This document shows positions 1-64,000 of a DNA stretch of 64,000 nt, piece by piece. Origin of the DNA: Shinella sp. CPCC 101442 (GTDB lineage Bacteria > Pseudomonadota > Alphaproteobacteria > Rhizobiales > Rhizobiaceae); assembly GCF_024704725.1 (NCBI RefSeq), contig NZ_JALIQS010000001.1, positions 496,001 through 560,000 on the forward strand. Reading direction: 5' to 3'. Made by a program: the position numbers and the translations under genes. How positions within the stretch are numbered: position 1 is the stretch's first letter; every line of letters begins with the position of its first letter. The notes under the pieces were generated by a model, which was not told where the DNA came from, made no database searches, and saw only the letters and a list, made by a program, of their open reading frames with translations.

Positions 1-133
1 CGATCGTTGCCAGGATGTCGCGGGTCTGGGCCACCGTGTCGGCGCCATCGCCGGTGACGCCGGCCGTGGTGACGACGCCGTTGACGACGACGGCTTCGCA
101 GAAGCGCTTGCCGGGCTTGATACGCTTGATCAT
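1..133 (-). CDS. RidA/YjgF-family protein, N-terminal fragment (cut by window start)
   Basis: The first 44 residues are visible, beginning MIKRIKPGKRFCEAVVVNG and continuing through GVTGDGADTVAQTRDIL. This fits the opening strand and helix of RidA-family imine/enamine deaminases, where the ligand and other substrates usually enter a trimeric cleft. An ATG with a GGGAG ribosome site 8 bases upstream fixes the start. The rest lies outside the window. It is the last visible gene of a run of co-directional arginine-catabolism genes and follows the racemase fusion by 22 bases. Established knowledge: Rid proteins hydrolyse imines released by FAD D-amino-acid dehydrogenases, including iminoarginine, so a role clearing the product of the neighbouring FAD enzyme is a reasonable inference. 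The family call rests on a short fragment. Confidence 0.7.
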   Translation of the reverse strand, partial: MIKRIKPGKRFCEAVVVNGVVTTAGVTGDGADTVAQTRDILATI

Positions 134-155
134 CAAAAATCTCCCTTGGTTGTGA

Positions 156-1943
156 TCAGAGAATGGTTTTGCCGAAGGCCGACAGGATGAAGTTGGCGCA
201 TTCCGCGCCGATCGGCGATGGCAGAGCGGCATCAATGCCGGAAATGCTGAGCGAGCGCAACTTGCCGCTGAGCGCCGCCATTTCCATCGCCGAATGGGTT
301 TCGCGCACCGTGATCCCGCCGATGCCGCCGCTCCAGCCGGACATGTCGGTCGCCGTCGGCGAATAGCAGAGATGGAAGCCGCGCGTACCGGCGGACGCGA
401 TCGCAATCGCCTCGCGCATCGCCTGGCGCAGCCCGACCGCATCGATTTCCGACATGGTGAAGCTGCGCATGCGCGACGCTTTCAGCGCCGACACCTCCTC
501 GGGTGCTGCATTGCGCAGGCCGATGAGCACGATGTTCTCAGGCGCGATGTGGGGCGGCAAGCAATCGAGCATGCGGCGTAGCACCGCGTTTTCCGGCGGC
601 GGCGCATCCGCATCGCCATCCGGCATCATCGCGGCATCGGAATCGATCCAGACGAGGCCAAGCGCATCGTGCCGTCGGCCGGACGCCTCCACATGGGGTA
701 GGATATCGCGCCGGCGCGCGCAAATGGAGAGCGCCAGGGCGTTTTCATCCAAGCCCCTTTCGAAGCCGAGATGCTGGATGCGTTCGGCGATGTTCTGCAC
801 GACCACGAGCGCACCGCCGATGGCGTCCGTCTCGATCGCATAGGTCCTTGTCTCACCCGTCTCGCGCACATCCCGCATCGGAACCTTCTCCACATATTCT
901 GACGTCATCACCGTCAGCAGCGCGCCGTAATTCATGCGAAAGCTGACATTCTCCCCCACAGCCAAGGGCGGGTCGGCCTCGGTGAGATCGAGCACCAGAT
1001 GGTCGCTGGAGGCGCCGAGCACGCGCACACCGCGCTGCGTCGGGATCAACCCCTCGGCGATGACGTCCTCCCGCCCGATATTGGCGATGCCGCGCAGCCG
1101 GTCGCCCTCGTCGATGAAAACAGGCGCATTGCCGAAGGCGTCGAGACCGGACAGGCCGATCGGCATGGAGGGTTTTATCTTCACCTCCAGGAGTTCGCCG
1201 GTCAGTTCGAAGACCTCGCGGTCGAGCGCGCCCCAGGGCTCGGTGAGAAAGGTTTCGCGCCCGCCTTGCAGGATCGCTTCGCCGACGCGCAGGTTGTTCA
1301 CCCCCGCCGGCATGCCGCCGGCCAGCAGCAGCGGCAGCGAGGAGGAATTGCCGCCGGAAACCCAGTCGAGCGGGCGGCCGGTGATGCTTTCCACCTTGTA
1401 GGCATGCCCGACGAGTTGTGTCAGGTTTTCCTGCGTCGGGATGATCGCGCCGAAGCAGGTGAGGTTGGTGCCGACGCCGGCGATGCGCACGCCGGGAAGC
1501 TCCATGACGGCCTCGACGGTCAGCACGAGATCGTTCGGCCAGATGCCCTCACGCAGGTCTCCGAGATCGATCATCAGGATGACGTCGTGCACGCGGCCAA
1601 GCCGCTCGGCGACGCGCGAAATCTCGCGCATCAATTGCAGCTCGGATTGCAGGCTGATGTCGACGGTACGCACCAGCTCTTCCACACGTGTCAGTGGCGG
1701 GCTGCGCAGCAACATGATCGGGCAATCGATGCCGGCATCGCGCAGGCGGCGGATATTCTCGAAGCGGGATTCCGCAATACCTGCCACACCGCCGCGCAGC
1801 ATGGCGCGCGCCACCTGCGGCATGCCGCAGGTGCCCTTCGTCACGCCGAACGGTGTAATGCCGGACTGACGGCAGAGATCCACGACGGTGCGGGCATTGT
1901 GCTCGATGCGGGCAAGATCGATAGAGATTTGCGGGTCGGACAT
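156..1943 (-). CDS. PLP racemase (alanine/ornithine racemase type) fused to a degenerate arginase-like domain
   Basis: This 595-residue protein has two parts. Residues 1-360 are a fold-III PLP racemase of the ornithine/alanine racemase group; the PLP lysine is expected at K36 in VTKGTCG. Residues about 370-595 align by eye with the C-terminal half of arginase: IGLRNAAPEEV (474-484), MSEIDAVGL (497-505), GGIGGITVRE (539-548). The metal ligands are mostly gone. The D-A-H-A-D motif reads D434-S-D436-A-A438, the second D-x-D pair reads S528-P-T530, and the GGDH motif reads GGAL. Usual racemases of this group are about 350-400 residues, so the C-terminal part is an added module. It sits 3 bases after the FAD dehydrogenase gene, in an arginine operon. 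Inference: an arginine or ornithine racemase whose pseudo-arginase domain binds arginine or regulates. Ornithine or lysine racemase activity is also possible. Confidence 0.8.
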   Translation of the reverse strand: MSDPQISIDLARIEHNARTVVDLCRQSGITPFGVTKGTCGMPQVARAMLRGGVAGIAESRFENIRRLRDAGIDCPIMLLRSPPLTRVEELVRTVDISLQSELQLMREISRVAERLGRVHDVILMIDLGDLREGIWPNDLVLTVEAVMELPGVRIAGVGTNLTCFGAIIPTQENLTQLVGHAYKVESITGRPLDWVSGGNSSSLPLLLAGGMPAGVNNLRVGEAILQGGRETFLTEPWGALDREVFELTGELLEVKIKPSMPIGLSGLDAFGNAPVFIDEGDRLRGIANIGREDVIAEGLIPTQRGVRVLGASSDHLVLDLTEADPPLAVGENVSFRMNYGALLTVMTSEYVEKVPMRDVRETGETRTYAIETDAIGGALVVVQNIAERIQHLGFERGLDENALALSICARRRDILPHVEASGRRHDALGLVWIDSDAAMMPDGDADAPPPENAVLRRMLDCLPPHIAPENIVLIGLRNAAPEEVSALKASRMRSFTMSEIDAVGLRQAMREAIAIASAGTRGFHLCYSPTATDMSGWSGGIGGITVRETHSAMEMAALSGKLRSLSISGIDAALPSPIGAECANFILSAFGKTIL

Positions 1944-1946
1944 GCA

Positions 1947-3194
1947 TCAGTTCCTATAAAGCAGGCCCGCGGTGTCGATCTCCGGCTTGCGGCCAGAAAC
2001 CAGATCGGCGACGAGTTTCCCCGAGCCGCAGGCCATCGTCCAGCCGACATGGCCGTGGCCGGTATCGAGGAAGAGGTTTTCGTAGCGCGCCTGCCCGTGC
2101 ACCGGCACCGAGCCCGGCATCATCGGGCGCAGGCCCGACCAGAGCACGGCTTTCGTTTCGTCGATCGCCCCGGGGAAAAGGTCGTGCGCGGTGCGGAACA
2201 TGTTCGCGAAGTCGGCGGGCTTGAAGCTGCGGTCGTAGCCGGCGAATTCGGCGGTGGAGGCAAGGCGCAGGCGATTGCCGAGGCGCGAATAGGCGATCAG
2301 CCGGTCCTCGTCGACGCCGCCCATGGTCGGCCCCTTGTCCGCATCGATCGGCAGGGTCGCGGTATAGCCCTTCACGGGATAGACCGGAACATCGATGCCG
2401 ATCTTGCGCGCCAGCAGCGCGCTTTCCGGGCCAAGCGACAGCACCACGGCATCGCAGGAAACAGGCCCCTTGTCCGTCAGCACGGCCTTGACCCGCCCAC
2501 CCTGGACATCGAGGCCGGTAACCGTCGTGCCGAAACGGAAATCGACGCCGTGGCGCATGCGGGCCTGCGCGGCGAGGCTGCGGGTGAAAAGCGAGGAATC
2601 CCCCGTCTGGTCCATTGAGGAATAGACGCCGCCGGCGAGCTGGTGTTTAACACCGGCAAGACCCGGCTCCAGCACCGCTAGCCGCTCGCGGTCCACCACT
2701 TCGATAGCGAGCCCCCGGTCGGCGATGTACTGCATGTGTTTTACACCGGCATCCATGCTTTGCTGCGAGCGGTAGAAATAGAGGATGCCCTTGCGCCGTT
2801 CATCATAGGATATGCCGGTCTCTTCCTGGATCGCATTAATGCACTGGCGCGCATAAAATGCGAGGCGGAGCTTCACCTCGGTATTTGCGTTGGCGCGCGA
2901 CTGCGTGCACTGCATGAGGAAACGCAGGCACCAGGAAAGGAATTGCGGATCGAGGCTGAACCGCACCTTGATGCCGAGATCGGAGCGGAACAGCGATTTC
3001 ATAAAGGTGGTGAGTGCTGTCGGCGAAGCCCAGGCGGTGGAATCGCCCGGCGAGACGAGGCCCGCATTGCTCTGGCTGGTGCCGCGCGCCACGTCCTCGT
3101 GGCGCTCCAGCACGGTCACGTCATGGCCATCCTTCGACAGATACCACGCTGCCGCCGTGCCGACGACGCCGGCCCCCAGAACGACTACTTTCAT
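1947..3194 (-). CDS. FAD-dependent D-amino-acid dehydrogenase (DadA type), probable D-arginine dehydrogenase
   Basis: This 415-residue protein starts with a Rossmann FAD motif, VLGAGVVGTAAAWYL, preceded only by MKVV. It has the DAO-family tail DTGHGHVGWTMACGSGK near residues 375-390, which closes the flavin site in DadA-like enzymes. Length matches DadA (about 410-430). A GAGGGGAG ribosome site stands 4 bases before the ATG. No signal peptide or membrane segment is seen; DadA proteins are peripheral on the inner membrane and pass electrons to quinones. Specificity cannot be read from sequence. The adjacent racemase, 2-ketoarginine decarboxylase and guanidinobutyrase make D-arginine the best inferred substrate, giving iminoarginine that hydrolyses to 2-ketoarginine. 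Generic D-alanine dehydrogenase is the main alternative. Confidence 0.85.
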   Translation of the reverse strand: MKVVVLGAGVVGTAAAWYLSKDGHDVTVLERHEDVARGTSQSNAGLVSPGDSTAWASPTALTTFMKSLFRSDLGIKVRFSLDPQFLSWCLRFLMQCTQSRANANTEVKLRLAFYARQCINAIQEETGISYDERRKGILYFYRSQQSMDAGVKHMQYIADRGLAIEVVDRERLAVLEPGLAGVKHQLAGGVYSSMDQTGDSSLFTRSLAAQARMRHGVDFRFGTTVTGLDVQGGRVKAVLTDKGPVSCDAVVLSLGPESALLARKIGIDVPVYPVKGYTATLPIDADKGPTMGGVDEDRLIAYSRLGNRLRLASTAEFAGYDRSFKPADFANMFRTAHDLFPGAIDETKAVLWSGLRPMMPGSVPVHGQARYENLFLDTGHGHVGWTMACGSGKLVADLVSGRKPEIDTAGLLYRN

Positions 3195-3258
3195 GACACT
3201 CCCCTCACCCTGGCGCGGTTCCGCTTTTCCGCTTTGCGAAACGGCCAGCCTTTTGTTC

Positions 3259-4278
3259 TTAACTGCTCACCGCACCCTGCTTGAAAGTCGGTGCGAAGCC
3301 GCCGGAATCCCCGTCGTTGAAGCGGATAATGCGCACCTCGTCCTGGAATTCGGCGCAGGATTGCCGCCAGACCGAGCCCGGCCAGACGAGCTCCACCGAG
3401 GCATCGAGCGGCCGATAGACGGCTGTGTAGAGCGTGCCGTAGCCGCGTCCATAGGATGTCTGGTAGACCGGCGGGCGAAGAAATCCGGAAAGAACGCGCT
3501 CGACATCCGCCGACCCGGCCAGCGACTTTTCCACCGCCGCCTCGCGCTCGACCGACTTGGTGGTCTCGGCATGGCGCGCCCATTCGACGCCGTGCTGGTG
3601 GTTGGTGCTGACGCGCCGTTCCACCACCTCGGCCGGGCGATCCGGATTGACATAGACGGTCGCGTGCTTGCCCTGCCGGTCGATGACGGCGATCGAATAG
3701 GACATGTGCACGGGAATGCGCTGGAGCATGGCGACGGCCTCCGCCGTGGTGCTGGCGAATTCCAGCACGTAGCGCAGCACGACGGGAATGCCGAACCCCT
3801 GCCCCGCGGCGGTGCGCCCGCCGAAGGAGAGTGAGACCGAAAGCCCGTCCTCGTTGATGCCGTCGAGCACGCCCCAGAGGCAATCGACCACCGCGACGAC
3901 CCGTTTCCCGTTGAAGCGTGAAGCCAGCCATGTGCCCTCGAGAAGGCGCGGGCTGTAGTCGTAGTTGCGGATCAGCGCCGGCTCTACGCCGGTCAGGATC
4001 GCCTGCGAGCAGCCGCCGACATAGAAGGGCGGGCACCACATGGAGAGGAAGCGCGCCTCCAGATCCCCGTCGCCGGCCGTCGCGACAATCGCCTCATAGG
4101 TAGGCAGCAGTTCCGGCATGTGCTTTCGCAGCGCCTTGAGGCTCATGAAATAGGTCGGGCGCGAGCGAACCCCGTCGCGCACGAACCAGCGGCTATAGGC
4201 GTGCCAGTGACGATCGAACACCCGGCGCCATTTGGGGCCGGGCATGTCTTCATCGATGGCTTCGAACTGGAGGTCCAT
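3259..4278 (-). CDS. C45-family autoproteolytic Ntn acyltransferase/hydrolase
   Basis: This 339-residue protein resembles the acyl-CoA:6-aminopenicillanate acyltransferase (peptidase C45) family. The likely self-cleavage site and N-terminal nucleophile is Cys90 in YVGGCSQAIL, followed by IRNYDYSP, the family's R-N-x-D motif, and by GVLDGINEDGLSVSLSFGGR, matching the conserved G-x-N-x-x-G-L segment. A propeptide of about 90 residues before the Cys is normal for the family. There is no signal peptide, so it is predicted cytoplasmic. It lies 6 bases after the ATP-grasp gene and 64 bases before the FAD dehydrogenase, so all are probably cotranscribed. The substrate is unknown. Hydrolysis or transfer of an amide bond involving arginine or a derivative is only an inference from context. 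Confidence 0.75.
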   Translation of the reverse strand: MDLQFEAIDEDMPGPKWRRVFDRHWHAYSRWFVRDGVRSRPTYFMSLKALRKHMPELLPTYEAIVATAGDGDLEARFLSMWCPPFYVGGCSQAILTGVEPALIRNYDYSPRLLEGTWLASRFNGKRVVAVVDCLWGVLDGINEDGLSVSLSFGGRTAAGQGFGIPVVLRYVLEFASTTAEAVAMLQRIPVHMSYSIAVIDRQGKHATVYVNPDRPAEVVERRVSTNHQHGVEWARHAETTKSVEREAAVEKSLAGSADVERVLSGFLRPPVYQTSYGRGYGTLYTAVYRPLDASVELVWPGSVWRQSCAEFQDEVRIIRFNDGDSGGFAPTFKQGAVSS

Positions 4279-4284
4279 GATGTC

Positions 4285-5739
4285 CTACAGGATCTTGAAC
4301 GAACCGGCTTCCGGCGCGTCATCGCGCTGGATTTCCGTCAGCGGCTTGCTGGCATATAGGCGCTTGATGCCCTTGATCCAGTTGCTGGCACGCTCGTTCA
4401 GTTCGAATTCGTCGTCCATCACCCGACCGCGCGTGATGAGAATGCCCAGATCGGCGCCCTCGTAGCGGTAGTCGCCGGGACCGGTGATGCGCAGGAAGAA
4501 GGCCTCCTGCTCGCTTTCGATCGCCTGGCGGTGATAATCGAAGCGATCATAGGACACGCTGCCATCCGGCGCCATGCGATAGATGCCGGTCGCCGGCGCA
4601 TGAGTGACGATGTCGACGAGGTCTTCGGTCGACTTGATGACCACCTGCGACCAGGAATCGATGAACTCTTTCCGCGCCCAACGGTTGTTCAACTCCTCGA
4701 CGTCGATCTTGTACTCGATGCCGGAGAACTCCATCAGGTGGAACAGGAAGAGCGGCGCATCGGCATAGGCGAAGGCAGCGTGGTTGGTCATCGAGCTGGC
4801 GCCGCAGATGCGCGGGTTCAATTCGCCGAGATAGACCTCGTTGTCCTCGACGTCGATCAGGAAGTCGAGATCGAAGTAACCGCGATAGCCCTCTTCGCGC
4901 AGCTGGTTGCCGAAGCGGTAGGCCATGTCGCGCGCCTTGGCACGGATCTTTTCGGAGAAGGCGCCGGGGAAGATTTCGTTACCGCACCAGCCGCCCTTGT
5001 AGGGCGTCAACGCCGGCTGGCCGACGACTTCCGTCAGAAGCGGGCCGACGAGCGTGCCGGAACCGGTCGTGCAGGCCTCCATCGTCGCGCCGCGGCACTT
5101 GATGCGCTTCATGATCTTCACTTCGTCTTCCGCTGAAATCTCCGCGGCGTGACGGTTGTAGTCCTCTTCGCTGGCGATGAAGAACGTCGTGTGGCCGCTG
5201 TCGCCGAAGGCGGTCTGCACCACGAGGTCCTTGCCGATGCCGGCCTTTTTCGCCGAGGACAGCAGTTCCTCATAGGTGCGCGCGGGAGCGAGCGTGTTGG
5301 GCACGGAAGGCACGTCCGCCTTGTTGCCGATACGCACGGTCTCCATCTTGTTGTCGCAGCGCTGGCGCAGTTTTGCCCGGGGGAACCAGATCTCGATGCC
5401 GAGTTCGTCGCAGATTTCCTCGGTCGATTCATCGAACATCAGGAAGGTCGCAACCGCACGGCCGCCGCGCTTGGTGATGTAGTCGATCACTTCCTTGTGC
5501 TGCAGCAGGTAATTGTTGATGTCCTCGATGCTCTCGAATTCGGCATGGGGGATTTCGGATGGGACGAAGACGTTCGGATGGCGGCCGTCGAAGCAATCGA
5601 TATAGCTGACGAACTTGAAGTTCCGCACCCATTCGTCGATGCCGATCAGGTTGAAGTTCGTCGCGGAGATGAAATAGATCGGGCGCTCGTTGCGGTGCAT
5701 GACGACGCGCAGGTCGGCCACGTTGCGAATGGTTTCCAT
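4285..5739 (-). CDS. ATP-grasp ligase (biotin-carboxylase-like fold), substrate unknown
   Basis: The protein is 484 residues from the preferred ATG (METIRNVADL), which has GAGGGG 6 bases upstream. An ATG at 5823 in the same frame would add 28 residues, half of them lysine, and is weaker because only a G-run abuts it. The ATP-grasp core is visible: DLVVQTAFGDSGHTTFF (phosphate-binding strand and glycine loop), YRGYFDLDFLID, and GELNPRICGASSMT with the acidic and Asn metal ligands. No biotin-carboxyl carrier domain is attached, so carboxylase activity is unlikely. Carboxylate-amine ligation is the common job of stand-alone members. It precedes the C45 hydrolase gene by 6 bases, which suggests a paired bond-forming/bond-breaking module inside the arginine operon. 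The C-terminal 120 residues were not recognised. Confidence 0.75.
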   Translation of the reverse strand: METIRNVADLRVVMHRNERPIYFISATNFNLIGIDEWVRNFKFVSYIDCFDGRHPNVFVPSEIPHAEFESIEDINNYLLQHKEVIDYITKRGGRAVATFLMFDESTEEICDELGIEIWFPRAKLRQRCDNKMETVRIGNKADVPSVPNTLAPARTYEELLSSAKKAGIGKDLVVQTAFGDSGHTTFFIASEEDYNRHAAEISAEDEVKIMKRIKCRGATMEACTTGSGTLVGPLLTEVVGQPALTPYKGGWCGNEIFPGAFSEKIRAKARDMAYRFGNQLREEGYRGYFDLDFLIDVEDNEVYLGELNPRICGASSMTNHAAFAYADAPLFLFHLMEFSGIEYKIDVEELNNRWARKEFIDSWSQVVIKSTEDLVDIVTHAPATGIYRMAPDGSVSYDRFDYHRQAIESEQEAFFLRITGPGDYRYEGADLGILITRGRVMDDEFELNERASNWIKGIKRLYASKPLTEIQRDDAPEAGSFKIL

Positions 5740-5845
5740 GATGTACCCCTCATTTTTCTTCGAGTGCTTCTTGCGCTTGTCGCGCTTCTTCTCGTTCTTC
5801 CGCTCTTTCTTCTTTTTCGACATGCCCCCCGGTCCGTCGTTTGGG

Positions 5846-7288
5846 TTATCGTTTCAGGCGTGACGTGACGTGCTTCACCTCAAGGTAGGAGGACATGCCC
5901 CACGGCCCGAGCTCACGCCCGATGCCACTCGCCTTGAAGCCGCCCCAGGACGTCTGAACGAAAATTGCCTGCGGGCTGTTGATCCAGACATGACCGGCTT
6001 CGATGGCATTGGCCACGCGGTTCGCCTGCGCCTCGTCGCCGCTGACGACGGTAGCGACGAGGCCGAAATCGCAGTCGTTGGCGAGCGCGATGGCCTCTTC
6101 TTCCGTTTCAAAGGTGCGGATGCAGAGCACCGGCCCGAAAATCTCCTCGCGCCACAGAGCGCTGGTCGTAGGCACATCGCCAAAGATTGTCGGTTCGATA
6201 AACCAGCCGTCCAGACCGGCAGGCTTGCCGCCGCCAGTGAGCAAGCTCAAGCCCTCGGCCTTGCCGCGCTCGATATAGGCCAACACCTTGTCGTGCTGCG
6301 CCTTCATGGTGATCGGGCCGATTTGCGTCCCCTCATCCAAGGGATCACCGGGCTTCAGCGCCTGGCTTCCAGCGATTATGGCGTCTATTAGCTTTAGCGC
6401 AATTGATTTTTCCACCAGAAGGCGAGAGGTGGCCGAGCACATCTGGCCGGCATTGAAGAAGATACCGCCGAGCACGCATTCCACCGCCTCGTCGAAATCC
6501 GCATTCGCGAAAACGACGATGGGCGACTTGCCGCCGAGTTCGAGGCTCACCGATTTGACGCCCGGGGCGCCTGCCGCCATGACGCGTGCGCCGACGGCGT
6601 TCGAGCCGGTGAAGGAGATTTTTGCGACATCCGGATGCGCCGTCATCGGCGTGCCGACGCGCTCGCCGGTGCCGGTAACGATGTTGAGCACACCGGGCGG
6701 CAGGCCGATTTCTTCGGCGATGGCGCCCAGTTCCAGTTCCACAATGGGCGTGATTTCCGACGGTTTCAGCACCACCGTGCAGCCAGCGGCAAGTGCGGGA
6801 GCGACCTTCCAGGACGTCGTCACCAGCGGAAAATTCCATGGCACGATGAGGCTTGCAACGCCTGCCGGTTCCTGCCGCAGCCGGGCGTGAAACCCATCGT
6901 CAGGCAAGGCGACATCCGCATCCTGCCGGTTCTGAAGGGCGATGGCTTGTTCGGCGTAATAGGCGAAGCAGGCGGCCGCGTCCGCCATGTCGATGCGCGC
7001 CTCGCCGAGTGGCTTGCCGTTGTTGCGGGAGGAAAGGCGAGCCAGTTCCTCGGCGCGGTCTTGAAGCTTTTCAGCGATGGCGGCGAGGTAGCGGGCGCGC
7101 TCACGGCCACCGGCGTCGCGCCAGGCCGGAAAGGCAGCCTTCGCCGCCGCCACAGCCTTGTCTACATCCGCTGGACCGCCTGCGGCGACCTCATGATAGG
7201 CGGTGCCGCGATAGGGCTCGAAGACCGGGATGCGGCCGGGCTCTACAGGCTCTTGCCATTTTCCGTCGATGAAGAGCTGGTTTCGCAT
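5846..7288 (-). CDS. NAD(P)-dependent aldehyde dehydrogenase, probable 4-guanidinobutyraldehyde dehydrogenase
   Basis: This is a complete 480-residue class 1/2-type aldehyde dehydrogenase. The landmarks are VPWNFP (Asn152), LKPSE (Lys175), ISFTGSN near 225-230 for the coenzyme loop, LELGGKSP with general base Glu250, and FFNAGQMCSA with catalytic Cys284. The C-terminal KASGIGRELG motif is also present. It reads like betaine/gamma-aminobutyraldehyde-type enzymes. The gene lies 7 bases after the 2-ketoarginine decarboxylase gene, whose expected product is 4-guanidinobutyraldehyde. Oxidation of that aldehyde to 4-guanidinobutyrate, the substrate of the guanidinobutyrase two genes upstream, is the inferred role. 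Similar aldehydes such as gamma-aminobutyraldehyde may also be accepted. Confidence 0.88.
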   Translation of the reverse strand: MRNQLFIDGKWQEPVEPGRIPVFEPYRGTAYHEVAAGGPADVDKAVAAAKAAFPAWRDAGGRERARYLAAIAEKLQDRAEELARLSSRNNGKPLGEARIDMADAAACFAYYAEQAIALQNRQDADVALPDDGFHARLRQEPAGVASLIVPWNFPLVTTSWKVAPALAAGCTVVLKPSEITPIVELELGAIAEEIGLPPGVLNIVTGTGERVGTPMTAHPDVAKISFTGSNAVGARVMAAGAPGVKSVSLELGGKSPIVVFANADFDEAVECVLGGIFFNAGQMCSATSRLLVEKSIALKLIDAIIAGSQALKPGDPLDEGTQIGPITMKAQHDKVLAYIERGKAEGLSLLTGGGKPAGLDGWFIEPTIFGDVPTTSALWREEIFGPVLCIRTFETEEEAIALANDCDFGLVATVVSGDEAQANRVANAIEAGHVWINSPQAIFVQTSWGGFKASGIGRELGPWGMSSYLEVKHVTSRLKR

Positions 7289-7295
7289 CGCCGCC

Positions 7296-8918
7296 TCACG
7301 CCGCCAGGGTTTTTGCGAGCGTTGAGCCGGCCTGTATTTCGATGACAGTGGGCACGTTGCGGGTGGCGGAGGCTTTCAGTTCGCTTTCCAGCTCGGCAAG
7401 CGAGGTGGGACGGGAGGCTTCGCAGCCGAGTGCCTTGGCAAGGCCGACGAAGTCGGGCGTGAAGATGTCGACGCCGATCTGCGGGATGTCGCGCTCGGCC
7501 ATGAAGGCCTTGATCTCACCGTAGCTGGTGTTGTTCCAGATGACCACGGCGGTGGCGATGCCCGCTTCCACCGCGCTTGCCAGTTCCTGCACGGAGAATT
7601 GCAGGCCGCCGTCGCCGATCAGGCAGACGGAGGGGCGGTCGGGTGCGCCGAGTTTGGCGCCGAAGGCGGCGGGCAGGCCGTAGCCGAGCGTGCCGTAGCC
7701 GGTGGAGGAGTTGAAGAAGGAGCGGACCTGCGGTGCCTGGTAGAACTGGTTGACGGCATAGACCGGCTCCGTCTGGTCGCCCGCAACGGTAGCGTCGGGC
7801 AGAGCTTTGGTGATGACCTCCATCAGCTTGCCATGGGTGCGGCAGGCGGGCCACAGCCCGGTCTCCACTTTTTCCCGCACGGCTTTTGCCCGCGCGGCAC
7901 CCTCCCCGGCAGTCCTGCCCTCGCCGAGCGCGGCGCTGAGACTTGTCGCGGCAAGCTTCGCGTCGGCGGCGATCGGCACGTCTGCGCGCAGCCCGGTGAC
8001 GATCTGCGCCGGGTCGATGTCGATGCGAATCAGCGGGCCGCCGAAGGAAAGCGGTTTTGGCTCGGGATACATTTCCGTCTCGCCGAACTCCGTGCCGATG
8101 GCGAGGATCGCATCGCTTGTCGCAAGTTCGTCGAGCAGCGGCTGCATACTGAGATTGCCGGTCATGATGCGCGGGTCGCCGGGCTTCAGGATGCCGCGGC
8201 CGTTGATCGTCATGAAGACCGGTGCGTCGAGCTTTTCGGCAATCGCGGCGATTTCGGCCGCCGCATCGGCAGCACCGCCGCCGGCGATGATCAGCGGGCG
8301 TTTGGCCGCCTTGAGGATCGTCGCCGCCTTGGCGATGCTGGCGGGATCGGCCGCAGCACGGCCGGGCAGCGGCCAGGCGTCCGTCGAAAGATGCCCGGCC
8401 TGCGCGACGATGACGTCGAGCGGGATTTCGATATGAACGGGGCGCGGGCGTGCCGAATTGAACACGGTGAAGGCACGCGCCATCACTTCAGGCAGCTGCG
8501 CGGGATCGAGCAGCGTGTGGCTGAAGGCACTGACGCCGGCCACCAGGTTGCGCTGCGAGGGCAGTTCGTGCAGGCGGCCCTGGCCCATGGCGAGCTCATT
8601 GCGGGCATTGACCGCGGAGATGACCAGCATCGGCACGGAATCCGCATAGGCCTGGCCCATGGCGGTGGCGATATTGGTCATGCCCGGACCGGTGACGATG
8701 AAGCAGACACCCGGCTTGCCGGTCACGCGCGCATAGCCGTCGGCCATGAAGCCCGCACCCTGTTCGTGGCGCGGCGTGACGTGGCGGATCTTCGTGGCCG
8801 GCAGGCCGCGATAGAGTTCGACCGTATGCACGCCCGGAATGCCGAAGATCAGTTCGACGCCGTAGGATTCCAGGAGACGGACGAGATATTCGCCTGTTGT
8901 AAGACGGGTGTCTGCCAT
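7296..8918 (-). CDS. aruI: Thiamine-diphosphate decarboxylase, probable 5-guanidino-2-oxopentanoate (2-ketoarginine) decarboxylase
   Basis: From the chosen ATG (MADTRLTTGEYLVRLLESYG) the protein has 540 residues, the usual size of the acetolactate-synthase/AruI group. The N-terminal PYR domain has FGIPGVHTVELYRGL and the ThDP-activating Glu52 in PRHEQGAGFMADGYAR. The C-terminal PP domain carries IGDGGLQFSVQEL followed by IWNNTSYGE, the GDG-NN ThDP/Mg motif. An upstream in-frame start would run into the guanidinobutyrase gene, while AGAGGCG precedes the chosen ATG. The stop of guanidinobutyrase is 4 bases upstream. AruI decarboxylates 2-ketoarginine to 4-guanidinobutyraldehyde in the arginine transaminase/dehydrogenase pathway, and the neighbours supply the steps before and after. 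A generic acetolactate-synthase-like enzyme is the alternative. No small regulatory subunit is encoded nearby. Confidence 0.82.
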   Translation of the reverse strand: MADTRLTTGEYLVRLLESYGVELIFGIPGVHTVELYRGLPATKIRHVTPRHEQGAGFMADGYARVTGKPGVCFIVTGPGMTNIATAMGQAYADSVPMLVISAVNARNELAMGQGRLHELPSQRNLVAGVSAFSHTLLDPAQLPEVMARAFTVFNSARPRPVHIEIPLDVIVAQAGHLSTDAWPLPGRAAADPASIAKAATILKAAKRPLIIAGGGAADAAAEIAAIAEKLDAPVFMTINGRGILKPGDPRIMTGNLSMQPLLDELATSDAILAIGTEFGETEMYPEPKPLSFGGPLIRIDIDPAQIVTGLRADVPIAADAKLAATSLSAALGEGRTAGEGAARAKAVREKVETGLWPACRTHGKLMEVITKALPDATVAGDQTEPVYAVNQFYQAPQVRSFFNSSTGYGTLGYGLPAAFGAKLGAPDRPSVCLIGDGGLQFSVQELASAVEAGIATAVVIWNNTSYGEIKAFMAERDIPQIGVDIFTPDFVGLAKALGCEASRPTSLAELESELKASATRNVPTVIEIQAGSTLAKTLAA

Positions 8919-8922
8919 TGTT

Positions 8923-9876
8923 TTATCGCCTCTGCACGCCCGGAAGGACGCAAAGCATTTCAAAGAGAAGGTTCGCTGCCGTGATCGCCGTGTTGCCTGA
9001 GGGATCATAGGGCGGAGAGACTTCGACGAGGTCGCAGCCGACGAGGTTCAGACCCCAGCAGCCGCGGATGATTTCCAGTGCCTGGATCGTGTTGAGACCG
9101 GCGATCTCAGGCGTGCCGGTGCCCGGTGCAATCGACGGATCGAGGCTGTCGATGTCGAAGGTGAGGTAGACCGGGCGGTCGCCCATCTGCGCGCGGACTT
9201 CCGCCATCAGCGGCGTCAGCGACTTGTGCCAGCACTCCTCCACCTGCACGACGCGGAAACCTTGTTCGCGCGACCAGTCGAAATCGTCGGCGGCGTAGCC
9301 CGTGCCGCGCACGCCGATCTGGATGCAGCGCTTGGTATCGAGCACACCGGCCTCGACCGCACGGCGGAACGGCGTGCCATGAGCGATCGGCTCGCCGAAC
9401 ATGTGCTCGTTGATATCGGCATGGGCGTCGACATGGATGAGGCCGACAGGGCCGTGTTTTTCCGCCATGGCGCGCAAGATCGGGTAGGACAGGGTGTGGT
9501 CGCCGCCGAGCGTCAGCGGCGTGCAGTCATGTTTGATGATATCGCGATAGGCATCGGTGATGATGTCGATGCATTTCGGCAGGTTGAAGGTGTCTATCGC
9601 CACGTCGCCGATATCGGCCACCTGCAGGCTTTCGAAGGGCGCTGCCCGTGTTGCCATGTTGTAAGGGCGGATCATGCAGCTCTCGGTGCGGATCTGGCGC
9701 GGCCCGAAGCGCGTGCCCGGCCGGTTCGACGTGCCGATATCCATCGGGATGCCGACGAAGCAGGCGTCGAGCCCTTCCGCAGTCGGCTGCGTTGGCAAGC
9801 GCATCATGGTTGCGGGGCCGCCGAAACGCGGCATTTCGTTGCCGCCGAGCGGCTGGTTGAACGTCTTGGTCGTCAT
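8923..9876 (-). CDS. gbuA: 4-guanidinobutyrase (agmatinase/arginase superfamily)
   Basis: The protein has 317 residues from MTTKTFNQPLGGNEMPRFGG; GGAGG lies 7 bases before this ATG and rules out the longer in-frame start. All manganese ligands are present: His127 in GGDHTLS, Asp150, His152 and Asp154 in HVDAHADIN, and Asp241/Asp243 in TFDIDSLDPS, followed by APGTGTPE. The opening (QPLGGNEMPRFGG..TMMRLP) and closing (LFEMLCVLPG) segments match what I recall of Pseudomonas GbuA closely, rather than the shorter SpeB agmatinases. The reaction is 4-guanidinobutyrate + water -> 4-aminobutyrate + urea. It is the first gene of a tight run (gbuA, decarboxylase, aldehyde dehydrogenase); a 97-base gap separates it from the Usp gene and probably holds its promoter, although none stands out. 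Confidence 0.9.
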   Translation of the reverse strand: MTTKTFNQPLGGNEMPRFGGPATMMRLPTQPTAEGLDACFVGIPMDIGTSNRPGTRFGPRQIRTESCMIRPYNMATRAAPFESLQVADIGDVAIDTFNLPKCIDIITDAYRDIIKHDCTPLTLGGDHTLSYPILRAMAEKHGPVGLIHVDAHADINEHMFGEPIAHGTPFRRAVEAGVLDTKRCIQIGVRGTGYAADDFDWSREQGFRVVQVEECWHKSLTPLMAEVRAQMGDRPVYLTFDIDSLDPSIAPGTGTPEIAGLNTIQALEIIRGCWGLNLVGCDLVEVSPPYDPSGNTAITAANLLFEMLCVLPGVQRR

Positions 9877-9973
9877 CTGTTTTCCTCCGGCGGGGCGGTG
9901 TTTCACGTCTTTTGCCCCATCCTGAATGACACTCTACGGGACTTCTCCGAACGGCTGGAATACCCCTTTTCGA

Positions 9974-10846
9974 TTATTCTTCGGCACGTGGGAGGATGAG
10001 GCAGGGCACCGGCGCGTTGTGCACGATCTTGCGGGCATTCGAGCCGAGAAAGACCCGCATCAGCGGCCCCAGCTTGCTGGAACCGAGAACGAGCAGCTCG
10101 CCCTCCTCCCAGGCGAGCGACTCGAAAGCCGCCTTCCAGCTCGGGCCATCGGCGATCTCGGCGGAAAGCCCAGCCTGTCCGGCAAGCAGGGTGGTCTGCG
10201 CATCCCGTGCCTGCTCGCGCAGCACATTGGAGACGAAGTGTTCCGCGTCATAGCCGGCACCCGTCGGATACATCTGCTTGTCGCGCACCACGAAGGTCAC
10301 GAGACGAAGCGGCACCGAGTACTCCCGTGCGAGTGCCGCACTGCGGGCGATGATGCCAGGCGCGGAAGACGAACCGGAATAGGCGGCGCTGAGCCGGCGA
10401 ATACGGCTCTCGGGACCGGCCGAATAGCCATGCGGCGCCACCGCGATCGGCAAATGTGCGGAGCGCAAGAGTTCCGTCGTCACGCCGCCTTCGCCGAAGC
10501 GACCGAATGGAGCCTCGCGCGCCGAACCGAGCACGAGGCAATCGGCGCCGATCTCGGAGGCGGTCCTGGTGAGACCTTCGCGGGCCGAGGAGGCGGAAAC
10601 GGCGAGGAACTCCGCGGTTACGTCGTCGGGAAGCGATGCCTTCGCCTCGGCCTGCACCGCGGCGGTGTGTCGGGCGAGGAAGCTGCCATATTCGCCGTCG
10701 ACACGCGCCGGCGAAGGATGGCCCCAGGTGTCGGGCGTCACCGTGCAGGCGACGAGCGATGCCTTGCAGGACCGGGCGAGCACCGCGCCGAGCGCCAGTG
10801 CCTCCTGCCCGCCCTGGTCGGCGGATAGACCGACGAGGATCTTCAT
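9974..10846 (-). CDS. Universal stress protein (tandem UspA domains)
   Basis: This 290-residue protein has two UspA folds. The first is about 1-140 and begins MKILVGLSADQGGQEAL; the second is about 145-290 and ends LVLGSSKLGPLMRVFLGSNARKIVHNAPVPCLIL. The end fits the UspA ATP-binding pattern G-x-x-G-x9-G-S, here LGSSKLG...LGSNARKIV. The ATG overlaps the permease stop as ATGA, so the two are translationally coupled. Usp proteins paired with amino-acid permeases are common; a role in modulating the transporter or sensing energy state is inference. It is cytoplasmic, with no signal or membrane segment. Confidence 0.85.
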   Translation of the reverse strand: MKILVGLSADQGGQEALALGAVLARSCKASLVACTVTPDTWGHPSPARVDGEYGSFLARHTAAVQAEAKASLPDDVTAEFLAVSASSAREGLTRTASEIGADCLVLGSAREAPFGRFGEGGVTTELLRSAHLPIAVAPHGYSAGPESRIRRLSAAYSGSSSAPGIIARSAALAREYSVPLRLVTFVVRDKQMYPTGAGYDAEHFVSNVLREQARDAQTTLLAGQAGLSAEIADGPSWKAAFESLAWEEGELLVLGSSKLGPLMRVFLGSNARKIVHNAPVPCLILPRAEE

Positions 10847-12336
10847 TCTGCCGCCTCGCCGAGACCTGCCGGCTTTTCGAGCCGCGAGTTGCGGGCGGAG
10901 TAACCGAAATAGACGAGTGCGGCGATCGCCACCCAGACGCCGGTAATGGCATAGACCATCCAGCTGAGCTTGAAGATGAGGTACAGGCAGGCGACGATGC
11001 TGAGCACCGGCAAAACCGGGCCGAACGGCACGCGGTAGCCGCGCGGCATGTCGGGCTGCGTGTAGCGCAGGATCAGCACGCCGGCCGAGACGACGGTGAA
11101 GGCGGTGAGCGTGCCCATGCTCGTCAGGTCCCAGAGCAGGCCCGACGGCACGAAGGCGGCGATCAGCGACACGAAAACCGCGACGATGATGGTGCAGGCG
11201 ACCGGCGTCATGCTGCGCGGATCGACCTTGTGGAAGATCGACGGCAGCAGGCCGTCGCGCGACACCGCAAAGAGGATGCGCGACTGGCCGTAGAGCACGA
11301 TGAGCGTGACCGAGAAGATCGAGATCACCGCGCCGGCCGCCAGCAGGTTCGCCGGCCAGGCGGCACCTGTCAGGTTCTGCAGGATCGTGGCAAGGCCCGC
11401 CTCCTGCCCGTCGAAGGCGTCCGCCGGCTGTACGCCGAGGGCGGCCAGCGCGACCAGGATGTAAAAGCCGGTGACGATGACGAGCGCAGAGATGATGGCG
11501 ATCGGCAGATTGCGCCGCGGATTGACCACCTCCTCGCCCGCCGTCGAGACGGCATCGAGGCCGACGAAGGTGAAGAAGATCGAGGCCGCCGCCGCCTGCA
11601 CGCCGCCAAAACCGCTCTCGTTGAAGAAGGGCATGAAATTCGCGCTGTTGAAGGCGCTGCCGGCGATCACGATGAAGAGGGTTAGCACGGCGAGCTTGAC
11701 CATCACCATGATGGCATTGGCGCGGGCCGATTCCTTGGCGCCGCGCAAAAGCAGGATGCAGCAGAGCATGACAAGAATGACGGCCGGCAGATTGATGAGG
11801 CCGGAGCCTTCCGCGAAGAAGGCCATGGCGAAGGGATGGTCGCCGTCGACGACGGTGATCGGCCCCTTGATCATCCAGCCGGGCAACACGATGCCGGTGA
11901 TGTTGAAGAGCAGCTTTTCGACATATTCGGCCCAGCCGACCGCTACCGCGGCGGCGGAAATTCCGTATTCCAGAACGAGGCAGGCGGCGACGAAGAAGGC
12001 GATGCCCTCGCCAAGCGTCGCATAGGCATAGGAGTAGGAAGAGCCCGAGACCGGGATCATCGAACTCATCTCGGCATAGCAGAGCGCCGACAGGCCCGCC
12101 GCGACCGCTGCAATGATGAAGGAGAGCACGACCGCGGGGCCGGCCACCGGCACCTGCTCGCTCAGCACGAAGAAGATACCCGTGCCGATCGTCGCCCCCA
12201 CGCCGAACATGATCAGCTGGAACAGCGTGATCGAGCGTCCGAGATGGCCATGCCCGTCGCCGGCACCCGAGGTGTCCGCAATCAGCCGGTCGACCGGCTT
12301 CTTGCGTGTGATTTGTTCCAGGATAGTTGACGCCAT
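10843..12336 (-). CDS. APC-superfamily amino acid permease (cationic amino acid transporter type)
   Basis: The protein has 497 residues from the ATG at MASTILEQITRKK; a longer start 33 bases upstream is less likely because a G-rich ribosome site (GGGGGGAACG) precedes this one. About twelve membrane spans are visible. The first, FQLIMFGVGATIGTGIFFVL, carries the G-A-x-I-G-x-G-I-F substrate loop of the APC family. FVGLDAVSTAGEEVVNPRRN is the family's cytoplasmic E-E-x-x-N-P motif typical of CAT-type carriers. It is coupled to the Usp gene by an ATGA overlap and lies upstream of the arginine genes. Uptake of arginine or another basic amino acid is inferred from family and context; neutral amino acids remain possible. 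Confidence 0.85.
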   Translation of the reverse strand: MASTILEQITRKKPVDRLIADTSGAGDGHGHLGRSITLFQLIMFGVGATIGTGIFFVLSEQVPVAGPAVVLSFIIAAVAAGLSALCYAEMSSMIPVSGSSYSYAYATLGEGIAFFVAACLVLEYGISAAAVAVGWAEYVEKLLFNITGIVLPGWMIKGPITVVDGDHPFAMAFFAEGSGLINLPAVILVMLCCILLLRGAKESARANAIMVMVKLAVLTLFIVIAGSAFNSANFMPFFNESGFGGVQAAAASIFFTFVGLDAVSTAGEEVVNPRRNLPIAIISALVIVTGFYILVALAALGVQPADAFDGQEAGLATILQNLTGAAWPANLLAAGAVISIFSVTLIVLYGQSRILFAVSRDGLLPSIFHKVDPRSMTPVACTIIVAVFVSLIAAFVPSGLLWDLTSMGTLTAFTVVSAGVLILRYTQPDMPRGYRVPFGPVLPVLSIVACLYLIFKLSWMVYAITGVWVAIAALVYFGYSARNSRLEKPAGLGEAAE

Positions 12337-12513
12337 CGTTCCCCCCGATGTCTCCCCATATGCAATCACTGTAGCGTCGGGTCCGGCAAAGGTGCTGCCG
12401 TATTTCTGTCATTTTCCGACACTTGCTGCTGAGCGCAGCACCCTTCTCGAAAGTTCTTGTCGCAAGCGTCAAGGGGGAGCCGGGAGGGGCGAAACGGTGA
12501 CCCGGAGGCCAGC

Positions 12514-12540
12514 TTGACAGGGTCAGGACAAACGTATCCT
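12514..12540 (+). promoter_or_regulatory. Candidate promoter of the lrp-like gene in the divergent permease/Lrp interval
   Basis: The 275-base interval between the permease and the Lrp gene holds TTGACA at 12514-12519 and TATCCT at 12535-12540. The spacer is only 15 bases, so the match is imperfect. Further upstream, near 12420, TGCTGC and GCAGCA form a small dyad that could be a regulator site. Nothing else in the interval was recognised. Confidence 0.35.
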
Positions 12541-12611
12541 TATGGGTCGAGGCTGTCGGGCCACGCTCATCGGGAGACGCATGGCCCGTCCATGCAGCAG
12601 GGGGCGAGTGA

Positions 12612-13154
12612 ATGAAGGATGAAGACGGGTCGATCCGGCTCGATCAGATCGATCTGCGTATTCTGGCATGTCTTCAGGCCAATGCGCGCATGACGAACCA
12701 GGAGCTGGCCGATGCCGTGGGCCTTTCGCCCAGCCCCTGCCTGCAGCGGGTGAAGCGGCTCGAAAAGGCCGGCGTCATCACCAATTACCATGCCATTATC
12801 GACCTTGCGAAGGTCTGCCGCCATGTTGACGTCATCGCCGCGGTGACGCTCAACAGCCATGGGCTGGAGGATTTCCAGATCTTCGAAACGATGGTCGAAG
12901 AGATGCGCTACGTGGTGGAATGCACCAAGGTCAGCGGGCCGATCGATTATCTCGTGCGCTTCGTCTGCCCCGATATCGCCTCCTATCAGATGCTGTCGGA
13001 CGAGCTTTTGCGGCTCGGCCCCAAGATCGGCAATCTTTCGAGCTACATCGTGCTCAAGTCGAGCAAGCCCTATCGGGGCGTGGCCTTCGACGATCTCGTT
13101 TCCCCGACGCCGCGCGGCGTGCCGACCCGGCTCGCCCCCCGCACCGGCAAATAA
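12612..13154 (+). CDS. Lrp/AsnC-family transcriptional regulator
   Basis: This 180-residue protein has an N-terminal winged helix-turn-helix, LDQIDLRILACLQANARMTN (about 10-29), then QELADAVGLSPSPCLQRVKRLEKAG. A C-terminal RAM ligand-binding domain (about 75-155) follows. The arrangement is the standard Lrp/AsnC one; the length is slightly long because of a proline- and arginine-rich tail (SPTPRGVPTRLAPRTGK). It is transcribed away from the permease/arginine genes and sits 18 bases before the nitrilase-family gene. By position it is a good candidate to sense arginine or a related amino acid and to control both directions. That is inference; no operator was proven. Confidence 0.9.
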   Translation: MKDEDGSIRLDQIDLRILACLQANARMTNQELADAVGLSPSPCLQRVKRLEKAGVITNYHAIIDLAKVCRHVDVIAAVTLNSHGLEDFQIFETMVEEMRYVVECTKVSGPIDYLVRFVCPDIASYQMLSDELLRLGPKIGNLSSYIVLKSSKPYRGVAFDDLVSPTPRGVPTRLAPRTGK

Positions 13155-13172
13155 TTTTCACAGAGATAAATC

Positions 13173-14084
13173 ATGTCAGGCTCCCTCTCCGAAGCAAACG
13201 CATTGCCGTACGCCACCGGTCGGCGGGACAATTCCCGCTTCATGATATCAGGCATCCAGATGTCCGTGCCGATCGGCGGTCGCAACATCGCGGCGATGAG
13301 TATCCAGATTGAAAAGACCATGGCGCTCTTCCCCGGCACGGACATGATCGTCTTTTCCGAGCTTGCCATGCATGGACCGCTGCACGCCTGTATGGCGGAA
13401 GATCCGACATTGGACGAGGCCGCCTTCCAGGCGCTCGCGGCAAAGCACCGGGTCTGGATCATTCCCGGCACCTATTTCGTGCATCGCGAAGGCCGGACCT
13501 ACAACCATTCCATCGTCATCAATCCCTGCGGCGAGATCGTCGGGCGTTACGACAAGATGTTCCCCTTCATGCCCTTCGAGGCGGGCGTGGCGGGTGGCAG
13601 CGAGTTCCTGATCTTCGACGTGCCCGATATCGGCCGCTTCGGCCTGTCCATCTGCTACGACATCTGGTTTCCGGAGACGACGCGGACGCTGACATCCGCA
13701 GGCGTCGAAGTCCTGATCCACCCCGTCCTGACCGGCACGACCGACCGAAAAGCCGAACTTGCCATCGTTCAGGCGACGGCTGCCATGTTCTCCTGCTACG
13801 TGGTGGACGTGAACGGGCTGGACGCCGGCGGCGTCGGCCGCTCGCTTGTTGCGGATCCGACTGGCAATGTCGTGCATCAGTGTGGTCAGGTGACGGAAAT
13901 CTTTCCCATCAACGTCGATCTCGGCCTCGTGCGGCAGGTGCGCGCGGAAGGTGCCAATGGCCTCGGGCAGGTGCTGAAATCCTACCGGGATCGCAACGTT
14001 GCCTTCACGACCTATGACAACGGCGGGGCATCGGCCTATCTCGACAGCCTCGGCCCGCTCGCACAGATGCCAAAGCGGCGATAA
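13173..14084 (+). CDS. Carbon-nitrogen hydrolase (nitrilase superfamily amidase)
   Basis: This 303-residue protein has the complete Glu-Lys-Cys triad: Glu63 in FSELAMHG, Lys128 in GRYDKMFPF and Cys161 in LSICYDIWFPE. The length and the triad spacing match aliphatic amidase/carbamoylase-type members rather than NAD synthetase fusions. AGAGATAAATC precedes the ATG. It is probably cotranscribed with the Lrp gene 18 bases upstream. The substrate is unknown. Because the neighbouring genes degrade guanidino compounds, an amide such as 4-guanidinobutyramide or a carbamoyl amine would fit, but nothing in the sequence proves it. Confidence 0.85.
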   Translation: MSGSLSEANALPYATGRRDNSRFMISGIQMSVPIGGRNIAAMSIQIEKTMALFPGTDMIVFSELAMHGPLHACMAEDPTLDEAAFQALAAKHRVWIIPGTYFVHREGRTYNHSIVINPCGEIVGRYDKMFPFMPFEAGVAGGSEFLIFDVPDIGRFGLSICYDIWFPETTRTLTSAGVEVLIHPVLTGTTDRKAELAIVQATAAMFSCYVVDVNGLDAGGVGRSLVADPTGNVVHQCGQVTEIFPINVDLGLVRQVRAEGANGLGQVLKSYRDRNVAFTTYDNGGASAYLDSLGPLAQMPKRR

Positions 14085-14097
14085 TTCTCTCGAATGT

Positions 14098-16110
14098 CTA
14101 ACCCGAGCGTCTGGCGAGGGGTCGCACCCGCTCCATCGGCATCGGTTTTCCAAGATAATAACCTTGCGCCTCTGCACAGCCCTCGTCGCGCAGCCGCGCC
14201 AGTTGCTCGGCCGTTTCCACGCCCTCGGCAAGAACGGGAATGCCGAGGCTGCGGCCAAGCGCGAGCACGGAGCGCAGAATCGCCCGCGCCTCGGAGCTGC
14301 GGTCCGCATCGCGCGTGAAGCAGCCGTCGAGCTTGATCTTGTCGAAGGGAAAGGAGCGCAACGTGTCGAAGGAGGAATAGCCGACGCCGAAATCGTCGAT
14401 CGACAGGGAAACGCCGAGCGCCTTGACCTGGCGGAGCACACGCAGTGCCTTCGCCTTATCGGCGATGAAGGTCGATTCGGTGATCTCGAGGTCGAGCCGC
14501 TTCGGCGACAAGCCAGTCTCCACGAGAACCGCGCGCAGCAGGCCTGGAATATCCGCGTTGATGACCTGAACGGGCGAAAGGTTGACGGCGACCTTGTGCG
14601 GTGCCTCCCAGGCGGCGGCCTCGGCGCAGGCGGTGCGCAGCACCCATTCGCCGATCGCCAGGATATGGCCCGTCTCCTCGGCGATCGGAATGAAGACGGC
14701 TGGTGAAATGCTGCCCTGAAGCGGATGGTTCCAGCGCAGCAATGCTTCGTAACCGACGATTTTTCCCGAGGCGACGTCCTTCTGCACCTGGTAATGCAAT
14801 GCGAACTGGCCAAGATCGAGCGCGCGGCCGAGATCCTGCGCAAGCCCGAAACGCTCAAGCGTCGCCCGTTCCATCGCCTGATCGTAGAAGGAGATGCGGC
14901 GGGAAAGATCGTGTTTGGATTGGTACATCGCCATATCCGCATGACAGATCAGCATCTCGCGATCGGCCCCGTCGTCCGGATAGATCGCAACGCCGATGCT
15001 CGCCGTGCTCGGCAGGGCGCTTCCGGCAACGGAAACCGGCATGCTGAGCGCGCAATCGAGCCGGGCGAGAAAACTGTCGAGGGCGACGCGGTCCGAAAAG
15101 CGCTTCACCGCCATGAACTCGTCGCCGCCGATGCGCGCCACGAACTCGTCCTCGCGCAGAAGCGCCTCCAGCCGGCCGCCGATCGTTACCAGCACATCGT
15201 CACCGGTCTTGTGGCCATAGACGTCGTTGATTTCCTTGAAGCGGTCGAGGTCGACCCCGATGACCGCGACCTTCTCGCCGCTCTTGTCCGCCTGCACAAA
15301 CGTGCTGTCGAGATGGGCAAGCGCGCGTGGGCGGTTGGCAAGGCCCGTCAGCGCGTCGTGCAGGGCAAGATGCTCGAGACGCCGCAGGGTTTCCTGCGAG
15401 GCCTGCTCGTCGAGCAGATAGCTGATGACGCCGGAGCCGGCCACCAGCATGCCGACGCCGACGACAGCAAAGGCGGCAAGCGCAGAGGATATCGACTCGC
15501 CACCCGCTGCAATGGGCGTGACCGCAAAGGCCGCCATGCCGGTAAAATGCAGGCTGACGACCGCAAGCACGAAAAGCCCGACCACGAGATAGCCGCCATC
15601 ACGGACGAAGGGCCGCACCGCCTGGCGCAATGTGAGCACGCCGAAGAACACGGCGAAGACGAGCGAGAGCAGGATGTAACCGGCCTTCCATTCGATCAGG
15701 CCTTCGATGTGGAACGCGAGCATACCGCTGTAATGCATGGCCGCGATGGCAAGACCCACCACCGCGCCGCCCAGCTCCGGCGCGGCGCGCAGGCGGTTCG
15801 AAAGCGCAATCCACAACCCATAGGCGCAGCCCGCAACGGCGACGAAAAGCGAGACCATCGTCCAGGCGGGATCGAAGGTGAAAGCCGCCCCGGCATCATA
15901 GGCGACGACAGCAATGAAATGCATGCACCAGATCGAGGACCCCGCGGCCTGCGAGGCGAGCAGGATCCATCCGGCCCGCTGGCGGCCCCTGCGCGCCTGC
16001 GCCTGGCGGAACAGGCGGAATGTCACCCAGCTGCCGGCAATGCCGACGAGAAGCGCCAGCAGAACAAGCCAGAGATTGTGTGCCGCAACGAAGCACGAGA
16101 GGACACGCAT
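14098..16110 (-). CDS. MHYT-domain membrane sensor with GGDEF and EAL domains (cyclic-di-GMP turnover)
   Basis: The protein has 670 residues from MRVLSCFVAAHN; a GGGGGT site 9 bases upstream supports this over an ATG 33 bases earlier. Residues about 1-235 form a seven-span MHYT sensor with CMHFIA, AMHYSGM and LHFTGM, the repeated His/Met motifs proposed to bind a metal or gas. GGDEF (about 265-420) keeps ARIGGDEF, but the upstream inhibitory I-site reads REDE instead of RxxD. EAL (about 430-665) keeps EALLRW, the Asn/Glu ligands in NLSPVQV and LEITES, SIDDFGVGY and AEGVE, so it looks catalytically competent. It may therefore make and degrade cyclic-di-GMP. It stands alone, convergent with the nitrilase gene 13 bases away. 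Confidence 0.92.
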   Translation of the reverse strand: MRVLSCFVAAHNLWLVLLALLVGIAGSWVTFRLFRQAQARRGRQRAGWILLASQAAGSSIWCMHFIAVVAYDAGAAFTFDPAWTMVSLFVAVAGCAYGLWIALSNRLRAAPELGGAVVGLAIAAMHYSGMLAFHIEGLIEWKAGYILLSLVFAVFFGVLTLRQAVRPFVRDGGYLVVGLFVLAVVSLHFTGMAAFAVTPIAAGGESISSALAAFAVVGVGMLVAGSGVISYLLDEQASQETLRRLEHLALHDALTGLANRPRALAHLDSTFVQADKSGEKVAVIGVDLDRFKEINDVYGHKTGDDVLVTIGGRLEALLREDEFVARIGGDEFMAVKRFSDRVALDSFLARLDCALSMPVSVAGSALPSTASIGVAIYPDDGADREMLICHADMAMYQSKHDLSRRISFYDQAMERATLERFGLAQDLGRALDLGQFALHYQVQKDVASGKIVGYEALLRWNHPLQGSISPAVFIPIAEETGHILAIGEWVLRTACAEAAAWEAPHKVAVNLSPVQVINADIPGLLRAVLVETGLSPKRLDLEITESTFIADKAKALRVLRQVKALGVSLSIDDFGVGYSSFDTLRSFPFDKIKLDGCFTRDADRSSEARAILRSVLALGRSLGIPVLAEGVETAEQLARLRDEGCAEAQGYYLGKPMPMERVRPLARRSG

Positions 16111-16257
16111 CCAAGACACCCCCGAGGCGGGCGGCGGACACACACGTCAAGTATGTTATCCATCGAAATTCGCACGCCAGACGAGAATCAAGGATGCGCA
16201 CAACTTCCTAATATCAGGATAGCGGCGATGGTTAACATTTCCAGACGGCTTCCTCCG

Positions 16258-17190
16258 TCACGTCCAGGCATACCGCACGATGTGGAAGAAGACGGGGGCC
16301 GCGAAGACGAGGCTGTCGGCACGGTCGAGCATGCCGCCATGGCCCTCGATCAGGTGGCCCCAGTCCTTGACGCCGCGGTCGCGCTTGATCGCGGACGCGA
16401 CAAGGCCGCCGAAGAAGCCCATGATACAGGCAAGGCCGGCGAGCACCCCCGCTTCGACAGGCGAAAAGGGTGTGAGCCAGTAGAGGCCGGCGCCGAGCGC
16501 CGATGCGCTCACGATACCGCCGATCAGACCTTCCCACGTTTTGGACGGCGAAACATTGGGTGCGATCTTGTGGCGCCCGAAGAGCTTTCCGAAGATGTAT
16601 TGCAGCACATCGCTGCCCTGCACCGTCGCGATCAGGAAGGCGATCAGCAGCAGGCCGCGCCCCTCGTTGCCGGGAATGGGCAGCGTCACCAGCGCCGGCA
16701 CATGACTGATGCAGTAGACGGAGAGCATGATGCCCCATTGCTGCTCGCTGACCCGTTCGAGAAAGCGGGACGTGTCGCCGCGGATCGCGGTCAGCGCCGG
16801 CATGGCGAGGAAGCAGTAGACGGGGATGAAGATCGAATAGAGGCCGTACCAGTCGATCCAGATCAGGTAGTATTGCGTGGGGACGATGATCAGGAACATG
16901 CCCAGCAGCGTCCAGCGGTCGGCAAGGCGCGTGTTGGTGAGCGTCACATATTCGCGCAAGGCGGCGAAAGAGACGAAGGCGAAGAGCAGGATCACGCCGC
17001 CGGTACCGAACAGGAAGGCGACGCTGATGCCCGCGACCATGACCCACCAGGCCTTTATGCGCGCATTGAGGTTTTCGAGCGTCGCCGGCAGCGGCGTCGG
17101 GCTGCGGAAGGAGAGCACGCCCGCGACGAGGCTTGCCGTGGTGAGCACGGCGACGAGGCCCAGAAAAAGACGCGTGGTGTCGTCGCTCAT
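16258..17190 (-). CDS. ynbB: Phosphatidate cytidylyltransferase family protein (YnbB-like CDP-diglyceride synthase)
   Basis: This 310-residue integral membrane protein has about eight spans. It has the CdsA signature near its end: SPSKTWEGLIGGI (about 220), then IKRDRGVKDWGHLIEGHGG and MLDRADS, matching the S-x-x-K-R...K-D-x9-P/H-G-G-x2-D-R-x-D pattern. The reaction would be CTP + phosphatidate -> CDP-diacylglycerol + PPi. Its ATG overlaps the stop of the acyltransferase gene as ATGA. It is probably not the housekeeping CdsA: the context (acyltransferase, PAP2/phosphatase, hydrolase-methyltransferase, CDP-alcohol transferase) matches the E. coli ynbABCD cassette. The lipid made is unknown. 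Confidence 0.85.
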   Translation of the reverse strand: MSDDTTRLFLGLVAVLTTASLVAGVLSFRSPTPLPATLENLNARIKAWWVMVAGISVAFLFGTGGVILLFAFVSFAALREYVTLTNTRLADRWTLLGMFLIIVPTQYYLIWIDWYGLYSIFIPVYCFLAMPALTAIRGDTSRFLERVSEQQWGIMLSVYCISHVPALVTLPIPGNEGRGLLLIAFLIATVQGSDVLQYIFGKLFGRHKIAPNVSPSKTWEGLIGGIVSASALGAGLYWLTPFSPVEAGVLAGLACIMGFFGGLVASAIKRDRGVKDWGHLIEGHGGMLDRADSLVFAAPVFFHIVRYAWT

Positions 17191-17840
17191 CGGCGTGTTC
17201 CATCCTTGTTGGGCGCGAGCGTGAGGAGAGCGTTTCGGGCGCGCTCGAGGAAGACCTTGCGGTCTTCGCCCTCCTCCAGCGCAACGGGCGTGCCGAACAC
17301 GACGCGGCAGAGCAGCGGGATCGGCAGCACGGCGCCTTTCGGCAACACGCGCGACATGTTCTCGATCCAGCAGGGCACGAGTTCCACGTCCGGCCTGGCG
17401 CAGGCAAGATTGTAGAGGCCGGAGCGGAAGCGCAGCAAAGGCTCCTCCGTCATGTTGCGCGTCCCCTCGGGAAAGAAGATGAGCGACTGGCCGGCATCGA
17501 GCGCCGAGAGCATCACCTGCATGGGATCGGCGGTGCGCTCCACCCAGTTGCGCTCGACGAGCACGGTGCGCAGAAGCCGGCCGGCGACGAAGCGCCTGGC
17601 AACGCCGGCATTCCAGTAGTCCGCGCCGGCGACGGCGGCGGTGCGGGCCCGCTCGGGCGGTGTAAGGCAGGTCGAGACGAGGATGAAATCGCCGTGGCTG
17701 GCATGGTTGGCGAAATAGATCCGCTGCCGGCCGTTCGGTCCGGTGCCGGCCCAGATCGGCCTCACACCCGTCACCGCGCGGGAAAGTCCCGCCAGCACGG
17801 CGCCGGCCGCCGTTTGCAGAAGGGATGCGCCGTTCGCCAT
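17187..17840 (-). CDS. 1-acyl-sn-glycerol-3-phosphate acyltransferase family protein (PlsC-like)
   Basis: This 217-residue protein begins MANGASLLQTAAGAVL. The catalytic H-x4-D box is NHASHGDF (about 43-50) and the second lysophosphatidate-binding motif is FFPEGTRN (about 123-130). The N-terminal hydrophobic helix anchors it to the inner membrane. Start choice: the ATG overlaps the preceding stop (TGATG), whereas a longer frame would read into that gene. The reaction of the family is acyl transfer to lysophosphatidate giving phosphatidate, the substrate of the next gene's cytidylyltransferase, coupled by an ATGA overlap. The order acyltransferase then CDP-diglyceride synthase suggests a dedicated lipid branch. 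Confidence 0.87.
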   Translation of the reverse strand: MANGASLLQTAAGAVLAGLSRAVTGVRPIWAGTGPNGRQRIYFANHASHGDFILVSTCLTPPERARTAAVAGADYWNAGVARRFVAGRLLRTVLVERNWVERTADPMQVMLSALDAGQSLIFFPEGTRNMTEEPLLRFRSGLYNLACARPDVELVPCWIENMSRVLPKGAVLPIPLLCRVVFGTPVALEEGEDRKVFLERARNALLTLAPNKDGTRR

Positions 17841-18277
17841 CACATGTCCCCTCCTGCCGCCATATCGAGGAACAGGACGAGATAGAGCGCGACGCCGATT
17901 GCCAGCGATAGGCGCTGCAACCGGACAAGCCGGCGGCATCCGGCAAGCCGGCCGGTCAACGGCGGCGGGACAGGGCTCGGGGAGCGCAGCCCCATGCGGG
18001 CGAGCACATCGTCGATCGCGGCAAGCCCTGTCGCCTCGTCGTCATGGGACGCGGCGAGGCGGAACAGCGCGGCATCGAAGAGAAGATGAACGGAGACGGC
18101 GAGCGGCAGGAGGCAGAAGGCGAGCAACAGCCACCAGGCGAGCGGCCCGGCAAAACCCTCGGCACCGGCGGTCGGGGGAGCGATGGCGAGGACCAGCAGC
18201 GCTAAAGCGCCGCCGGCAAGGCCGTTGCGACGCAATCGCCCGGCGACATCGCCCGTGACCGTCTTCCAGTCGCTCAT
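17840..18277 (-). CDS. Small membrane protein of unknown function in the lipid cassette
   Basis: I do not recognise this 145-residue protein. It has three likely membrane segments: GLAGGALALLVLAIAPPTAG (about 19-38), LAWWLLLAFCLLPLAVSVHL (about 46-65) and LAIGVALYLVLFLDMAAG (about 125-142). Between them lies a cytoplasmic or periplasmic stretch rich in Asp, Ala and Arg (HDDEATGLAAIDDVLARMGL). It overlaps the phosphatase gene upstream (4 bases, ATGA-type) and the acyltransferase downstream (TGATG), so it is translated in register with the cassette and is very likely real. It might be a scaffold or accessory subunit for the lipid enzymes; that is only inference from position. Confidence 0.75.
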   Translation of the reverse strand: MSDWKTVTGDVAGRLRRNGLAGGALALLVLAIAPPTAGAEGFAGPLAWWLLLAFCLLPLAVSVHLLFDAALFRLAASHDDEATGLAAIDDVLARMGLRSPSPVPPPLTGRLAGCRRLVRLQRLSLAIGVALYLVLFLDMAAGGDM

Positions 18278-19608
18278 CGCGCCGCCTCGTCGATGGCGGC
18301 AAAGGTTTCAAGCCGCAGATGCACGGGACGCCCCGCCGCCTTGATCCGTTCGCCTGCGATCGCGGCATTCGCAGCCAACCCCGAGCGGACCAGCCAGCAG
18401 GCGGCAACGGCGGCGCTGCGCTGGAACCCGAGCGCGCAGCAGATGAGGACCGGACCGTGCTGGCTGGCCGCCGCAGCGGCAAGCGCCGCCTCGCGGATGC
18501 GCCCCGTTTCGACCGGCAACAGGTCCATGGACGGAAAGGCATGCCAGGCCAGGCCGGGTGCCGCGATGGCAGGCATTTCCGCCGTCATATCGATGACGGC
18601 CACATAGGTCGAAAGCTCGGAGCCTCGCGGGGCGCGACCGAGAAAGACCCCGTCCGCAAGCTCGACGGCAGGGGCAAGCTTTCGTGTCCACCAGAGAACA
18701 TTCAGCCGCGCACCGAGCCGATAGGGCCAAAACAGCCAGCGACTGGCAAGACTGATGCGGCCATCCGCCTGTTTCTGGAAGACGCGGGGACCCGCACCGG
18801 CATAGCCGAGGGCGACGATGGCGAGCGCCAGAGCCGGCCAGAGAAGGAGAAGGCCGGCGCCGGAATCCCGTGTCGCCAGCGCGGTCAGCAGCAGGAGGCC
18901 CACCGCACCGGCAGCGTAGTAGATCGCAAGCCGCCTTGCCTTGACGTCTCCTGTCAGGCGAAAACCGGCGAGCGGCGGTGGGCCGTCTGCCGGAAAAAGC
19001 CAGAGCGCGAAGAGGCCGAGCAGCGCACCTGTGGGAATATCGATGACATGGTGCTGCCAGGTCGTGAGCACCGACAGGCCGATCAGCAAGGCCCATGCAT
19101 GCCAGAGAGCAAGCGCCACCCCGCGCAGCCGGCGTTGCCAATGGTCCCAGATGATGACGAGCAGCGCGATATGCAGCGAGGGCGCCTGGTTGAACGGTTT
19201 GTCGAAGCCGCCGAGCACATCGAACATGAAGCCGGGCAGCCCATCCGTCTCCGGCCGCACGAAGATCGCCTGCAGCGGAAAGACGACGAAGCAGGTGACG
19301 GCAACGACCTGGGCGGTCAGATAGCGCCGTGCGAGGCGCCCGACCGCCTCGGGCGTCTCGTTGACGAAGAGCGACAGGGCATAGAAGGCGTTGATCGACC
19401 AGTAGGGAACGATGGTCCATGCGAGGAAGGGAATATGCCGCTCCCAGCCGAAGGCGAGATTCGGCACATCGGCGCGCTGGGAAGCCAGCCAGTTCGCCAC
19501 GCCATAGGTCAGGTAGAAGAACGGTGCGAGAAAGGCGAGCCAGAGCATCGCCGCGCGCAGAACCGCACGGCGATCGACAGTCGACACGGAAACAACCCCC
19601 TCCCCCAT
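18274..19608 (-). CDS. ynbD: PAP2-family membrane phosphatase/transferase fused to a dual-specificity phosphatase domain (YnbD-like)
   Basis: This protein of about 444 residues has an N-terminal multi-span PAP2/inositol-phosphorylceramide-synthase-like region: NQAPSLHIALLVIIWDHW carries the S-x-H catalytic motif and TTWQHHVIDIPTGALLG the second His-Asp motif. The C-terminal third is a dual-specificity phosphatase with the Cys-x5-Arg loop in LICCALGFQRSAAVA and the general-acid Asp probably in FPSMDLLP. Start: an ATG 8 bases after the upstream stop is listed, but a GTG at 19587 has a stronger GGGGAGGGGG site and may be the true start. It is the YnbD equivalent. The protein may dephosphorylate lipid phosphates and cleave phosphomonoesters; substrates are unknown. 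Confidence 0.83.
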   Translation of the reverse strand: MGEGVVSVSTVDRRAVLRAAMLWLAFLAPFFYLTYGVANWLASQRADVPNLAFGWERHIPFLAWTIVPYWSINAFYALSLFVNETPEAVGRLARRYLTAQVVAVTCFVVFPLQAIFVRPETDGLPGFMFDVLGGFDKPFNQAPSLHIALLVIIWDHWQRRLRGVALALWHAWALLIGLSVLTTWQHHVIDIPTGALLGLFALWLFPADGPPPLAGFRLTGDVKARRLAIYYAAGAVGLLLLTALATRDSGAGLLLLWPALALAIVALGYAGAGPRVFQKQADGRISLASRWLFWPYRLGARLNVLWWTRKLAPAVELADGVFLGRAPRGSELSTYVAVIDMTAEMPAIAAPGLAWHAFPSMDLLPVETGRIREAALAAAAASQHGPVLICCALGFQRSAAVAACWLVRSGLAANAAIAGERIKAAGRPVHLRLETFAAIDEAAR

Positions 19609-19615
19609 TGCGACC

Positions 19616-21352
19616 TCAGATACGCTCGGCCAGCGAGACGGTGAAAATGCCCCAGATATCGATGCGTTGCTCGATCTTGCGGAAGCCGGCGGCGGCAACG
19701 AGCTGGTCCATCTCCTGCTGTGTGCGACGGCGCATGATCCAGGCCTCGCCACCACGGTGGGAGGTGAGCGCACGCGCGATCATCTCGAGCTGCGGATGCC
19801 AGGGCTGGCCGGTGTAGATGAGAAGCGATCCGGGCTCCAGCGCCCGCGAGAGGCCCGCGAGCGAGGCCTCGATCTGGGCATTGTCCGGAAACAGTTCGTA
19901 CAGGCCGGAGACGATGGCGAGCGTCGGCCGCGGCTCGATGGCCGCCAATCCCTCGGTGTCGAAGGCGTCGGCGCGATGAAAGGCGGCGATATCCTGAAGA
20001 CCGCGTTCGGCGATCAGCGCGGTGCCCTTTTCCACATTGACTGGCGAATAATCCTGCAGGCGGATGCTGTCGGGCCTTGGCTCGGATACGGCCACCGCAT
20101 CGAGCACGTAACGTCCATGGCCGGCCGCGATATCGAGCACGCGCAGCGGTTTTTCCTCGCCCTTGAGGCGCTTCAGCGCCTTGCCGATCAGCTCCTCCAG
20201 ATGCACCTTCCGTTGACGGATGCCGCGCCAACCGATCGCCTCGAGGAATTGCCGGTCGATCAGCCGCCCGCCGGGGCCCAGCCCGCGCGCCTCGTCCTCA
20301 TAGACATAGTCCAGCGTCGAGCCGGAATCGAAGCCGGTGCGCACGCCCGTCGCGATGCCCTTGGAAAACAGCCCGCCAAACCGGATCGAGGCACGCGTCA
20401 TCGCCCAGTAGAGGCCGCGTGGAGAGAAGAGCGAAAGCGGCGTCGCCAGTCGGTCGGCCTCGTCTCGGGTATAGCCCGAGAGATGCGCGCGGCGGACATC
20501 CGCGACGACGGGCGGCTCGGCGAAACGCGCCAGGATGAAGGTGCGCACCTTCTCCAGCGCCTTGGACCGGTCCCGCTCGCCGAGCGTGTCGTGGAAGAAA
20601 CCGGGCAGCACGTGGCGCTCCTTGATCGTGCCGCCGAGGTTTTCGAAAAAGCGGTGCTGCGGGGCGTGGCGCACGACGAAATCGCTGCCGGAAATGAGGA
20701 GCTGCGTCGGCACGGTGATGGCGCGCGCATCCGCCACCACACGGTCTGCGGCTTCGTAAAGCTCCAGCAGGATGTTGGAGGCGATGGGGCGGGTGATCAG
20801 CGGATCGGCCTCGAAGGAGGCTATGCGTTCGGGGTCGTGCGTCAGGAAACGCGCCTTGACGTAGGAATTGACGAAGAACGTGCCCTTCAGCTTCTGCCAG
20901 AGCGCGATACCCTCCCTGGCGAAGGGCACGTAGAGCTTGACGCTGAAGGCGGGCGAGGCGAGCACCAGCGCGCGGATATCGGGCGCATAGTCATGCACCC
21001 AGGTCGAGGCCAGCACCGCGCCGACGCTCTGCGCCAGGACAACGACCTGATCCATGGCAAAACCGCCGGTTTCCCTGATATGACGCACGAAACAATCGAG
21101 GTCGCACACCGAATGAGCGAAGGACGGCGAATGGCCGCGCTCACCGGGCGAACGGCCGTGGCCGCGGGCATCCCAGGCGTAGAAGTCGAAATCGTCGAGG
21201 CCCAGTTCTTCGGCGATATGGGCGACGCGACCGCTGTGCTCGTGGCCGCGATGGAGCAGCACGATCGCGCCTTTTGCCGTGCCGGAGCGGGCCGGCCAGA
21301 AGCGGTAGAAAAGCTTCACGCCGTCATGGCTCGCAAAGGCCTTTTCGATCAT
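19616..21352 (-). CDS. ynbC: Alpha/beta hydrolase fused to a class I SAM methyltransferase (YnbC-like)
   Basis: This protein has 578 residues from MIEKAFASHDG; GGGGAT 6 bases before the ATG favours it over an ATG 15 bases upstream. Residues 1-285 are a monoglyceride-lipase-like hydrolase: nucleophile Ser109 in VLAQSVGAV, acid Asp224 in ISGSDFVV and base His254 in GFFHDTLGE. Residues about 365-578 are a methyltransferase with SAM motif I LRVLDIAAGHGRYVLDAV near 403-420. The same fusion is the YnbC protein of E. coli. It is the first gene of the leftward lipid cassette and is divergent from the CDP-alcohol transferase gene. Inference: it removes an acyl group from, and methylates, a lipid head group or intermediate. 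The product is unknown. Confidence 0.85.
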   Translation of the reverse strand: MIEKAFASHDGVKLFYRFWPARSGTAKGAIVLLHRGHEHSGRVAHIAEELGLDDFDFYAWDARGHGRSPGERGHSPSFAHSVCDLDCFVRHIRETGGFAMDQVVVLAQSVGAVLASTWVHDYAPDIRALVLASPAFSVKLYVPFAREGIALWQKLKGTFFVNSYVKARFLTHDPERIASFEADPLITRPIASNILLELYEAADRVVADARAITVPTQLLISGSDFVVRHAPQHRFFENLGGTIKERHVLPGFFHDTLGERDRSKALEKVRTFILARFAEPPVVADVRRAHLSGYTRDEADRLATPLSLFSPRGLYWAMTRASIRFGGLFSKGIATGVRTGFDSGSTLDYVYEDEARGLGPGGRLIDRQFLEAIGWRGIRQRKVHLEELIGKALKRLKGEEKPLRVLDIAAGHGRYVLDAVAVSEPRPDSIRLQDYSPVNVEKGTALIAERGLQDIAAFHRADAFDTEGLAAIEPRPTLAIVSGLYELFPDNAQIEASLAGLSRALEPGSLLIYTGQPWHPQLEMIARALTSHRGGEAWIMRRRTQQEMDQLVAAAGFRKIEQRIDIWGIFTVSLAERI

Positions 21353-21474
21353 GCTGTATCCCCTCATGCAGATGTCATCCTCACCCTATACGGATGAGGC
21401 CTTATATTTGCAGTTGATTTCCCGTCGATTGCACATTCATTTCAGCCGAAGCAATCGAGCGGATTCGAGCATTG

Positions 21475-22074
21475 ATGTCGATCTATAAACTGAAATCGTC
21501 CTTCCAGTCCCTGCTTCGCCCGCTGGTCGGGCGGCTGGCGCCCATGGGGCTTACCGCAAACCAGGTGACGCTGGTCGCTGCTGTCGTGTCGGTGGCCATC
21601 GGTGCGTTGCTGCTTGCCCGGCCCGAACCTGCGCTCTTCGCGCTCGTGCCAGTCTGGATGGTCCTGCGCATGGCGTTCAATGCCATTGACGGCATGCTTG
21701 CCCGCGAGCATGGCCAGACGAGCGCGCTCGGCGGCTATCTCAACGAGATCGCCGACGTGGTGTCGGATGCCGCGCTCTATGCGCCCTTCGCGCTCATCGC
21801 ACCGTTTTCACTGCCCTGGCTGACGGCGATCATCTTTCTTGCGACGCTCACGGAATTTGCCGGCGTGCTCGGCGTCGCCCATGGCAACGGGCGGAGCTAC
21901 GAGGGGCCGATGGGCAAGAGCGACCGCGCGCTGCTCTTCGGGGCACTCGGCGCGCTGGTCGCCGTCTTCGGCACCCTGCCCGCCTGGACATGGCATATCC
22001 AGCCCATGGCCTGCGTGCTGCTGGCCTGGACCGTCGTCAACCGGGTGCGTGCCGGCCTCGCAAACGGCGCGTAA
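21475..22074 (+). CDS. ynbA: CDP-alcohol phosphatidyltransferase family protein (YnbA-like)
   Basis: This 199-residue membrane protein has about six spans. The start is the ATG at 21475; a TTG three bases earlier is in frame but less likely. The family motif is D-x2-D-G-x2-A-R-x8-G-x3-D-x3-D. Here it reads N69-x2-D72-G-x2-A-R-x8-G-x3-N90-x3-D94, so two of the four canonical Asp residues are Asn. Spacing is otherwise exact. It lies head to head with the hydrolase-methyltransferase gene across 122 bases that should contain both promoters. Expected role: transfer of a phosphatidyl group from CDP-diacylglycerol (made by the YnbB-like enzyme) to an unknown alcohol. The Asn changes may mean altered metal use or lost activity. 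Confidence 0.85.
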   Translation: MSIYKLKSSFQSLLRPLVGRLAPMGLTANQVTLVAAVVSVAIGALLLARPEPALFALVPVWMVLRMAFNAIDGMLAREHGQTSALGGYLNEIADVVSDAALYAPFALIAPFSLPWLTAIIFLATLTEFAGVLGVAHGNGRSYEGPMGKSDRALLFGALGALVAVFGTLPAWTWHIQPMACVLLAWTVVNRVRAGLANGA

Positions 22075-22094
22075 GACATCCCGTTTTTAAACAG

Positions 22095-23411
22095 TTATCG
22101 CTTTCCCCCGAACCGGCCCGGCGTCGGCCGGCCGATTACCTGTTCCCAGTGCTCGTCGGCACGCCGCTCGAAGGTCGCGGCGTCGCGCGCGTCACTCTGA
22201 TAGAAGGCGCCACGCGGCACGTCGGGCGCATAGACCTGCTCGCTCCAGCCGCGCCCGTCGTCATGCGGAAAGGCATAGCCGACATGGCCGAGTGCCGCCG
22301 CGCCCTTGTAATGTGCGTCGCGCAGGTGCATCGGCACGGCCGAGGGCGGCTCGTTCGCGACATGGGCCAGCGCGAGCGAAATGCCGCGGCAGGCCGAATT
22401 TGATTTTGGCGCCCGGGCGACATGCAGGGCGGCGTGGGCCAGGATGATCTGCGCCTCGGGATAACCGATCTTCTCCACCGCATGCAGCGCCGCGACCGCC
22501 GTCTGGAGCGCGGTATTGTCGGCAAGGCCGACGTCCTCGGACGCATGGATCATGATCCGGCGGGCGATGTAGCGCGGGTCCTCCCCGCCATGGATCAGCC
22601 GGGCGAGCCAGTAGAGCGTCGCATCGGGATCCGAGCCGCGCATGGATTTGACGAAGGCGGAGACGACATCGTAATGCGCGTCGCCCGAGCGGTCATGGTT
22701 GACGGGTGCCGCCGCGTAAGCCTCCTCCACCATCGCCTCCGTCAGGACGACCGGCCGATCGGGCGCATGGCCGACGGCAAGGCTTTCGAGCACCGTCAGC
22801 GCCCGGCGTGCGTCGCCGCCGGAACGGCCGGCGATGCGGCGCAGCTGCTCCGGCTCCAGCCGCACCTCGATGCCCCGGCTTGCCAGATGCCTGACGCCGC
22901 GGCGCACCACCTCCTCCATCTCCTGGAGGGTGAGCGGTTCCAGCTTGAGGATCGTCGAGCGCGAGATGAGCGCGGGCGTCAGCGTGTGATAGGGGTTGCC
23001 GGTCGTGGCGCCGATGAAATCGGCGACGCCCTCCTCGCAGAGCGCGAGCAGATGATCCTGCTGCGTGGCGCTGAAGCGATGCACCTCGTCTGCGAAAAGC
23101 AGCGTCGGTCGCATGCGCGCCTCGTCGGCGATCTTCCTGATATCCGCGACATTGTTGTGCGCGGCGTGCAGCGGGCGAAAACTCTTGCCGAGCATATTGC
23201 CGATGGCGCGCGCGATGGAGGTTTTTCCAAGCCCCGGCGGGCCATAGAGGATGATGCTGCCAAGCCGGCCGGCAGCGATGCGGCGGCGCAGCATGGTCCC
23301 TTCACCGATGACCTTTTCCTGGCCGATCACGTCGTCCAGAGTTGCCGGCCGCAACTCGGCGGCAAGCGGCATCGAGCCGGTGCGCGGCGCAGCGTCGAAA
23401 AGATCGGTCAT
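22095..23411 (-). CDS. rarA: Replication-associated recombination protein A (AAA+ ATPase RarA/MgsA)
   Basis: This 438-residue protein is full length for RarA. It starts MTDLFDAAPRTGSMPLAAEL, then RPATLDDVIGQEKVIG, the usual clamp-loader-like opening. Walker A is ILYGPPGLGKTS (about 54-65), Walker B is LLFADEVHRF (about 104-113), and sensor 1 is FIGATTGNP. The C-terminal part has the tetramerisation domain with KSMRGSDPDATLYWLARLI and the GEDPRYIARR motif. RarA acts at stalled replication forks with SSB. It is convergent with the ynbA-like gene, 20 bases apart. It is the only clear housekeeping gene here, supporting a chromosomal location. Confidence 0.95.
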   Translation of the reverse strand: MTDLFDAAPRTGSMPLAAELRPATLDDVIGQEKVIGEGTMLRRRIAAGRLGSIILYGPPGLGKTSIARAIGNMLGKSFRPLHAAHNNVADIRKIADEARMRPTLLFADEVHRFSATQQDHLLALCEEGVADFIGATTGNPYHTLTPALISRSTILKLEPLTLQEMEEVVRRGVRHLASRGIEVRLEPEQLRRIAGRSGGDARRALTVLESLAVGHAPDRPVVLTEAMVEEAYAAAPVNHDRSGDAHYDVVSAFVKSMRGSDPDATLYWLARLIHGGEDPRYIARRIMIHASEDVGLADNTALQTAVAALHAVEKIGYPEAQIILAHAALHVARAPKSNSACRGISLALAHVANEPPSAVPMHLRDAHYKGAAALGHVGYAFPHDDGRGWSEQVYAPDVPRGAFYQSDARDAATFERRADEHWEQVIGRPTPGRFGGKR

Positions 23412-23514
23412 GGGAACCCCCGTCGAAAGGCCTCTTCAGTCCGATCGTGGGGCAAAAGCCCGCTTCGCGGCCGGATGACGTTCGTCTAGCGGCCACAACG
23501 GACGGGGTCAAAGC

Positions 23515-24060
23515 CTATCGTGCGGTGACGTCGTGGTAGCGGCCGTCCTGGTAGAGCAGCGAATGGCCGGCGCCGATGCGGATGGCCACGACGCGACCGA
23601 TGACGATGACGTGGCTGTGCCGTTCGATCGCCTCCTCGACAACGCAGTCGATCGCCGCGACCGCATCGACGAGCAGCGGTGCGCCGCTGACGGCGGTCGT
23701 CCATTCGCCGCCGCGATAGCGGTCGGGACCGCGCAAGCCCCCGCGGCCGGCAAACTGGTTGGCGAGGCTCTCATGGTCGGCGCCGACGATGTTGATGCCG
23801 AGATGGCCATAACGCTCGACGACCGGCCAGGTGGAGGACGAGCGATTGAGCGAAACGAGCATGCGCGCCGGCTCGACGGAAAGCGCGGTCGCCGAAGTGA
23901 CGGTAGCGCCCGTGCGGGTTTCGCCCTCGCCTGCCGTGATGATGCTGACGCCGCCGCCCAGCGTGCGCAACGCTGCCTTCAGATGATCGGCATCGGCGGG
24001 ATGATCGAGCACAGCCGCGTTGCGATCGTTGAAGAGGGTATTTTCGATATGCGCATTCAT
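23515..24060 (-). CDS. Flavin reductase family protein (FMN-binding split barrel)
   Basis: This 181-residue protein has the flavin-reductase-like split barrel: LKAALRTLGGGVSIITAG (about 28-45), the T-x-T-S-x-x-S-V segment ATVTSATALSVEPARMLVSLN (52-72) and INIVGADHESLANQFAGRG (about 89-107). It ends in HSLLYQDGRYHDV, a common closing motif. Such enzymes pass electrons from NAD(P)H to FMN/FAD for a partner monooxygenase. No partner is adjacent; the LLM oxygenase near 49 kb is far away. It appears monocistronic, 103 bases before rarA, with a dyad and AT-rich DNA upstream. The true substrate is not visible. Confidence 0.85.
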   Translation of the reverse strand: MNAHIENTLFNDRNAAVLDHPADADHLKAALRTLGGGVSIITAGEGETRTGATVTSATALSVEPARMLVSLNRSSSTWPVVERYGHLGINIVGADHESLANQFAGRGGLRGPDRYRGGEWTTAVSGAPLLVDAVAAIDCVVEEAIERHSHVIVIGRVVAIRIGAGHSLLYQDGRYHDVTAR

Positions 24061-24087
24061 CGTGTCCGCTCCGCTTGAGACCCCGGA

Positions 24088-24102
24088 TATCCCCTAGGGA
24101 TA
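24088..24102. promoter_or_regulatory. Dyad upstream of the flavin reductase gene, candidate operator
   Basis: TATCCC-CTA-GGGATA is a perfect 6+3+6 inverted repeat centred about 35 bases before the flavin reductase ATG. A second AT-rich dyad, TATTTT-TATAG-AAAATA, lies at 24148-24164. Both sit in the 181-base interval between the flavin reductase start and the RidA stop. The position suggests an operator and an AT-rich promoter region, but no regulator gene is adjacent. Confidence 0.35.
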
Positions 24103-24206
24103 GCAAAGGAAAACGCGAAGCAGCAGACACGTCTTTTCTTATTTGACTATTTTTATAGAAAATATGCTCAATGCACGAGACACATGCCGCTCCCCCTGTG
24201 CGGGAC

Positions 24207-24232
24207 AGCGCGCCGCATGGAGGCGGCGCGCT
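24207..24232 (-). terminator. GC-rich hairpin after the ridA-like gene
   Basis: A perfect 10-base stem, AGCGCGCCGC / GCGGCGCGCT, with a 6-base loop starts 9 bases past the RidA stop codon. No T-run follows on the minus strand, so it may end transcription weakly or simply protect the 3' end of the five-gene message. Confidence 0.55.
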
Positions 24233-24241
24233 GCAACCTCA

Positions 24242-24634
24242 TCAGACCGGCTTACGGCGCGCGGCGATGGCCGTCACTTCCACTTTCATGTCGGGATCGG
24301 CAAGTACCGCGACGCCGACGGCACAGCGGACCGGATACGGTTTTTTGAAATAGGCGCAATAGACCTCGTTGAAAGCCGGGCGCTCGTTGATATCGGTCAG
24401 GTAGATCGTAAGGTGCATGACGTCCGCCAGGCTGCTGCCGGCTTTTTCCAGCGAGGCCTTCAGGCTTTCCAGCGTGGCGATGCTCTGGGTCCTGATATCG
24501 CCGGTCTCGATGGAGCCATCGGCGCGCAACGGGATATGCGTCGTGAAGAGCAGGTTGCCGAGACCCGTCGTGTCGGAGGAGATCTCGCTCTCGTCCGTGT
24601 CCTCGATGAAGAAGGGTGCGTTATTGTCAGCCAT
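24242..24634 (-). CDS. RidA family protein (second, complete)
   Basis: This 130-residue protein starts at MADNNAPFF with AGGAGA before the ATG. It has the Rid fold and the ligand-binding region PVRCAVGVAVL with the key Arg near position 105, plus the closing MKVEVTAIAARR with the Glu typical of active family members. RidA proteins hydrolyse reactive enamines/imines such as 2-aminoacrylate. It lies 23 bases after a D-threonine-aldolase/D-serine-dehydratase-type gene, an enzyme class that releases such intermediates, and is the last gene of the GntR-headed operon. Its length is slightly more than classic RidA because of an acidic N-terminal segment. Confidence 0.85.
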   Translation of the reverse strand: MADNNAPFFIEDTDESEISSDTTGLGNLLFTTHIPLRADGSIETGDIRTQSIATLESLKASLEKAGSSLADVMHLTIYLTDINERPAFNEVYCAYFKKPYPVRCAVGVAVLADPDMKVEVTAIAARRKPV

Positions 24635-24657
24635 CGACTGTTCTCCTTGCTTGTGCT

Positions 24658-25746
24658 TCACCAGACAGTGCCGCGCGCGGCGACATCCTCCACGCGGGTG
24701 ACGATGCCGTCCCGGTGGAAGACCATGCGGTCGAAAAGATTGCTGACGACGCAGGTGTGGTTGGGCACGATGCGCACCACACTGCCGATCGGCGGAAAAT
24801 TGTCACCGTAAGCGCTGATATCGACGACCGCGTGCTCCTCCGACAGCGAGACGATGCGCGCGGCCTCGAAGCCGTCGATTTCGCCATAGTCGGTGAAACC
24901 GAGCAGGTCGGAGGTCAGCGCCTTGGAACCCGTATCGAGCACGGCGCGGTTTTCCGCCGGGCGCGACACGACGGTGGCGAGGATATGCATGGCAAGGTCG
25001 GCGCGGGTGCAATGGCCGGCGCGCACCATGCTGCGATCGTTATAGACATAGGTTCCCGCGCGGTGCTCCGTCGCCGACGGCACGAGATGGGCCTTGAAGA
25101 GATCCGGCGAACCGCCGCTGGAGCGGACGGGACAATCGATGCCCTTTGCCGCAAGCAGTGCCATCGTGCCCGACAGGAAGGCTTCGATCGCCTCAGCGCC
25201 ACCGGGTGCGGGATAGGTCAGGAGACCGCCGAAGCGCAGCGACGGCGATGCCGAGATCGTCTCCGCAAGCGCCGCGGCCGCCTCCGGCGTCTGCACGCCA
25301 CAACGCTTGCCGCCCGTATCGCACTCGACCAGCACCGTCAGCGGCCGCGCCGCATCGAACGTACCCGCCAGTCCCTCGACAGTAACAGCGCTGTCGGCGA
25401 CGACCCCTAGATGCGCCACACGCTCATGCAGCGCGCGCAGGCGGCGCAACTTTGCCGCGCCGAGGATGTTGTAGGTGATCAGGATGTCATCGAAGCCGGT
25501 ATCGGCGAAGACTTCCGCCTCGCTGATCTTCTGGCAATTCAGGCCGACCGCGCCGGCGGCGCGTTGCGCCTCGGCGATCGCGACGATCTTGTGCGTCTTG
25601 ATATGCGGGCGGAAAGCCTTGCCGTGCTGATCGCAATAGGCCTGCGTGCGCCGGATATTGGCGGCAAGCCGGTCCTCGTCGATGACCGGCATGGGGGTTG
25701 CGACCTGATCGAGCGGCGTGCCGACTTCGGGCCAGGGAGAGTACAT
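24658..25746 (-). CDS. DSD1-family PLP enzyme (D-threonine aldolase / D-serine dehydratase type)
   Basis: This 362-residue protein begins MYSPWPEVGTPLDQVATPMP. The alanine-racemase-like barrel carries the PLP lysine Lys50 in FRPHIKTHK, the hallmark of this family. The C-terminal beta domain has VPNHTCVV, whose His and Cys bind the zinc that eukaryotic-type D-serine dehydratases use. It is fold type III and cytoplasmic. Possible reactions are D-threonine to glycine + acetaldehyde, D-serine to pyruvate + ammonia, or beta-hydroxyaspartate-type cleavage. The adjacent RidA favours a dehydratase that releases 2-aminoacrylate, but the sequence alone does not decide. It is separated from the upstream SDR gene by 101 bases and cotranscription is likely. 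Confidence 0.85.
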   Translation of the reverse strand: MYSPWPEVGTPLDQVATPMPVIDEDRLAANIRRTQAYCDQHGKAFRPHIKTHKIVAIAEAQRAAGAVGLNCQKISEAEVFADTGFDDILITYNILGAAKLRRLRALHERVAHLGVVADSAVTVEGLAGTFDAARPLTVLVECDTGGKRCGVQTPEAAAALAETISASPSLRFGGLLTYPAPGGAEAIEAFLSGTMALLAAKGIDCPVRSSGGSPDLFKAHLVPSATEHRAGTYVYNDRSMVRAGHCTRADLAMHILATVVSRPAENRAVLDTGSKALTSDLLGFTDYGEIDGFEAARIVSLSEEHAVVDISAYGDNFPPIGSVVRIVPNHTCVVSNLFDRMVFHRDGIVTRVEDVAARGTVW

Positions 25747-25847
25747 GGCAAAACCTTCGGATTGTCGCGACGCCGGTGAACGGACGACGCATGTTTGATG
25801 CCGCCGCACTATGGTACGAAACGCTTCGGGAGGAAACGGCCTTGCGC

Positions 25848-26597
25848 CTACGCCTTGCGTTCCTGCAGGATGTTTCCACCATCCACGACGAGCACCGCAC
25901 CGTTGATATAGCTCGCCTTTGGCGAAGCGAAGAAAACGACGGCAGCCGCCATCTCGGCCGGCGTGCCGGCGCGCCCGCAGGGCGTTGCCCGTGCGGCCCG
26001 GCGTTCCTCCTCGGTGGAGGCACCCGTATCGACCCATCCTGGTGCGACGGCATTGACGGTGACACCGCGCGGGCCGGCTTCGAGCGCCAGCGCATGCGTC
26101 ATGCCCACCATGCCCGCCTTGGCGGCGGAATAGGCCGTTTCACCGGGATTGGCGACATAGGGGCCGGTCACCGAGGCGACATTGACGACACGACCGTAGC
26201 CGTCGGCATACATGTCCGGAAGGTAGATGCGTGTGGCAAGGAAGGCCGTCTTGAGGGTGACGGAGATGCCGCGATCCCAGTCCGCTTCCTCCAGATCGAC
26301 GAATTCCCGCTGCAGCGCCGGCTGCGAAATGCTGCCCATGCCGGCATTGTTGACGAGAATTGCCGCCGGACCTGTCGCCTGGCGAAGACGCTCGACGGAC
26401 GCCTTATCGGTGAGGTCGCAGATATGGCCGGTCGCGGCAAATCCCGATGCGCGCAGTTCCTCGGCGCGCGTGAAAATGCGATCGCTGGTGGCGACTAGGT
26501 GGACGTGAAGCCCCTCCTCCGCGAGGCCTCTCGCGCAGGAAAAGCCGATGCCGTCGGCGGCGCCGGCACCGGTAATGATCGCGGTCTTGCGCGGCAT
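25848..26597 (-). CDS. Short-chain dehydrogenase/reductase
   Basis: This 249-residue classical SDR starts at MPRKTAIITGAG, with AGGAGG 6 bases before the ATG. The coenzyme loop is TGAGAADGIGFS, a variant of TGxxxGIG. LVNNAGMG is the NNAG motif, and the Ser/Tyr/Lys triad lies in NVASVTGPYVANPGETAYSAAKAG. The Asp/Thr region after the second strand (VATSDR) hints at NADP rather than NAD, with low certainty. It lies 10 bases after a second SDR gene. Its substrate is unknown. In the context of an Amadori/D-amino-acid locus it may reduce or oxidise a sugar- or hydroxy-acid-derived intermediate. Confidence 0.88.
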   Translation of the reverse strand: MPRKTAIITGAGAADGIGFSCARGLAEEGLHVHLVATSDRIFTRAEELRASGFAATGHICDLTDKASVERLRQATGPAAILVNNAGMGSISQPALQREFVDLEEADWDRGISVTLKTAFLATRIYLPDMYADGYGRVVNVASVTGPYVANPGETAYSAAKAGMVGMTHALALEAGPRGVTVNAVAPGWVDTGASTEEERRAARATPCGRAGTPAEMAAAVVFFASPKASYINGAVLVVDGGNILQERKA

Positions 26598-26607
26598 GGG
26601 CGCCTCC

Positions 26608-27387
26608 TCAGTAACCGGCCGTGACGCCGAAATCGATGGACAGCGCAGCACCCGTGATCGGCGCCCCATCCGGCTCGCAGAGGAACGCCACCATGCGGGC
26701 GATCTCTTCCGGCCTGATGAAGCGCGCGGCGGCCCGCTGCGGATAGTTGGACAGCAGCTTTGCCTTGTAACCGTCGGGATCGCCCTCGCCATAACGCTCG
26801 GCCTGGAACTCGATCATCGGCGTCGCGACGTCGCCGGGGCAGACGGCATTGACGCGGATCTGCCGCGGCGCGAGCTCCAGCGCCAGCGCCTTGGTAAGCA
26901 GCACCAGGCCGCCCTTCGAGGCGCAATAGATCGCGGCACCATTGTTGCCGACGAGACCGGCATCCGAGGCGATGTTGACGATGGAGGCGCCAGCGCCAAG
27001 ATGCGGGATTGCCGCCTGGATGAGGAAGAACGCGCCCTTGAGATTGACGTCGAAGACGATGTCCCAGTCCGCTTCCGTCATGGTCACGCTATCGCCCTCG
27101 CGCCAGACACCGGCGGAATTGACGACGACATCGAGGCGACCACGCCACGCCAGAACAGCGTCCACCGCTGCGGCACAGGAGGCGATCCGGCGCATGTCGA
27201 GCGGTACGGCCAGCGCATCACCGCCACCGGCCGCGAGGGTATCGACGGTTGCCGTCAGCCGCTCGGATTCCAGGTCGGCGATGGCCACCGCATAACCTTC
27301 CGACGATAGCCGCGCGGCGATCGCAGCTCCCATGCCACCGGCCCCGCCGGCAATAAGCGCTACTCTTGGGGTCGTCTGATCCGTCAT
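26608..27387 (-). CDS. Short-chain dehydrogenase/reductase
   Basis: This 259-residue classical SDR has ALIAGGAGGMGAAIAARL (TGxxxGxG-type loop with Ala for Thr), VVNSAGVW (a variant of NNAG) and the triad in NIASDAGLVGNNGAAIYCASKGG. IADLES after the second beta strand carries an Asp that usually selects NAD(H). It is the second gene after GntR, 34 bases downstream, and precedes another SDR by 10 bases. The pair could catalyse successive oxidation steps, but no substrate can be read. Similar SDRs occur in sugar and polyol operons. Confidence 0.88.
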   Translation of the reverse strand: MTDQTTPRVALIAGGAGGMGAAIAARLSSEGYAVAIADLESERLTATVDTLAAGGGDALAVPLDMRRIASCAAAVDAVLAWRGRLDVVVNSAGVWREGDSVTMTEADWDIVFDVNLKGAFFLIQAAIPHLGAGASIVNIASDAGLVGNNGAAIYCASKGGLVLLTKALALELAPRQIRVNAVCPGDVATPMIEFQAERYGEGDPDGYKAKLLSNYPQRAAARFIRPEEIARMVAFLCEPDGAPITGAALSIDFGVTAGY

Positions 27388-27421
27388 GTCTGCCTCTGTC
27401 GGGATATTTTCGCCAGCCGCG

Positions 27422-28153
27422 TTACTTGCGGGTCAGGCTGAAGGAGAAGTGGCTGCCGCGATGGTAGTCGATCGCATAATTCACCGGCACGCCGGCAGCG
27501 TTGAAACAGGTTTCGGTGATGAGCAGTGCCGGCCCGAAATCCCGGAGGCCATGCCGCTCGACCACATCGTCCGGCAGCATCACGGCCGAAACGCTTGCCG
27601 CCGACATGCGCGGGCGGTTGGCGTGCTCCTCGAGGATCTGCATCAGCGAGCCACTCCATTCGATATCGTAGAGCCGGCCGGGGATGATGCTGCGCGGCAC
27701 GTAGTCGATGCAGTAGAGGATCGGTTCGTCATCGTGCAGGCGGATGCGCTCGATGCGGATCACGCGATCACCGGGGCCGAGCCGCAGGCTTTCGGACACG
27801 CGCTTGTCCGGCACCTCCTCGGACATCGAGAGCACCTTGTTGATCGTCCGGTAGCCGTAGTGGCGCGCCATGTCGGTGACGCTCTCGAAGACGGTGATCG
27901 GCCGGTCGACCTGCACCGCCGACAGCGCCGAGACGAACCGGCCGCGACCATGCTCGACATAGATCACATCGTCCTGCTCGAGCAGCTTCAGCGCCTCGCG
28001 CAACGCCGGGCGTGAAATCTTGAAACGCTGCGTCAACTGCGCTTCGGTCGGCAGCTTGTCGCCCGGCTTCAGCTCTTCGTCCTTGATCAGATCGGCAATC
28101 CGGTCCCTGAGCTGGACAGCGAGGGTGCGTGAATCGCGAAGGGGCTCCTCCAC
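27422..28153 (-). CDS. GntR-family transcriptional regulator (HutC/UTRA type)
   Basis: This protein has about 243 residues from a GTG start (VEEPLRDSRTLAVQLRD) with AGG upstream; no ATG lies close. The N-terminal winged helix reads LKPGDKLPTEAQLTQRFKIS then RPALREALKLLEQDDVIYVE, standard GntR. The C-terminal UTRA effector domain covers about 95-240. It heads a leftward operon and faces the SIS deglycase gene. The palindrome TTGTCTGACAA sits between it and that gene, inside its own presumed -35/-10 spacer, suggesting autorepression. Regulators of this type control the frl and fra Amadori loci, with a phosphorylated sugar-amino acid as effector. Confidence 0.88.
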   Translation of the reverse strand: MEEPLRDSRTLAVQLRDRIADLIKDEELKPGDKLPTEAQLTQRFKISRPALREALKLLEQDDVIYVEHGRGRFVSALSAVQVDRPITVFESVTDMARHYGYRTINKVLSMSEEVPDKRVSESLRLGPGDRVIRIERIRLHDDEPILYCIDYVPRSIIPGRLYDIEWSGSLMQILEEHANRPRMSAASVSAVMLPDDVVERHGLRDFGPALLITETCFNAAGVPVNYAIDYHRGSHFSFSLTRK

Positions 28154-28189
28154 CGGATACCTCGTTTGGTCGTTGTCGCCTCGCCTTTC

Positions 28190-28200
28190 TTGTCTGACAA
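28190..28200. promoter_or_regulatory. GntR operator candidate (site 1)
   Basis: TTGTCTGACAA is a perfect 11-base palindrome (TTGTC-T-GACAA) in front of the gntR gene. On the minus strand TTGACC (28210-28215 reversed) lies just upstream and the palindrome would occupy the -35/-10 spacer. Near-copies are at 28315-28325 and 34373-34383. Confidence 0.6.
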
Positions 28201-28314
28201 ATCCTGCGTGGTCAAGTAGACGCCCGGTTAGCCGCAACCTTGTGCAATATGTTACGCTTCCGCCTCCATGAAAATTCCGTCGATCGGCTTGACACTCACC
28301 ATCCACGATGTCAG

Positions 28315-28325
28315 TTGTCTTACAA
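28315..28325. promoter_or_regulatory. GntR operator candidate (site 2), upstream of the SIS deglycase gene
   Basis: TTGTCTTACAA differs from site 1 at one base. It lies 31 bases before the deglycase ATG and downstream of TTGACA at 28289-28294, so a bound repressor would block the start of the sugar-amine operon. Confidence 0.5.
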
Positions 28326-28356
28326 CATTGAAATCTACGACTATGAGGGCATGTCC

Positions 28357-29370
28357 ATGCTGAACTTCGACGAACAGAGATTCCTGCGCATCCAGTCGGG
28401 CGCTGTCGGCCTGCAGAAGCGGCTTGAAACGGTGATCGCGTCCTGCCTTGCAGGTGGCGCTGAAAACATCTTCTTCCTCGGTACGGGCGGCGCGGCGATC
28501 CTCATGCAGCCGGCAGCGCAACTTCTGCAGCGCCGCTCGCGTTTCCCCGCCTTCATCGACATGCCGGCGGAACTGGTGCTCACCGGCTCGGCGAACCTCA
28601 CGGACAAATCGATCGTCGTCATGCCCTCGCTTTCCGGCACGACGAAGGAAAGCGTGGCCTTGCTCGCCAAGCTGAAGGACATCGGCGCGACGGTTCTGAC
28701 GCTCGTCGGCCACGAGGAAACGCCGCTCGGCAAGGGTGGCGACCATGTCTTCGTCAATTTCGCCGAAGACGACACGTCGTGCGAATCCTTCTATCTCCAG
28801 TCCCTTTTCGTCGCGCTGGCCGTCCTCAAGTATCGCGGCGAGATCGATAACCACGATACCATCGTCGCCGAACTCGCGCGCCTTCCGGAACTGCTGCTCG
28901 AAGTGAAGCGCGCCTATGAGCCGAAGGCGGAAGCCTTTGCCGCAGTGCTCGCCGGTTCGGATTTCCACATCGTCACCGGCGCGGGCAATGTCTGGCCGGA
29001 AGCCTTCTACTACGGCATGTGCATTCTCGAGGAGATGCAGTGGATCCGCACCCGCCCGGTCCATGCGTCCGATTTCTTCCACGGCACGCTGGAACTGGTC
29101 GACAAGAACGTGAGCGTCATCCTGTTCAAGGGCGAGGATGCCCTGCGCCCGCTGGCCGAACGCGTCGAGAACTTCGCGCCGAGCTATACGGACAAGCTGA
29201 CGGTGCTCGATACCGCCGGCTTCGACCTGCCCGGCATTTCGCCGGAAGTGCGCGGCCTCATCTCGCCGATGCTGCTTGCGACCGTTCTGGAGCGCATCAG
29301 CGCGCATCTGGAGGTCATGCGCAATCATCCGCTGACGACCCGCCGCTATTACAAGCGCGTCGCTTACTGA
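28357..29370 (+). CDS. SIS-domain deglycase, FrlB/FraB-like (phosphorylated fructose-amino acid cleavage)
   Basis: This protein has 337 residues from MLNFDEQRFL; GAGGG 7 bases upstream decides for this ATG over one 6 bases earlier. Two SIS domains are visible, FFLGTGGAAILMQPAAQLL (about 39-57) and HIVTGAGNVWPEAFYYG (about 204-220). Glu226 and His242 (in EEMQWI and DFFHG) are 16 residues apart, the same spacing as the catalytic Glu214/His230 of FraB. The expected reaction is hydrolytic release of an amino acid and glucose-6-phosphate from a 6-phosphofructosyl amino acid. It is followed 97 bases later by a PfkB kinase that would supply the phosphorylated substrate. Exact amino-acid specificity is unknown; GlmS-like isomerase activity is less likely because no amidotransferase domain is present. 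Confidence 0.82.
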   Translation: MLNFDEQRFLRIQSGAVGLQKRLETVIASCLAGGAENIFFLGTGGAAILMQPAAQLLQRRSRFPAFIDMPAELVLTGSANLTDKSIVVMPSLSGTTKESVALLAKLKDIGATVLTLVGHEETPLGKGGDHVFVNFAEDDTSCESFYLQSLFVALAVLKYRGEIDNHDTIVAELARLPELLLEVKRAYEPKAEAFAAVLAGSDFHIVTGAGNVWPEAFYYGMCILEEMQWIRTRPVHASDFFHGTLELVDKNVSVILFKGEDALRPLAERVENFAPSYTDKLTVLDTAGFDLPGISPEVRGLISPMLLATVLERISAHLEVMRNHPLTTRRYYKRVAY

Positions 29371-29467
29371 TATCAGCGGCCAGCAGTCGCCGGCTTGACG
29401 TGAGAGCCTGAGAGCCGCGAATGCGCCTGTCCGCCTTCGCGGCTTTGCCGTCCCTGAAGAGAACCGC

Positions 29468-30280
29468 ATGAAGAACCTCCGCTTCGCCGCCGTCGGCGAC
29501 AATTGTATCGACCGCTTTCGGCCCCCTGTCTCGAAGTCGCTCGTCGGCGGCAATGCGGTGAACGTCGCCGTGCAGTTGGCACGGCTCGGCCAGGTATCGC
29601 TCTACTTCGGCGCCGTCGGCCCGGACGAGGCCGGCCGGTGGACGCGCGCGCTGCTGATGCAAAACGGCGTCGACGTCACGCATCTGAAGGAGCGAGCGGG
29701 CATCACCGCCTATACGGAGATCGATGTTCTTGCCTCCGGTGAGCGTGTCTTCGCCTATGAGGATTTCGGCGTCTGCGCCGGCTATCGGCCGGACGAGGCC
29801 GATATCGATGTGCTGAAAACCATGGACCATGTCCATATCGGCTGGATGGACGATGGCGGTGCGGTGCGCCGCACGCTTGCCGCTGCGGGCGTCAGCGTCT
29901 CCCAGGATGTTTCCGTGAATGCCGATCCCGCCAATCTCGGCACCGGCGGCCTTGCCATCGCGTTTGCCTCGGCGGGCAGCGAGAACGGTGCTGTGGATGC
30001 GCAGCTCCGTCGCCTGCTCGGCGATGGCGTGCCGCTCGCCGTCGTCACGGCCGGCAGCAAGGGGTCTTTCGTCAGCGACGGGATGGATCATTTCGAGGTG
30101 GGCATTCGCCCGGTGGAAGTGGTCGATACGACCGGTGCCGGCGACAGCTTCATCGCCGGCTTTCTCGCGGCCCGCATCACCGGAATGCCGCTCCCCGATT
30201 GCCTGGCCGCCGGGCGCGACCAGGCGGCGCTGACCTGCACCCATGTCGGCGGGTTCCCGCAGGAGGCCAAGCCGCTCTGA
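29468..30280 (+). CDS. PfkB-family sugar kinase, fructoselysine 6-kinase-like (FrlD type)
   Basis: This 270-residue ribokinase-fold kinase has SLVGGNAVNVAVQLARLG (about 24-41), the first PfkB signature, and VDTTGAGDSFIAGFLAAR (about 221-238), holding the catalytic Asp of the GAGD anion hole. The length is short, as in FrlD. There is no signal peptide. It is cotranscribed with the deglycase; together they would phosphorylate and cleave an imported fructosyl-amino acid. Convergent with the EamA-type transporter gene, 3 bases apart. Alternative: kinase for another sugar or nucleoside. Confidence 0.83.
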   Translation: MKNLRFAAVGDNCIDRFRPPVSKSLVGGNAVNVAVQLARLGQVSLYFGAVGPDEAGRWTRALLMQNGVDVTHLKERAGITAYTEIDVLASGERVFAYEDFGVCAGYRPDEADIDVLKTMDHVHIGWMDDGGAVRRTLAAAGVSVSQDVSVNADPANLGTGGLAIAFASAGSENGAVDAQLRRLLGDGVPLAVVTAGSKGSFVSDGMDHFEVGIRPVEVVDTTGAGDSFIAGFLAARITGMPLPDCLAAGRDQAALTCTHVGGFPQEAKPL

Positions 30281-30283
30281 CGG

Positions 30284-31171
30284 CTATTTCAGGACGAGCC
30301 AGCCGGAGAAGATGATGATCGCGGCGCCCATCAGCGTGTGTATCTCTATAGGCGTCGAAAAGAGAAAGAGACTGTAGAGACAACCCCAGATGATCTGGCT
30401 GTACTGGAATGGCGCGACCACCGAGGCCTCGCCGACCCGGAAGGCGCGCACCAGCAGCGCATTGCCGACGATCATGAGCACACCGCCCGCCACCGCAAAG
30501 CCGAAATCGGGAACGCCGAGCGGCACCAAATCACCCGAGACGGTCGCAACGATAAAGGCGACAGGCGTCATGACAACCAGCAGGCTGGCGACCAGCGCCT
30601 CATCCGTCTCCGCCAGCTTGGTCCGCCGCAGCAGGATCAGCGACAGCGAAAACAGGACCGCCGATGCGAAGGCGGCGAGATGGCCGACATTGAGCGGCGC
30701 GGCACCCGGCTTCAACGCCACGGCGACGCCGGCAAAGCCGATGAGAACGCCGGCCCAACCGATACGCGACAGCCGCTCGCCCAGAAAGACAAAGCTCAGC
30801 ATCGCGACCAGGATCGGCGTCAGGAAGGCGATGAGATAGGCCTCGGCCATGGGCAGCTTGGCAAAGGCGTAGTGGATCAACAACGTATCGAGCGCCAACA
30901 GAAGCGCGCGCCAGAAGGCGAGCGACGGCTGGCGCGGTATCAGGCGGCGAACGCGCCCCGTGGCAAGGGCGTGGACCAGAAGCAGGATCAGCGCCGCGAC
31001 CGTGATGAGAAACGTCACCTGCGGCGCCGGGATCGTGCCGGCCATGATCTTGACGATGGCATCGGTCGCGGAAAACACGAAGAACGCCACGAGCACGATC
31101 AACGCGCCCTTCCCGTTCGACGGCACGACCGGCGCGCCGTCGCTCTCTGCCACGGATGCCTCAGCGGACAT
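30284..31171 (-). CDS. EamA/DMT-family transporter
   Basis: This protein has 295 residues from MSAEASVAES and ten predicted membrane spans in two EamA repeats, e.g. FFVFSATDAIVKIMAGTIPA in the first and LVASLLVVMTPVAFIVATV in the second. Its start overlaps the end of the ABC permease gene by 11 bases, and an AGGAAAGG site is about 14 bases upstream, so translation is probably coupled. DMT carriers export or import small metabolites; none can be assigned here. It is the last gene of the leftward transporter/oxidoreductase operon. Export of a product or of excess amino acid would fit the context. Confidence 0.83.
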   Translation of the reverse strand: MSAEASVAESDGAPVVPSNGKGALIVLVAFFVFSATDAIVKIMAGTIPAPQVTFLITVAALILLLVHALATGRVRRLIPRQPSLAFWRALLLALDTLLIHYAFAKLPMAEAYLIAFLTPILVAMLSFVFLGERLSRIGWAGVLIGFAGVAVALKPGAAPLNVGHLAAFASAVLFSLSLILLRRTKLAETDEALVASLLVVMTPVAFIVATVSGDLVPLGVPDFGFAVAGGVLMIVGNALLVRAFRVGEASVVAPFQYSQIIWGCLYSLFLFSTPIEIHTLMGAAIIIFSGWLVLK

Positions 31172-32132
31172 TGAAACGGCCGAACCTTTCCTCGATGCGA
31201 GACTGGGCATATTCCAGGCCGATCGAAAGGATCCAGTAGATCATGGAGGCGGTGATCAGCATCTCGATATGACGGAACTCGGTCTGGCCTAGGGTGCGCG
31301 CAAGATACATGATTTCCCAGACGCCGACCACGGAGACGAGCGAGGAATCCTTGAGCATCGCGATGAACTGGTTGCCGGTCGGCGGAATGATGACGCGCAT
31401 GGCCTGCGGCAGGATGACGAGCGTCATGGTCTGCGCCGGGCTGAGACCGAGCGCGGTCGCGCCCTCCGTCTGCCCGCGGTCAATGCTCTGGATGCCGGCG
31501 CGGAAGATCTCCGTCATGTAGGCACCGTAGCAGAGCGACAGGGCGAGAATGCCGGCCGGCACGGCACCGATGACATAGCCCACCTGCGGCAGGCCGAGAT
31601 AGATGATGTAGATCTGCATCAGCAGCGGCAGGCCGCGGAAGAGCGAGGTATAGAAGGTCGCCAGGCCGTAGACGACGCCGTTTCTGGAGAGCTTTGCGAT
31701 GGCGCCGGCAAGCGCGATGATCGTGGCGATGATGATCGAGATCGCCGAAATGTAGAGCGTCGTCGTCACGCCCTGGGTAATGAGAAAACCGACTTTCTTG
31801 GCGATGAAGGCGAAGGAAAGATCGAAGGAATAGAAGAACAGCATCAGGAGCGTGAACAGCTCCAGCCAGACGGCGATGACCTGCTGGCGGCGCGGCAGCT
31901 GTTGCAGCGCCTTCCAGTTTGCAGCGATGATGAGTGCGATCAGCACCGAGGAAACGATGCGTCCGAGGGCCGGGTTCTCCTTCAGCCAGTCGGTCGAGGA
32001 TGGCAGGACACGGCCGATCCAGGCGGAGCTGACCCCGATGGAATAGAGCACCGCCGCAACAACGGCGAGGATCAACAGACCGCCCGCCCGGCGCGACGCT
32101 TCGGGATAAGTGAGTATCAGTCGGCCAATCAT
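31161..32132 (-). CDS. Polar amino acid ABC transporter permease
   Basis: This 323-residue permease has an N-terminal extension with two or three spans (about 15-115) before the core HisM/GlnP domain. The core contains TSLFRGLPLLMQIYIIYLGLP and the EAA loop RAGIQSIDRGQTEGATALGLSPAQ, which docks to the ATPase. In many systems such long permeases serve as fused inner-membrane units. It is preceded by a FAD oxidoreductase gene (29 bases) and a binding protein. No ATPase gene is in this operon. The likely substrate is a polar or sugar-modified amino acid, by context. Confidence 0.87.
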   Translation of the reverse strand: MIGRLILTYPEASRRAGGLLILAVVAAVLYSIGVSSAWIGRVLPSSTDWLKENPALGRIVSSVLIALIIAANWKALQQLPRRQQVIAVWLELFTLLMLFFYSFDLSFAFIAKKVGFLITQGVTTTLYISAISIIIATIIALAGAIAKLSRNGVVYGLATFYTSLFRGLPLLMQIYIIYLGLPQVGYVIGAVPAGILALSLCYGAYMTEIFRAGIQSIDRGQTEGATALGLSPAQTMTLVILPQAMRVIIPPTGNQFIAMLKDSSLVSVVGVWEIMYLARTLGQTEFRHIEMLITASMIYWILSIGLEYAQSRIEERFGRFNVR

Positions 32133-32161
32133 GTTCCGCCCCTTCTTCTCTTTGAAGCCAC

Positions 32162-33442
32162 TTACGCCGCGCGCTCGCGCCACCAGTCCTGCGCCTGGAG
32201 TTTCCAGTAGGTGAGCTGCGCCACGGCAAGCCCTGCGAGACCGCCTGCCCAGACGAGGCCGAAGGGCTCGAAAAGTTTGTAGCGTTCGGTCTCGCCCAGA
32301 ATGCCCTCGGCGATGACCTTGCCGCCGATCGCCGTCGTGTTGAGGCCGTGGCCGCCGAAGGCGGTGCAATACCAGACGCCGGGGCTCATGCGCCCGATCT
32401 GGGGCATCAGGTGGCGGGCATAGGACATGAGGCCGGACCAGGCCAGCTCGGTCCTGAGGTCGGCAAGCTGCGGATAGGTGCCGACCATTTCGGCACGCAA
32501 TTCCTTGACGAGGCCCGCCGTGGAGGCGGCATGGGTGGTGATGCGCCCACCCCAGAGGATGCGGCGGCCTCCATCGACGAGGCGATAGTAGTCACCGGCC
32601 CGGCGATTGTCGCCGATGGCGCTCTTCGTGGCGATCGCCGTGGCGATCAGTTCCGGCGCGTCCTCGCTGACCATCACATAGGTGGCGATCGGCAGGTAGG
32701 AGCGCTTCAGCTTGCCGTTCAGCCCTCCGGTATAGCCGCCCGTCGTGAAGACGACATCGCGCGCCTTCACCTCGCCACCGGCGGTCTTCACGCGCTTCTC
32801 GGCGCCGGAAACGTCCACAGATGTGGCCGGCGACTGTTCGCAGATGCGACCGCCGAAGCGCTCGATCTCTGCCGCGATGGCGCGCAGATAGTTGAGCGGA
32901 TGCATATGAAAGGCATTCGGACTGCGCAGCGCCTGGAAATAGCGCTCGGACTTCAGCACCGAACGCACGGCGTCGCGGTCCATATATTCAAGCTCGTAGC
33001 CGTATTCGCGGCGGGTCTCTTCCGCATAGGCCTTGAGGCTGGGGCCGTCGTCATAGCGCAGCACGCTCATGATGCCCGCCTCGGGGGCCGCGTCATCGAT
33101 ACCGAGTGCGCGGATGTTCTCGCGGATGAATTCCATGCCTTCGATGGAGAGGTGGTGCAGCTTGCGCGCCGCCTCCTTGCCGGTCACGCGCGCAATGTCG
33201 TCTCCTCCCGTCGCATAGCCGGGGCTGACGAAACCGCCATTGCGCCCGGAGGCCCCGAAACCGACGCTTTCGGCCTCCAGCACCGTGACGCGCTTGCCGG
33301 CGCGCGCGAGCTGCAGCGCCGTCGAAAGACCGGCAAGGCCGCCGCCGACGATGACCGCGTCGCATTCGACCGTGCCCGAAAGCGCCGGGCGCGCCGTCTG
33401 GTCCGCCATGGTTCGTTTGTAATAGGTGTCCGGATAGGCCAT
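32162..33442 (-). CDS. FAD-dependent oxidoreductase (DAO family; glycine/D-amino acid oxidase or amadoriase-like)
   Basis: This 426-residue protein has a GxGxxG dinucleotide motif in AVIVGGGLAGLSTAL (about 29-43), preceded by a 28-residue leader without signal features. GFGASGRNGGFVSPGY follows and TAFGGHGLNTTAIGG near residue 375 closes the flavin site. The start ATG has GGGGGAG 6 bases upstream. It sits between an amino-acid ABC permease and its binding protein. Family members oxidise secondary or D-amino acids, gamma-glutamylputrescine or fructosyl amino acids. Given the neighbouring deglycase/kinase, an amadoriase role is possible but unproved. Oxidase versus dehydrogenase cannot be told from sequence. 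Confidence 0.8.
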   Translation of the reverse strand: MAYPDTYYKRTMADQTARPALSGTVECDAVIVGGGLAGLSTALQLARAGKRVTVLEAESVGFGASGRNGGFVSPGYATGGDDIARVTGKEAARKLHHLSIEGMEFIRENIRALGIDDAAPEAGIMSVLRYDDGPSLKAYAEETRREYGYELEYMDRDAVRSVLKSERYFQALRSPNAFHMHPLNYLRAIAAEIERFGGRICEQSPATSVDVSGAEKRVKTAGGEVKARDVVFTTGGYTGGLNGKLKRSYLPIATYVMVSEDAPELIATAIATKSAIGDNRRAGDYYRLVDGGRRILWGGRITTHAASTAGLVKELRAEMVGTYPQLADLRTELAWSGLMSYARHLMPQIGRMSPGVWYCTAFGGHGLNTTAIGGKVIAEGILGETERYKLFEPFGLVWAGGLAGLAVAQLTYWKLQAQDWWRERAA

Positions 33443-33465
33443 CGTTGCTCCCCCTCGAATAGAAC

Positions 33466-33492
33466 GGCGCGGGCGAAAAGATCACCCGCGCC
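33466..33492 (-). terminator. Hairpin between binding-protein and oxidoreductase genes
   Basis: An 8-base perfect stem (GGCGCGGG / CCCGCGCC) with an 11-base loop lies 8 bases beyond the binding-protein stop. No T-run follows in the direction of transcription. Hairpins here usually stabilise the binding-protein message or partly end transcription, so that the binding protein is made in excess. Confidence 0.5.
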
Positions 33493-33499
33493 AAAAATA

Positions 33500-34327
33500 T
33501 CAGTCGGCGCTGTAGTCCTTGCCGTACCACTTGGTGGTGAGCGCACCCAGCGTGCCGTCCTTCTTCATTTCCTCGATGATGCCGCCGACCTTGGCGGTCC
33601 ATTCCGGATCGACCTTCTCGGCGATGACGACGAGCGGTTCGCGGAAGGCATATTCGCCTTCGAGAGCCCTGACCGGATAGCCGTTCTTGATGGCGTTCAT
33701 CGCGGTCTGCTCGGGTGCGATCACCGCGTCGAGACGAACGCCGGGGCCGAGGCGCAGATCGTCGAAGGGCAGCATGGAATCGGCGAAGGTGCGAACCTCG
33801 CCCGGCTCCACCTTGTATTCGATCGGCGGCAGGCCCGGCGCGTCGATTTCCAGCTTGCGGTTGATGAAGTCTTCCGAGGTCGTCGCCGTTTCGACGCCGA
33901 TCACCTTGCCGTTGAGGTCCGCGACCGTCTTGGCGTCGCTGTCCTTGTGTACGACATAGACATAGGGGCTGTAATAGTAGATGCCGACGAAATCGATCAC
34001 CTGGGCGCGCGCCTTGGTCGGCGTGACCGAGCCTACGCCGAGGTCATAACGGCCCTGCCAGCGGCCACCCGTCAGGGTCGCCCAATCCGGCGTCTCGAAG
34101 CTGACTTCGACGCCGAGGCGCTTGGCGATCTCGCGCGACACGTCGATATCGAAGCCGACCATCTCGTTGCTGTCGTCGAGATAGCTCTGGGGCGGCCAGC
34201 CGCTGTTGGTGGCGACAACCATCGCCTTCTTTTCCATGACGCGGTCAAGCGTCTCGCCGGCCTGGGCCGAGACGGCGGCAGCGACGAAGGCGGCGCCTAC
34301 GGCCAGTCGCATGAAGAGCTTTTTCAT
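33500..34327 (-). CDS. Amino acid ABC transporter substrate-binding protein (exported)
   Basis: This 275-residue protein has a signal peptide, MKKLFMRLAVGAAFVAAAVS, with cleavage near AQA-GE. The SBP family 3 fold shows WPPQSYLDDSNEMVGFDIDV (about 44-63), the ligand-binding N-lobe, and a C-terminal lobe ending LGALTTKWYGKDYSAD. It acts in the periplasm with the downstream permease. It is the first gene of the operon, its promoter region holds a copy of the GntR palindrome, and a hairpin follows. The substrate is probably an amino acid or glycated amino acid; arginine-, histidine- or opine-type ligands cannot be excluded. Confidence 0.9.
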   Translation of the reverse strand: MKKLFMRLAVGAAFVAAAVSAQAGETLDRVMEKKAMVVATNSGWPPQSYLDDSNEMVGFDIDVSREIAKRLGVEVSFETPDWATLTGGRWQGRYDLGVGSVTPTKARAQVIDFVGIYYYSPYVYVVHKDSDAKTVADLNGKVIGVETATTSEDFINRKLEIDAPGLPPIEYKVEPGEVRTFADSMLPFDDLRLGPGVRLDAVIAPEQTAMNAIKNGYPVRALEGEYAFREPLVVIAEKVDPEWTAKVGGIIEEMKKDGTLGALTTKWYGKDYSAD

Positions 34328-34372
34328 GTGGTCCTCCTTGTGATCCGTCAGTTCGGATCCCCTTTATGTAAG

Positions 34373-34383
34373 ATGTCTGACAA
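34373..34383. promoter_or_regulatory. GntR operator candidate (site 3) before the ABC transporter operon
   Basis: ATGTCTGACAA matches site 1 (TTGTCTGACAA) at 10 of 11 bases, 46 bases before the binding-protein ATG. On the minus strand CTGACA (34391-34396 reversed) and TTACAT flank it as possible -35 and -10 elements. The rest of the 220-base interval contains only an imperfect hairpin (34504-34521) near the end of the siderophore operon. Confidence 0.5.
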
Positions 34384-34547
34384 CTGAATGTGTCAGGGGA
34401 AACCTTGCCGAGTCAAGAGCGGCGAGGAGATCAACTCATGAAACGATGAGATGGGCCCATAGAAATCCGTTATGAATTCGTCACATATCGGGGACCATGC
34501 CACGCCGGCCTTTTGGCTGGCAAGTTGTCGTACATCTTCCCTGACGA

Positions 34548-35306
34548 TCAGAGCTGATGCAACGCAAACGGCTTGCCTTCGATCGTCTCCACGCGCATGC
34601 GGAAGCCGAAGACGGTGTCAAGCATATCGGGCGTGAGGATCTCGCCCGGCGTGCCGTCGGCGATGATCCGCCCGCTCTTCATCGCGACGATCCGGTCGGC
34701 ATGGGCGCTCGCCTGGTTGATATCGTGCAGCACGATGACCACGGTCTTGCCGTTGGCATCGGCGACGGATCGTAGCGAGCGCATCAGGGCGCGCGCATAG
34801 TACATGTCGAGATTGTTCAAGGGCTCGTCGAGCAGCAGGTAGTCCGTATCCTGGGCGAAGGCCATGGCGACGAGCGCCCGCTGGCGCTGACCGCCCGAAA
34901 GCGTCTCGATGAAGCGGTCGGAGAGATCTGTGAGGTCGAACTGCGCGACGGCGGCGTCGACGATGGCATCGTCCTCTTGCGTCAACCGCCCCCTTCCGTG
35001 CGGGAAACGACCGAAACCGACCAGTTCGCGCACGCGCAGGCGGCTTGCGATCGTCGTATCCTGCCGCAGGATGGCGAGGACCTTGGCAAGGTCCCGGCTC
35101 GGCGTCGTATCGACCGGCAGGCCATCGACCGAAATGACGCCGGCCTGCAGCGGCTGAAGCCGTGCGACAAGCGAGAGAAGCGTGGATTTGCCCGCGCCGT
35201 TCGGGCCGATCAGCGCCACGACGCCGCCCTTCGGGATATCAAGGCTGATATCGGAGAGGATCGGCGTCGCCCGGTGCTTGAAGGAAACGTTTTCTATCCG
35301 GATCAT
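34548..35306 (-). CDS. Iron-siderophore ABC transporter ATP-binding protein
   Basis: This 252-residue ABC ATPase starts MIRIENVSFKH at an ATGA overlap with the permease gene. The motifs are Walker A GPNGAGKST (about 34-42), Q-loop LRQDTT, signature ETLSGGQRQRALVAMAF and Walker B YLLLDEPLNNLD, then the H-loop VLHDINQA. This is the FepC/FhuC/YclP subfamily. It is the last gene of the uptake operon. It energises the two FecCD-type permeases upstream. Iron-siderophore specificity is inferred from the TonB receptor, esterase and binding protein in the same direction. Confidence 0.93.
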   Translation of the reverse strand: MIRIENVSFKHRATPILSDISLDIPKGGVVALIGPNGAGKSTLLSLVARLQPLQAGVISVDGLPVDTTPSRDLAKVLAILRQDTTIASRLRVRELVGFGRFPHGRGRLTQEDDAIVDAAVAQFDLTDLSDRFIETLSGGQRQRALVAMAFAQDTDYLLLDEPLNNLDMYYARALMRSLRSVADANGKTVVIVLHDINQASAHADRIVAMKSGRIIADGTPGEILTPDMLDTVFGFRMRVETIEGKPFALHQL

Positions 35307-36244
35307 TTGCGGCTCCCGAGGACCAGCAGCAGGAGGAAGATCAGCCCGCCGACGAATTCGATGACGACGCCGAGCGCCGTCGCGTTGCCGAGCGCGTGCT
35401 GAAACAGCGTCTGCCCGCCGACGAGCACGACGATGCCGGTCAGGCCGGCGGCCGGCAGCAGCACGGCGTGGCGACGGCTGTTGACGATGCGCTCGGCAAG
35501 GGCCGCGACCAGCAGGCCGAAGAAGGCGACCGGACCGACCAGCGCGGTGGAGACGGCGACAAGCGCCGAGACGAGCAGCAGAAGGCCAGTCACCGTCCCC
35601 GCCCAGCTGACGCCGAGGCCCATTGCCGCGTCGGGGCCGAGCGAAATGACATCGAGCACATGCCGCGCCCGCCAGGCGATGATGAGAGCGACAACGGTCA
35701 CGATAGCGGCGAAAACCAGCAGATCCGTGCGCACGGCGTTGAAATTGGCGAAGCTTGCCGATTGTACGACGGCGAATTCGTTGGGATCGATGAGGCGTGC
35801 AAGCAGCGACTGCAGGCTGCGGAAGAGAACGCCGAAAACCACGCCGGCAAGCAGCATCAATCCCATATCGAGACGGCTCCGCAGCATCGGCAACAGGAGA
35901 GCGCAAGCGAGGCCCATCAGGAGCACGACTTCGAGGCCGAACTTCAGTTGCGGATCCAGCGTCACATAGCCGACGCCGCCGAGCAGGAAGACCAGCAGCA
36001 TCTGGCCGAAAAGATAGAGCGCATCGAGCCCCATGATCGAGGGCGTCAGGATGCGGTTGCCGGTCACCGTCTGGAAGATCACCGTCGAGACGGCGATGGC
36101 GACACCGACCTGCACGAGTGCGGCCAGCTTCAGCAGGCGCAGTTCGAGCACGAAGGCGATATTGCCCTTGAGGCCGATGGCGAGGAAGGCGGCGGCCGCG
36201 GCGAGCGCAGCGAGACCAAGGCCGTGGAGGCGACGATCAGCCAT
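35303..36244 (-). CDS. Iron-siderophore ABC permease (FecCD family)
   Basis: This 313-residue permease begins MADRRLHGLGLAAL and has about nine or ten spans with the FecCD core, e.g. SIMGLDALYLFGQ and LVGPVAFFGLLVAALAERIV, the family's conserved cytoplasmic loop region. It reads like YclO. The start is chosen because a longer frame would overlap deeply into the upstream permease; it overlaps that gene by 8 bases and the ATPase gene by 4. Pairing of two FecCD permeases is typical of catecholate or petrobactin-type systems. Confidence 0.9.
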   Translation of the reverse strand: MADRRLHGLGLAALAAAAAFLAIGLKGNIAFVLELRLLKLAALVQVGVAIAVSTVIFQTVTGNRILTPSIMGLDALYLFGQMLLVFLLGGVGYVTLDPQLKFGLEVVLLMGLACALLLPMLRSRLDMGLMLLAGVVFGVLFRSLQSLLARLIDPNEFAVVQSASFANFNAVRTDLLVFAAIVTVVALIIAWRARHVLDVISLGPDAAMGLGVSWAGTVTGLLLLVSALVAVSTALVGPVAFFGLLVAALAERIVNSRRHAVLLPAAGLTGIVVLVGGQTLFQHALGNATALGVVIEFVGGLIFLLLLVLGSRK

Positions 36245-37214
36245 GGCCGCCCCGCCGAAACAGGAGCCAGAGGAACACCGCTCCGCCGACCACCCCCATG
36301 ACGGTGCCGACGGGAATTTCATAGGGGTAGCGGAGGAGGCGCCCGGCAATGTCGCAGGCCAGCACCAGCCCTGCCCCGCCCGCCGCGACCCAGCCGAGCG
36401 TGCCGCGTACATTGTCGCCCATCAGCCTGGAGACGATATTGGGCACGGCAAGGCCGACAAAGGGGATCATGCCGACGATGACGACGGCCAGCGCCGTGAT
36501 GACGGAGACAATGACGAGGCCGATCTGCATCATGCGCGCATAATCGATGCCAAGCCCGATGCTCGCCTCGCGGCCAAGCGCCATGATCGTCAGACGGTCT
36601 GCGACGATCCAGGCGACGGCGACCATCAAGGCGGCGATCCACAAGAGCTCGTAGCGCCCGCGCAGAACGCCGGAAAATTCGCCATTGGTCCAGACGGACA
36701 GGAATTGCAGGAGGTCCGCCTGCCAGGCGGCAAAGGTCGCGACTGCGCCGATGACACCGCCATAGACGATGCCGAACAGCGGCACGAGGAACGGCTGCTG
36801 GGGCGGCAGGCGATGGGCGGTCGCGAGGAAGACCGACGTGCCCACCAGTGCTGCTCCACCCGCAACCAGCGTCTTCACCCAAAGGGCTGCGGCGGGAAAG
36901 AGCAGCGTGACGAGAAGGATGCCGAGCTCAGCGCTTTGCGCCGTGCCGGCCGTCGCAGGCTCGACGAAACGGTTGCGCGAAAGCGTCTGCATGATGAGCC
37001 CGGCAATCGCAAGGCCCGCGCCGCAGAGCACGGCGGCAAACGTGCGCGGCAGGCGGCTGACGGCGAGGAGCTGCATCGCCTCGGGATCGCTCAGCACCTT
37101 GTTCAAGGGCAGCGGGCTGACGCCGACGGCGAGGCTCAACACAAAAAGGACCGCGAGCCCGAGGCCCGCGATCAATCCTGTCCAGAGAGACGGTTTGGAA
37201 ACGGCTGAAATCAT
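36237..37214 (-). CDS. Iron-siderophore ABC permease (FecCD family)
   Basis: This 325-residue permease has the family motif SRLPRTFAAVLCGAGLAIAG (about 53-72) and VGMIPFVGLAVPNIVSRLMG (about 247-266), which touches the ATPase. It resembles YclN. It overlaps the binding-protein gene by 4 bases and the next permease by 8. About nine spans are predicted. It forms a heterodimer with the other permease in the inner membrane. Confidence 0.9.
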   Translation of the reverse strand: MISAVSKPSLWTGLIAGLGLAVLFVLSLAVGVSPLPLNKVLSDPEAMQLLAVSRLPRTFAAVLCGAGLAIAGLIMQTLSRNRFVEPATAGTAQSAELGILLVTLLFPAAALWVKTLVAGGAALVGTSVFLATAHRLPPQQPFLVPLFGIVYGGVIGAVATFAAWQADLLQFLSVWTNGEFSGVLRGRYELLWIAALMVAVAWIVADRLTIMALGREASIGLGIDYARMMQIGLVIVSVITALAVVIVGMIPFVGLAVPNIVSRLMGDNVRGTLGWVAAGGAGLVLACDIAGRLLRYPYEIPVGTVMGVVGGAVFLWLLFRRGGHG

Positions 37215-38113
37215 TTCGCGGCGGCGAAGGCCTCCGTGATCGTCGTCAGAACACGCTCAAGCGACTGTACGCCGCCCGCCGCGATGTAAAAATCCGGCGC
37301 CGGGAGGTAGACGACCTGCCCTTTCTTCCACGCTGTCGTCTCGGCGACGAGCTCGTTGTCGAGCGTTACCCTGGCCGCCTGCTCGTTCGAGCCCACGGCG
37401 GCAGCGCGGTCGAGAACCAGCAGCCAGTCGGGATTGGCCTGGCGGATGAATTCGAACGACACGGCCTCGCCATGCGTCGCCGTCTCGATCTCGTTGACGG
37501 CTGCCGGCAGGTCGAGCGCGGCATGTACCCAACCGAAGCGCGAACCCGGCCCATAGGTCGAAACTTTCGGGCCGTTGGACATGACGATCAGCGCTTTGCC
37601 CTTGCCAGCGACAGCGGCCTTCGCGGCGGCGAGCCTGGCGTCGAGTTCGTCGGCGACGGCCTTGGCTTCAGCCGGCTTGCCGAAGAGTTCGCCATAGGCG
37701 GCAAGGCGCAGCTTGGCCTGGTCGAAAAGGTCGTCGCCGTCGATGGTCATGTCGATGGTGGGCGCGACCTTCGCCGTCGCGTCCGCCTTGGAGGCCGAAC
37801 GGCTGCCGACGATGATGAGGTCGGGACCAAGCGCGCTCAGCGCTTCGAGATCCGGCTCGAACAGCGTGCCGACCGGCGTCGCACCCTCCCTTACCGGCTC
37901 CAGCTCGGGAACGTAGAGCTTGTCCGGCAGGCCTGCGGGGCGGATGCCGAGGCGGACCAGCGTGTCGATCGCGGCAACGTCATAGACCGCCACCGTCTTG
38001 GGTGTGCCGTCGATTTCGACCGGCCCACGGGCCGTCACGATGTCCATGGCGCTTGCCGGAAAGGCGGAAAGGAAGGCGGCAGCGACGGCTGCGATGCGAT
38101 GGATATGTTTCAT
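37211..38113 (-). CDS. Iron-siderophore ABC transporter substrate-binding protein (FatB/YclQ-like)
   Basis: This 300-residue exported protein has the signal peptide MKHIHRIAAVAAAFLSAFPA, cleaved after ASA. The helical-backbone binding fold (PF01497 type) is seen in VAVYDVAAIDTLVRLGI, LEALSALGPDLIIVGSRSA and VLDRAAAVGSNEQA. The order and look match YclQ/FatB proteins, which bind petrobactin or related catecholates. The mature protein begins MDIVTARGPVEIDGTPKTV, the common start of this group. It lies 32 bases after the DUF2218 gene. Confidence 0.88.
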   Translation of the reverse strand: MKHIHRIAAVAAAFLSAFPASAMDIVTARGPVEIDGTPKTVAVYDVAAIDTLVRLGIRPAGLPDKLYVPELEPVREGATPVGTLFEPDLEALSALGPDLIIVGSRSASKADATAKVAPTIDMTIDGDDLFDQAKLRLAAYGELFGKPAEAKAVADELDARLAAAKAAVAGKGKALIVMSNGPKVSTYGPGSRFGWVHAALDLPAAVNEIETATHGEAVSFEFIRQANPDWLLVLDRAAAVGSNEQAARVTLDNELVAETTAWKKGQVVYLPAPDFYIAAGGVQSLERVLTTITEAFAAAK

Positions 38114-38145
38114 GAATCACCTGTAGGCTGATGGAAGGCGCGCGA

Positions 38146-38445
38146 TCAGGCGGCCTTGTCCTGCCGCTGCCAGTCGAGCGTCTCGAACGTCTCGCGAAAA
38201 GCGAAGCGCGCGAGATGCGATTCGATGATCGACTGCGTCTGGCCAAGCCCCTCGTCATCGACAGACGTCACGACCATGCGCAGGCCCTGAGCGTCCGCCT
38301 CGAGGCTCGCCGTACCGCAGGGGAACTGACATTCGCCTTGGGTTTCCGTGTAGGAAACCGTGATCTTGTGCGCGAAATGCTTGCAGAGCTGGACCAGGTA
38401 TTTCGGTCCGTTCGCGGTCTCGAGATAGGCGGAGGATTGGGGCAT
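38146..38445 (-). CDS. DUF2218 domain protein
   Basis: This small protein has 99 residues from MPQSSAYLETANGPK, with AAGGAAAGG before the ATG, favoured over an upstream in-frame start. It matches the DUF2218 family: YLVQLCKHFAHKITVSY (about 16-32), then FPCGTASLEADAQGLRM and a C-terminal helix with ESHLARFAFRE. DUF2218 proteins are often found next to siderophore genes; the function is not known to me. There are two Cys (QLCKHF, CQFPCG region), which might bind a metal, but that is speculation. Confidence 0.75.
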   Translation of the reverse strand: MPQSSAYLETANGPKYLVQLCKHFAHKITVSYTETQGECQFPCGTASLEADAQGLRMVVTSVDDEGLGQTQSIIESHLARFAFRETFETLDWQRQDKAA

Positions 38446-38532
38446 GGCCTTTCCTTTCAGCGTAGAATCGCAACCCTTTCGGGCTCCGATCAAAACATAA
38501 CGTCTTTACTCATGTTTTCCCGGCAAGGGAAG

Positions 38533-38549
38533 CCGGCCGCTACGGCCGG
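38533..38549 (-). terminator. Hairpin enclosing the esterase stop codon
   Basis: CCGGCCG-TAG-CGGCCGG is a 7-base perfect stem whose loop is the stop codon of the esterase gene. A second small stem (TTCCC / GGGAA) follows at once. There is no T-run. It may attenuate read-through from the receptor/esterase genes into the DUF2218/ABC genes, whose interval is 94 bases. Confidence 0.4.
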
Positions 38550-40153
38550 TCCCCGCCAAAGAGCGCGATCAACCCATCCGGCAGGACACCCTGCCAGACG
38601 AGATAGTCGTGCCCGCCGGCATAATCCCGGTAGGTGACGGGAATGCCCTTGGCCTGCAGCACGTCCCGCAGGTGCCGGCTTGTATCGAGGATGCCGGCCG
38701 TACCGTGGGCGCCGGTCTCGAAAAGGCCGGCAGCGAGGAAGAAGCGCAGCGGCAGTACCCCGCCTGCGGCAATCAGCCCCGCCACATGCTCCCTCCGGTC
38801 TTCAGGCGTGCCGGGCGGGCTCCACCAGAAGGAGCCGGACATGGAAAGAACGTTGCCGAAAACCTCCGGGTGACGCATGGCGACTGTCGCCGCGGCAAGC
38901 CCGCCATAGCTCGACCCCGCGAGCACCGTGCGCGCCGCCGAAACGGCCACCCCGGTCTCCTTGACGACCAGCGGGTAAAGCTCCACCGCCATGAAATCGG
39001 CGAAGGCAGGATTGGCCGGCAGTTCGCGTGCCCGCGCCGCCCGGTCGGGATTGGCGACGAAGACCGCGACGACAGGCGGCACCGCACCGGCGGCGATCAT
39101 GTTGTCGAGCATGCGCGGCACCGGCACCCGTTCCAGATACTGGTCGGCATCGAAGACGAAGAGCAGGATCGTGTCCTTGCGCGCCGGGTCGAAGCCGGCC
39201 GGGCGATAGATCGTGATGTCGCGGCGGTTGCCGAGCACCTCGCTTTCGATGGAAAGCGTTTTCAGCGTCCCGGTGGGATTGCCGTTTTCCGCAAGCCACG
39301 GCTGCGGCGGTGCACCCTCGAGTTCAAGTACGCTGTCCTGATTGTAGGCGTCGCTCGCCTTGGCCGGCCACGGGTGGCGGTTGAGCGGATCGGCCTTGGC
39401 CGTTGCAAGGATGGCGATGCGCCGGTCGCGCGCCGTACCCGGCACGTCGGGCACGTCGAAGGCAAGCTGGTAGGAAAGCCGCGTGCCATCGGGAACGTCG
39501 AAGCTCTTGAACCAGATGTGCGAACCGGCAAGCTGCTGCAGCTCCTCATGGTCCCCGCTCGGCGCGCCGAACAGGCGGATGTTGCGTTGCGCGCCGCGAC
39601 CGAGGAAGGTGACGATCTTGCGGCCGTCCTCGCCAGCCTCGACAAGCGGCGTGCCCTGCGCTTCGACCATCGCCCAGAAGCCGTCCGTCGCCTTGCCGGC
39701 AGCAACGGTTTCGGCAACGCCGGCAATCGTCGGGCTGAGATAGGTCGGCGCGGCTGGCAACTGGTCCGCGCGCGTCACCAGCCGATCGAGTGTCAGCGCA
39801 TAGGTTCCGGGCTCCCTCCCCGTCACGATGAGCCGGTCATCCGGCGTTTCGGCCATGAATTGGAATTCGACCGTGCCCCGGGCACCGTCGGCAAGCCGTC
39901 GCAGGTGCCGGCCGGACGCATCCACAAGATCGAGATCGAAACGCCCCGTGGCGACACGCAGCTGGCCCTTGACGTAGGAACCCTGGGCAACGCCGGGATC
40001 GAAGGCTTGCGCCGTCCCAATCGCTTCGGCTTTGTTTTCCAACGCTGCGCCCACGGCAAGCGACAAGGCCTGGGGCGTCTCCGCCGCAGGTGCCGGTGTC
40101 ATCGACAGGACCATGGCCACGAAACCCAGCCCGACTGTCCGCAAGACTACCAT
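38540..40153 (-). CDS. Exported enterochelin-esterase-like siderophore hydrolase (Fes family)
   Basis: This 537-residue protein starts with a probable signal peptide, MVVLRTVGLGFVAMVLSMTPAPA, cleaved before AETPQ. Residues about 25-160 are an unassigned beta-rich domain (pre-peptidase C-terminal-like: GTVEFQFMAETPDDRLIVTG). Residues about 170-290 match the Fes N-terminal domain. The C-terminal alpha/beta hydrolase has the nucleophile in LAGSSYGGLAA and the base His in AGGHDYLVW; the acid residue is less certain. E. coli Fes is cytoplasmic and shorter (about 400 residues), so this form probably works in the periplasm, like IroE. Its start overlaps the receptor's stop by 7 bases. It would linearise or cleave a tri-catecholate lactone to release iron. 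Confidence 0.83.
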   Translation of the reverse strand: MVVLRTVGLGFVAMVLSMTPAPAAETPQALSLAVGAALENKAEAIGTAQAFDPGVAQGSYVKGQLRVATGRFDLDLVDASGRHLRRLADGARGTVEFQFMAETPDDRLIVTGREPGTYALTLDRLVTRADQLPAAPTYLSPTIAGVAETVAAGKATDGFWAMVEAQGTPLVEAGEDGRKIVTFLGRGAQRNIRLFGAPSGDHEELQQLAGSHIWFKSFDVPDGTRLSYQLAFDVPDVPGTARDRRIAILATAKADPLNRHPWPAKASDAYNQDSVLELEGAPPQPWLAENGNPTGTLKTLSIESEVLGNRRDITIYRPAGFDPARKDTILLFVFDADQYLERVPVPRMLDNMIAAGAVPPVVAVFVANPDRAARARELPANPAFADFMAVELYPLVVKETGVAVSAARTVLAGSSYGGLAAATVAMRHPEVFGNVLSMSGSFWWSPPGTPEDRREHVAGLIAAGGVLPLRFFLAAGLFETGAHGTAGILDTSRHLRDVLQAKGIPVTYRDYAGGHDYLVWQGVLPDGLIALFGGDRP

Positions 40154-42348
40154 TGCTTCTTCAGCGTCGCGACGATGCTGCGGCCTTCGCCGTAGAAGCA
40201 GGCATAGGCATTGGCGCAGGAGGCGACATAGCGCTCGTCACCGATGTTCTTGACGTTCACCTGGAGGGACAGGCCCTTCAGGTCGGGGCTTGCCGCACCG
40301 AAGTCATAGGAGGCCATCGCATCGAACAGGGTGACGGCGCCGACCTTGAACGTATTGGTGCCATTGCCCCAGCTCGAGCCCATGTAGCGCACGCCGCCGC
40401 CGACCGTCAGGCCCTCAAGCGCGCCGGTATCCACCGTATAGGTCGCCCAGAGTGCGGCCTGATGCTGCGGAACACGTGACGGCGTCTTGCCGACGATGCT
40501 GCTGTCGACGGAGGCCTTCACGACGCTATCGATATAGCTATAGCCCGCGATGAGGGAGAGGTTGTCCGTCACCTCGGCCCGGGCCGACAGCTCTATGCCG
40601 CGGTTGTGGATCTCGCCGATCTGCGAATAGACCGTCTTGCCGGCGACCGGATCCCAGGCACCATCGACCACGTCGTTCTGCGTCAGGTCGTAATAGGCGG
40701 CCGTCAGCAGCAGGCCCGTTCCCTCCGGCGCATATTTCACGCCCACTTCAAACTGGTCTGCGGTCGTCGGCTTGAAGGCCGGATCACCCGCCGGCGGCGA
40801 ATAGAGCGCCGGCTCGAAGGAGGTCGCGTAGCTGACATAGGGCGCGATGCCGTTGTCGAACGTATAGAGCGCACCGGTACGCCAGGTGAACGCACCATCG
40901 TCGTAGGACTGGCTGGTGCCGGCGAGGAGGTCGTCGATCTCCGTCTCCGCCCGGTCGTATCGAATGCCGGCGAGCAGGTTCAGATTGCCGATCTCCACCT
41001 GATCCTGAAGATAGACGCCAGCCTGACGGGCGGTCGTCTCGGTCAGGTCGGTCGTCGCAAGCGCAATCGAGTCATAGTCGATGCCGCCATATTGCGGATC
41101 GGTGAGATCGAGCGTCGGCGCGGAAGCCGAGCCCCACTGATAATCGCGTTTGCGATACTGGTAGTCGACACCGGCAAGCAGCGTGTGCTCCGCCGCCCCC
41201 GTCGAGAATTTCGCCTCGAGCTGGTTGTCGATGGTGAACTGGTTCCAGTCGTCCGTGCCACCGCGGGCGCTGCGGTTGAGGATCGTGTTGTTACCGGTCA
41301 CCGGATCGGCGGAAAGCCAACCATAGACGAGGGTGTGGTGCAGCCAGTCGGTGCGGTGGTAGCGTGCGTTCTGGCGGAAGGTCAGATTGTCGTTGATCTC
41401 GTGCTTAAACTCATAGCCGATCCAGGCCTGCTGGCGCTCGGCGCGTTCGAAATCCGGGTCGGACACGAAGAAATCGGGCGAAATGAAACCGAAACCGGGG
41501 ATCGGCTCGACCGTGCCGGCAGCGTCGAGGAAGTTGCGGAAACCGGCATCCGGCTCGTTCTGGTAACCGCCGAGCACCGTCACCGAGGTGCCCTCGTCGG
41601 GCGACCAGGTGATGGAGGGCGCAATGGCGAAGGAACTCTGCTTTGCGTAATCTTCCTGCAGATCGCGCTTCAGGCCGGTTGCGGCGATGCGATAGCTGAA
41701 GGCATCATCGAAACGATCGCTGACGTCGAAACCACCGGAGAGATAGCCGTCCGTACCGACGGAGATTTCCGCTTCGCGCAACGGCTCGTCGGTCGGCTTC
41801 TTGCTGACCATGTTGACGATGCCGCCCGGATTGGCCTGACCGTAGAGCACCGAAGCCGGGCCGGAGATCAGCTCGACGCGCTCCAGCAGATAGGGATCGA
41901 TCTTGGCATAGGAGAGATCGCCGCCGAGGAAGAGGCCGTCGAGATATCGGGGCACGTAGTAGAAGCCGCGCACGAACATCTCGTCGCGCAGATTGGACGC
42001 ACCGCGATATTCGGTGACGACACCCGGCGTATAGCGCAGGGACTCGGCGACGGAGAGCGCGTTCTGGCTCTGGATCTGCTCCTTGGGGACGACTGCGATC
42101 GTCTGCGGGGTCTTGGCGATCGGCGTATCCGTCTTCGTACCGGTCAGGCTTTTCCTGGCGACATAGCCGCCAACCGGGCCATCGCCCCTTTCACCCGCGC
42201 CGCCCTCGACCACGACGGCCTCCAGCGCGGTGTCGCCCGCAGCCGCGCTTTGATCCTGCGCCGCAGCCGCATTCAGCGTCAGAACGCTGGCTGCCGCCAA
42301 AAGCATGATGCGACGTCGTCCCATGGACGGCGAAAGAGTGCCCAACAT
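40147..42348 (-). CDS. TonB-dependent siderophore receptor
   Basis: This protein has about 733 residues from MLGTLSPSMGRRRIMLLAAA, which contains an export signal ending near AAAQDQ. An ATG 27 bases further in (MGRRRIML) is an equally possible start. A plug domain (about 60-200) carries the TonB box region ALEAVVVEGG and the conserved ISGPASVLYGQANPGGIVNMVSK. The 22-strand barrel ends in the aromatic terminal residue (VATLKKQW), as required for BamA recognition. It belongs to the FhuA/FepA-like siderophore receptor family. It is the first gene of the operon and divergent from an AraC regulator; an iron-type operator lies upstream. The ferric ligand may be a catecholate, by partner genes. Confidence 0.92.
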   Translation of the reverse strand: MLGTLSPSMGRRRIMLLAAASVLTLNAAAAQDQSAAAGDTALEAVVVEGGAGERGDGPVGGYVARKSLTGTKTDTPIAKTPQTIAVVPKEQIQSQNALSVAESLRYTPGVVTEYRGASNLRDEMFVRGFYYVPRYLDGLFLGGDLSYAKIDPYLLERVELISGPASVLYGQANPGGIVNMVSKKPTDEPLREAEISVGTDGYLSGGFDVSDRFDDAFSYRIAATGLKRDLQEDYAKQSSFAIAPSITWSPDEGTSVTVLGGYQNEPDAGFRNFLDAAGTVEPIPGFGFISPDFFVSDPDFERAERQQAWIGYEFKHEINDNLTFRQNARYHRTDWLHHTLVYGWLSADPVTGNNTILNRSARGGTDDWNQFTIDNQLEAKFSTGAAEHTLLAGVDYQYRKRDYQWGSASAPTLDLTDPQYGGIDYDSIALATTDLTETTARQAGVYLQDQVEIGNLNLLAGIRYDRAETEIDDLLAGTSQSYDDGAFTWRTGALYTFDNGIAPYVSYATSFEPALYSPPAGDPAFKPTTADQFEVGVKYAPEGTGLLLTAAYYDLTQNDVVDGAWDPVAGKTVYSQIGEIHNRGIELSARAEVTDNLSLIAGYSYIDSVVKASVDSSIVGKTPSRVPQHQAALWATYTVDTGALEGLTVGGGVRYMGSSWGNGTNTFKVGAVTLFDAMASYDFGAASPDLKGLSLQVNVKNIGDERYVASCANAYACFYGEGRSIVATLKKQW

Positions 42349-42398
42349 ATCCCCAAACCCACATGCCAAAGGCCGGCTTTGCGGCCGGCGATTAAACT

Positions 42399-42413
42399 TG
42401 ATTAACGCAGTCA
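42399..42413. promoter_or_regulatory. TGA-N9-TCA element, candidate iron-responsive operator (RirA type)
   Basis: TGATTAACGCAGTCA lies about 50 bases before the receptor start and 104 bases before the AraC gene. The TGA-N9-TCA pattern is the iron-responsive operator known from rhizobia. The flanks extend the dyad by one base (TTGA/TCAA). Between it and the receptor a hairpin of GGCCGGC repeats (42372-42389) would lie in the leader RNA. Confidence 0.45.
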
Positions 42414-42516
42414 ACTATGCCAGTAGCTGGGTTCACCTGTCGACGGCAAAGACTTTCGCTGAGGCGTCAGAAAACTTTGCGCAGGCGGCAACAGGCCATT
42501 CCACGCGGGTAAGGCG

Positions 42517-43407
42517 ATGCAAGAGGGCGGCGTCTTGAACATCAGGATCAAACCAGAGATTCCCCAGCACCTGTTCGTCGGCGCCATGGACGGGCCGGCG
42601 AGCTGCACGCCCGACGACAATCTCTACGATGTCTGGCCGAAGTTCCTCATCATGGTGCTCCTGCAGGGGCAGCAGCATTTCGTGATGGATGGAGAGCATT
42701 TCCGCATCGACGCGGGCGGCGCGGACAGCCCGGAGCCGGTCGTGTTCATGCTGAACGTAGCCCGCGGATGCAAACTGCAATTCGTCAACGAAACCGCGAC
42801 CCCGATGCGCAAGGTGATGATTTCGGCGCCGCTGCCCTGGATCGACCGCCTGATCCGCTCGCAGCCGACCAGCATGCCGAAGCTGCGCGCCTTCTTCTCG
42901 CGCCATCTTGCGACCTTCAGCTTCGCGCCGAACCGGCATCTTTCGCAGATCGCCGAACATATCCTGAAGCCCCCGGGCGCCATGGCGGGCGAGCTTCTGA
43001 CGCTCTACCGCAATTCCCATGCCTTCGACATCATGTGCCAGGCCTGCTCGGTCCTCGTCGAAGAAGATGCAACGGCCCATCAGCCGATGGCGCTCAGCCG
43101 TCGTCTGGGCGAAAAGGTGCGCGACTACATCCTTGCCCATGTCTGCGAGGACCTGACGCTCGACCGCATCGCGCGCGAGGTCGGCATCAGCACCTCCTCG
43201 ATCCAGCGTCATTTCAAGGAGCATTTCGGCACCAACGTGTCGGACTTCATCCGCCAGGAGCGGCTGGAGACGGCGCGTGCCGCACTGGAGAGGGATGGCA
43301 TCCCGATCTCGCAGGCCGCCTATCTTGCCGGCTATCGCAATCCTTCGAGTTTCACGACGGCCTTCAAGAAGGCCTACGGCGTTTCCCCGAAACACCGCCG
43401 GGCGTAA
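42517..43407 (+). CDS. AraC-family transcriptional regulator
   Basis: This 296-residue protein has the two helix-turn-helix units of AraC at the C-terminus: ICEDLTLDR-like HVCEDLTLDRIAREVGIS (about 207-224) then STSSIQRHFKEHFG, and ISQAAYLAGYRNPSSF (about 266-281) followed by TTAFKKAYGVSPKHRRA. The N-terminal half is a probable effector domain (DVWPKFLIMVLLQGQQHF). AAGG sits 3 bases before the ATG; a TTG at 42535 behind GAGGG is a possible alternative. It resembles PchR/siderophore regulators that bind the ferric siderophore, fitting its position divergent from the receptor. Confidence 0.9.
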   Translation: MQEGGVLNIRIKPEIPQHLFVGAMDGPASCTPDDNLYDVWPKFLIMVLLQGQQHFVMDGEHFRIDAGGADSPEPVVFMLNVARGCKLQFVNETATPMRKVMISAPLPWIDRLIRSQPTSMPKLRAFFSRHLATFSFAPNRHLSQIAEHILKPPGAMAGELLTLYRNSHAFDIMCQACSVLVEEDATAHQPMALSRRLGEKVRDYILAHVCEDLTLDRIAREVGISTSSIQRHFKEHFGTNVSDFIRQERLETARAALERDGIPISQAAYLAGYRNPSSFTTAFKKAYGVSPKHRRA

Positions 43408-43413
43408 AACGCC

Positions 43414-44715
43414 TCAGCGGACGATGACCCGATCCCGGCCGGCTTTCTTGGCGTCGTAGAGGGCGTTGTCTGCGCGGGAGATGACCGAACCGACGCTTTC
43501 CGCGAGATCGCAGACAGCACCGCCGACGCTGACGGTTACCATGAGCGAATCCGTATCGATGACGATGGGGAGCGTGCGCACGACCTCCCGCAGACGCTCC
43601 GCGGCTTCGTGAACCGAACCATAGTCCGGCCTTTTCAGCACCACGGCGAACTCCTCCCCGCCCATGCGGCCAAACCGGTCTTCCAGCTGGAGGATATCAC
43701 GGCAACGCTGCGTGAACGCGATAAGAACCTGGTCGCCGACGCCATGGCCATAACGGTCGTTGATCGTCTTGAAATGATCGATATCGAGCATCAGGAAGGC
43801 AACAGGCGTCCCCTTCTTCTGGCAATCCGCGTGGATACGATCGGCTTCCTCGAAGAAGCGGCGGCGGTTCATTGCGCCGGTCAGCGGGTCCGTGTCCGCA
43901 AGAACCTTTAGTTCCTTGGCGTAGCTGCGCTCACGCGTCACGTCGATATACATGTTGACGTTGAAATTTCCGATCGTGCGATGACGGAACTGAATCGTGC
44001 GCGTTTCCCCGCTCGCCGTCGCCACATCAAGATCGAAGGGCGTCATCTCGCGGTTTTCCGCGCGGGCCACGGCAATGGAATCGTACCATTGCGTCCGGGC
44101 GAATTCGCGGTAGTCAGGGTCGGGATAGGCAAGCCGCCACCAGTCCTCGATGTTGGAAATTTCGTCCTGCGAGTAGCCGAACAATGCCTTGAACGTGGAG
44201 TTGGCAAACTGGATCTGATCGTCCGTGCCCGATATCTCGAAGCCGAAAGGCAACCAGTTGAGCAGCGAAATGACGTTCTCCTGCCAGCCGGCAAGCGTCA
44301 CGGAACCTTGCGGCGGTGCATCCAGGAAGGTGAAGAGCCGCAGGAGCTCGCCTTCCACGGCAACCTTTGTGACCTGAACCATGAGCATGCGCTCCTGCCC
44401 CTGCACATGCGCGCGGATGAGGAACGGCTCGCCGGGAACACCGACCGGCGCCACGCTCCAGATCTGGCCGAGCATCAGCGTCGCTTCCGGGCCGACAAGC
44501 TCCTCGACCGAGCAGTTGCCAAACCCTTCAAGGCCGCGGCCAAACAGGATTGCGGCATTCGCATTGGCATAGCGCACCGTCAATGTCTGCTTTTCCATGA
44601 GCACGAGCGGCGCGCCGACGCAATTCATCCAGAAGTCCACCTCCTGGCGGGACCTGCGGGAATGGGCCTCGTCCGGCACTGGGGAATGCTGAACTGCGGT
44701 GTCAGGCATGCTCAT
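43414..44715 (-). CDS. PAS-domain diguanylate cyclase
   Basis: This 433-residue protein has two PAS-like regions: about 25-130 (PLVLMEKQTLTVRYANANAA) and about 140-255 (PFGFEISGTDDQIQFANSTF). A GGDEF domain of about 165 residues follows: DTDPLTGAMNRRRF, FLMLDIDHFKTINDRYGHGVG and the active site RMGGEEFAVV, then SVGGAVC and ADNALYDAKKAGRDRV. The inhibitory I-site reads QLED rather than RxxD, so product inhibition at this site is unlikely. There is no membrane segment; it is cytoplasmic. A long linker (about 245-262) connects the sensor to the enzyme. The signal is unknown. It is convergent with the AraC gene, 6 bases apart. Confidence 0.92.
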   Translation of the reverse strand: MSMPDTAVQHSPVPDEAHSRRSRQEVDFWMNCVGAPLVLMEKQTLTVRYANANAAILFGRGLEGFGNCSVEELVGPEATLMLGQIWSVAPVGVPGEPFLIRAHVQGQERMLMVQVTKVAVEGELLRLFTFLDAPPQGSVTLAGWQENVISLLNWLPFGFEISGTDDQIQFANSTFKALFGYSQDEISNIEDWWRLAYPDPDYREFARTQWYDSIAVARAENREMTPFDLDVATASGETRTIQFRHRTIGNFNVNMYIDVTRERSYAKELKVLADTDPLTGAMNRRRFFEEADRIHADCQKKGTPVAFLMLDIDHFKTINDRYGHGVGDQVLIAFTQRCRDILQLEDRFGRMGGEEFAVVLKRPDYGSVHEAAERLREVVRTLPIVIDTDSLMVTVSVGGAVCDLAESVGSVISRADNALYDAKKAGRDRVIVR

Positions 44716-44877
44716 ACGCTTGCTACTCGCTACACGGATACGGTGTGGTCATTGCACCATCCGCAAGAAGCTAGTGGCTCGGTGTAAGGATTTGGTTTAC
44801 GCGACGTGAGCACGTCATGGCGCGGCGACATAAATCCTTTATGGTGCGCAAAAGCCTCAAATCAGGAACGCCGCCGC

Positions 44878-45804
44878 ATGAGCCGACAGACCGACGCCAT
44901 CCTCGATCTCTGCCACGCCCTGCCGCCGACGCGCACCGCGATCGTGCATGCGGTAAAACCCAACGTGGTGGAGGCGGCAGCCGAGGCGGTGCGGGAAAAG
45001 CTGATCGTACCCGTGTTGATCGGCCCTGCTGCGAAGATAGCCGCCGCTGCGAAGGAGGCGGCCGTCGACATTGCCGGATGGGAAATCGTCGATACGGAAC
45101 ATAGCCATGCGGCGGCGGCCAAGGCCGCGGAGCTAGCCGCAGGCCGCCATGTCGATGCGATCATGAAAGGCTCGTTGCACACGGACGAGCTTCTGAGTGC
45201 AATCGTCAGAGCCGATGCGGGCCTGCGCACCGAGCGGCGCATCTCGCATTGTTATCTGATGAGCATTTCGACCTACCCGAAGCCGTTCATCATCACCGAC
45301 GCCGCCGTCAACATCCTGCCGGAGCTGCCGGTCAAGGCCGACATCGTACAGAACGCGGTCGATCTCTGGCGGGTCGTCTTCGGTGACCGGATGCCGAAAG
45401 TCGCCGTGCTTGCCGCCGTCGAGACGGTCAATCCGAAGATGCAGGCGACGCTCGATGCGGCAGCGCTCTGCAAGATGGCGGATCGCAAACAGATCACCGA
45501 CTGCCTCATCGACGGCCCACTCGCCTTCGACAACGCGATCAGCGTGGAGGCGGCGCGCGAGAAAGGCATCGTCTCCGAGGTCGCCGGCAAAGCCGACATC
45601 CTGCTCGTGCCCGATATCGAGGCCGGCAACATGCTGGCCAAGCAGCTGACCTTCCTCGGTGGGGCGGAAGCCGCCGGCATCGTTCTCGGCGCGCGCGTGC
45701 CCGTGATCCTCACGAGCCGCGCCGACAACGAACGCACGCGCCTCCTCTCCTGCGCGCTCGCCGTCCTGCTCGCCGATGCTCGCACGAAGGGACGCATCCT
45801 GTGA
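44878..45804 (+). CDS. Phosphate acetyl/butyryltransferase
   Basis: This protein has 308 residues from MSRQTDAILDL; a longer in-frame start is possible, but GGA 9 bases before this ATG is the only site seen. The PTA/PTB domain is visible: VPVLIGPAAKIAAAAKEA, DAIMKGSLHTDELLSAIV and ILLVPDIEAGNMLAKQLTFLGGAEAAGIVLGA, the phosphate-binding pattern. The length is that of short Pta/Ptb enzymes. It converts acyl-CoA + Pi to acyl-phosphate. The stop overlaps the kinase start (GTGA). A dyad, GACGTG-AG-CACGTC, lies upstream at 44803-44816. Confidence 0.88.
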   Translation: MSRQTDAILDLCHALPPTRTAIVHAVKPNVVEAAAEAVREKLIVPVLIGPAAKIAAAAKEAAVDIAGWEIVDTEHSHAAAAKAAELAAGRHVDAIMKGSLHTDELLSAIVRADAGLRTERRISHCYLMSISTYPKPFIITDAAVNILPELPVKADIVQNAVDLWRVVFGDRMPKVAVLAAVETVNPKMQATLDAAALCKMADRKQITDCLIDGPLAFDNAISVEAAREKGIVSEVAGKADILLVPDIEAGNMLAKQLTFLGGAEAAGIVLGARVPVILTSRADNERTRLLSCALAVLLADARTKGRIL

Positions 45805-46910
45805 TCGATGTCCTGCTCGTTCTCAACACCGGCTCGTCCAGCCTGAAGTTCGAGGTTTTCGGCTACGAAAAACTCGACAGGCTCGCCAAGGGCAAGGTCA
45901 CCGGCATCGGCAGCGGGGCGATGCTCAGCGCAACCATCGAGGAGACCGGCACCGTCATCGACCGGCCGCTGGCCGACGACGACCACGACACTGCGATGGG
46001 CGCGGTGATCGACCTGATCGACTGCTACGACGACGGCTGGCGCATGGTCGCAACCGTGCACCGCATCGTGCATGGCGGCGAAACCTTCGCCGATCCGGTC
46101 ATCGTCACCCCGGAAATCCTGTCCGAACTGGAAACGCTCGTGCCGCTCGCCCCGCTGCACCAGCCCTACAATCTCGCCGGGATCGCCGCATCGGACCGGC
46201 TGGCGGACGCGCCCGACATCGCCTGCTTCGATACGGCCTTCCATGCCGCCCAGGCGCCGGTGTTCAAGGCCTTTGCGGTCGAGGAAAGCTTGCGCGAAAA
46301 AGGCATTCGCCGCTACGGTTTTCACGGGCTGTCCTACGACTGGATTTCCCGCGTGCTCGCCCGGGACTATCCCGACGTCGCGAAAGGCCGGGTCGTCGCC
46401 GGCCACCTCGGCAATGGCGCCAGCCTCTGCGCCATGAAGGGCGGCAGGAGCATCGACACGACGATGGGCATGACGGCGCTCGACGGCTTGCCCATGGGCA
46501 GCCGCACGGGTGCGATCGATGCCGGCGCCGTCACCTATATGATGCGCAGCCTCGGCTTCTCGGTGGACGAGGTCGAGCGAATGCTCTACGAGCGCTCCGG
46601 TCTCAAGGGGCTCTCGGGCGTCAGCAACGACGTCAAGACGCTGATCGAAAGTTCCGACCCGCGCGCGGCCTTCGCGCTCGATTATTTCGCCCTGAAGGTG
46701 GCGCAATATGCGGCCATGATGGCGACCTCGATGGGCGGCATCGACGCCTTCGTCTTCACAGGCGGCATCGGCGAGAACGCCGCGCCGGTGCGCGAGGCGA
46801 TCCTGTCACGCCTCGCCTTTCTCCAGCCCTTTCGCATCCTCGTCATCGCCGCCAATGAGGAGCGCATGATGGCGACGCACGGCAAAGCGCTGCTGGAGAG
46901 ACAAGGCTGA
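45801..46910 (+). CDS. ackA: Acetate kinase
   Basis: This 369-residue protein starts at a GTG that overlaps the phosphotransacylase stop. Signature 1 is VLNTGSSSLKFEVF (about 6-19), the ATP/phosphate region is GHLGNGASLCAMKGG, and TTMGMTALDGLPMGSRTG carries the catalytic Arg/Asp neighbourhood. The C-terminal FTGGIGENAAPVREAIL is also typical. It is slightly shorter than E. coli AckA (400). With the upstream enzyme it makes ATP from acyl-phosphate or activates acetate/propionate. No phosphoketolase or pyruvate enzyme lies next to it. Confidence 0.93.
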   Translation: MIDVLLVLNTGSSSLKFEVFGYEKLDRLAKGKVTGIGSGAMLSATIEETGTVIDRPLADDDHDTAMGAVIDLIDCYDDGWRMVATVHRIVHGGETFADPVIVTPEILSELETLVPLAPLHQPYNLAGIAASDRLADAPDIACFDTAFHAAQAPVFKAFAVEESLREKGIRRYGFHGLSYDWISRVLARDYPDVAKGRVVAGHLGNGASLCAMKGGRSIDTTMGMTALDGLPMGSRTGAIDAGAVTYMMRSLGFSVDEVERMLYERSGLKGLSGVSNDVKTLIESSDPRAAFALDYFALKVAQYAAMMATSMGGIDAFVFTGGIGENAAPVREAILSRLAFLQPFRILVIAANEERMMATHGKALLERQG

Positions 46911-46914
46911 ACCG

Positions 46915-46929
46915 CGGGCCGCGGGCCCG
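46915..46929 (+). terminator. Weak hairpin after ackA
   Basis: CGGGCC-GCG-GGCCCG begins 5 bases past the ackA stop. No T-run follows. The remaining 160 bases up to the XRE operator hold nothing I can assign. Confidence 0.35.
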
Positions 46930-47092
46930 TCATCCTTGCCGGCATGAGATATCGTGGGTTCAAGCCACCTGCGCGCCCCGCGTATCGAAGCCGGTAGCCA
47001 ACCTTTGCCAAATCGCGGTTGAAGAGGCATTTCCACACCCCGACCTGCACGGGCAGGCAATGCCCGGCGGTTCCCAGCCCTGCCGCGTACAA

Positions 47093-47147
47093 TTTTTAGC
47101 CCGGCTAAAAAAGAAATTGACAACGCCATTGCGTCGCGCACTATTGA
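47093..47147 (+). promoter_or_regulatory. Palindromic operator and promoter of the XRE-cupin operon
   Basis: TTTTTAGCC-C-GGCTAAAAA (47093-47111) is a perfect 9-base inverted repeat with one central base. It ends 5 bases before a perfect -35 box TTGACA (47117-47122); TATTGA (47142-47147) is a plausible -10 with a 19-base spacer. The position fits autoregulation by the XRE regulator 27 bases downstream. No second copy was found in the window. Confidence 0.65.
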
Positions 47148-47173
47148 AGTAATACTAAAAACTCGATGAATGG

Positions 47174-47827
47174 ATGGCAAGCATGGGAGAACCCGGGGCG
47201 AGCGATGCGCCCGACATCGGCGAGCGCCTTCGCGCACGGCGCCGGGCCTTGAAGATGACCTTGCAGAATGTGGCGGATGCCGCCGGCTTCTCGGTCGGCT
47301 TCATCTCGCAGATCGAGCGCGGCATCACCGTTCCCTCGCTGACCTCGTTGATCGCTGTCTGCCGGGCCTTGAAGACCGATGCCGGGTCTTTCTTCCAGCC
47401 GCCGCGCGTGGAAACGCCGATCACCCGACGCCATGGGCGTCCCGTCTATGGTCTCGGCGGCACCCCCGACAATGCCGTCACCTATGAGCGCCTGTCCGCC
47501 TCCTTCCCCGGCAATGTGCTGCGATCGGCGCTCATCCACGCGCCCGCGGGTTTTCACAGCGAGCCGATGTCGCATGAGGGCGAGGAAATCTACTTCATCG
47601 TGGAGGGCGCGCTGACCATCGAGATCGACGGCGAGCGCACGATCCTGGAAGCCGGCGATTCCGCGCATTTCCTTTCGACGCTGACGCATGCCACCTGGAA
47701 CCATACGGACCGGCCAACGACGATCTTCCACACCTGCACCATGGACGTCTTCGGCGACGAAAAAGCAGCAGACACACCTGCAAGCTTCGTCGTCAAACGC
47801 AGTTCCCCCACTTTCGATACAGATTAA
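47174..47827 (+). CDS. XRE-family regulator with C-terminal cupin domain
   Basis: This 217-residue protein has an N-terminal helix-turn-helix: IGERLRARRRALKMTLQNVA (about 15-34), then ADAAGFSVGFISQIERGITVP, and SLTSLIAVCRALK (55-67). The cupin domain (about 110-195) has HSEPMSHEGEEIYFIVEGAL with the metal-binding-like His/Glu set and a final beta strand. Such XRE-cupin regulators (e.g. PuuR-like) sense small amines, amino acids or dipeptides. The gene is cotranscribed with an Xaa-Pro-type peptidase 16 bases downstream. The palindrome upstream is a candidate site. An ATG 9 bases further in is an alternative start. Confidence 0.88.
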   Translation: MASMGEPGASDAPDIGERLRARRRALKMTLQNVADAAGFSVGFISQIERGITVPSLTSLIAVCRALKTDAGSFFQPPRVETPITRRHGRPVYGLGGTPDNAVTYERLSASFPGNVLRSALIHAPAGFHSEPMSHEGEEIYFIVEGALTIEIDGERTILEAGDSAHFLSTLTHATWNHTDRPTTIFHTCTMDVFGDEKAADTPASFVVKRSSPTFDTD

Positions 47828-47843
47828 CCTCAAGGACAGCATC

Positions 47844-48947
47844 ATGATCGAACAGACCGCCACGCGCCTCAAGGCGTTGCGCCAACGCATGGCCGAGACC
47901 GGCACCGGCCTCGTCGCCATCGCACCCGGCTCCCATATGGATTGGGTGCTGGGCTTCCATCCGCATCCCGACGAGCGACCCTGCCTGCTGCTGATCGGCC
48001 CGGAAAGGCAAGCTTTCCTGATGCCGGTGCTGAATGCGGCGGGAACACGCGAATTCACCGACATCGCCTTCCACAACTGGGCGGACGAAACGGGCCCGGT
48101 CGAAGCCCTTGCCGCTGCACTCGCCGATATCGGCGCGGAGGCCCCCGGTCTCGTCGCGCTTGACGAAACCATGCGCGCCGACTTCGCCCTCCTCCTCCTC
48201 GATGCGCTGCCGACCGATACCCGCCGCGACTTCACGCCGGCGACGCTCGGCGGCCTCCGCATGCGCAAGGACGGCGCCGAATATGCCAAGCTGAAGATGA
48301 ATGCCGGCATTGCCGACCGCGCGATGCAGGCGGCCTTCGCCGCCATCCGCCCGGGCATGACAGAGAAGGACGTCGCTGCCGAGATCCGCGCCCACTTCTC
48401 CTCCGAAGGCGCCTCGCCGCAGTTCTGGATTGTTGGCGCGGGCGGCAATGGCGCTTTTCCGCACCATTCGGCAAGCGACAAGGTCGTCGAGGACGGTGAC
48501 GCCGTCGTCATCGACATCGGTGGCCGCAAGGAGGGTTTCCCCTCCGACATCACCCGCATGGCTGTCATCGGCCATGCGCCCGAGGGGTATGGCGAGATCC
48601 ACGCCATCGTCGAAAAGGCCGTGCAGGCGGCGCTGAAGGCGGCAAAGCCAGGCGTTATCGCCCGCGAGGTCGATGCGGCCGCCCGCAAGGTCATCGCCGA
48701 TGCCGGCTATGGCGACTATTTCGTACACCGCACCGGCCACGGCATGGGCATCGACGGCCATGAACCGCCCTATATTACCGCCACATCCGAAACGGTGCTG
48801 GAGGAAGGCATGGTCTTCTCCATCGAGCCCGGCATCTATCTGCCCGGCCGTTTCGGCATCCGCCTGGAGGATATCTTGATCCTGCGCGCCGACGGCCCGG
48901 AAATCCTGTCGTCACTGCCGCGCGCCGTCCACGTCGTACCGGCCTGA
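47844..48947 (+). CDS. M24-family metallopeptidase (Xaa-Pro aminopeptidase/dipeptidase type)
   Basis: This 367-residue protein begins MIEQTATRLKALRQRMAE with AAGGA 7 bases before the ATG. The creatinase N-terminal domain spans about 1-125. The pita-bread catalytic domain has all five metal ligands in order: Asp in VVIDIGG, Asp in SDITRM, His in RTGHGMGIDGHE, Glu in FSIEPGIYLPG and Glu in RLEDIL. It should cleave N-terminal residues before proline or short peptides in the cytoplasm. It is followed by a strong hairpin. Operon with the XRE-cupin regulator suggests induction by a peptide or its products. Confidence 0.92.
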   Translation: MIEQTATRLKALRQRMAETGTGLVAIAPGSHMDWVLGFHPHPDERPCLLLIGPERQAFLMPVLNAAGTREFTDIAFHNWADETGPVEALAAALADIGAEAPGLVALDETMRADFALLLLDALPTDTRRDFTPATLGGLRMRKDGAEYAKLKMNAGIADRAMQAAFAAIRPGMTEKDVAAEIRAHFSSEGASPQFWIVGAGGNGAFPHHSASDKVVEDGDAVVIDIGGRKEGFPSDITRMAVIGHAPEGYGEIHAIVEKAVQAALKAAKPGVIAREVDAAARKVIADAGYGDYFVHRTGHGMGIDGHEPPYITATSETVLEEGMVFSIEPGIYLPGRFGIRLEDILILRADGPEILSSLPRAVHVVPA

Positions 48948-48953
48948 CAAGTC

Positions 48954-48983
48954 GACGGAACGGCGTGAAAACGCCGTTCCGTC
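48954..48983 (+). terminator. Strong hairpin with GAAA tetraloop after the M24 gene
   Basis: A perfect 13-base stem, GACGGAACGGCGT / ACGCCGTTCCGTC, closes on a GAAA tetraloop, 6 bases past the peptidase stop. It lacks a T-run but its stability makes a terminator or 3' end likely. The next gene begins 120 bases on. Confidence 0.6.
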
Positions 48984-49102
48984 CGCAAGCGCCGATTTGT
49001 GAACGCTGCGTTCTCGTGGGGCGCCTTTTCAAGCCTGACGCTATGCACCATGTTCCGCCCAACACATCTTGCAACGGACGCATCGCGTCGAGGCGGACAT
49101 TC

Positions 49103-50125
49103 ATGAAGAAAATCGGCTTTCTCTCCTTCGGCCACTGGACACCCTCCCCGCAATCCCAGACCCGCTCGGCGGGCGACACGCTTTTGCAATCGATCGACCT
49201 TGCGGTCGCGGCGGAAGAACTGGGTGCTGACGGTGCTTATTTCCGCGTCCATCACTTTGCCCGGCAGCTCGCCTCGCCCTTCCCGCTGCTCGCCGCCGTC
49301 GGCGCGCGCACCAAGAAGATCGAGATCGGCACCGCCGTCATCGACATGCGCTATGAAAACCCGCTCTACATGGCCGAGGATGCCGGTTCGGCGGACCTCA
49401 TTGCCGGCGGCCGCCTTCAGCTCGGCATCAGCCGCGGCTCCCCCGAGCAGGTCATCGACGGCTGGCGCTACTTCGGTTTCCAGCCGCAGGAGGGTATGAG
49501 CGACGCCGATATGGGCCGCCGCCATGCCGAGGTCTTTCTCGACATCCTGAAGGGCGAAGGTTTTGCCGAGCCGAACCCGCGGCCGATGTTTCCCAACCCG
49601 CCGGGCCTGCTGCGCCTCGAGCCCCATTCCGAGGGGCTGCGCGAACGCATCTGGTGGGGTGCCAGCTCCAATGCCACGGCCGTCTGGGCCGCCCAGCGCG
49701 GCATGAACCTGCAAAGCTCCACCCTCAAGGACGACGAGACGGGCGAACCCTTCCATGTCCAGCAGGCGGCGCAGATCCGCGCCTATCGCGAGGCCTGGAA
49801 GGAAGCGGGCCATACCCGCACGCCGCGCGTCTCGGTGAGCCGCAGCATCTTCGCGCTGGTTGACGACCGCGACCGTGCTTACTTCGGCCGGGGCGGCAAG
49901 GAACAGGATTCGATCGGCTTCATCGACGACAAGACCCGCGCGATCTTCGGCCGTTCCTATGCCGACGAGCCGGACAAGCTCATCACGCAGCTCGCCGCCG
50001 ACGAGGCGATCCAGGAAGCCGACACGCTGCTGCTCACCGTGCCCAACCAGCTCGGCGTGGAATACAACGCCCATGTCATCGAGGCGATCCTGAAACACGT
50101 CGCGCCAGCACTGGGCTGGCGCTAA
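49103..50125 (+). CDS. LLM-class flavin-dependent oxidoreductase
   Basis: This 340-residue protein starts MKKIGFLSFGHWTPSPQSQT with AGG upstream. It has the luciferase-like TIM-barrel features: AVAAEELGADGAYFRVHHFARQ (about 34-55), TKKIEIGTAVIDMRYENPLYMAEDAGSADLI, and GRLQLGISRGSPEQVIDG, the usual FMN-binding strand. The C-terminal part is typical of the group. Members use FMNH2 from a reductase to oxidise small organic molecules. The flavin reductase at 23.5-24.1 kb is a possible but distant partner. The substrate is unknown. It is convergent with the Lrp gene, 5 bases apart. Confidence 0.87.
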   Translation: MKKIGFLSFGHWTPSPQSQTRSAGDTLLQSIDLAVAAEELGADGAYFRVHHFARQLASPFPLLAAVGARTKKIEIGTAVIDMRYENPLYMAEDAGSADLIAGGRLQLGISRGSPEQVIDGWRYFGFQPQEGMSDADMGRRHAEVFLDILKGEGFAEPNPRPMFPNPPGLLRLEPHSEGLRERIWWGASSNATAVWAAQRGMNLQSSTLKDDETGEPFHVQQAAQIRAYREAWKEAGHTRTPRVSVSRSIFALVDDRDRAYFGRGGKEQDSIGFIDDKTRAIFGRSYADEPDKLITQLAADEAIQEADTLLLTVPNQLGVEYNAHVIEAILKHVAPALGWR

Positions 50126-50130
50126 AGACG

Positions 50131-50565
50131 TCAAATCCGCTCGATGTCGCGGCGAAGCACGATGGAGGTCGTCAGGTCCTCCACATTGTCCATCGTCGCG
50201 ACCTCGTCGCGCAATTCGTTGAGCGCATTGATCGACCCGACCTCGACCTCCACCACGAGGTCGAGCTGGCCGCTGACCGAAGAAACCTTGCGCACGGCGG
50301 AAAAGCCGGCGAGGCGGTCGAGCACGCCGATGGAAGGCGTGCGCTTCAGCGTCATCAGCAGGAAGGCCTGGATCTGACCGTCGTCGAGCTGGCCGATATC
50401 GGCCCGGTAGCCTCTGATGATGCCGGCCTTTTCGAGCCGCGCGACGCGCTCTGTCGTCGCACTGCGCGACAACCCGATGCGGCCGGCAAGCGACTTCATG
50501 GGGATGCGCGCCTCCTTGGTGAGGATGCTGAGGATCGTCCGGTCGATGGTATCCGTGCCCTGCAT
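50131..50565 (-). CDS. Lrp/AsnC-family transcriptional regulator
   Basis: This 144-residue protein starts MQGTDTIDRTILSILTKEAR with GGAGG 6 bases before the ATG. The helix-turn-helix reads IPMKSLAGRIGLSRSATTERVARLEKAGII (about 21-50) and the RAM domain covers about 65-140 (LDLVVEVEVG). It is smaller than the regulator at 12.6 kb. It is divergent from the 1016-residue fusion gene and two dyads lie between them. It probably controls that gene and itself in response to an amino acid. Confidence 0.9.
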   Translation of the reverse strand: MQGTDTIDRTILSILTKEARIPMKSLAGRIGLSRSATTERVARLEKAGIIRGYRADIGQLDDGQIQAFLLMTLKRTPSIGVLDRLAGFSAVRKVSSVSGQLDLVVEVEVGSINALNELRDEVATMDNVEDLTTSIVLRRDIERI

Positions 50566-50612
50566 GATGCCTCCCCTGACTGCGCCGACAAGATGACGGT
50601 TATTATATACAC

Positions 50613-50640
50613 TGTGCAGGCACAACCGGCATAATGCCGG
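50613..50640. promoter_or_regulatory. Two adjacent dyads between lrp-like and fusion genes, candidate operators
   Basis: TGTGC-AG-GCACA (50613-50624) and CCGGCAT-A-ATGCCGG (50626-50640) are perfect inverted repeats, one base apart. An AT-rich stretch TTATTATATAC just before them could supply a -10 element for either direction. The spacing suits a divergent Lrp-controlled promoter pair. Confidence 0.5.
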
Positions 50641-50691
50641 ATGCGCCGATCCATCGTCCATGCAACTCTCCACGCACAAAAGAGGATTGCC

Positions 50692-53600
50692 ATGAACGAC
50701 ATGCTGAAAACGACCCCCGACTTTTCCCTCGAAGCCGCAGCCGCGCTGCTCAAGCAGCAATACGGCCTGTCGGGCAGGCTGTCGCCGCTCGCCAGCGAGC
50801 GCGACCAGAACTTCAAGGTGGAAACATCAGAGGGGACCTTCATCCTGAAGATCGTCAACGCCGCCGAGCCGGTCGTGGAAAGCGATTTCCAGACGGCGTT
50901 GCTCGCGCATCTCGGCACCCATGCCGGCGATCTGCCGGTGCCCCATATCCGTCCCACGCTCTCGGGCGAAAGCCTTGCCGCTACGACGAGCCCGCACGGC
51001 ACGGCGCACCGCGTCCGCCTTGTCAGCTGGGTCGAAGGCGAGCCGCTTGCCGAAACGACGCGCAGCGAAGCCGCGCTCGAATCCCTCGGCCACATGCTCG
51101 GCCGGTTCGATGCGGCGCTGAAGGGGTTCATGCATCCCGGGGCGCTACGCGATCTCGACTGGGATATCCGCACTGCCGGCCGCTCGGCGGACCGTCTCTC
51201 ACATGTCACGGCTGCGGAAGACCGTGCTCTCGTCGAGCGCTTCCTAAAGCGCTTTGCGACGGTCGCGCCGCGCCTTGCGACGCTACGCGCCGCCGTCATC
51301 CACAATGACGCCAACGACTGGAACGTGCTGGTCGATGCCGGCAATCCTGACCGCATTTCCGGCCTCATCGATTTCGGTGATGCACTCCATACGCCGGTCA
51401 TCGCGGAAGTGGCGATTGCCGCCGCCTATGCCGGCCTCGACCACGCCGACCCGATCGGCGCGGCCGCCGCCATCGTCCGCGGCTTCCATGCGCAATATCC
51501 GCTGCTCGAAGAGGAGGTCGATCTTCTCTACGACCTCATCGCGATGCGCCTCGTCACCTCGGTCACCATGTCGGCCTCGCGCCGCATCCATGCCGAGGAC
51601 AACCCCTATCTCGCGATCAGCGAGCGTCCGGCCTGGACGCTGCTGCGCAAGCTCGACCGCATGAACCCGCGTTTTGCCGCCGCCATCCTGCGCAAGGCCT
51701 GCGGCTTCGAGGCAGTACCCGGCGCCCGCGTGGTGGCCGACTGGATCGAAAAGAACCGCAAGTCGCTCGCCCCGCTGCTCGTAAAACCGGCCGCCACCTA
51801 TCCGGCCGCCCTCGTGCCCTATGGCGATCCGACCCACCCGATGACCGTCAAATCCGCCGCCGAACAGCCGGACGCAGCGCAGGCGATCTGGGACGCCTAC
51901 TGCCGCGACACCGGCGTCGAACTCGGCATCGGCCCCTTCGGCGAGGAACGCACCGTCTATGCCGGCGAGATGTTCGTCTCGCGCTTCATCGAAGGTGCGC
52001 GCCGCACCCACCATCTCGGCTTCGACCTCTTCATGGCGGCGGGCACCAAGGTCTTCGCGCCGCTCGCCGCCACCGTGGTCAGCGTCGAGGTCGAAAAGGA
52101 CCCGCTCGGCTATGGCTGCCTGATCGCGCTTCTCCACGAACCCGAGGGTTGTCCGCCCTTCATCTCGCTCTGGGGGCACCTTGCCCATGAGGCCGTGAAC
52201 CGCCTGAAGGCCGGGGACCGGCTGGAGGCCGGCGCGCTGGTCGGCGAAATGGGAGCACCCAAGGAAAACGGCGGCTGGGCACCGCACCTGCATTTGCAGA
52301 TCTCCACCGACACGACGCTGTCCGCCACCGAAATCCTCGGCGTCGGCGAACCGCGCTACCTCGATGTCTGGGCCGAACTCTTCCCCGATGCGCGCATCTT
52401 CGCCGGTGTCGCGAAAGAGTTCTTCGAACGCCAAGGTCGCTCGCATGAGGAGATCGTCAAGATGCGGCGCGAGCTGCTTCTGCCGAACCTCTCGATCTCC
52501 TACGACAAGCCGATCAAGTTCGTGCGCGGCGAAGGCGTCTGGCTGATCGATGACAGCGGCCGGGCCTATCTCGACTGCTTCAACAATGTCTGCCACATCG
52601 GCCATGCGCATCCGGCCGTCGTGGAGGCGATGGCGAAACAGGCCGCGACGCTCAACACGAACACGCGCTACCTGCACGACAATATCGTCGCCTATGCCGA
52701 GCGCCTGACGGCGACGCTGCCGAAGGAGTTGACGGTCGCGGGCTTCGTCAACAGCGGTTCCGAGGCCAACAGCCTGGCGCTGCGCATGATGCGCGCCCAT
52801 ACCGGCCGCGAAAACGCCATCACGCTCGACTGGTCCTATCACGGCACGACGCAGGAGCTGATCGACATCAGCCCCTACAAGTTCCGCCGCAAGGGCGGCA
52901 AGGGGCCGAAGCCGCATATCCATATCGCCGCCGTCCCGGACAGCTATCACGCCCCGGCGGACTGGCCGATCGAAGAGCACGGCAAGCGGTTTGCCGAAAG
53001 CGTCGCCGAGCAGATCTCCGTCATGAAAGCGAAGGGCGAAGGCCCGGGCTTCTTCATCGCGGAATCCATCCCGAGCGTCGCCGGCCAGGTCTTCCTGCCG
53101 GAAGGGTATCTCAAGGAGGTCTACCGGCTGGTGCGCGAAGCTGGCGGTGTCTGCATCGCCGACGAGGTGCAGGTCGGTTTCGGCCGCGTTGGCAGCCACT
53201 GGTGGGCCTTCGAGACGCAAGGCGTGGTGCCCGACATCGTCACCATGGGCAAGCCCATCGGCGACGGCCATCCGCTCGCCGCCGTCGTCACGACCCGTGA
53301 GGTCACCGACAGTTTCAACAACGGCATGGAATATTTCAACACCTTCGGCGGCAACCCGGTCTCCTGCGCCGTCGGCCTCGCGGTCCTCGACGTCATCGAG
53401 GGCCAGGACCTCCGCGGCAACGCGCTTGCCGTCGGCAATTACCTGATGGACGCCTTCCGCGACATGCAGACGCGCTATCAGGCGATCGGCGACGTACGCG
53501 GCCTCGGCCTCTTCCTCGGCATCGAGCTGGTAAGCGACCGCAAGACCAGGGCGCCCGCCACCGAATTCGCCCGCGCCGTCTCCAACGGCGCGCGCCGGCG

Positions 53601-53742
53601 CGGCGTGCTGATGGGCACCGAGGGCCCGTATGACAACGTGCTGAAGATGCGCCCGCCGATGATCTTCTCCAAACGCGACGCCGATCACCTGATCGCCGTG
53701 CTCGAGGAAACCTTCGCCGACGTCGAAAAGACGCTCGGCTAA
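50692..53742 (+). CDS. Trifunctional fusion: APH-like kinase, M23-like domain and class III aminotransferase/phospho-lyase
   Basis: This 1016-residue protein begins [20 protein letters not shown] with AGAGG 6 bases before the ATG. Residues about 1-350 are an APH/choline-kinase fold with catalytic loop [14 protein letters not shown] (His204, Asp206, Asn211) and Mg site LIDFGD (about 225-230). Residues about 410-560 resemble an M23/lysostaphin-type domain, with His441-x3-Asp445 and PHLHLQ (His532, His534) keeping the zinc pattern. Residues about 600-1016 are a class III PLP enzyme with GSEAN (689-693), Asp824 in [10 protein letters not shown] and PLP Lys854 in MGKPIGDG. Kinase plus AGXT2L-like domains parallel human hydroxylysine kinase and its phospho-lyase, so phosphorylation then elimination of a hydroxy amine is the inferred reaction. 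Ordinary transamination is the alternative. Confidence 0.85.
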
Positions 53743-53748
53743 GACGGG

Positions 53749-53779
53749 CCAACCGGGAGAGCCTGGCTCTCCCGGTTGG
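53749..53779. terminator. Bidirectional terminator hairpin
   Basis: A perfect 15-base stem, CCAACCGGGAGAGCC / GGCTCTCCCGGTTGG, with a single central T lies between the convergent fusion gene and the amidotransferase-like gene. No long T-run follows on either side, but the symmetric stem between convergent stops makes a two-way terminator likely. Confidence 0.75.
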
Positions 53780-53783
53780 AATT

Positions 53784-54479
53784 CTACCGGCTTGCCGCGC
53801 TCACGAACGCGTCGAATATGCGCGCGCCGGGATGGCTTTCCGCATCGAGCCGTTCCGGGTGCCATTGCAGGCCCATGGCAAAAGCATACGCCGGCACCTC
53901 TATCGCCTCGATGACGCCATCGGTTCCCCGAGCGGTCACGATCACGGCGTCGGAGACCTCAACGATCGCCTCCCGGTGAAAAGTGTTCACGCTGAAGGTA
54001 TCGGCATTGAGGATAGCCGCCATCCTGGTGCCCTGGGGAATATGGACGTCATGACGCATATCCGCTCTGTCATGCTCCAGCACGCCCGCCCGGGAAGAGC
54101 GAACATCCGAGACCATGCGGCAACCGTGCAGACATCCCAGCATTTGCATGCCGTTGCAGATGCCCAGCACTGGCTTGTCGCGCGCAAGGAAGCCCTCCAT
54201 CAGCGCCATTTCGACGGCAAGACGATCAGACAGCGGATACTGCGACCGGTCGCCTTCGACGTACCACTCGCCCGGAAAGTTGATCCGCCCGCCGACACTC
54301 AGGAAACCATCGAACGTCTCGACGACGTGATCGACCAGATCAACTGCATAGGGAATGCCGAAAGCGAAAGCGCCGGCTCGGCCGAGAGCGGAAAAGTAGC
54401 TCTTGGATGTATCATAGCAGTCGCCACCCGAACTGGTGTTCTCGTCCATGATCACGGCGATCTTTGGCTTGCGATCCAT
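53784..54479 (-). CDS. Class I glutamine-amidotransferase-like peptidase C26 (PuuD/gamma-glutamyl hydrolase type)
   Basis: This 231-residue protein begins [17 protein letters not shown]. The nucleophile is the Cys in [12 protein letters not shown] (about 105-115), followed by the His/Glu in [12 protein letters not shown] (about 205-216). Domain shape is that of gamma-glutamyl-GABA hydrolase and related peptidase C26. It has no synthetase domain, so it probably hydrolyses a gamma-glutamyl or other amide bond. It is 80 bases downstream of the dipeptide-transporter ATPase gene in the same direction, suggesting that it acts on the imported peptide. The exact substrate is unknown. Confidence 0.83.
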
Positions 54480-54559
54480 TGCGTTCCACCTGTTTTCGCG
54501 GTCAAATTCAATCGGATCGAGCCGAGGCTTCGCACATGTCGCCGGGCTCGTCCATCGGG

Positions 54560-55518
54560 TCAGGCCGAAGCCAGCCGGACTTTGTGATTACCGGCGATCT
54601 CGACCAGTTCGGAGGGCACCGGTGCCGTAAAGACGTCAGGCGACGTGCTTCCGTCCGAAACGAAACGCCGACCGGCGAGCAACGGCACGTTGTCAACCCG
54701 ATCCTGTCTTTCAACCGGGTTGAGCGCGGCGGCGGGATCCGGGATGGCCGCGATCAGGCGGCGCGTATAGGGATGAGCCGGCGCTTCAAAGATGTCGCGC
54801 CAGCCGCCCTCCTCGACAACCTCGCCGAAATACATCACCAGCACACGGTCGCTCATGTGTTCCACGACGCTGAGGTCGTGGCTGATCATCAGGTAGGAAA
54901 GACCCAGCTTTTCCTGAAGATCGAGCAGGAGATTGATGATCTGCGCGCGGATCGACACGTCGAGCGCGGAAACCGGCTCGTCGAGCAACACGATTTCCGG
55001 TTCGAGGATCAGAGCCCGGGCGATACCGATGCGCTGGCGCTGGCCGCCGGAAAATTCGTGCGGATAGCGCTTCGCCTGCTCGGGCGTCAGGCCGACATTC
55101 CTCAGCATGGCCTCGATGCGACCCTCGATTTCCGAGGCCGCGGTGACGCCGTGCAGGCGCAGGGGAGCGGCAAGGGACGTGTGTACCGACTGGCGTGGAT
55201 TGAGCGAGGCGTAAGGATCCTGGAAGACCATCTGCACCGCCTTCGCCCGCTGCATGCGGCCCGGGGCGCCAGGGCCGGCGAGCGGCTGGCCGCGATAGCG
55301 GATCATGCCTTCGCTCGGCTCCTGAAGGCCGAGGATGGACAGCGCCGTCGTCGACTTGCCGCAGCCGGATTCGCCGACGATCGACAGGCATTCCCCCTTG
55401 GCCAGCTCGAAGCTGATGCCGTTGACGGCATGCAGCGTACGCTTGCCGGCGCCGAGCAGGCCGCCACCGGAAATCGGGAAACGGACGTGGAGATCATCCA
55501 CCTGCAACAGGGGGGCGG

Positions 55519-55522
<4 letters not shown>
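54560..55522 (-). CDS. Dipeptide/oligopeptide ABC transporter ATP-binding protein (DppF/OppF)
   Basis: This 320-residue ATPase has Walker [19 protein letters not shown] (about 50-67), signature [16 protein letters not shown], Walker [14 protein letters not shown] and the oligopeptide C-terminal motif [14 protein letters not shown]. The extra C-terminal part is typical of the OppF group. The start overlaps the partner ATPase stop by 4 bases (ATGA). It energises the permease pair upstream. Confidence 0.93.
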
Positions 55523-56426
<904 letters not shown>

Positions 56427-56430
<4 letters not shown>

Positions 56431-57248
56431 GGCTTGCGCGTCCTCATATGCGGGTCGAGGCTGTCACGCAGGCCGTCGCCGAGAAGGTTGAAGCCGAGTA
56501 CCGAGAGGAAGATGGCAAGGCCGGGGAAGATCGCCACCCAGGGCGCGAGCTGGATGAGCTGGCGCGCATCCGTCAGCATCGAACCCCAGCTCGGGAATGG
56601 CGGCTGGATGCCGAGCCCAAGGAAGGAAAGTGCTGCTTCCGACAGCACGGCCGAGCCCATGCCGAGCGTCGCCATGACAAGGATCGGGCCCATCATGTTG
56701 GGCAGGATCTGCGTGAACATGATGCGCAGGTCGCCGTAGCCGAGCGTCTGCGCCGCCTGGACATATCCTTGAGATTTCAGGGAAAGCGTAGAGGAGCGGG
56801 CGATACGGCAGGTCCAGCTCCAGTTGGTGAGACCGAGCGCGATGAGCAGCGACGGCAGGCCCGGGCCGAGCACCGCCATGACCGCGAGCGCGAAGATCAG
56901 CGAGGGGATGGCGAGCATTACATTCGTCAGGCCATTGACGAGATCGTCCCACCAGCCGCCCCAATAGCCCGCGGTCATGCCGAGCGTGATGCCGATCATC
57001 GAATTGATGACCTGCGACACGACGCCGACCGTCAGCGAAATCTGAGCGCCGTAAAGGATGCGCGTATAGACGTCGCGCCCCTGCGCATCCGTGCCGAACC
57101 AGAAGGTGGCGTCGGGCGGCAGCTCGGAATTCATCAGGTCCGCGTCGAGCACCGGATGGAAGGGCGCGATCCACGGGGCGAGGATGCCGGCGAGAATCAC
57201 CAGTGTCGTCAGCCCGGCGCCGAGCCAGAAATTGAAGCCGAAGCGCAT
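56427..57248 (-). CDS. Dipeptide ABC transporter permease (DppC type)
   Basis: This 273-residue permease begins MRFGFNFWLGAGLTTLVILA. It has the N-terminal span and a periplasmic loop with PPDATFWFGTDAQGRDVYTRILYG, the DppC hallmark, then a five-span core with the EAA-like loop YVQAAQTLGYGDLRIMFTQIL. The start is the ATG at 57248, 5 bases after the DppB stop. Confidence 0.93.
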
Positions 57249-57253
57249 CCCCG

Positions 57254-58189
57254 TCACTCCTGCTTGATCCGCGGATCGATCGCGGCATAGATCAGATCGA
57301 CGGCGGTGTTGATGACAAGGAACCACAGCACGATGACGAGGATCGTGCCCTGCACCACGGGAATATCGCGGATCGCCACGCTATCGACCAGCAACGAGCC
57401 GATGCCCGGCCAGGCGAAAAGCTTTTCGATGACGACGGCCTGGCCGATCAGCGAGCCGAACTGCAGGCCGACCGTGGTGACGATCAGCACGAGCGCATTG
57501 CGCGCCACGTGCCAGCGCACAACTTTCATCTCGCTCATGCCTTTGGAATGGGCGGTGCGGATGAAATCGGCGTTCAGCACATCCAGCACACCCGCGCGCG
57601 TGGTGCGCGCAAGAAGCGCGAGCGGCGTCACGCCGAGCGTGACCGCGGGCAATATGAGATTGCGAAACGATCCGTCGCCATAACCGAAACTGGGCAGCCA
57701 GTTCAGTTGCAGGGCGAAGAGATACATCATCAGCAGGCCCAGCCAGAACTGCGGCATGGACAGGCCGGAGACGGCGCCGATCATCGTCACGGTATCGAGG
57801 ATGGAGCCCGGCCTGAGCGCGGCCAGAAAGCCAAGCGGCACGCCGACGACCAGTGCAAAGACCATGGCGGCGATGGCAAGTTGCAGCGAAGCGCCCATGC
57901 GGTCGCCGATGAGATCGATCACCGGCTGGCGGGTGCGGAAGCTGGTGCCGAGATCGAACTGGGCGAGGTCCGTGACATAGGTCACGAAGCGCTCCATCAG
58001 CGGCTTGTTCAAGCCGAATTCCTCGTTGAGGCGGGCGATCATCTGCGGGTCGGCAGCACGTTTGCCATCGGCGAAAAGGCTGGCCGCGAAGGTGCCGGGC
58101 ACGACGGAGAAGATGACGAAGATCAAGAGCGCCACCACGACGACCGTCGGGATGACCTGCAGGATTCGGCGCAGGGTGAAACGAAGCAT
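57254..58189 (-). CDS. Dipeptide ABC transporter permease (DppB type)
   Basis: This 311-residue permease begins MLRFTLRRILQVIPTVVVVA. The conserved RTTRAGVLDVLNADFIRTAHSKGM (about 195-218) is the ATPase-contact loop. A large periplasmic loop (about 35-100) follows the first span, with DDNPQMI-like ADPQMIARLNEEFGLNKP, as in DppB. The ATG is 83 bases after the binding-protein stop; a hairpin lies in this gap. Confidence 0.93.
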   Translation of the reverse strand: MLRFTLRRILQVIPTVVVVALLIFVIFSVVPGTFAASLFADGKRAADPQMIARLNEEFGLNKPLMERFVTYVTDLAQFDLGTSFRTRQPVIDLIGDRMGASLQLAIAAMVFALVVGVPLGFLAALRPGSILDTVTMIGAVSGLSMPQFWLGLLMMYLFALQLNWLPSFGYGDGSFRNLILPAVTLGVTPLALLARTTRAGVLDVLNADFIRTAHSKGMSEMKVVRWHVARNALVLIVTTVGLQFGSLIGQAVVIEKLFAWPGIGSLLVDSVAIRDIPVVQGTILVIVLWFLVINTAVDLIYAAIDPRIKQE

Positions 58190-58207
58190 GAGCGGTTCCG
58201 TTTTGGC

Positions 58208-58221
58208 CGCCCTTGCGGGCG
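58208..58221 (-). other. Small hairpin between binding-protein and permease genes
   Basis: CGCCC-TTGC-GGGCG on the plus strand gives a 5-base stem in the 83-base gap. It may stabilise the upstream binding-protein message. Function not shown. Confidence 0.3.
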
Positions 58222-58272
58222 CGACAATCGATGCGGGGACGGCTCTGACGCCGCCCCCGAACCTCTCAGGGC

Positions 58273-59865
58273 TTACTTGCGCGCGTCGGGCGCGTTCTCG
58301 TCGATCCAGATCTCGTCATAGGGCTGGACCGCCAGTTCTGTGGCGTTCGGCACGAGGCCGTGGATCCACGGCTGATAGGCCATGACCGCCTTGTTGTAGT
58401 TGAAGAACCAGACCGGCGCGTCGTCCTGCACGATGTTGTTGGCCTGGCGCAGGAGATCGTTCTGCTTGGCCGGATCGCGTTCCTGCTGGGCGGCTTCATA
58501 GAGCTTGTCGAATTCCGGGCTCGCATAGCTTGCATAGTTGCAGGCGGACTGCGCCGTCTTGGAATAGTAGCAGCGCAGCGCGTTCAGCGGATCGGGACCG
58601 GACAGGTTCGACCAGATGAAGGCCTGGAAGTTGTTCGACGTGACCGCATCGCCCAGCGCCGAGCTTTCGACCGGCTTCGGCTTCACGGTGATGCCGACCT
58701 TCTTCAGCATCGGCAGGATGGCCTCGACGATCGGCACGCCCCAGCTCTCGTTCGGGCTTGCCGTCACTTCGAACTCGAAGCCATCGGCATAACCGGCTTC
58801 CGCCAGGAGCGCCTTGGCCTTCTCCGGATCGAAAGCATAGGCGGCCTTGTCCTTGTCGAAGGCCGGCGAGGACAGCGGCAGCCAGCCGGAAGCCGGATAG
58901 GCCTTGTTCTTGACGAGGCGCTCGATGATCAGCGGCGCGTTGATGGCGTGATTGATCGCCTGACGGACGCGCTTGTCCTTGAAGGGCTCGAACGCCGGGT
59001 TGAAGCCGATGTTACGGGTGTAGACTTCCGCGACTTCAAGCAGGTGATCCTTCAGGCCCTCTTCGCCCTGATAGGCCTGGTACTGCGTGGGTCCAAGGAT
59101 CGAGACGTCGATTTCCTTGTTGCGGAAGGCGACGTCGCGGGCGGCGTCTTCGGCCATCAGCACGATGTTGATGCGGTCGAGATAGGGTTTGCCTTCCTCG
59201 TAGTACTTGCCGAACTTTTCAACGACGACCTGCGAGCCCGGCACATGCTCCTTGAAGACGAAAGCGCCGAGGCCGACCGGATTCTTGGCGAAGCTCGACT
59301 CGTCCTCGACATTCGACGGATAGATGACCGTCGTGTTCTGCATCAGCGGGAAGCCGGGATTGATCGGGCCGGTATAGGTGATCTCGAGCGTGTTGTCGTC
59401 GATCTTCTTGAGGCCGGAAATCTCCTCCGCCTTGCCGGCGATGAACTCTTCCGCGCCCTTGATGACGGCGATGAAGCTGGCGCCCGGGAAGGCGTTCTTC
59501 GGATTGGCAATGCGCTTGTAGCTGTAGATGAAGTCATCGGCCGTCAGCGGCTTGCCGTTGTGGAACACCGCGTTCTTGCGCAGGTGATAGGTGTGGACCG
59601 TGCCGTCCTCGGAGACCTCCTCGGAATCGGCCAGTTCCAGCACCGGCTTGTTCTCGATCGAGTTCCAGCTGTAGAGACCGCGATGGATGGCCTGGGTGAT
59701 GAACTCTTCCTGCGTGTTCGGGCTGGCCTGCACGTCGAGCGTGGCGAAGCTGGAGCCGTAGGGCGCGGTGAAGACAAGCGTTCCGCCGGAACGTTCGCCG
59801 GCGGCCAGCGCCCCGGTTGCAACGCTGAGGCTCAGCATGGCGGCGAGTGTCAGTCTTTTCAACAT
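58273..59865 (-). CDS. Dipeptide/oligopeptide ABC transporter substrate-binding protein (exported)
   Basis: This 530-residue SBP family 5 protein has signal peptide MLKRLTLAAMLSLSVATGAL, cleaved near AAG. Motifs include the Dpp/Opp entry KNAVFHNGKPLTADDFIYSY and, near the C-terminus, the binding-cleft segment VWFFNYNKAVMAYQ. The length is full for the family. It delivers peptides (or other bulky solutes) to the permeases. It is the gene nearest to the amidohydrolase (59 bases apart). Peptide size or D-residue preference cannot be read from sequence. Confidence 0.92.
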   Translation of the reverse strand: MLKRLTLAAMLSLSVATGALAAGERSGGTLVFTAPYGSSFATLDVQASPNTQEEFITQAIHRGLYSWNSIENKPVLELADSEEVSEDGTVHTYHLRKNAVFHNGKPLTADDFIYSYKRIANPKNAFPGASFIAVIKGAEEFIAGKAEEISGLKKIDDNTLEITYTGPINPGFPLMQNTTVIYPSNVEDESSFAKNPVGLGAFVFKEHVPGSQVVVEKFGKYYEEGKPYLDRINIVLMAEDAARDVAFRNKEIDVSILGPTQYQAYQGEEGLKDHLLEVAEVYTRNIGFNPAFEPFKDKRVRQAINHAINAPLIIERLVKNKAYPASGWLPLSSPAFDKDKAAYAFDPEKAKALLAEAGYADGFEFEVTASPNESWGVPIVEAILPMLKKVGITVKPKPVESSALGDAVTSNNFQAFIWSNLSGPDPLNALRCYYSKTAQSACNYASYASPEFDKLYEAAQQERDPAKQNDLLRQANNIVQDDAPVWFFNYNKAVMAYQPWIHGLVPNATELAVQPYDEIWIDENAPDARK

Positions 59866-59924
59866 TTCGTCCTCCCTCTCGTGCCGTTTTCGGCATCGTT
59901 TCGATGGTTCAGTCCGGCAGGCCC

Positions 59925-61550
59925 TTATCGTGCGTCGTGCACGACGCGGCCTGCAAGCAGGGTCAACAGGCAGCGCGTGCCTGACAGAATGGTGTCGGTC
60001 GGCGCCTCCAGCAGGTCGTTATCGAAGACGGCGATGTCGGCCCATTGGCCGGGCACCAGCCTGCCCTTCACCGCTTCAGCCTTCTGCGACCAGGCGCCGA
60101 ATTCCGTATAGGCCTGCAAGGCCTCCTCGCGGCTCAGCGTCTCGGACGCCTTCATCACCGTGCCCTTGCCGGTCTTGCGCGTGATCATGGCGTGCAGGTT
60201 CGGGAAGGGATCCGGTGAGCAGACCGGTGCGTCCGAGCCGGTCGAAGGCTTCAGGCCCATGCGCATCCAGGTACCGATCTGGTAGGAGCCCTTGCCGCGC
60301 TCCTCGCCCAGCACGGAAATGTAGCTGTCGCCGAAATCGTGGATGAAGGCCATCTGCGGCGCGGGCAGGATGCCGGCCGTCTTCATGCGCGCATCCTGCT
60401 CCGGGCTCGAAAAACCGCAATGCTCGATGCGATGGCGTCGGTCCGGATCGGGCGTGGCGGCCAGCGCCTTCTCATAGGCCGTGATCAGCTGCTCGATCGC
60501 ACCGTCGCCGATGGCGTGGCAGGCCATCTGGTAGCCGCGGTCGTGGAAGGATTTGACGAGCGCCTCGACCTCGGCATCGGGCAGCATCTGCACGCCGATA
60601 TTATCGGGTTCGCCCTGATAGGGCTTCGACATCCAGGCGGTGCGCCCGCCCGCAGAACCATCGAGGAAGATCTTCACCGCACCGACGCGCAGCATGTCGT
60701 CGCCGGCACCGGAGATGAGCCCCGCCCGCCAGGAATCCTCGACGATAGAAACGCCGGGATCGCCGAGCAGCGTCAGCCAGACGCGCACCGGCAGGCGACC
60801 CGAAACCTTCGCCATTTCATAGGCCTGGATTTCCGAGAAGCCCGAGAGCTGGCCGACCGCCGCATCCATGCAGCTGGTGATACCGAGCGAAAGCAGGTAC
60901 CGCCCACCCCGCTCGATGCCGTCGATCAGTTCGTCCGCCGTGACCTCCGGCATCGCTGCCTTGATGAGGTTGATGGCATTTTCGGCCAGCAGCCCGTTGA
61001 GACGACCGTCGGTGAGGCCGATCACACCGCCATCCGGCACAGGCGTCGCCTCGGTCACGCCTGCAAGTTTCAGCGCGTGCGAATTGGCAATGGCGACATG
61101 GCCGCAGGCACGCGACAGGAGCACCGGATGATCGGGCGCCGCGCGGTCGAGATCCTCGCGTGTCGGATGACGTCCGGTGTCGAGCTTGACCTGGTCATAG
61201 CCACGCGCCTGGATCCACCCGCCCTTCGGCGTCTTGGCCGCACGTTCGGCAAGCGCCGTCGTGAGAGCCGAAAGCGTCGGCGCGGCAGCGGGCGTCGCAT
61301 CGACCCAGCCCATGGTGATGCCGGTCGAAATCAGGTGCAGGTGATTGTCGATGAGGCCGGGGCTGGCGAAACGGCCCTCAAGGTCGATGACCTCGGTGCG
61401 CGGCCCCTTGAGGCTCAACATGTCGGCACTGCTGCCGGTAGCGAGAACCTTGCCCTGCCAGACGGCGACAGCTTCGCTGATGCCCTCCTCCCGGCCCCGC
61501 CAGATGCGGCCATTGTGCAGGATCAGATCGGCTTCGATTGCAACGGACAT
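59925..61550 (-). CDS. Amidohydrolase family protein (YtcJ-like)
   Basis: This 541-residue protein begins MSVAIEADLILHNGRIWRGR. It has the metallo-amidohydrolase start LEGRFASPGLIDNHLHLIST (HxH, about 57-76). In the second half are MACHAIGDGAIEQLI and RIEHCGFSS, metal-ligand His residues. The final Asp is in STGSDAPVCSPD. This is the amidohydrolase 3 family. There is no signal peptide. It is the first gene of the leftward peptide operon and divergent from a LysR gene. The substrate is unknown; hydrolysis of a cyclic or N-acylated amide derived from an imported peptide would fit. Confidence 0.88.
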   Translation of the reverse strand: MSVAIEADLILHNGRIWRGREEGISEAVAVWQGKVLATGSSADMLSLKGPRTEVIDLEGRFASPGLIDNHLHLISTGITMGWVDATPAAAPTLSALTTALAERAAKTPKGGWIQARGYDQVKLDTGRHPTREDLDRAAPDHPVLLSRACGHVAIANSHALKLAGVTEATPVPDGGVIGLTDGRLNGLLAENAINLIKAAMPEVTADELIDGIERGGRYLLSLGITSCMDAAVGQLSGFSEIQAYEMAKVSGRLPVRVWLTLLGDPGVSIVEDSWRAGLISGAGDDMLRVGAVKIFLDGSAGGRTAWMSKPYQGEPDNIGVQMLPDAEVEALVKSFHDRGYQMACHAIGDGAIEQLITAYEKALAATPDPDRRHRIEHCGFSSPEQDARMKTAGILPAPQMAFIHDFGDSYISVLGEERGKGSYQIGTWMRMGLKPSTGSDAPVCSPDPFPNLHAMITRKTGKGTVMKASETLSREEALQAYTEFGAWSQKAEAVKGRLVPGQWADIAVFDNDLLEAPTDTILSGTRCLLTLLAGRVVHDAR

Positions 61551-61652
61551 TCACAACTCCCTCGTCGGGGCGGCCGAGCCGGCGCCCCGTTCCTCCTGAC
61601 GCAACGTGAAAGGTTGTGGCGACCTTGGCTAATTCGCTTTTGGCACCACCCC

Positions 61653-61667
61653 ATGCTGAATCGGCAT
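61653..61667. promoter_or_regulatory. LysR-type T-N11-A box
   Basis: ATGC-TGAATCG-GCAT is a perfect 4+7+4 dyad that contains T-N11-A. It sits in the 183-base interval between the divergent amidohydrolase and lysR genes, 66 bases before the lysR start. It is a good candidate activation site of the LysR protein. Confidence 0.5.
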
Positions 61668-61733
61668 ACCCATTTCGATTGAATGACTTATGATCGATTT
61701 CACGGATGAACAGGATCGGGAGGGCGCGAGGCC

Positions 61734-62675
61734 GTGGAGATCAAATGGCTGGAGGACTTCGTGACGCTGGCCGACACGTCGAGTTTTTCGCGCGCGGCCG
61801 ACCTGCGCAATGTCACGCAGCCTGCCTTCAGCCGCCGCATCAAGCAGCTTGAAAGCTGGCTTGGCGCAACGTTGATCAGCCGCGCCACCATGCCGGCCGA
61901 ACTGACGCCGGCCGGGCGCAACTTCTTGCCGGTCGCACAGGAAGCGATCCGCACCTTCTATGCGGCGCGCGAAGCCTTGCGTCCGTCCCATGAACCGGGC
62001 CTGGTGCGTTTCGCAGCCCTTCACACGCTGACGGTCACGTTCTTTCCGCGCTGGCTGCAGGCTCTGGAAAAAGCCGGCGGCGCCTTCAGCACCTCGCTGA
62101 TGCCGGACCGTGGCGGCATCGAGGCCAATCTTGACGCGCTCGTTGGCGACGAGGCGGATTTTTTCCTCACCTACGCTCATCCGGAAGTGCCGTTTCATCT
62201 CGATCGCGGGCAGTTCTCGTCGCTGACGGTCGCGCATGACCGGCTGATTCCGCTTGCGGCAACCAACGTCTCGATGCCGGGCGGCGCGCAACCGGGGCTG
62301 CATATTCTCGACCGCGCCGTCGCGCAGCCGCGGCTTGCCATTCCCTATCTGAGCTATGGCTTCAATTCGTTCTTCGGCGTGGCGCTGTCGCGCCTGCTGC
62401 TGCGCCGCCCGCCCTTCCGCCGCCGCACGACGCATGAGAACACGATCAGCGCCGGGCTGATGAACATGGCGATGACGGGAGCCGGCATCTGCTGGTTGCC
62501 GGAGAGCCTGGCGCGCGACGAGATCGAAACGGGACGCCTCGTGCCCGCATCCACCGATGCGGGCTGGAACCTCGCCCTCGAAATCCGCCTCTACCGCCAC
62601 GCCGCAAGCCGCAGCCGCAAGGTCGAAGACCTCTGGCGCACGGCGAAGCAGTTGCTGGAGCGGGAGCCCGCCTGA
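61734..62675 (+). CDS. LysR-family transcriptional regulator
   Basis: This 313-residue protein starts at GTG (MEIKWLEDFVTLADTSSFSR) with GGGAGGG upstream. The helix-turn-helix lies at about 1-60 (AADLRNVTQPAFSRRIKQLE). The co-inducer-binding domain covers about 88-300. It is divergent from the amidohydrolase/dpp operon and convergent with the M55 gene (adjacent stops, no gap). It probably activates the peptide operon when a peptide or product is present. Confidence 0.93.
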   Translation: MEIKWLEDFVTLADTSSFSRAADLRNVTQPAFSRRIKQLESWLGATLISRATMPAELTPAGRNFLPVAQEAIRTFYAAREALRPSHEPGLVRFAALHTLTVTFFPRWLQALEKAGGAFSTSLMPDRGGIEANLDALVGDEADFFLTYAHPEVPFHLDRGQFSSLTVAHDRLIPLAATNVSMPGGAQPGLHILDRAVAQPRLAIPYLSYGFNSFFGVALSRLLLRRPPFRRRTTHENTISAGLMNMAMTGAGICWLPESLARDEIETGRLVPASTDAGWNLALEIRLYRHAASRSRKVEDLWRTAKQLLEREPA

Positions 62676-63476
62676 TCAGACCTTCAGGAAAACCAGCGCA
62701 CGCAGGATTTCGGTGAAATCGGCGTGTTTGAAGGCAACGGCACGGGGACCGTGCGCATAGGCGCCGGGATACCAGCCGGCGCGATAGGCGTCCGTCGGGT
62801 TGTTGAACTCGATGACGACCTCGTAGCGCTCCGCCTTGGCCGGCAGGGCCTGCGCGAAATCGCCCGAAAGCGCTTCCGCCACACCCTCCCGGATAAGCCG
62901 CCGCGACCAGGCGGGGGAGATAGAGGTCGCGGCGCGGCCCTTGCCCTCCAGCGTCTCGACGGCCTTCAGCCCCGGCACCATGGCCCGTGCCTCCGAACAG
63001 ATGCCCGCATCGCCGGCCAGAAAGACCGAGGGTACCCCGTATCCGGCGGCGCAGAGCGTGTTGACGGTAAATTCCGAGGCCACCTCGCCATTGAGCAGAA
63101 GGCGCGAGATGCGCATGTTGGAGGTATGGGCGAGCGGATTGTCCTCGCTGCCGGCCTTGGAATGATAGCCGGTATAGATCGCGGCGGCGAAGCCGGCGTC
63201 GAGGCCGAACATCATCGCGTCCGGATGGCCGGACCAGCCGCGCACGATGCGCACATAATCGGGCAGACGGTCGAGGATGAGGTTGCGCCCGCTGTCATGG
63301 GCGTCCTTGATCACCACTTCGGTCGCGCCGGCGGCGCGCGCGCCCTCGCAGGCGGCGACCACTTCGGCGGTCATCAGGGCGCGGAACTCGGTCCAGTCGG
63401 CGTGGGTGCGCTCGGCCTCGTCCCATTGGGCGATGCCTGCCGTTCCCTCGATATCGGCGGAGATGAAGACTTTCAT
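62676..63476 (-). CDS. M55-family D-aminopeptidase (DppA type)
   Basis: This 266-residue protein begins MKVFISADIEGTAGIAQWDE, with Asp8 and Glu10 of the zinc site. VVIKDAHDSGRN has His60. YTGYHSKAG (His105) and NGEVASEFTVN (near 130-139) complete the family set. Full length. Bacillus DppA releases N-terminal D-residues, such as D-Ala or Gly, from short peptides in a decameric ring. It is transcribed with the upstream P1 peptidase gene by a 4-base overlap. Role: intracellular hydrolysis of peptides imported by the adjacent Dpp system, perhaps from peptidoglycan. Confidence 0.9.
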   Translation of the reverse strand: MKVFISADIEGTAGIAQWDEAERTHADWTEFRALMTAEVVAACEGARAAGATEVVIKDAHDSGRNLILDRLPDYVRIVRGWSGHPDAMMFGLDAGFAAAIYTGYHSKAGSEDNPLAHTSNMRISRLLLNGEVASEFTVNTLCAAGYGVPSVFLAGDAGICSEARAMVPGLKAVETLEGKGRAATSISPAWSRRLIREGVAEALSGDFAQALPAKAERYEVVIEFNNPTDAYRAGWYPGAYAHGPRAVAFKHADFTEILRALVFLKV

Positions 63477-64000
63477 GGGCTTTGGTTCTCCTTCAGCCAG
63501 TCGGCTAGGGCGGGATAGACACGGCCGTTCCGGGCCGCGGTCGCAGGCGCCATGCAGAGCGCGTTCAGCACCGCCTCCTGCGTGGTCTCGGCGGCCGCGC
63601 GGAAGGCGAGGTCGATATGGTCGTCGGAAAGGCGCTGCTGGCCGGTGATCGGCGCGGAGGGATCATGTTCGACGGGATCGGCCGTCGTGAAGCACAGCAC
63701 GACATCGCCGCTGCCATGGCCCCAGAAGGCGCCGAGCCGGGCGAGCCCCGCCCCGCCCCGCCGGGCAACGCGCTGCAATTGCCGGTCGCCGAGCGGCAGA
63801 TCCGTCGCCATGATGACGATGACCGAGCCGCGCTCGGGTACGGCAGGCAGGCGCGGATCGGGACGGCGCCCGTCGGGCAGCATGAGATCGCCGGCCGCGC
63901 CGAAATTGGCAAGAACCAGCGTGCCGAGCGTGAAATCGCGTTTGGCGATGCGCATGACGCGCGAGGCCGTGCCGATGCCTGCCTTGAAACCGAAGGCCGT
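63473..64000 (-). CDS. P1-family peptidase (DmpA-like aminopeptidase), C-terminal part
   Basis: About 175 C-terminal residues are visible; the N-terminus lies beyond the window end. The sequence reads FGFKAGIGTASRVMRIAKRD, then TLGTLVLANFGAAG and RGSVIVIMATDLPLGDRQLQ. The Gly-Ser in RGSVIVIMATD is the likely self-cleavage point and nucleophile Ser by comparison with DmpA. The open frame continues to position 64000, so the gene is not broken here. DmpA-type enzymes release N-terminal L- or D-residues. The stop overlaps the M55 start (ATGA), indicating coupled translation of two aminopeptidases. Confidence 0.82.
   Translation of the reverse strand, partial: TAFGFKAGIGTASRVMRIAKRDFTLGTLVLANFGAAGDLMLPDGRRPDPRLPAVPERGSVIVIMATDLPLGDRQLQRVARRGGAGLARLGAFWGHGSGDVVLCFTTADPVEHDPSAPITGQQRLSDDHIDLAFRAAAETTQEAVLNALCMAPATAARNGRVYPALADWLKENQSP

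Follow-up and report, generated by a model that had tools for sequence, protein, structure and literature searches.

Why should a racemase carry an arginase-like domain stripped of almost every metal ligand, and what could such a domain do in an operon of arginine metabolism? The question is posed by a fusion gene in a 64,000-nt stretch of DNA from Shinella sp. CPCC 101442 (GCF_024704725.1, NZ_JALIQS010000001.1, 496,001–560,000, forward strand), here called the window. The fusion and its neighbours are as follows.

1..133, continuing past the window, reverse strand: Rid-family gene, candidate iminoarginine deaminase, directly downstream of the fusion (PF01042, 87.8 bits; cut-off 27.3)
156..1943, reverse strand: racemase/dead-arginase fusion gene, 595 amino acids (ATG at 1943, stop at 156–158)
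876..1943, reverse strand: N-domain, residues 1–356, Orr-type fold III PLP racemase by profile and structure matches
1836..1838, reverse strand: codon of K36, presumed PLP lysine in the sequence VTK, its role taken from family knowledge
159..848, reverse strand: C-domain, residues 366–595, arginase fold without a metal site by profile, predicted structure and alignment
1947..3194, reverse strand: D-amino acid dehydrogenase, 3 bases from the fusion (NF001933, 458.8 bits; cut-off 383)
3259..4278, reverse strand: C45-family autoproteolytic acyltransferase/hydrolase, by profile
4285..5823, reverse strand: ATP-grasp protein of the PRK06524 family, by profile
5846..7288, reverse strand: aldehyde dehydrogenase, candidate 4-guanidinobutyraldehyde dehydrogenase (no NCBIfam model above cut-off among the 25 listed)
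7296..8918, reverse strand: 5-guanidino-2-oxopentanoate decarboxylase, AruI type (NF005712, 735 bits; cut-off 500; start chosen by hand)
8923..9876, reverse strand: guanidinobutyrase-type ureohydrolase (514.5 bits to the P. aeruginosa guanidinobutyrase 3nio, next 302.0; start chosen by hand)
10843..12369, reverse strand: amino acid permease (PF13520, 182 bits; cut-off 27)

The N-domain matches the ornithine racemase model NF040742 (Orr) with 390.7 bits over 2–350 of 351, below that model's cut-off of 480, and Ala_racemase_N with 100.9 bits (cut-off 24.1); alanine racemase structures align to the predicted model over residues 1–357. It is a fold III PLP racemase by these matches, with K36, which on family knowledge we take to be the PLP-bearing lysine, in a VTK motif; VTK or VSK is present in 184 of the 186 fusions described below. 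The C-domain reaches 46.4 bits against the arginase model TIGR01229, below the curated cut-off of 227.6, and its predicted structure and structure matches have the three-layer ureohydrolase/arginase fold. The prediction was made for a monomer, and its pTM of 0.62 leaves the placement of the two domains relative to each other unsure. All 50 Foldseek matches listed were racemase-fold or related PLP chains; the arginase structure matches to the fusion model came from a second look at Foldseek's own matches. The first-pass annotation had described a PLP racemase with its lysine, fused to a retained arginase fold without a metal site in an arginine operon. The fold proves complete, and profiles, predicted structure, structural matches and ligand alignment agree with that description, as do neighbours that include an AruI-type decarboxylase and a guanidinobutyrase-type ureohydrolase.

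The loss of the metal site was read from an alignment with 25 stand-alone arginases (P0050 and 24 others), which places the ligand positions as follows.

711..713, reverse strand: R411, replacing the Mn ligand H101 (GGDH to CARR)
642..644, reverse strand: D434, equivalent to D124, the sole Mn ligand retained
630..638, reverse strand: D436 and A438, replacing H126 and D128
354..362, reverse strand: S528 and T530, replacing D232 and D234

One of the six Mn ligands is thus kept, and the substrate residues N130, H141 and E277 are also missing. The changes from H126 to D436, D128 to A438, D232 to S528 and D234 to T530, and the retention of D434, had all been called correctly from the sequence. The change of GGDH to GGAL had not: GGAL sits at residues 376–379 and aligns elsewhere, and its candidacy as the GGDH counterpart is ruled out by alignment with P0050, the intermediate fusions and the 24 further arginases. 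On alignment and predicted structure, the C-domain is an arginase-family pseudoenzyme, with the fold of an arginase and its metal ligands lost. A working arginase domain in the window protein is ruled out by the ligand loss and the TIGR01229 score.

Racemase–arginase fusions, which the first-pass annotation had proposed seeking, occur well beyond Shinella. Protein searches with the window protein listed 49 matches for the C-part and the best 120 of 4,235 for the racemase part, a further protein search with a deltaproteobacterial fusion (L082) listed 66, and a scan of a genome collection retained the best 80 of 91 loci. In 77 of these best 80, racemase and arginase matches lie in one frame, counting two loci with part of the racemase in a second frame (L050 and L051) and one cut by a contig end (L048); in L039 and L075, each at a contig end, the arginase part alone is present, and the remaining locus, L083, encodes an unfused arginase whose ligands are intact. 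The hosts of the best 80 loci are mostly Hyphomicrobiales, together with a Burkholderiaceae bin, Thiothrix, Thiofilum, one Actinomadura and one deltaproteobacterium. Among 297 genomes from the window's order, counting the window's own, 15 matched at E 1e-60 or better, 7 over the whole fusion and 8 over the racemase part alone (39–42% identity). With 7 whole copies per 297 genomes and this breadth of taxa, the fusion is widespread but patchy. Its confinement to this operon or clade is ruled out by the protein and genome searches.

The metal site decays by degrees across this family. A ligand census covered 186 C-domains, many of them metagenomic and related rather than independent; they comprise 182 of 196 stored proteins (14 rows were excluded, namely 13 fragments or chimeras and the arginase reference P0050) and the loci L076, L078, L080 and L081. 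All six ligands are present in 12, four or five in another 12, and three or fewer in 162, which we call dead. Homologues with intact ligands had been named as a possible sign of misalignment; the 12 found among the 186 bear the alignment out, and their existence indicates that the C-domain descends from an arginase. Eleven of these 12 lack E277, N130 and H141, and P0185 alone has them. With 256.2 bits, P0185 passes the arginase cut-off of 227.6; it has T for S137 and D for N139. A fusion with a near-complete arginase is represented by this one cluster of 3 sequences. It lies on a 4,036-base contig, and the first 60 or so residues of its predicted frame match an IS3 transposase; no P0185-like fusion was present among the loci examined from two genome searches of the phylum of L082. 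The other 11 six-ligand fusions (P0146–P0161) have a metal site without the usual substrate residues and may accept a different guanidino or ureide compound.

Two types can be told apart among the dead domains: 123 retain D124, none of them with D232, and 39 lack D124, 36 of these keeping D232. Their common ancestor must have had both residues, and the ligands were lost by at least two routes. A quick tree was built from 80 C-domains after the ligand and catalytic columns had been masked, and was rooted on 12 stand-alone arginases. All 68 fusions form one clade in it (SH-aLRT 99) in which P0185 branches first, and the composition of P0185 and two long branches were flagged. The tree has two dead clades, one of 16 rows (99) and one of 37 rows that includes the window protein (99); the fork joining the metal-bearing fusions to the latter has a support of 81. 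One fusion event followed by stepwise decay would be the simple reading of these sequences, and it hangs on the root and on the single near-complete fusion. The family forms a graded arginase series on one kind of racemase, from cut-off-passing through metal-only to metal-free, a setting in which roles of an arginase domain other than arginine hydrolysis can be examined.

To see what the dead domains retain, we took the 62 invariant columns, in which at least 24 of the 25 stand-alone arginases agree, and scored those kept in at least 95% of the 162 dead domains. Twelve are kept, none of them one of the six ligands: G475, R477, E483, D501, G504, G542, G543, R547, E548, E554, S588 and G591. Four of these residues belong to the following sites.

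441..443, reverse strand: D501, equivalent to rat D204 and B. caldovelox D199, an interface residue kept in 161 of 162 dead domains
300..305, reverse strand: R547–E548, presumably rat R255–E256, kept in 161 of 162
282..284, reverse strand: E554, equivalent to rat E262 and B. caldovelox E256, the partner of Arg308, kept in 161 of 162

The equivalence to B. caldovelox D199 and E256 was counted by hand on the alignment. The sole exception is the same row, P0121, for each of the four residues, and all four are also present in 24 of 24 metal-bearing fusions and 25 of 25 stand-alone arginases. The guanidinobutyrase of the operon lacks them, so the fold as such does not explain their presence. The chance of all four falling within the kept 12 is 0.0009, or 0.009 inside the C-terminal half, as post hoc figures for columns that were named after the alignment had shown their conservation and that are not independent.

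The behaviour of this contact has been described for catalytic arginases. According to the available portion of PMC7925462, mammalian Arg308 bonds Glu262 and, in rat, Asp204 of the next subunit; the Arg308Ala mutant is monomeric, and guanidinium restores its trimers and cooperativity. The same portion describes free L-arginine occupying the same interface region in the B. caldovelox enzyme, which is without Arg308, and a report by Garcia and co-workers states, in its title, that an allosteric site in that arginase permits activation by arginine. Monomeric human arginase 1 loses nearly 85% of its activity in the accessible text of PMC8322407, and loss of the multimer hardly altered the kinetics of the B. 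caldovelox arginase as cited in the accessible text of PMC11271267. The equivalents of Asp204 and Glu262 (D199 and E256 in B. caldovelox) in these bacterial, human and rat arginases are kept here, with the difference that those arginases are catalytic. An interface arginine site is hard to separate from catalysis there; in the dead fusion domains, the residues of the site have outlasted those of catalysis. The arginine-responsive trimer contact is, as judged from the alignment, the most specific trait still common to the C-domain and living arginases, and by analogy the C-domain may bind arginine at its interface.

Because the C-domain keeps the residues of an arginase interface site that can hold free arginine, an arginine-binding or allosteric role is the best fit that we found. 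It is the part of the earlier proposal of an arginine-binding, channelling or allosteric module that survives; channelling through the old active site is disfavoured by the loss of N130, H141 and E277. The reading that we favour, at somewhat less than even confidence, builds on the fusion, the fold, the ligand loss, the retained interface residues, the purifying selection and the operon, and from these we infer the substrate, the trimer, the binding of arginine and the coupling to the racemase. The fusion would racemise basic amino acids, with arginine as the most likely substrate, and would feed D-arginine to the adjacent D-amino acid dehydrogenase. Its C-domain would descend from an arginase fused to an Orr-type racemase and, with catalysis lost, would have been retained as an arginine-tuned assembly module. 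Free L-arginine could sit at the preserved charges of the trimer interface, as in bacterial arginase, and stabilise or tune the complex. Racemases of fold III are usually dimeric; if its tail trimerises, such a dimer would build up into a hexamer, and arginine would be reported by how the hexamer assembles or how active it is. Several points count against this reading: simple packing may account for the retention of the four interface residues, the C-domain changes faster in sequence than the racemase domain, the decarboxylase of the fusobacterial Oda fusion sufficed without its arginase domain, multimer loss barely mattered in B. caldovelox, and AruI is near few of the loci.

The closest competitor, which we regard as a real but doubtful possibility, is that the dead arginase merely trimerises or stabilises the racemase, with no arginine bound or sensed. 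The same retained interface residues speak for it too, and the accessible part of PMC11271267 offers a precedent in metal-free MetCb, which acts as a protein binder of its catalytic partner. The C termini bear on the choice. An Arg follows the last invariant glycine in 88 of the 162 dead domains, 57 of which end G-K-R-I-L, presumably close to the position of mammalian Arg308. In those domains the interface site might be filled in cis, which slightly lowers the arginine-tuned module and raises the plain scaffold. The window protein ends G-K-T-I-L, with no Arg there, and in such proteins a scaffold role alone leaves the strict Asp/Glu pair unexplained.

That the substrate is arginine is suggested by the neighbouring genes, which would together encode the route L-Arg to D-Arg to iminoarginine to 2-ketoarginine to 4-guanidinobutyraldehyde to 4-guanidinobutyrate to GABA and urea. 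Rid subfamilies 2 and 3, not RidA or Rid1, deaminate iminoarginine from D-arginine dehydrogenase, according to the portion of PMC5619798 available. A dehydrogenase gene lies directly upstream on the same strand in 71 of the 75 fusion loci with at least 1.3 kb of upstream sequence, the exceptions being L019, L079, L081 and L082. AruI occurs within the flanks of 13 of the best 80 loci, 10 of them also with the ureohydrolase. Within this branch nearly every fusion therefore has the dehydrogenase as a partner, which does not hold for the operon as a whole. An AruI-like gene (47–49% identity) is encoded elsewhere in each of five alphaproteobacterial genomes checked that have no AruI nearby, and the Shinella genome of the window also encodes a separate arginase above cut-off.

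Other genes of the region have possible roles of their own. The ATP-grasp and C45-family genes co-occur in 11 of the 13 AruI loci, which hints at a ligase and a hydrolase working as a pair, perhaps to shield an intermediate. On the upstream side of the ureohydrolase gene, positions 9974–12369 of the reverse strand hold the permease and a gene with two universal-stress-protein stretches; divergently, on the forward strand at 12612–14084, lie genes for an Lrp/AsnC-type regulator and a carbon–nitrogen hydrolase, possibly a regulator and a nitrogen-release enzyme.

On the separate matter of substrate, ornithine is the unlikely but credible alternative, through L-Orn to D-Orn to 5-amino-2-oxopentanoate to 4-aminobutanal to GABA. 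The racemase is Orr-like, and in the accessible part of PMC7268258 the AruI homologue of S. meliloti, IlvB1, prefers 5-amino-oxopentanoate, on which it is sevenfold more active. Since IlvB1 favours the amino over the guanidino keto acid, and the substrate here is deduced from neighbours, ornithine keeps a place; a guanidinobutyrase-type enzyme in the operon is expected only for the guanidino route, and the AruI model matches above its cut-off.

Fusions with more of the metal site occur in ornithine-pathway surroundings. In the phylum of L082, the six-ligand fusion P0149 as query matched 6 of 297 genomes at E 1e-100 or better (five whole fusions and one racemase only), and a repeat with P0185 matched 8 of 395 at E 1e-90. 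Neighbours scoring above cut-off are 2,4-diaminopentanoate dehydrogenase, OrtA, OrtB and the D-ornithine aminomutase OraE at L113, OrtA, OrtB and OraE at L112, and OrtB and OraE at L114. In all three a GlmL-type gene, just under the Or-4 cut-off, precedes the fusion; the short frame in the place of OraS in L113 matched no family. These neighbours belong to the oxidative ornithine pathway, the one described for C. difficile in the available text of PMC8803604. The OrtA and OrtB genes beside these fusions are those of 2-amino-4-oxopentanoate thiolase. Six ligands are kept in L112, five in L114 and four in L113 and L115, and all four have lost N130, H141 and E277, which counts against a simple story of a working arginase–ornithine racemase in such clusters. 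The L082 fusion adjoins a MutL-family gene. L151, of the dead type, adjoins an alanine racemase-like gene, with no OraE within its 4,980 bases.

A bolder history, which we hold to be less likely than not, is also conceivable. A bifunctional arginase–ornithine racemase of anaerobic arginine/ornithine fermentation may have been taken over for a proteobacterial D-arginine pathway, where arginase activity would divert the substrate; catalysis would have been lost more than once, with the free-arginine site kept as an arginine-gated assembly switch for the racemase. In the alphaproteobacterial operon an active arginase would drain the substrate, a conceivable reason for its loss.

A remodelled old pocket that binds arginine, ornithine or another ligand, and so channels or regulates, seems to us improbable. 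N130 and H141 are lost in 162 of 162 dead domains and E277 in 161, and the loop there is shortened in the alignment rows displayed. Other parts of the pocket persist: R180 (R477 in the window protein) is kept in 161 of 162 and E186 (E483), which we take to be part of the arginase substrate rim, in 158, and an acidic residue occupies the H141 position, where the alignment is gappy, in 89 of the 123 dead domains that keep D124. With E186 and R180 kept, part of the old rim may matter, and a second site would be conceivable beside the interface.

Selection has maintained both domains. Nei–Gojobori omega was computed for the 36 pairs formed by the window gene and eight relatives (L004–L011), and ranges from 0.099 to 0.264 for residues 366–595 and from 0.023 to 0.144 for residues 1–355, with the C-domain above the racemase in 35 of the 36 pairs. 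The C-domain is under purifying selection, less strict than that on the racemase. That it is functionless debris on its way out, as its faster evolution and the proteins P0057 and P0098 (only 53 and 90 residues after the hinge, the latter on a 270,558-base contig) might suggest, is very hard to reconcile with an omega of about 0.10–0.26 in all 36 pairs and with its occurrence across alpha-, beta-, gamma- and deltaproteobacterial loci and one actinomycete.

Dead arginases that are fused to another enzyme, or act alongside one, are already known. In the accessible portions of PMC8503589 and PMC12826042, the fusobacterial ornithine decarboxylase/arginase Oda has a C-terminal arginase domain with two metal-binding residues replaced, is present in all sequenced F. 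nucleatum genomes and is described as found only in Fusobacteriaceae; its decarboxylase domain alone is active and restores growth. To judge from those portions, Oda resembles the window protein in joining a PLP enzyme, one that acts in ornithine metabolism, to a C-terminal arginase domain that has lost metal ligands. It differs in its aspartate aminotransferase-fold decarboxylase, its two replaced ligands and its pathway: the fusions here do not have an Oda-type N terminus, the N-domain being of the alanine racemase fold, and the window protein has lost five of six. MetCb, of the metformin hydrolase MetCaCb, is a metal-free arginase-family subunit that binds its catalytic partner, according to the accessible part of PMC11271267; like the window domain it is an arginase-family pseudoenzyme with five of six metal residues changed, but on that account it is a separate subunit pairing with an active paralogue, whereas the window domain is fused to a racemase. 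A Trypanosoma brucei arginase-like protein likewise lacks the Mn cluster, as the title of Hai 2015 and passages citing it indicate. Orr of C. difficile and its relatives is matched by the window racemase domain over its whole length, and the deltaproteobacterial-type fusions adjoin OraE genes. The window racemase nevertheless scores below the Orr cut-off, and plasmid-collection matches (H4–H7, 37–42% identity) cover the racemase part alone. We know of no fusion of the T. brucei protein to a PLP enzyme.

The first-pass annotation knew of no description of such a fusion. A literature search, with most subscription papers outside its reach, likewise retrieved none of a racemase–arginase fusion, nor of the racemase partner, the graded series or the kept interface residues; novelty does not extend to the general design, since the fusion of a PLP ornithine decarboxylase to a dead arginase is published. 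NCBI entries for several of the fusions are named alanine racemase, which is misleading given the operon; the present analysis corrects the annotation of these database copies.
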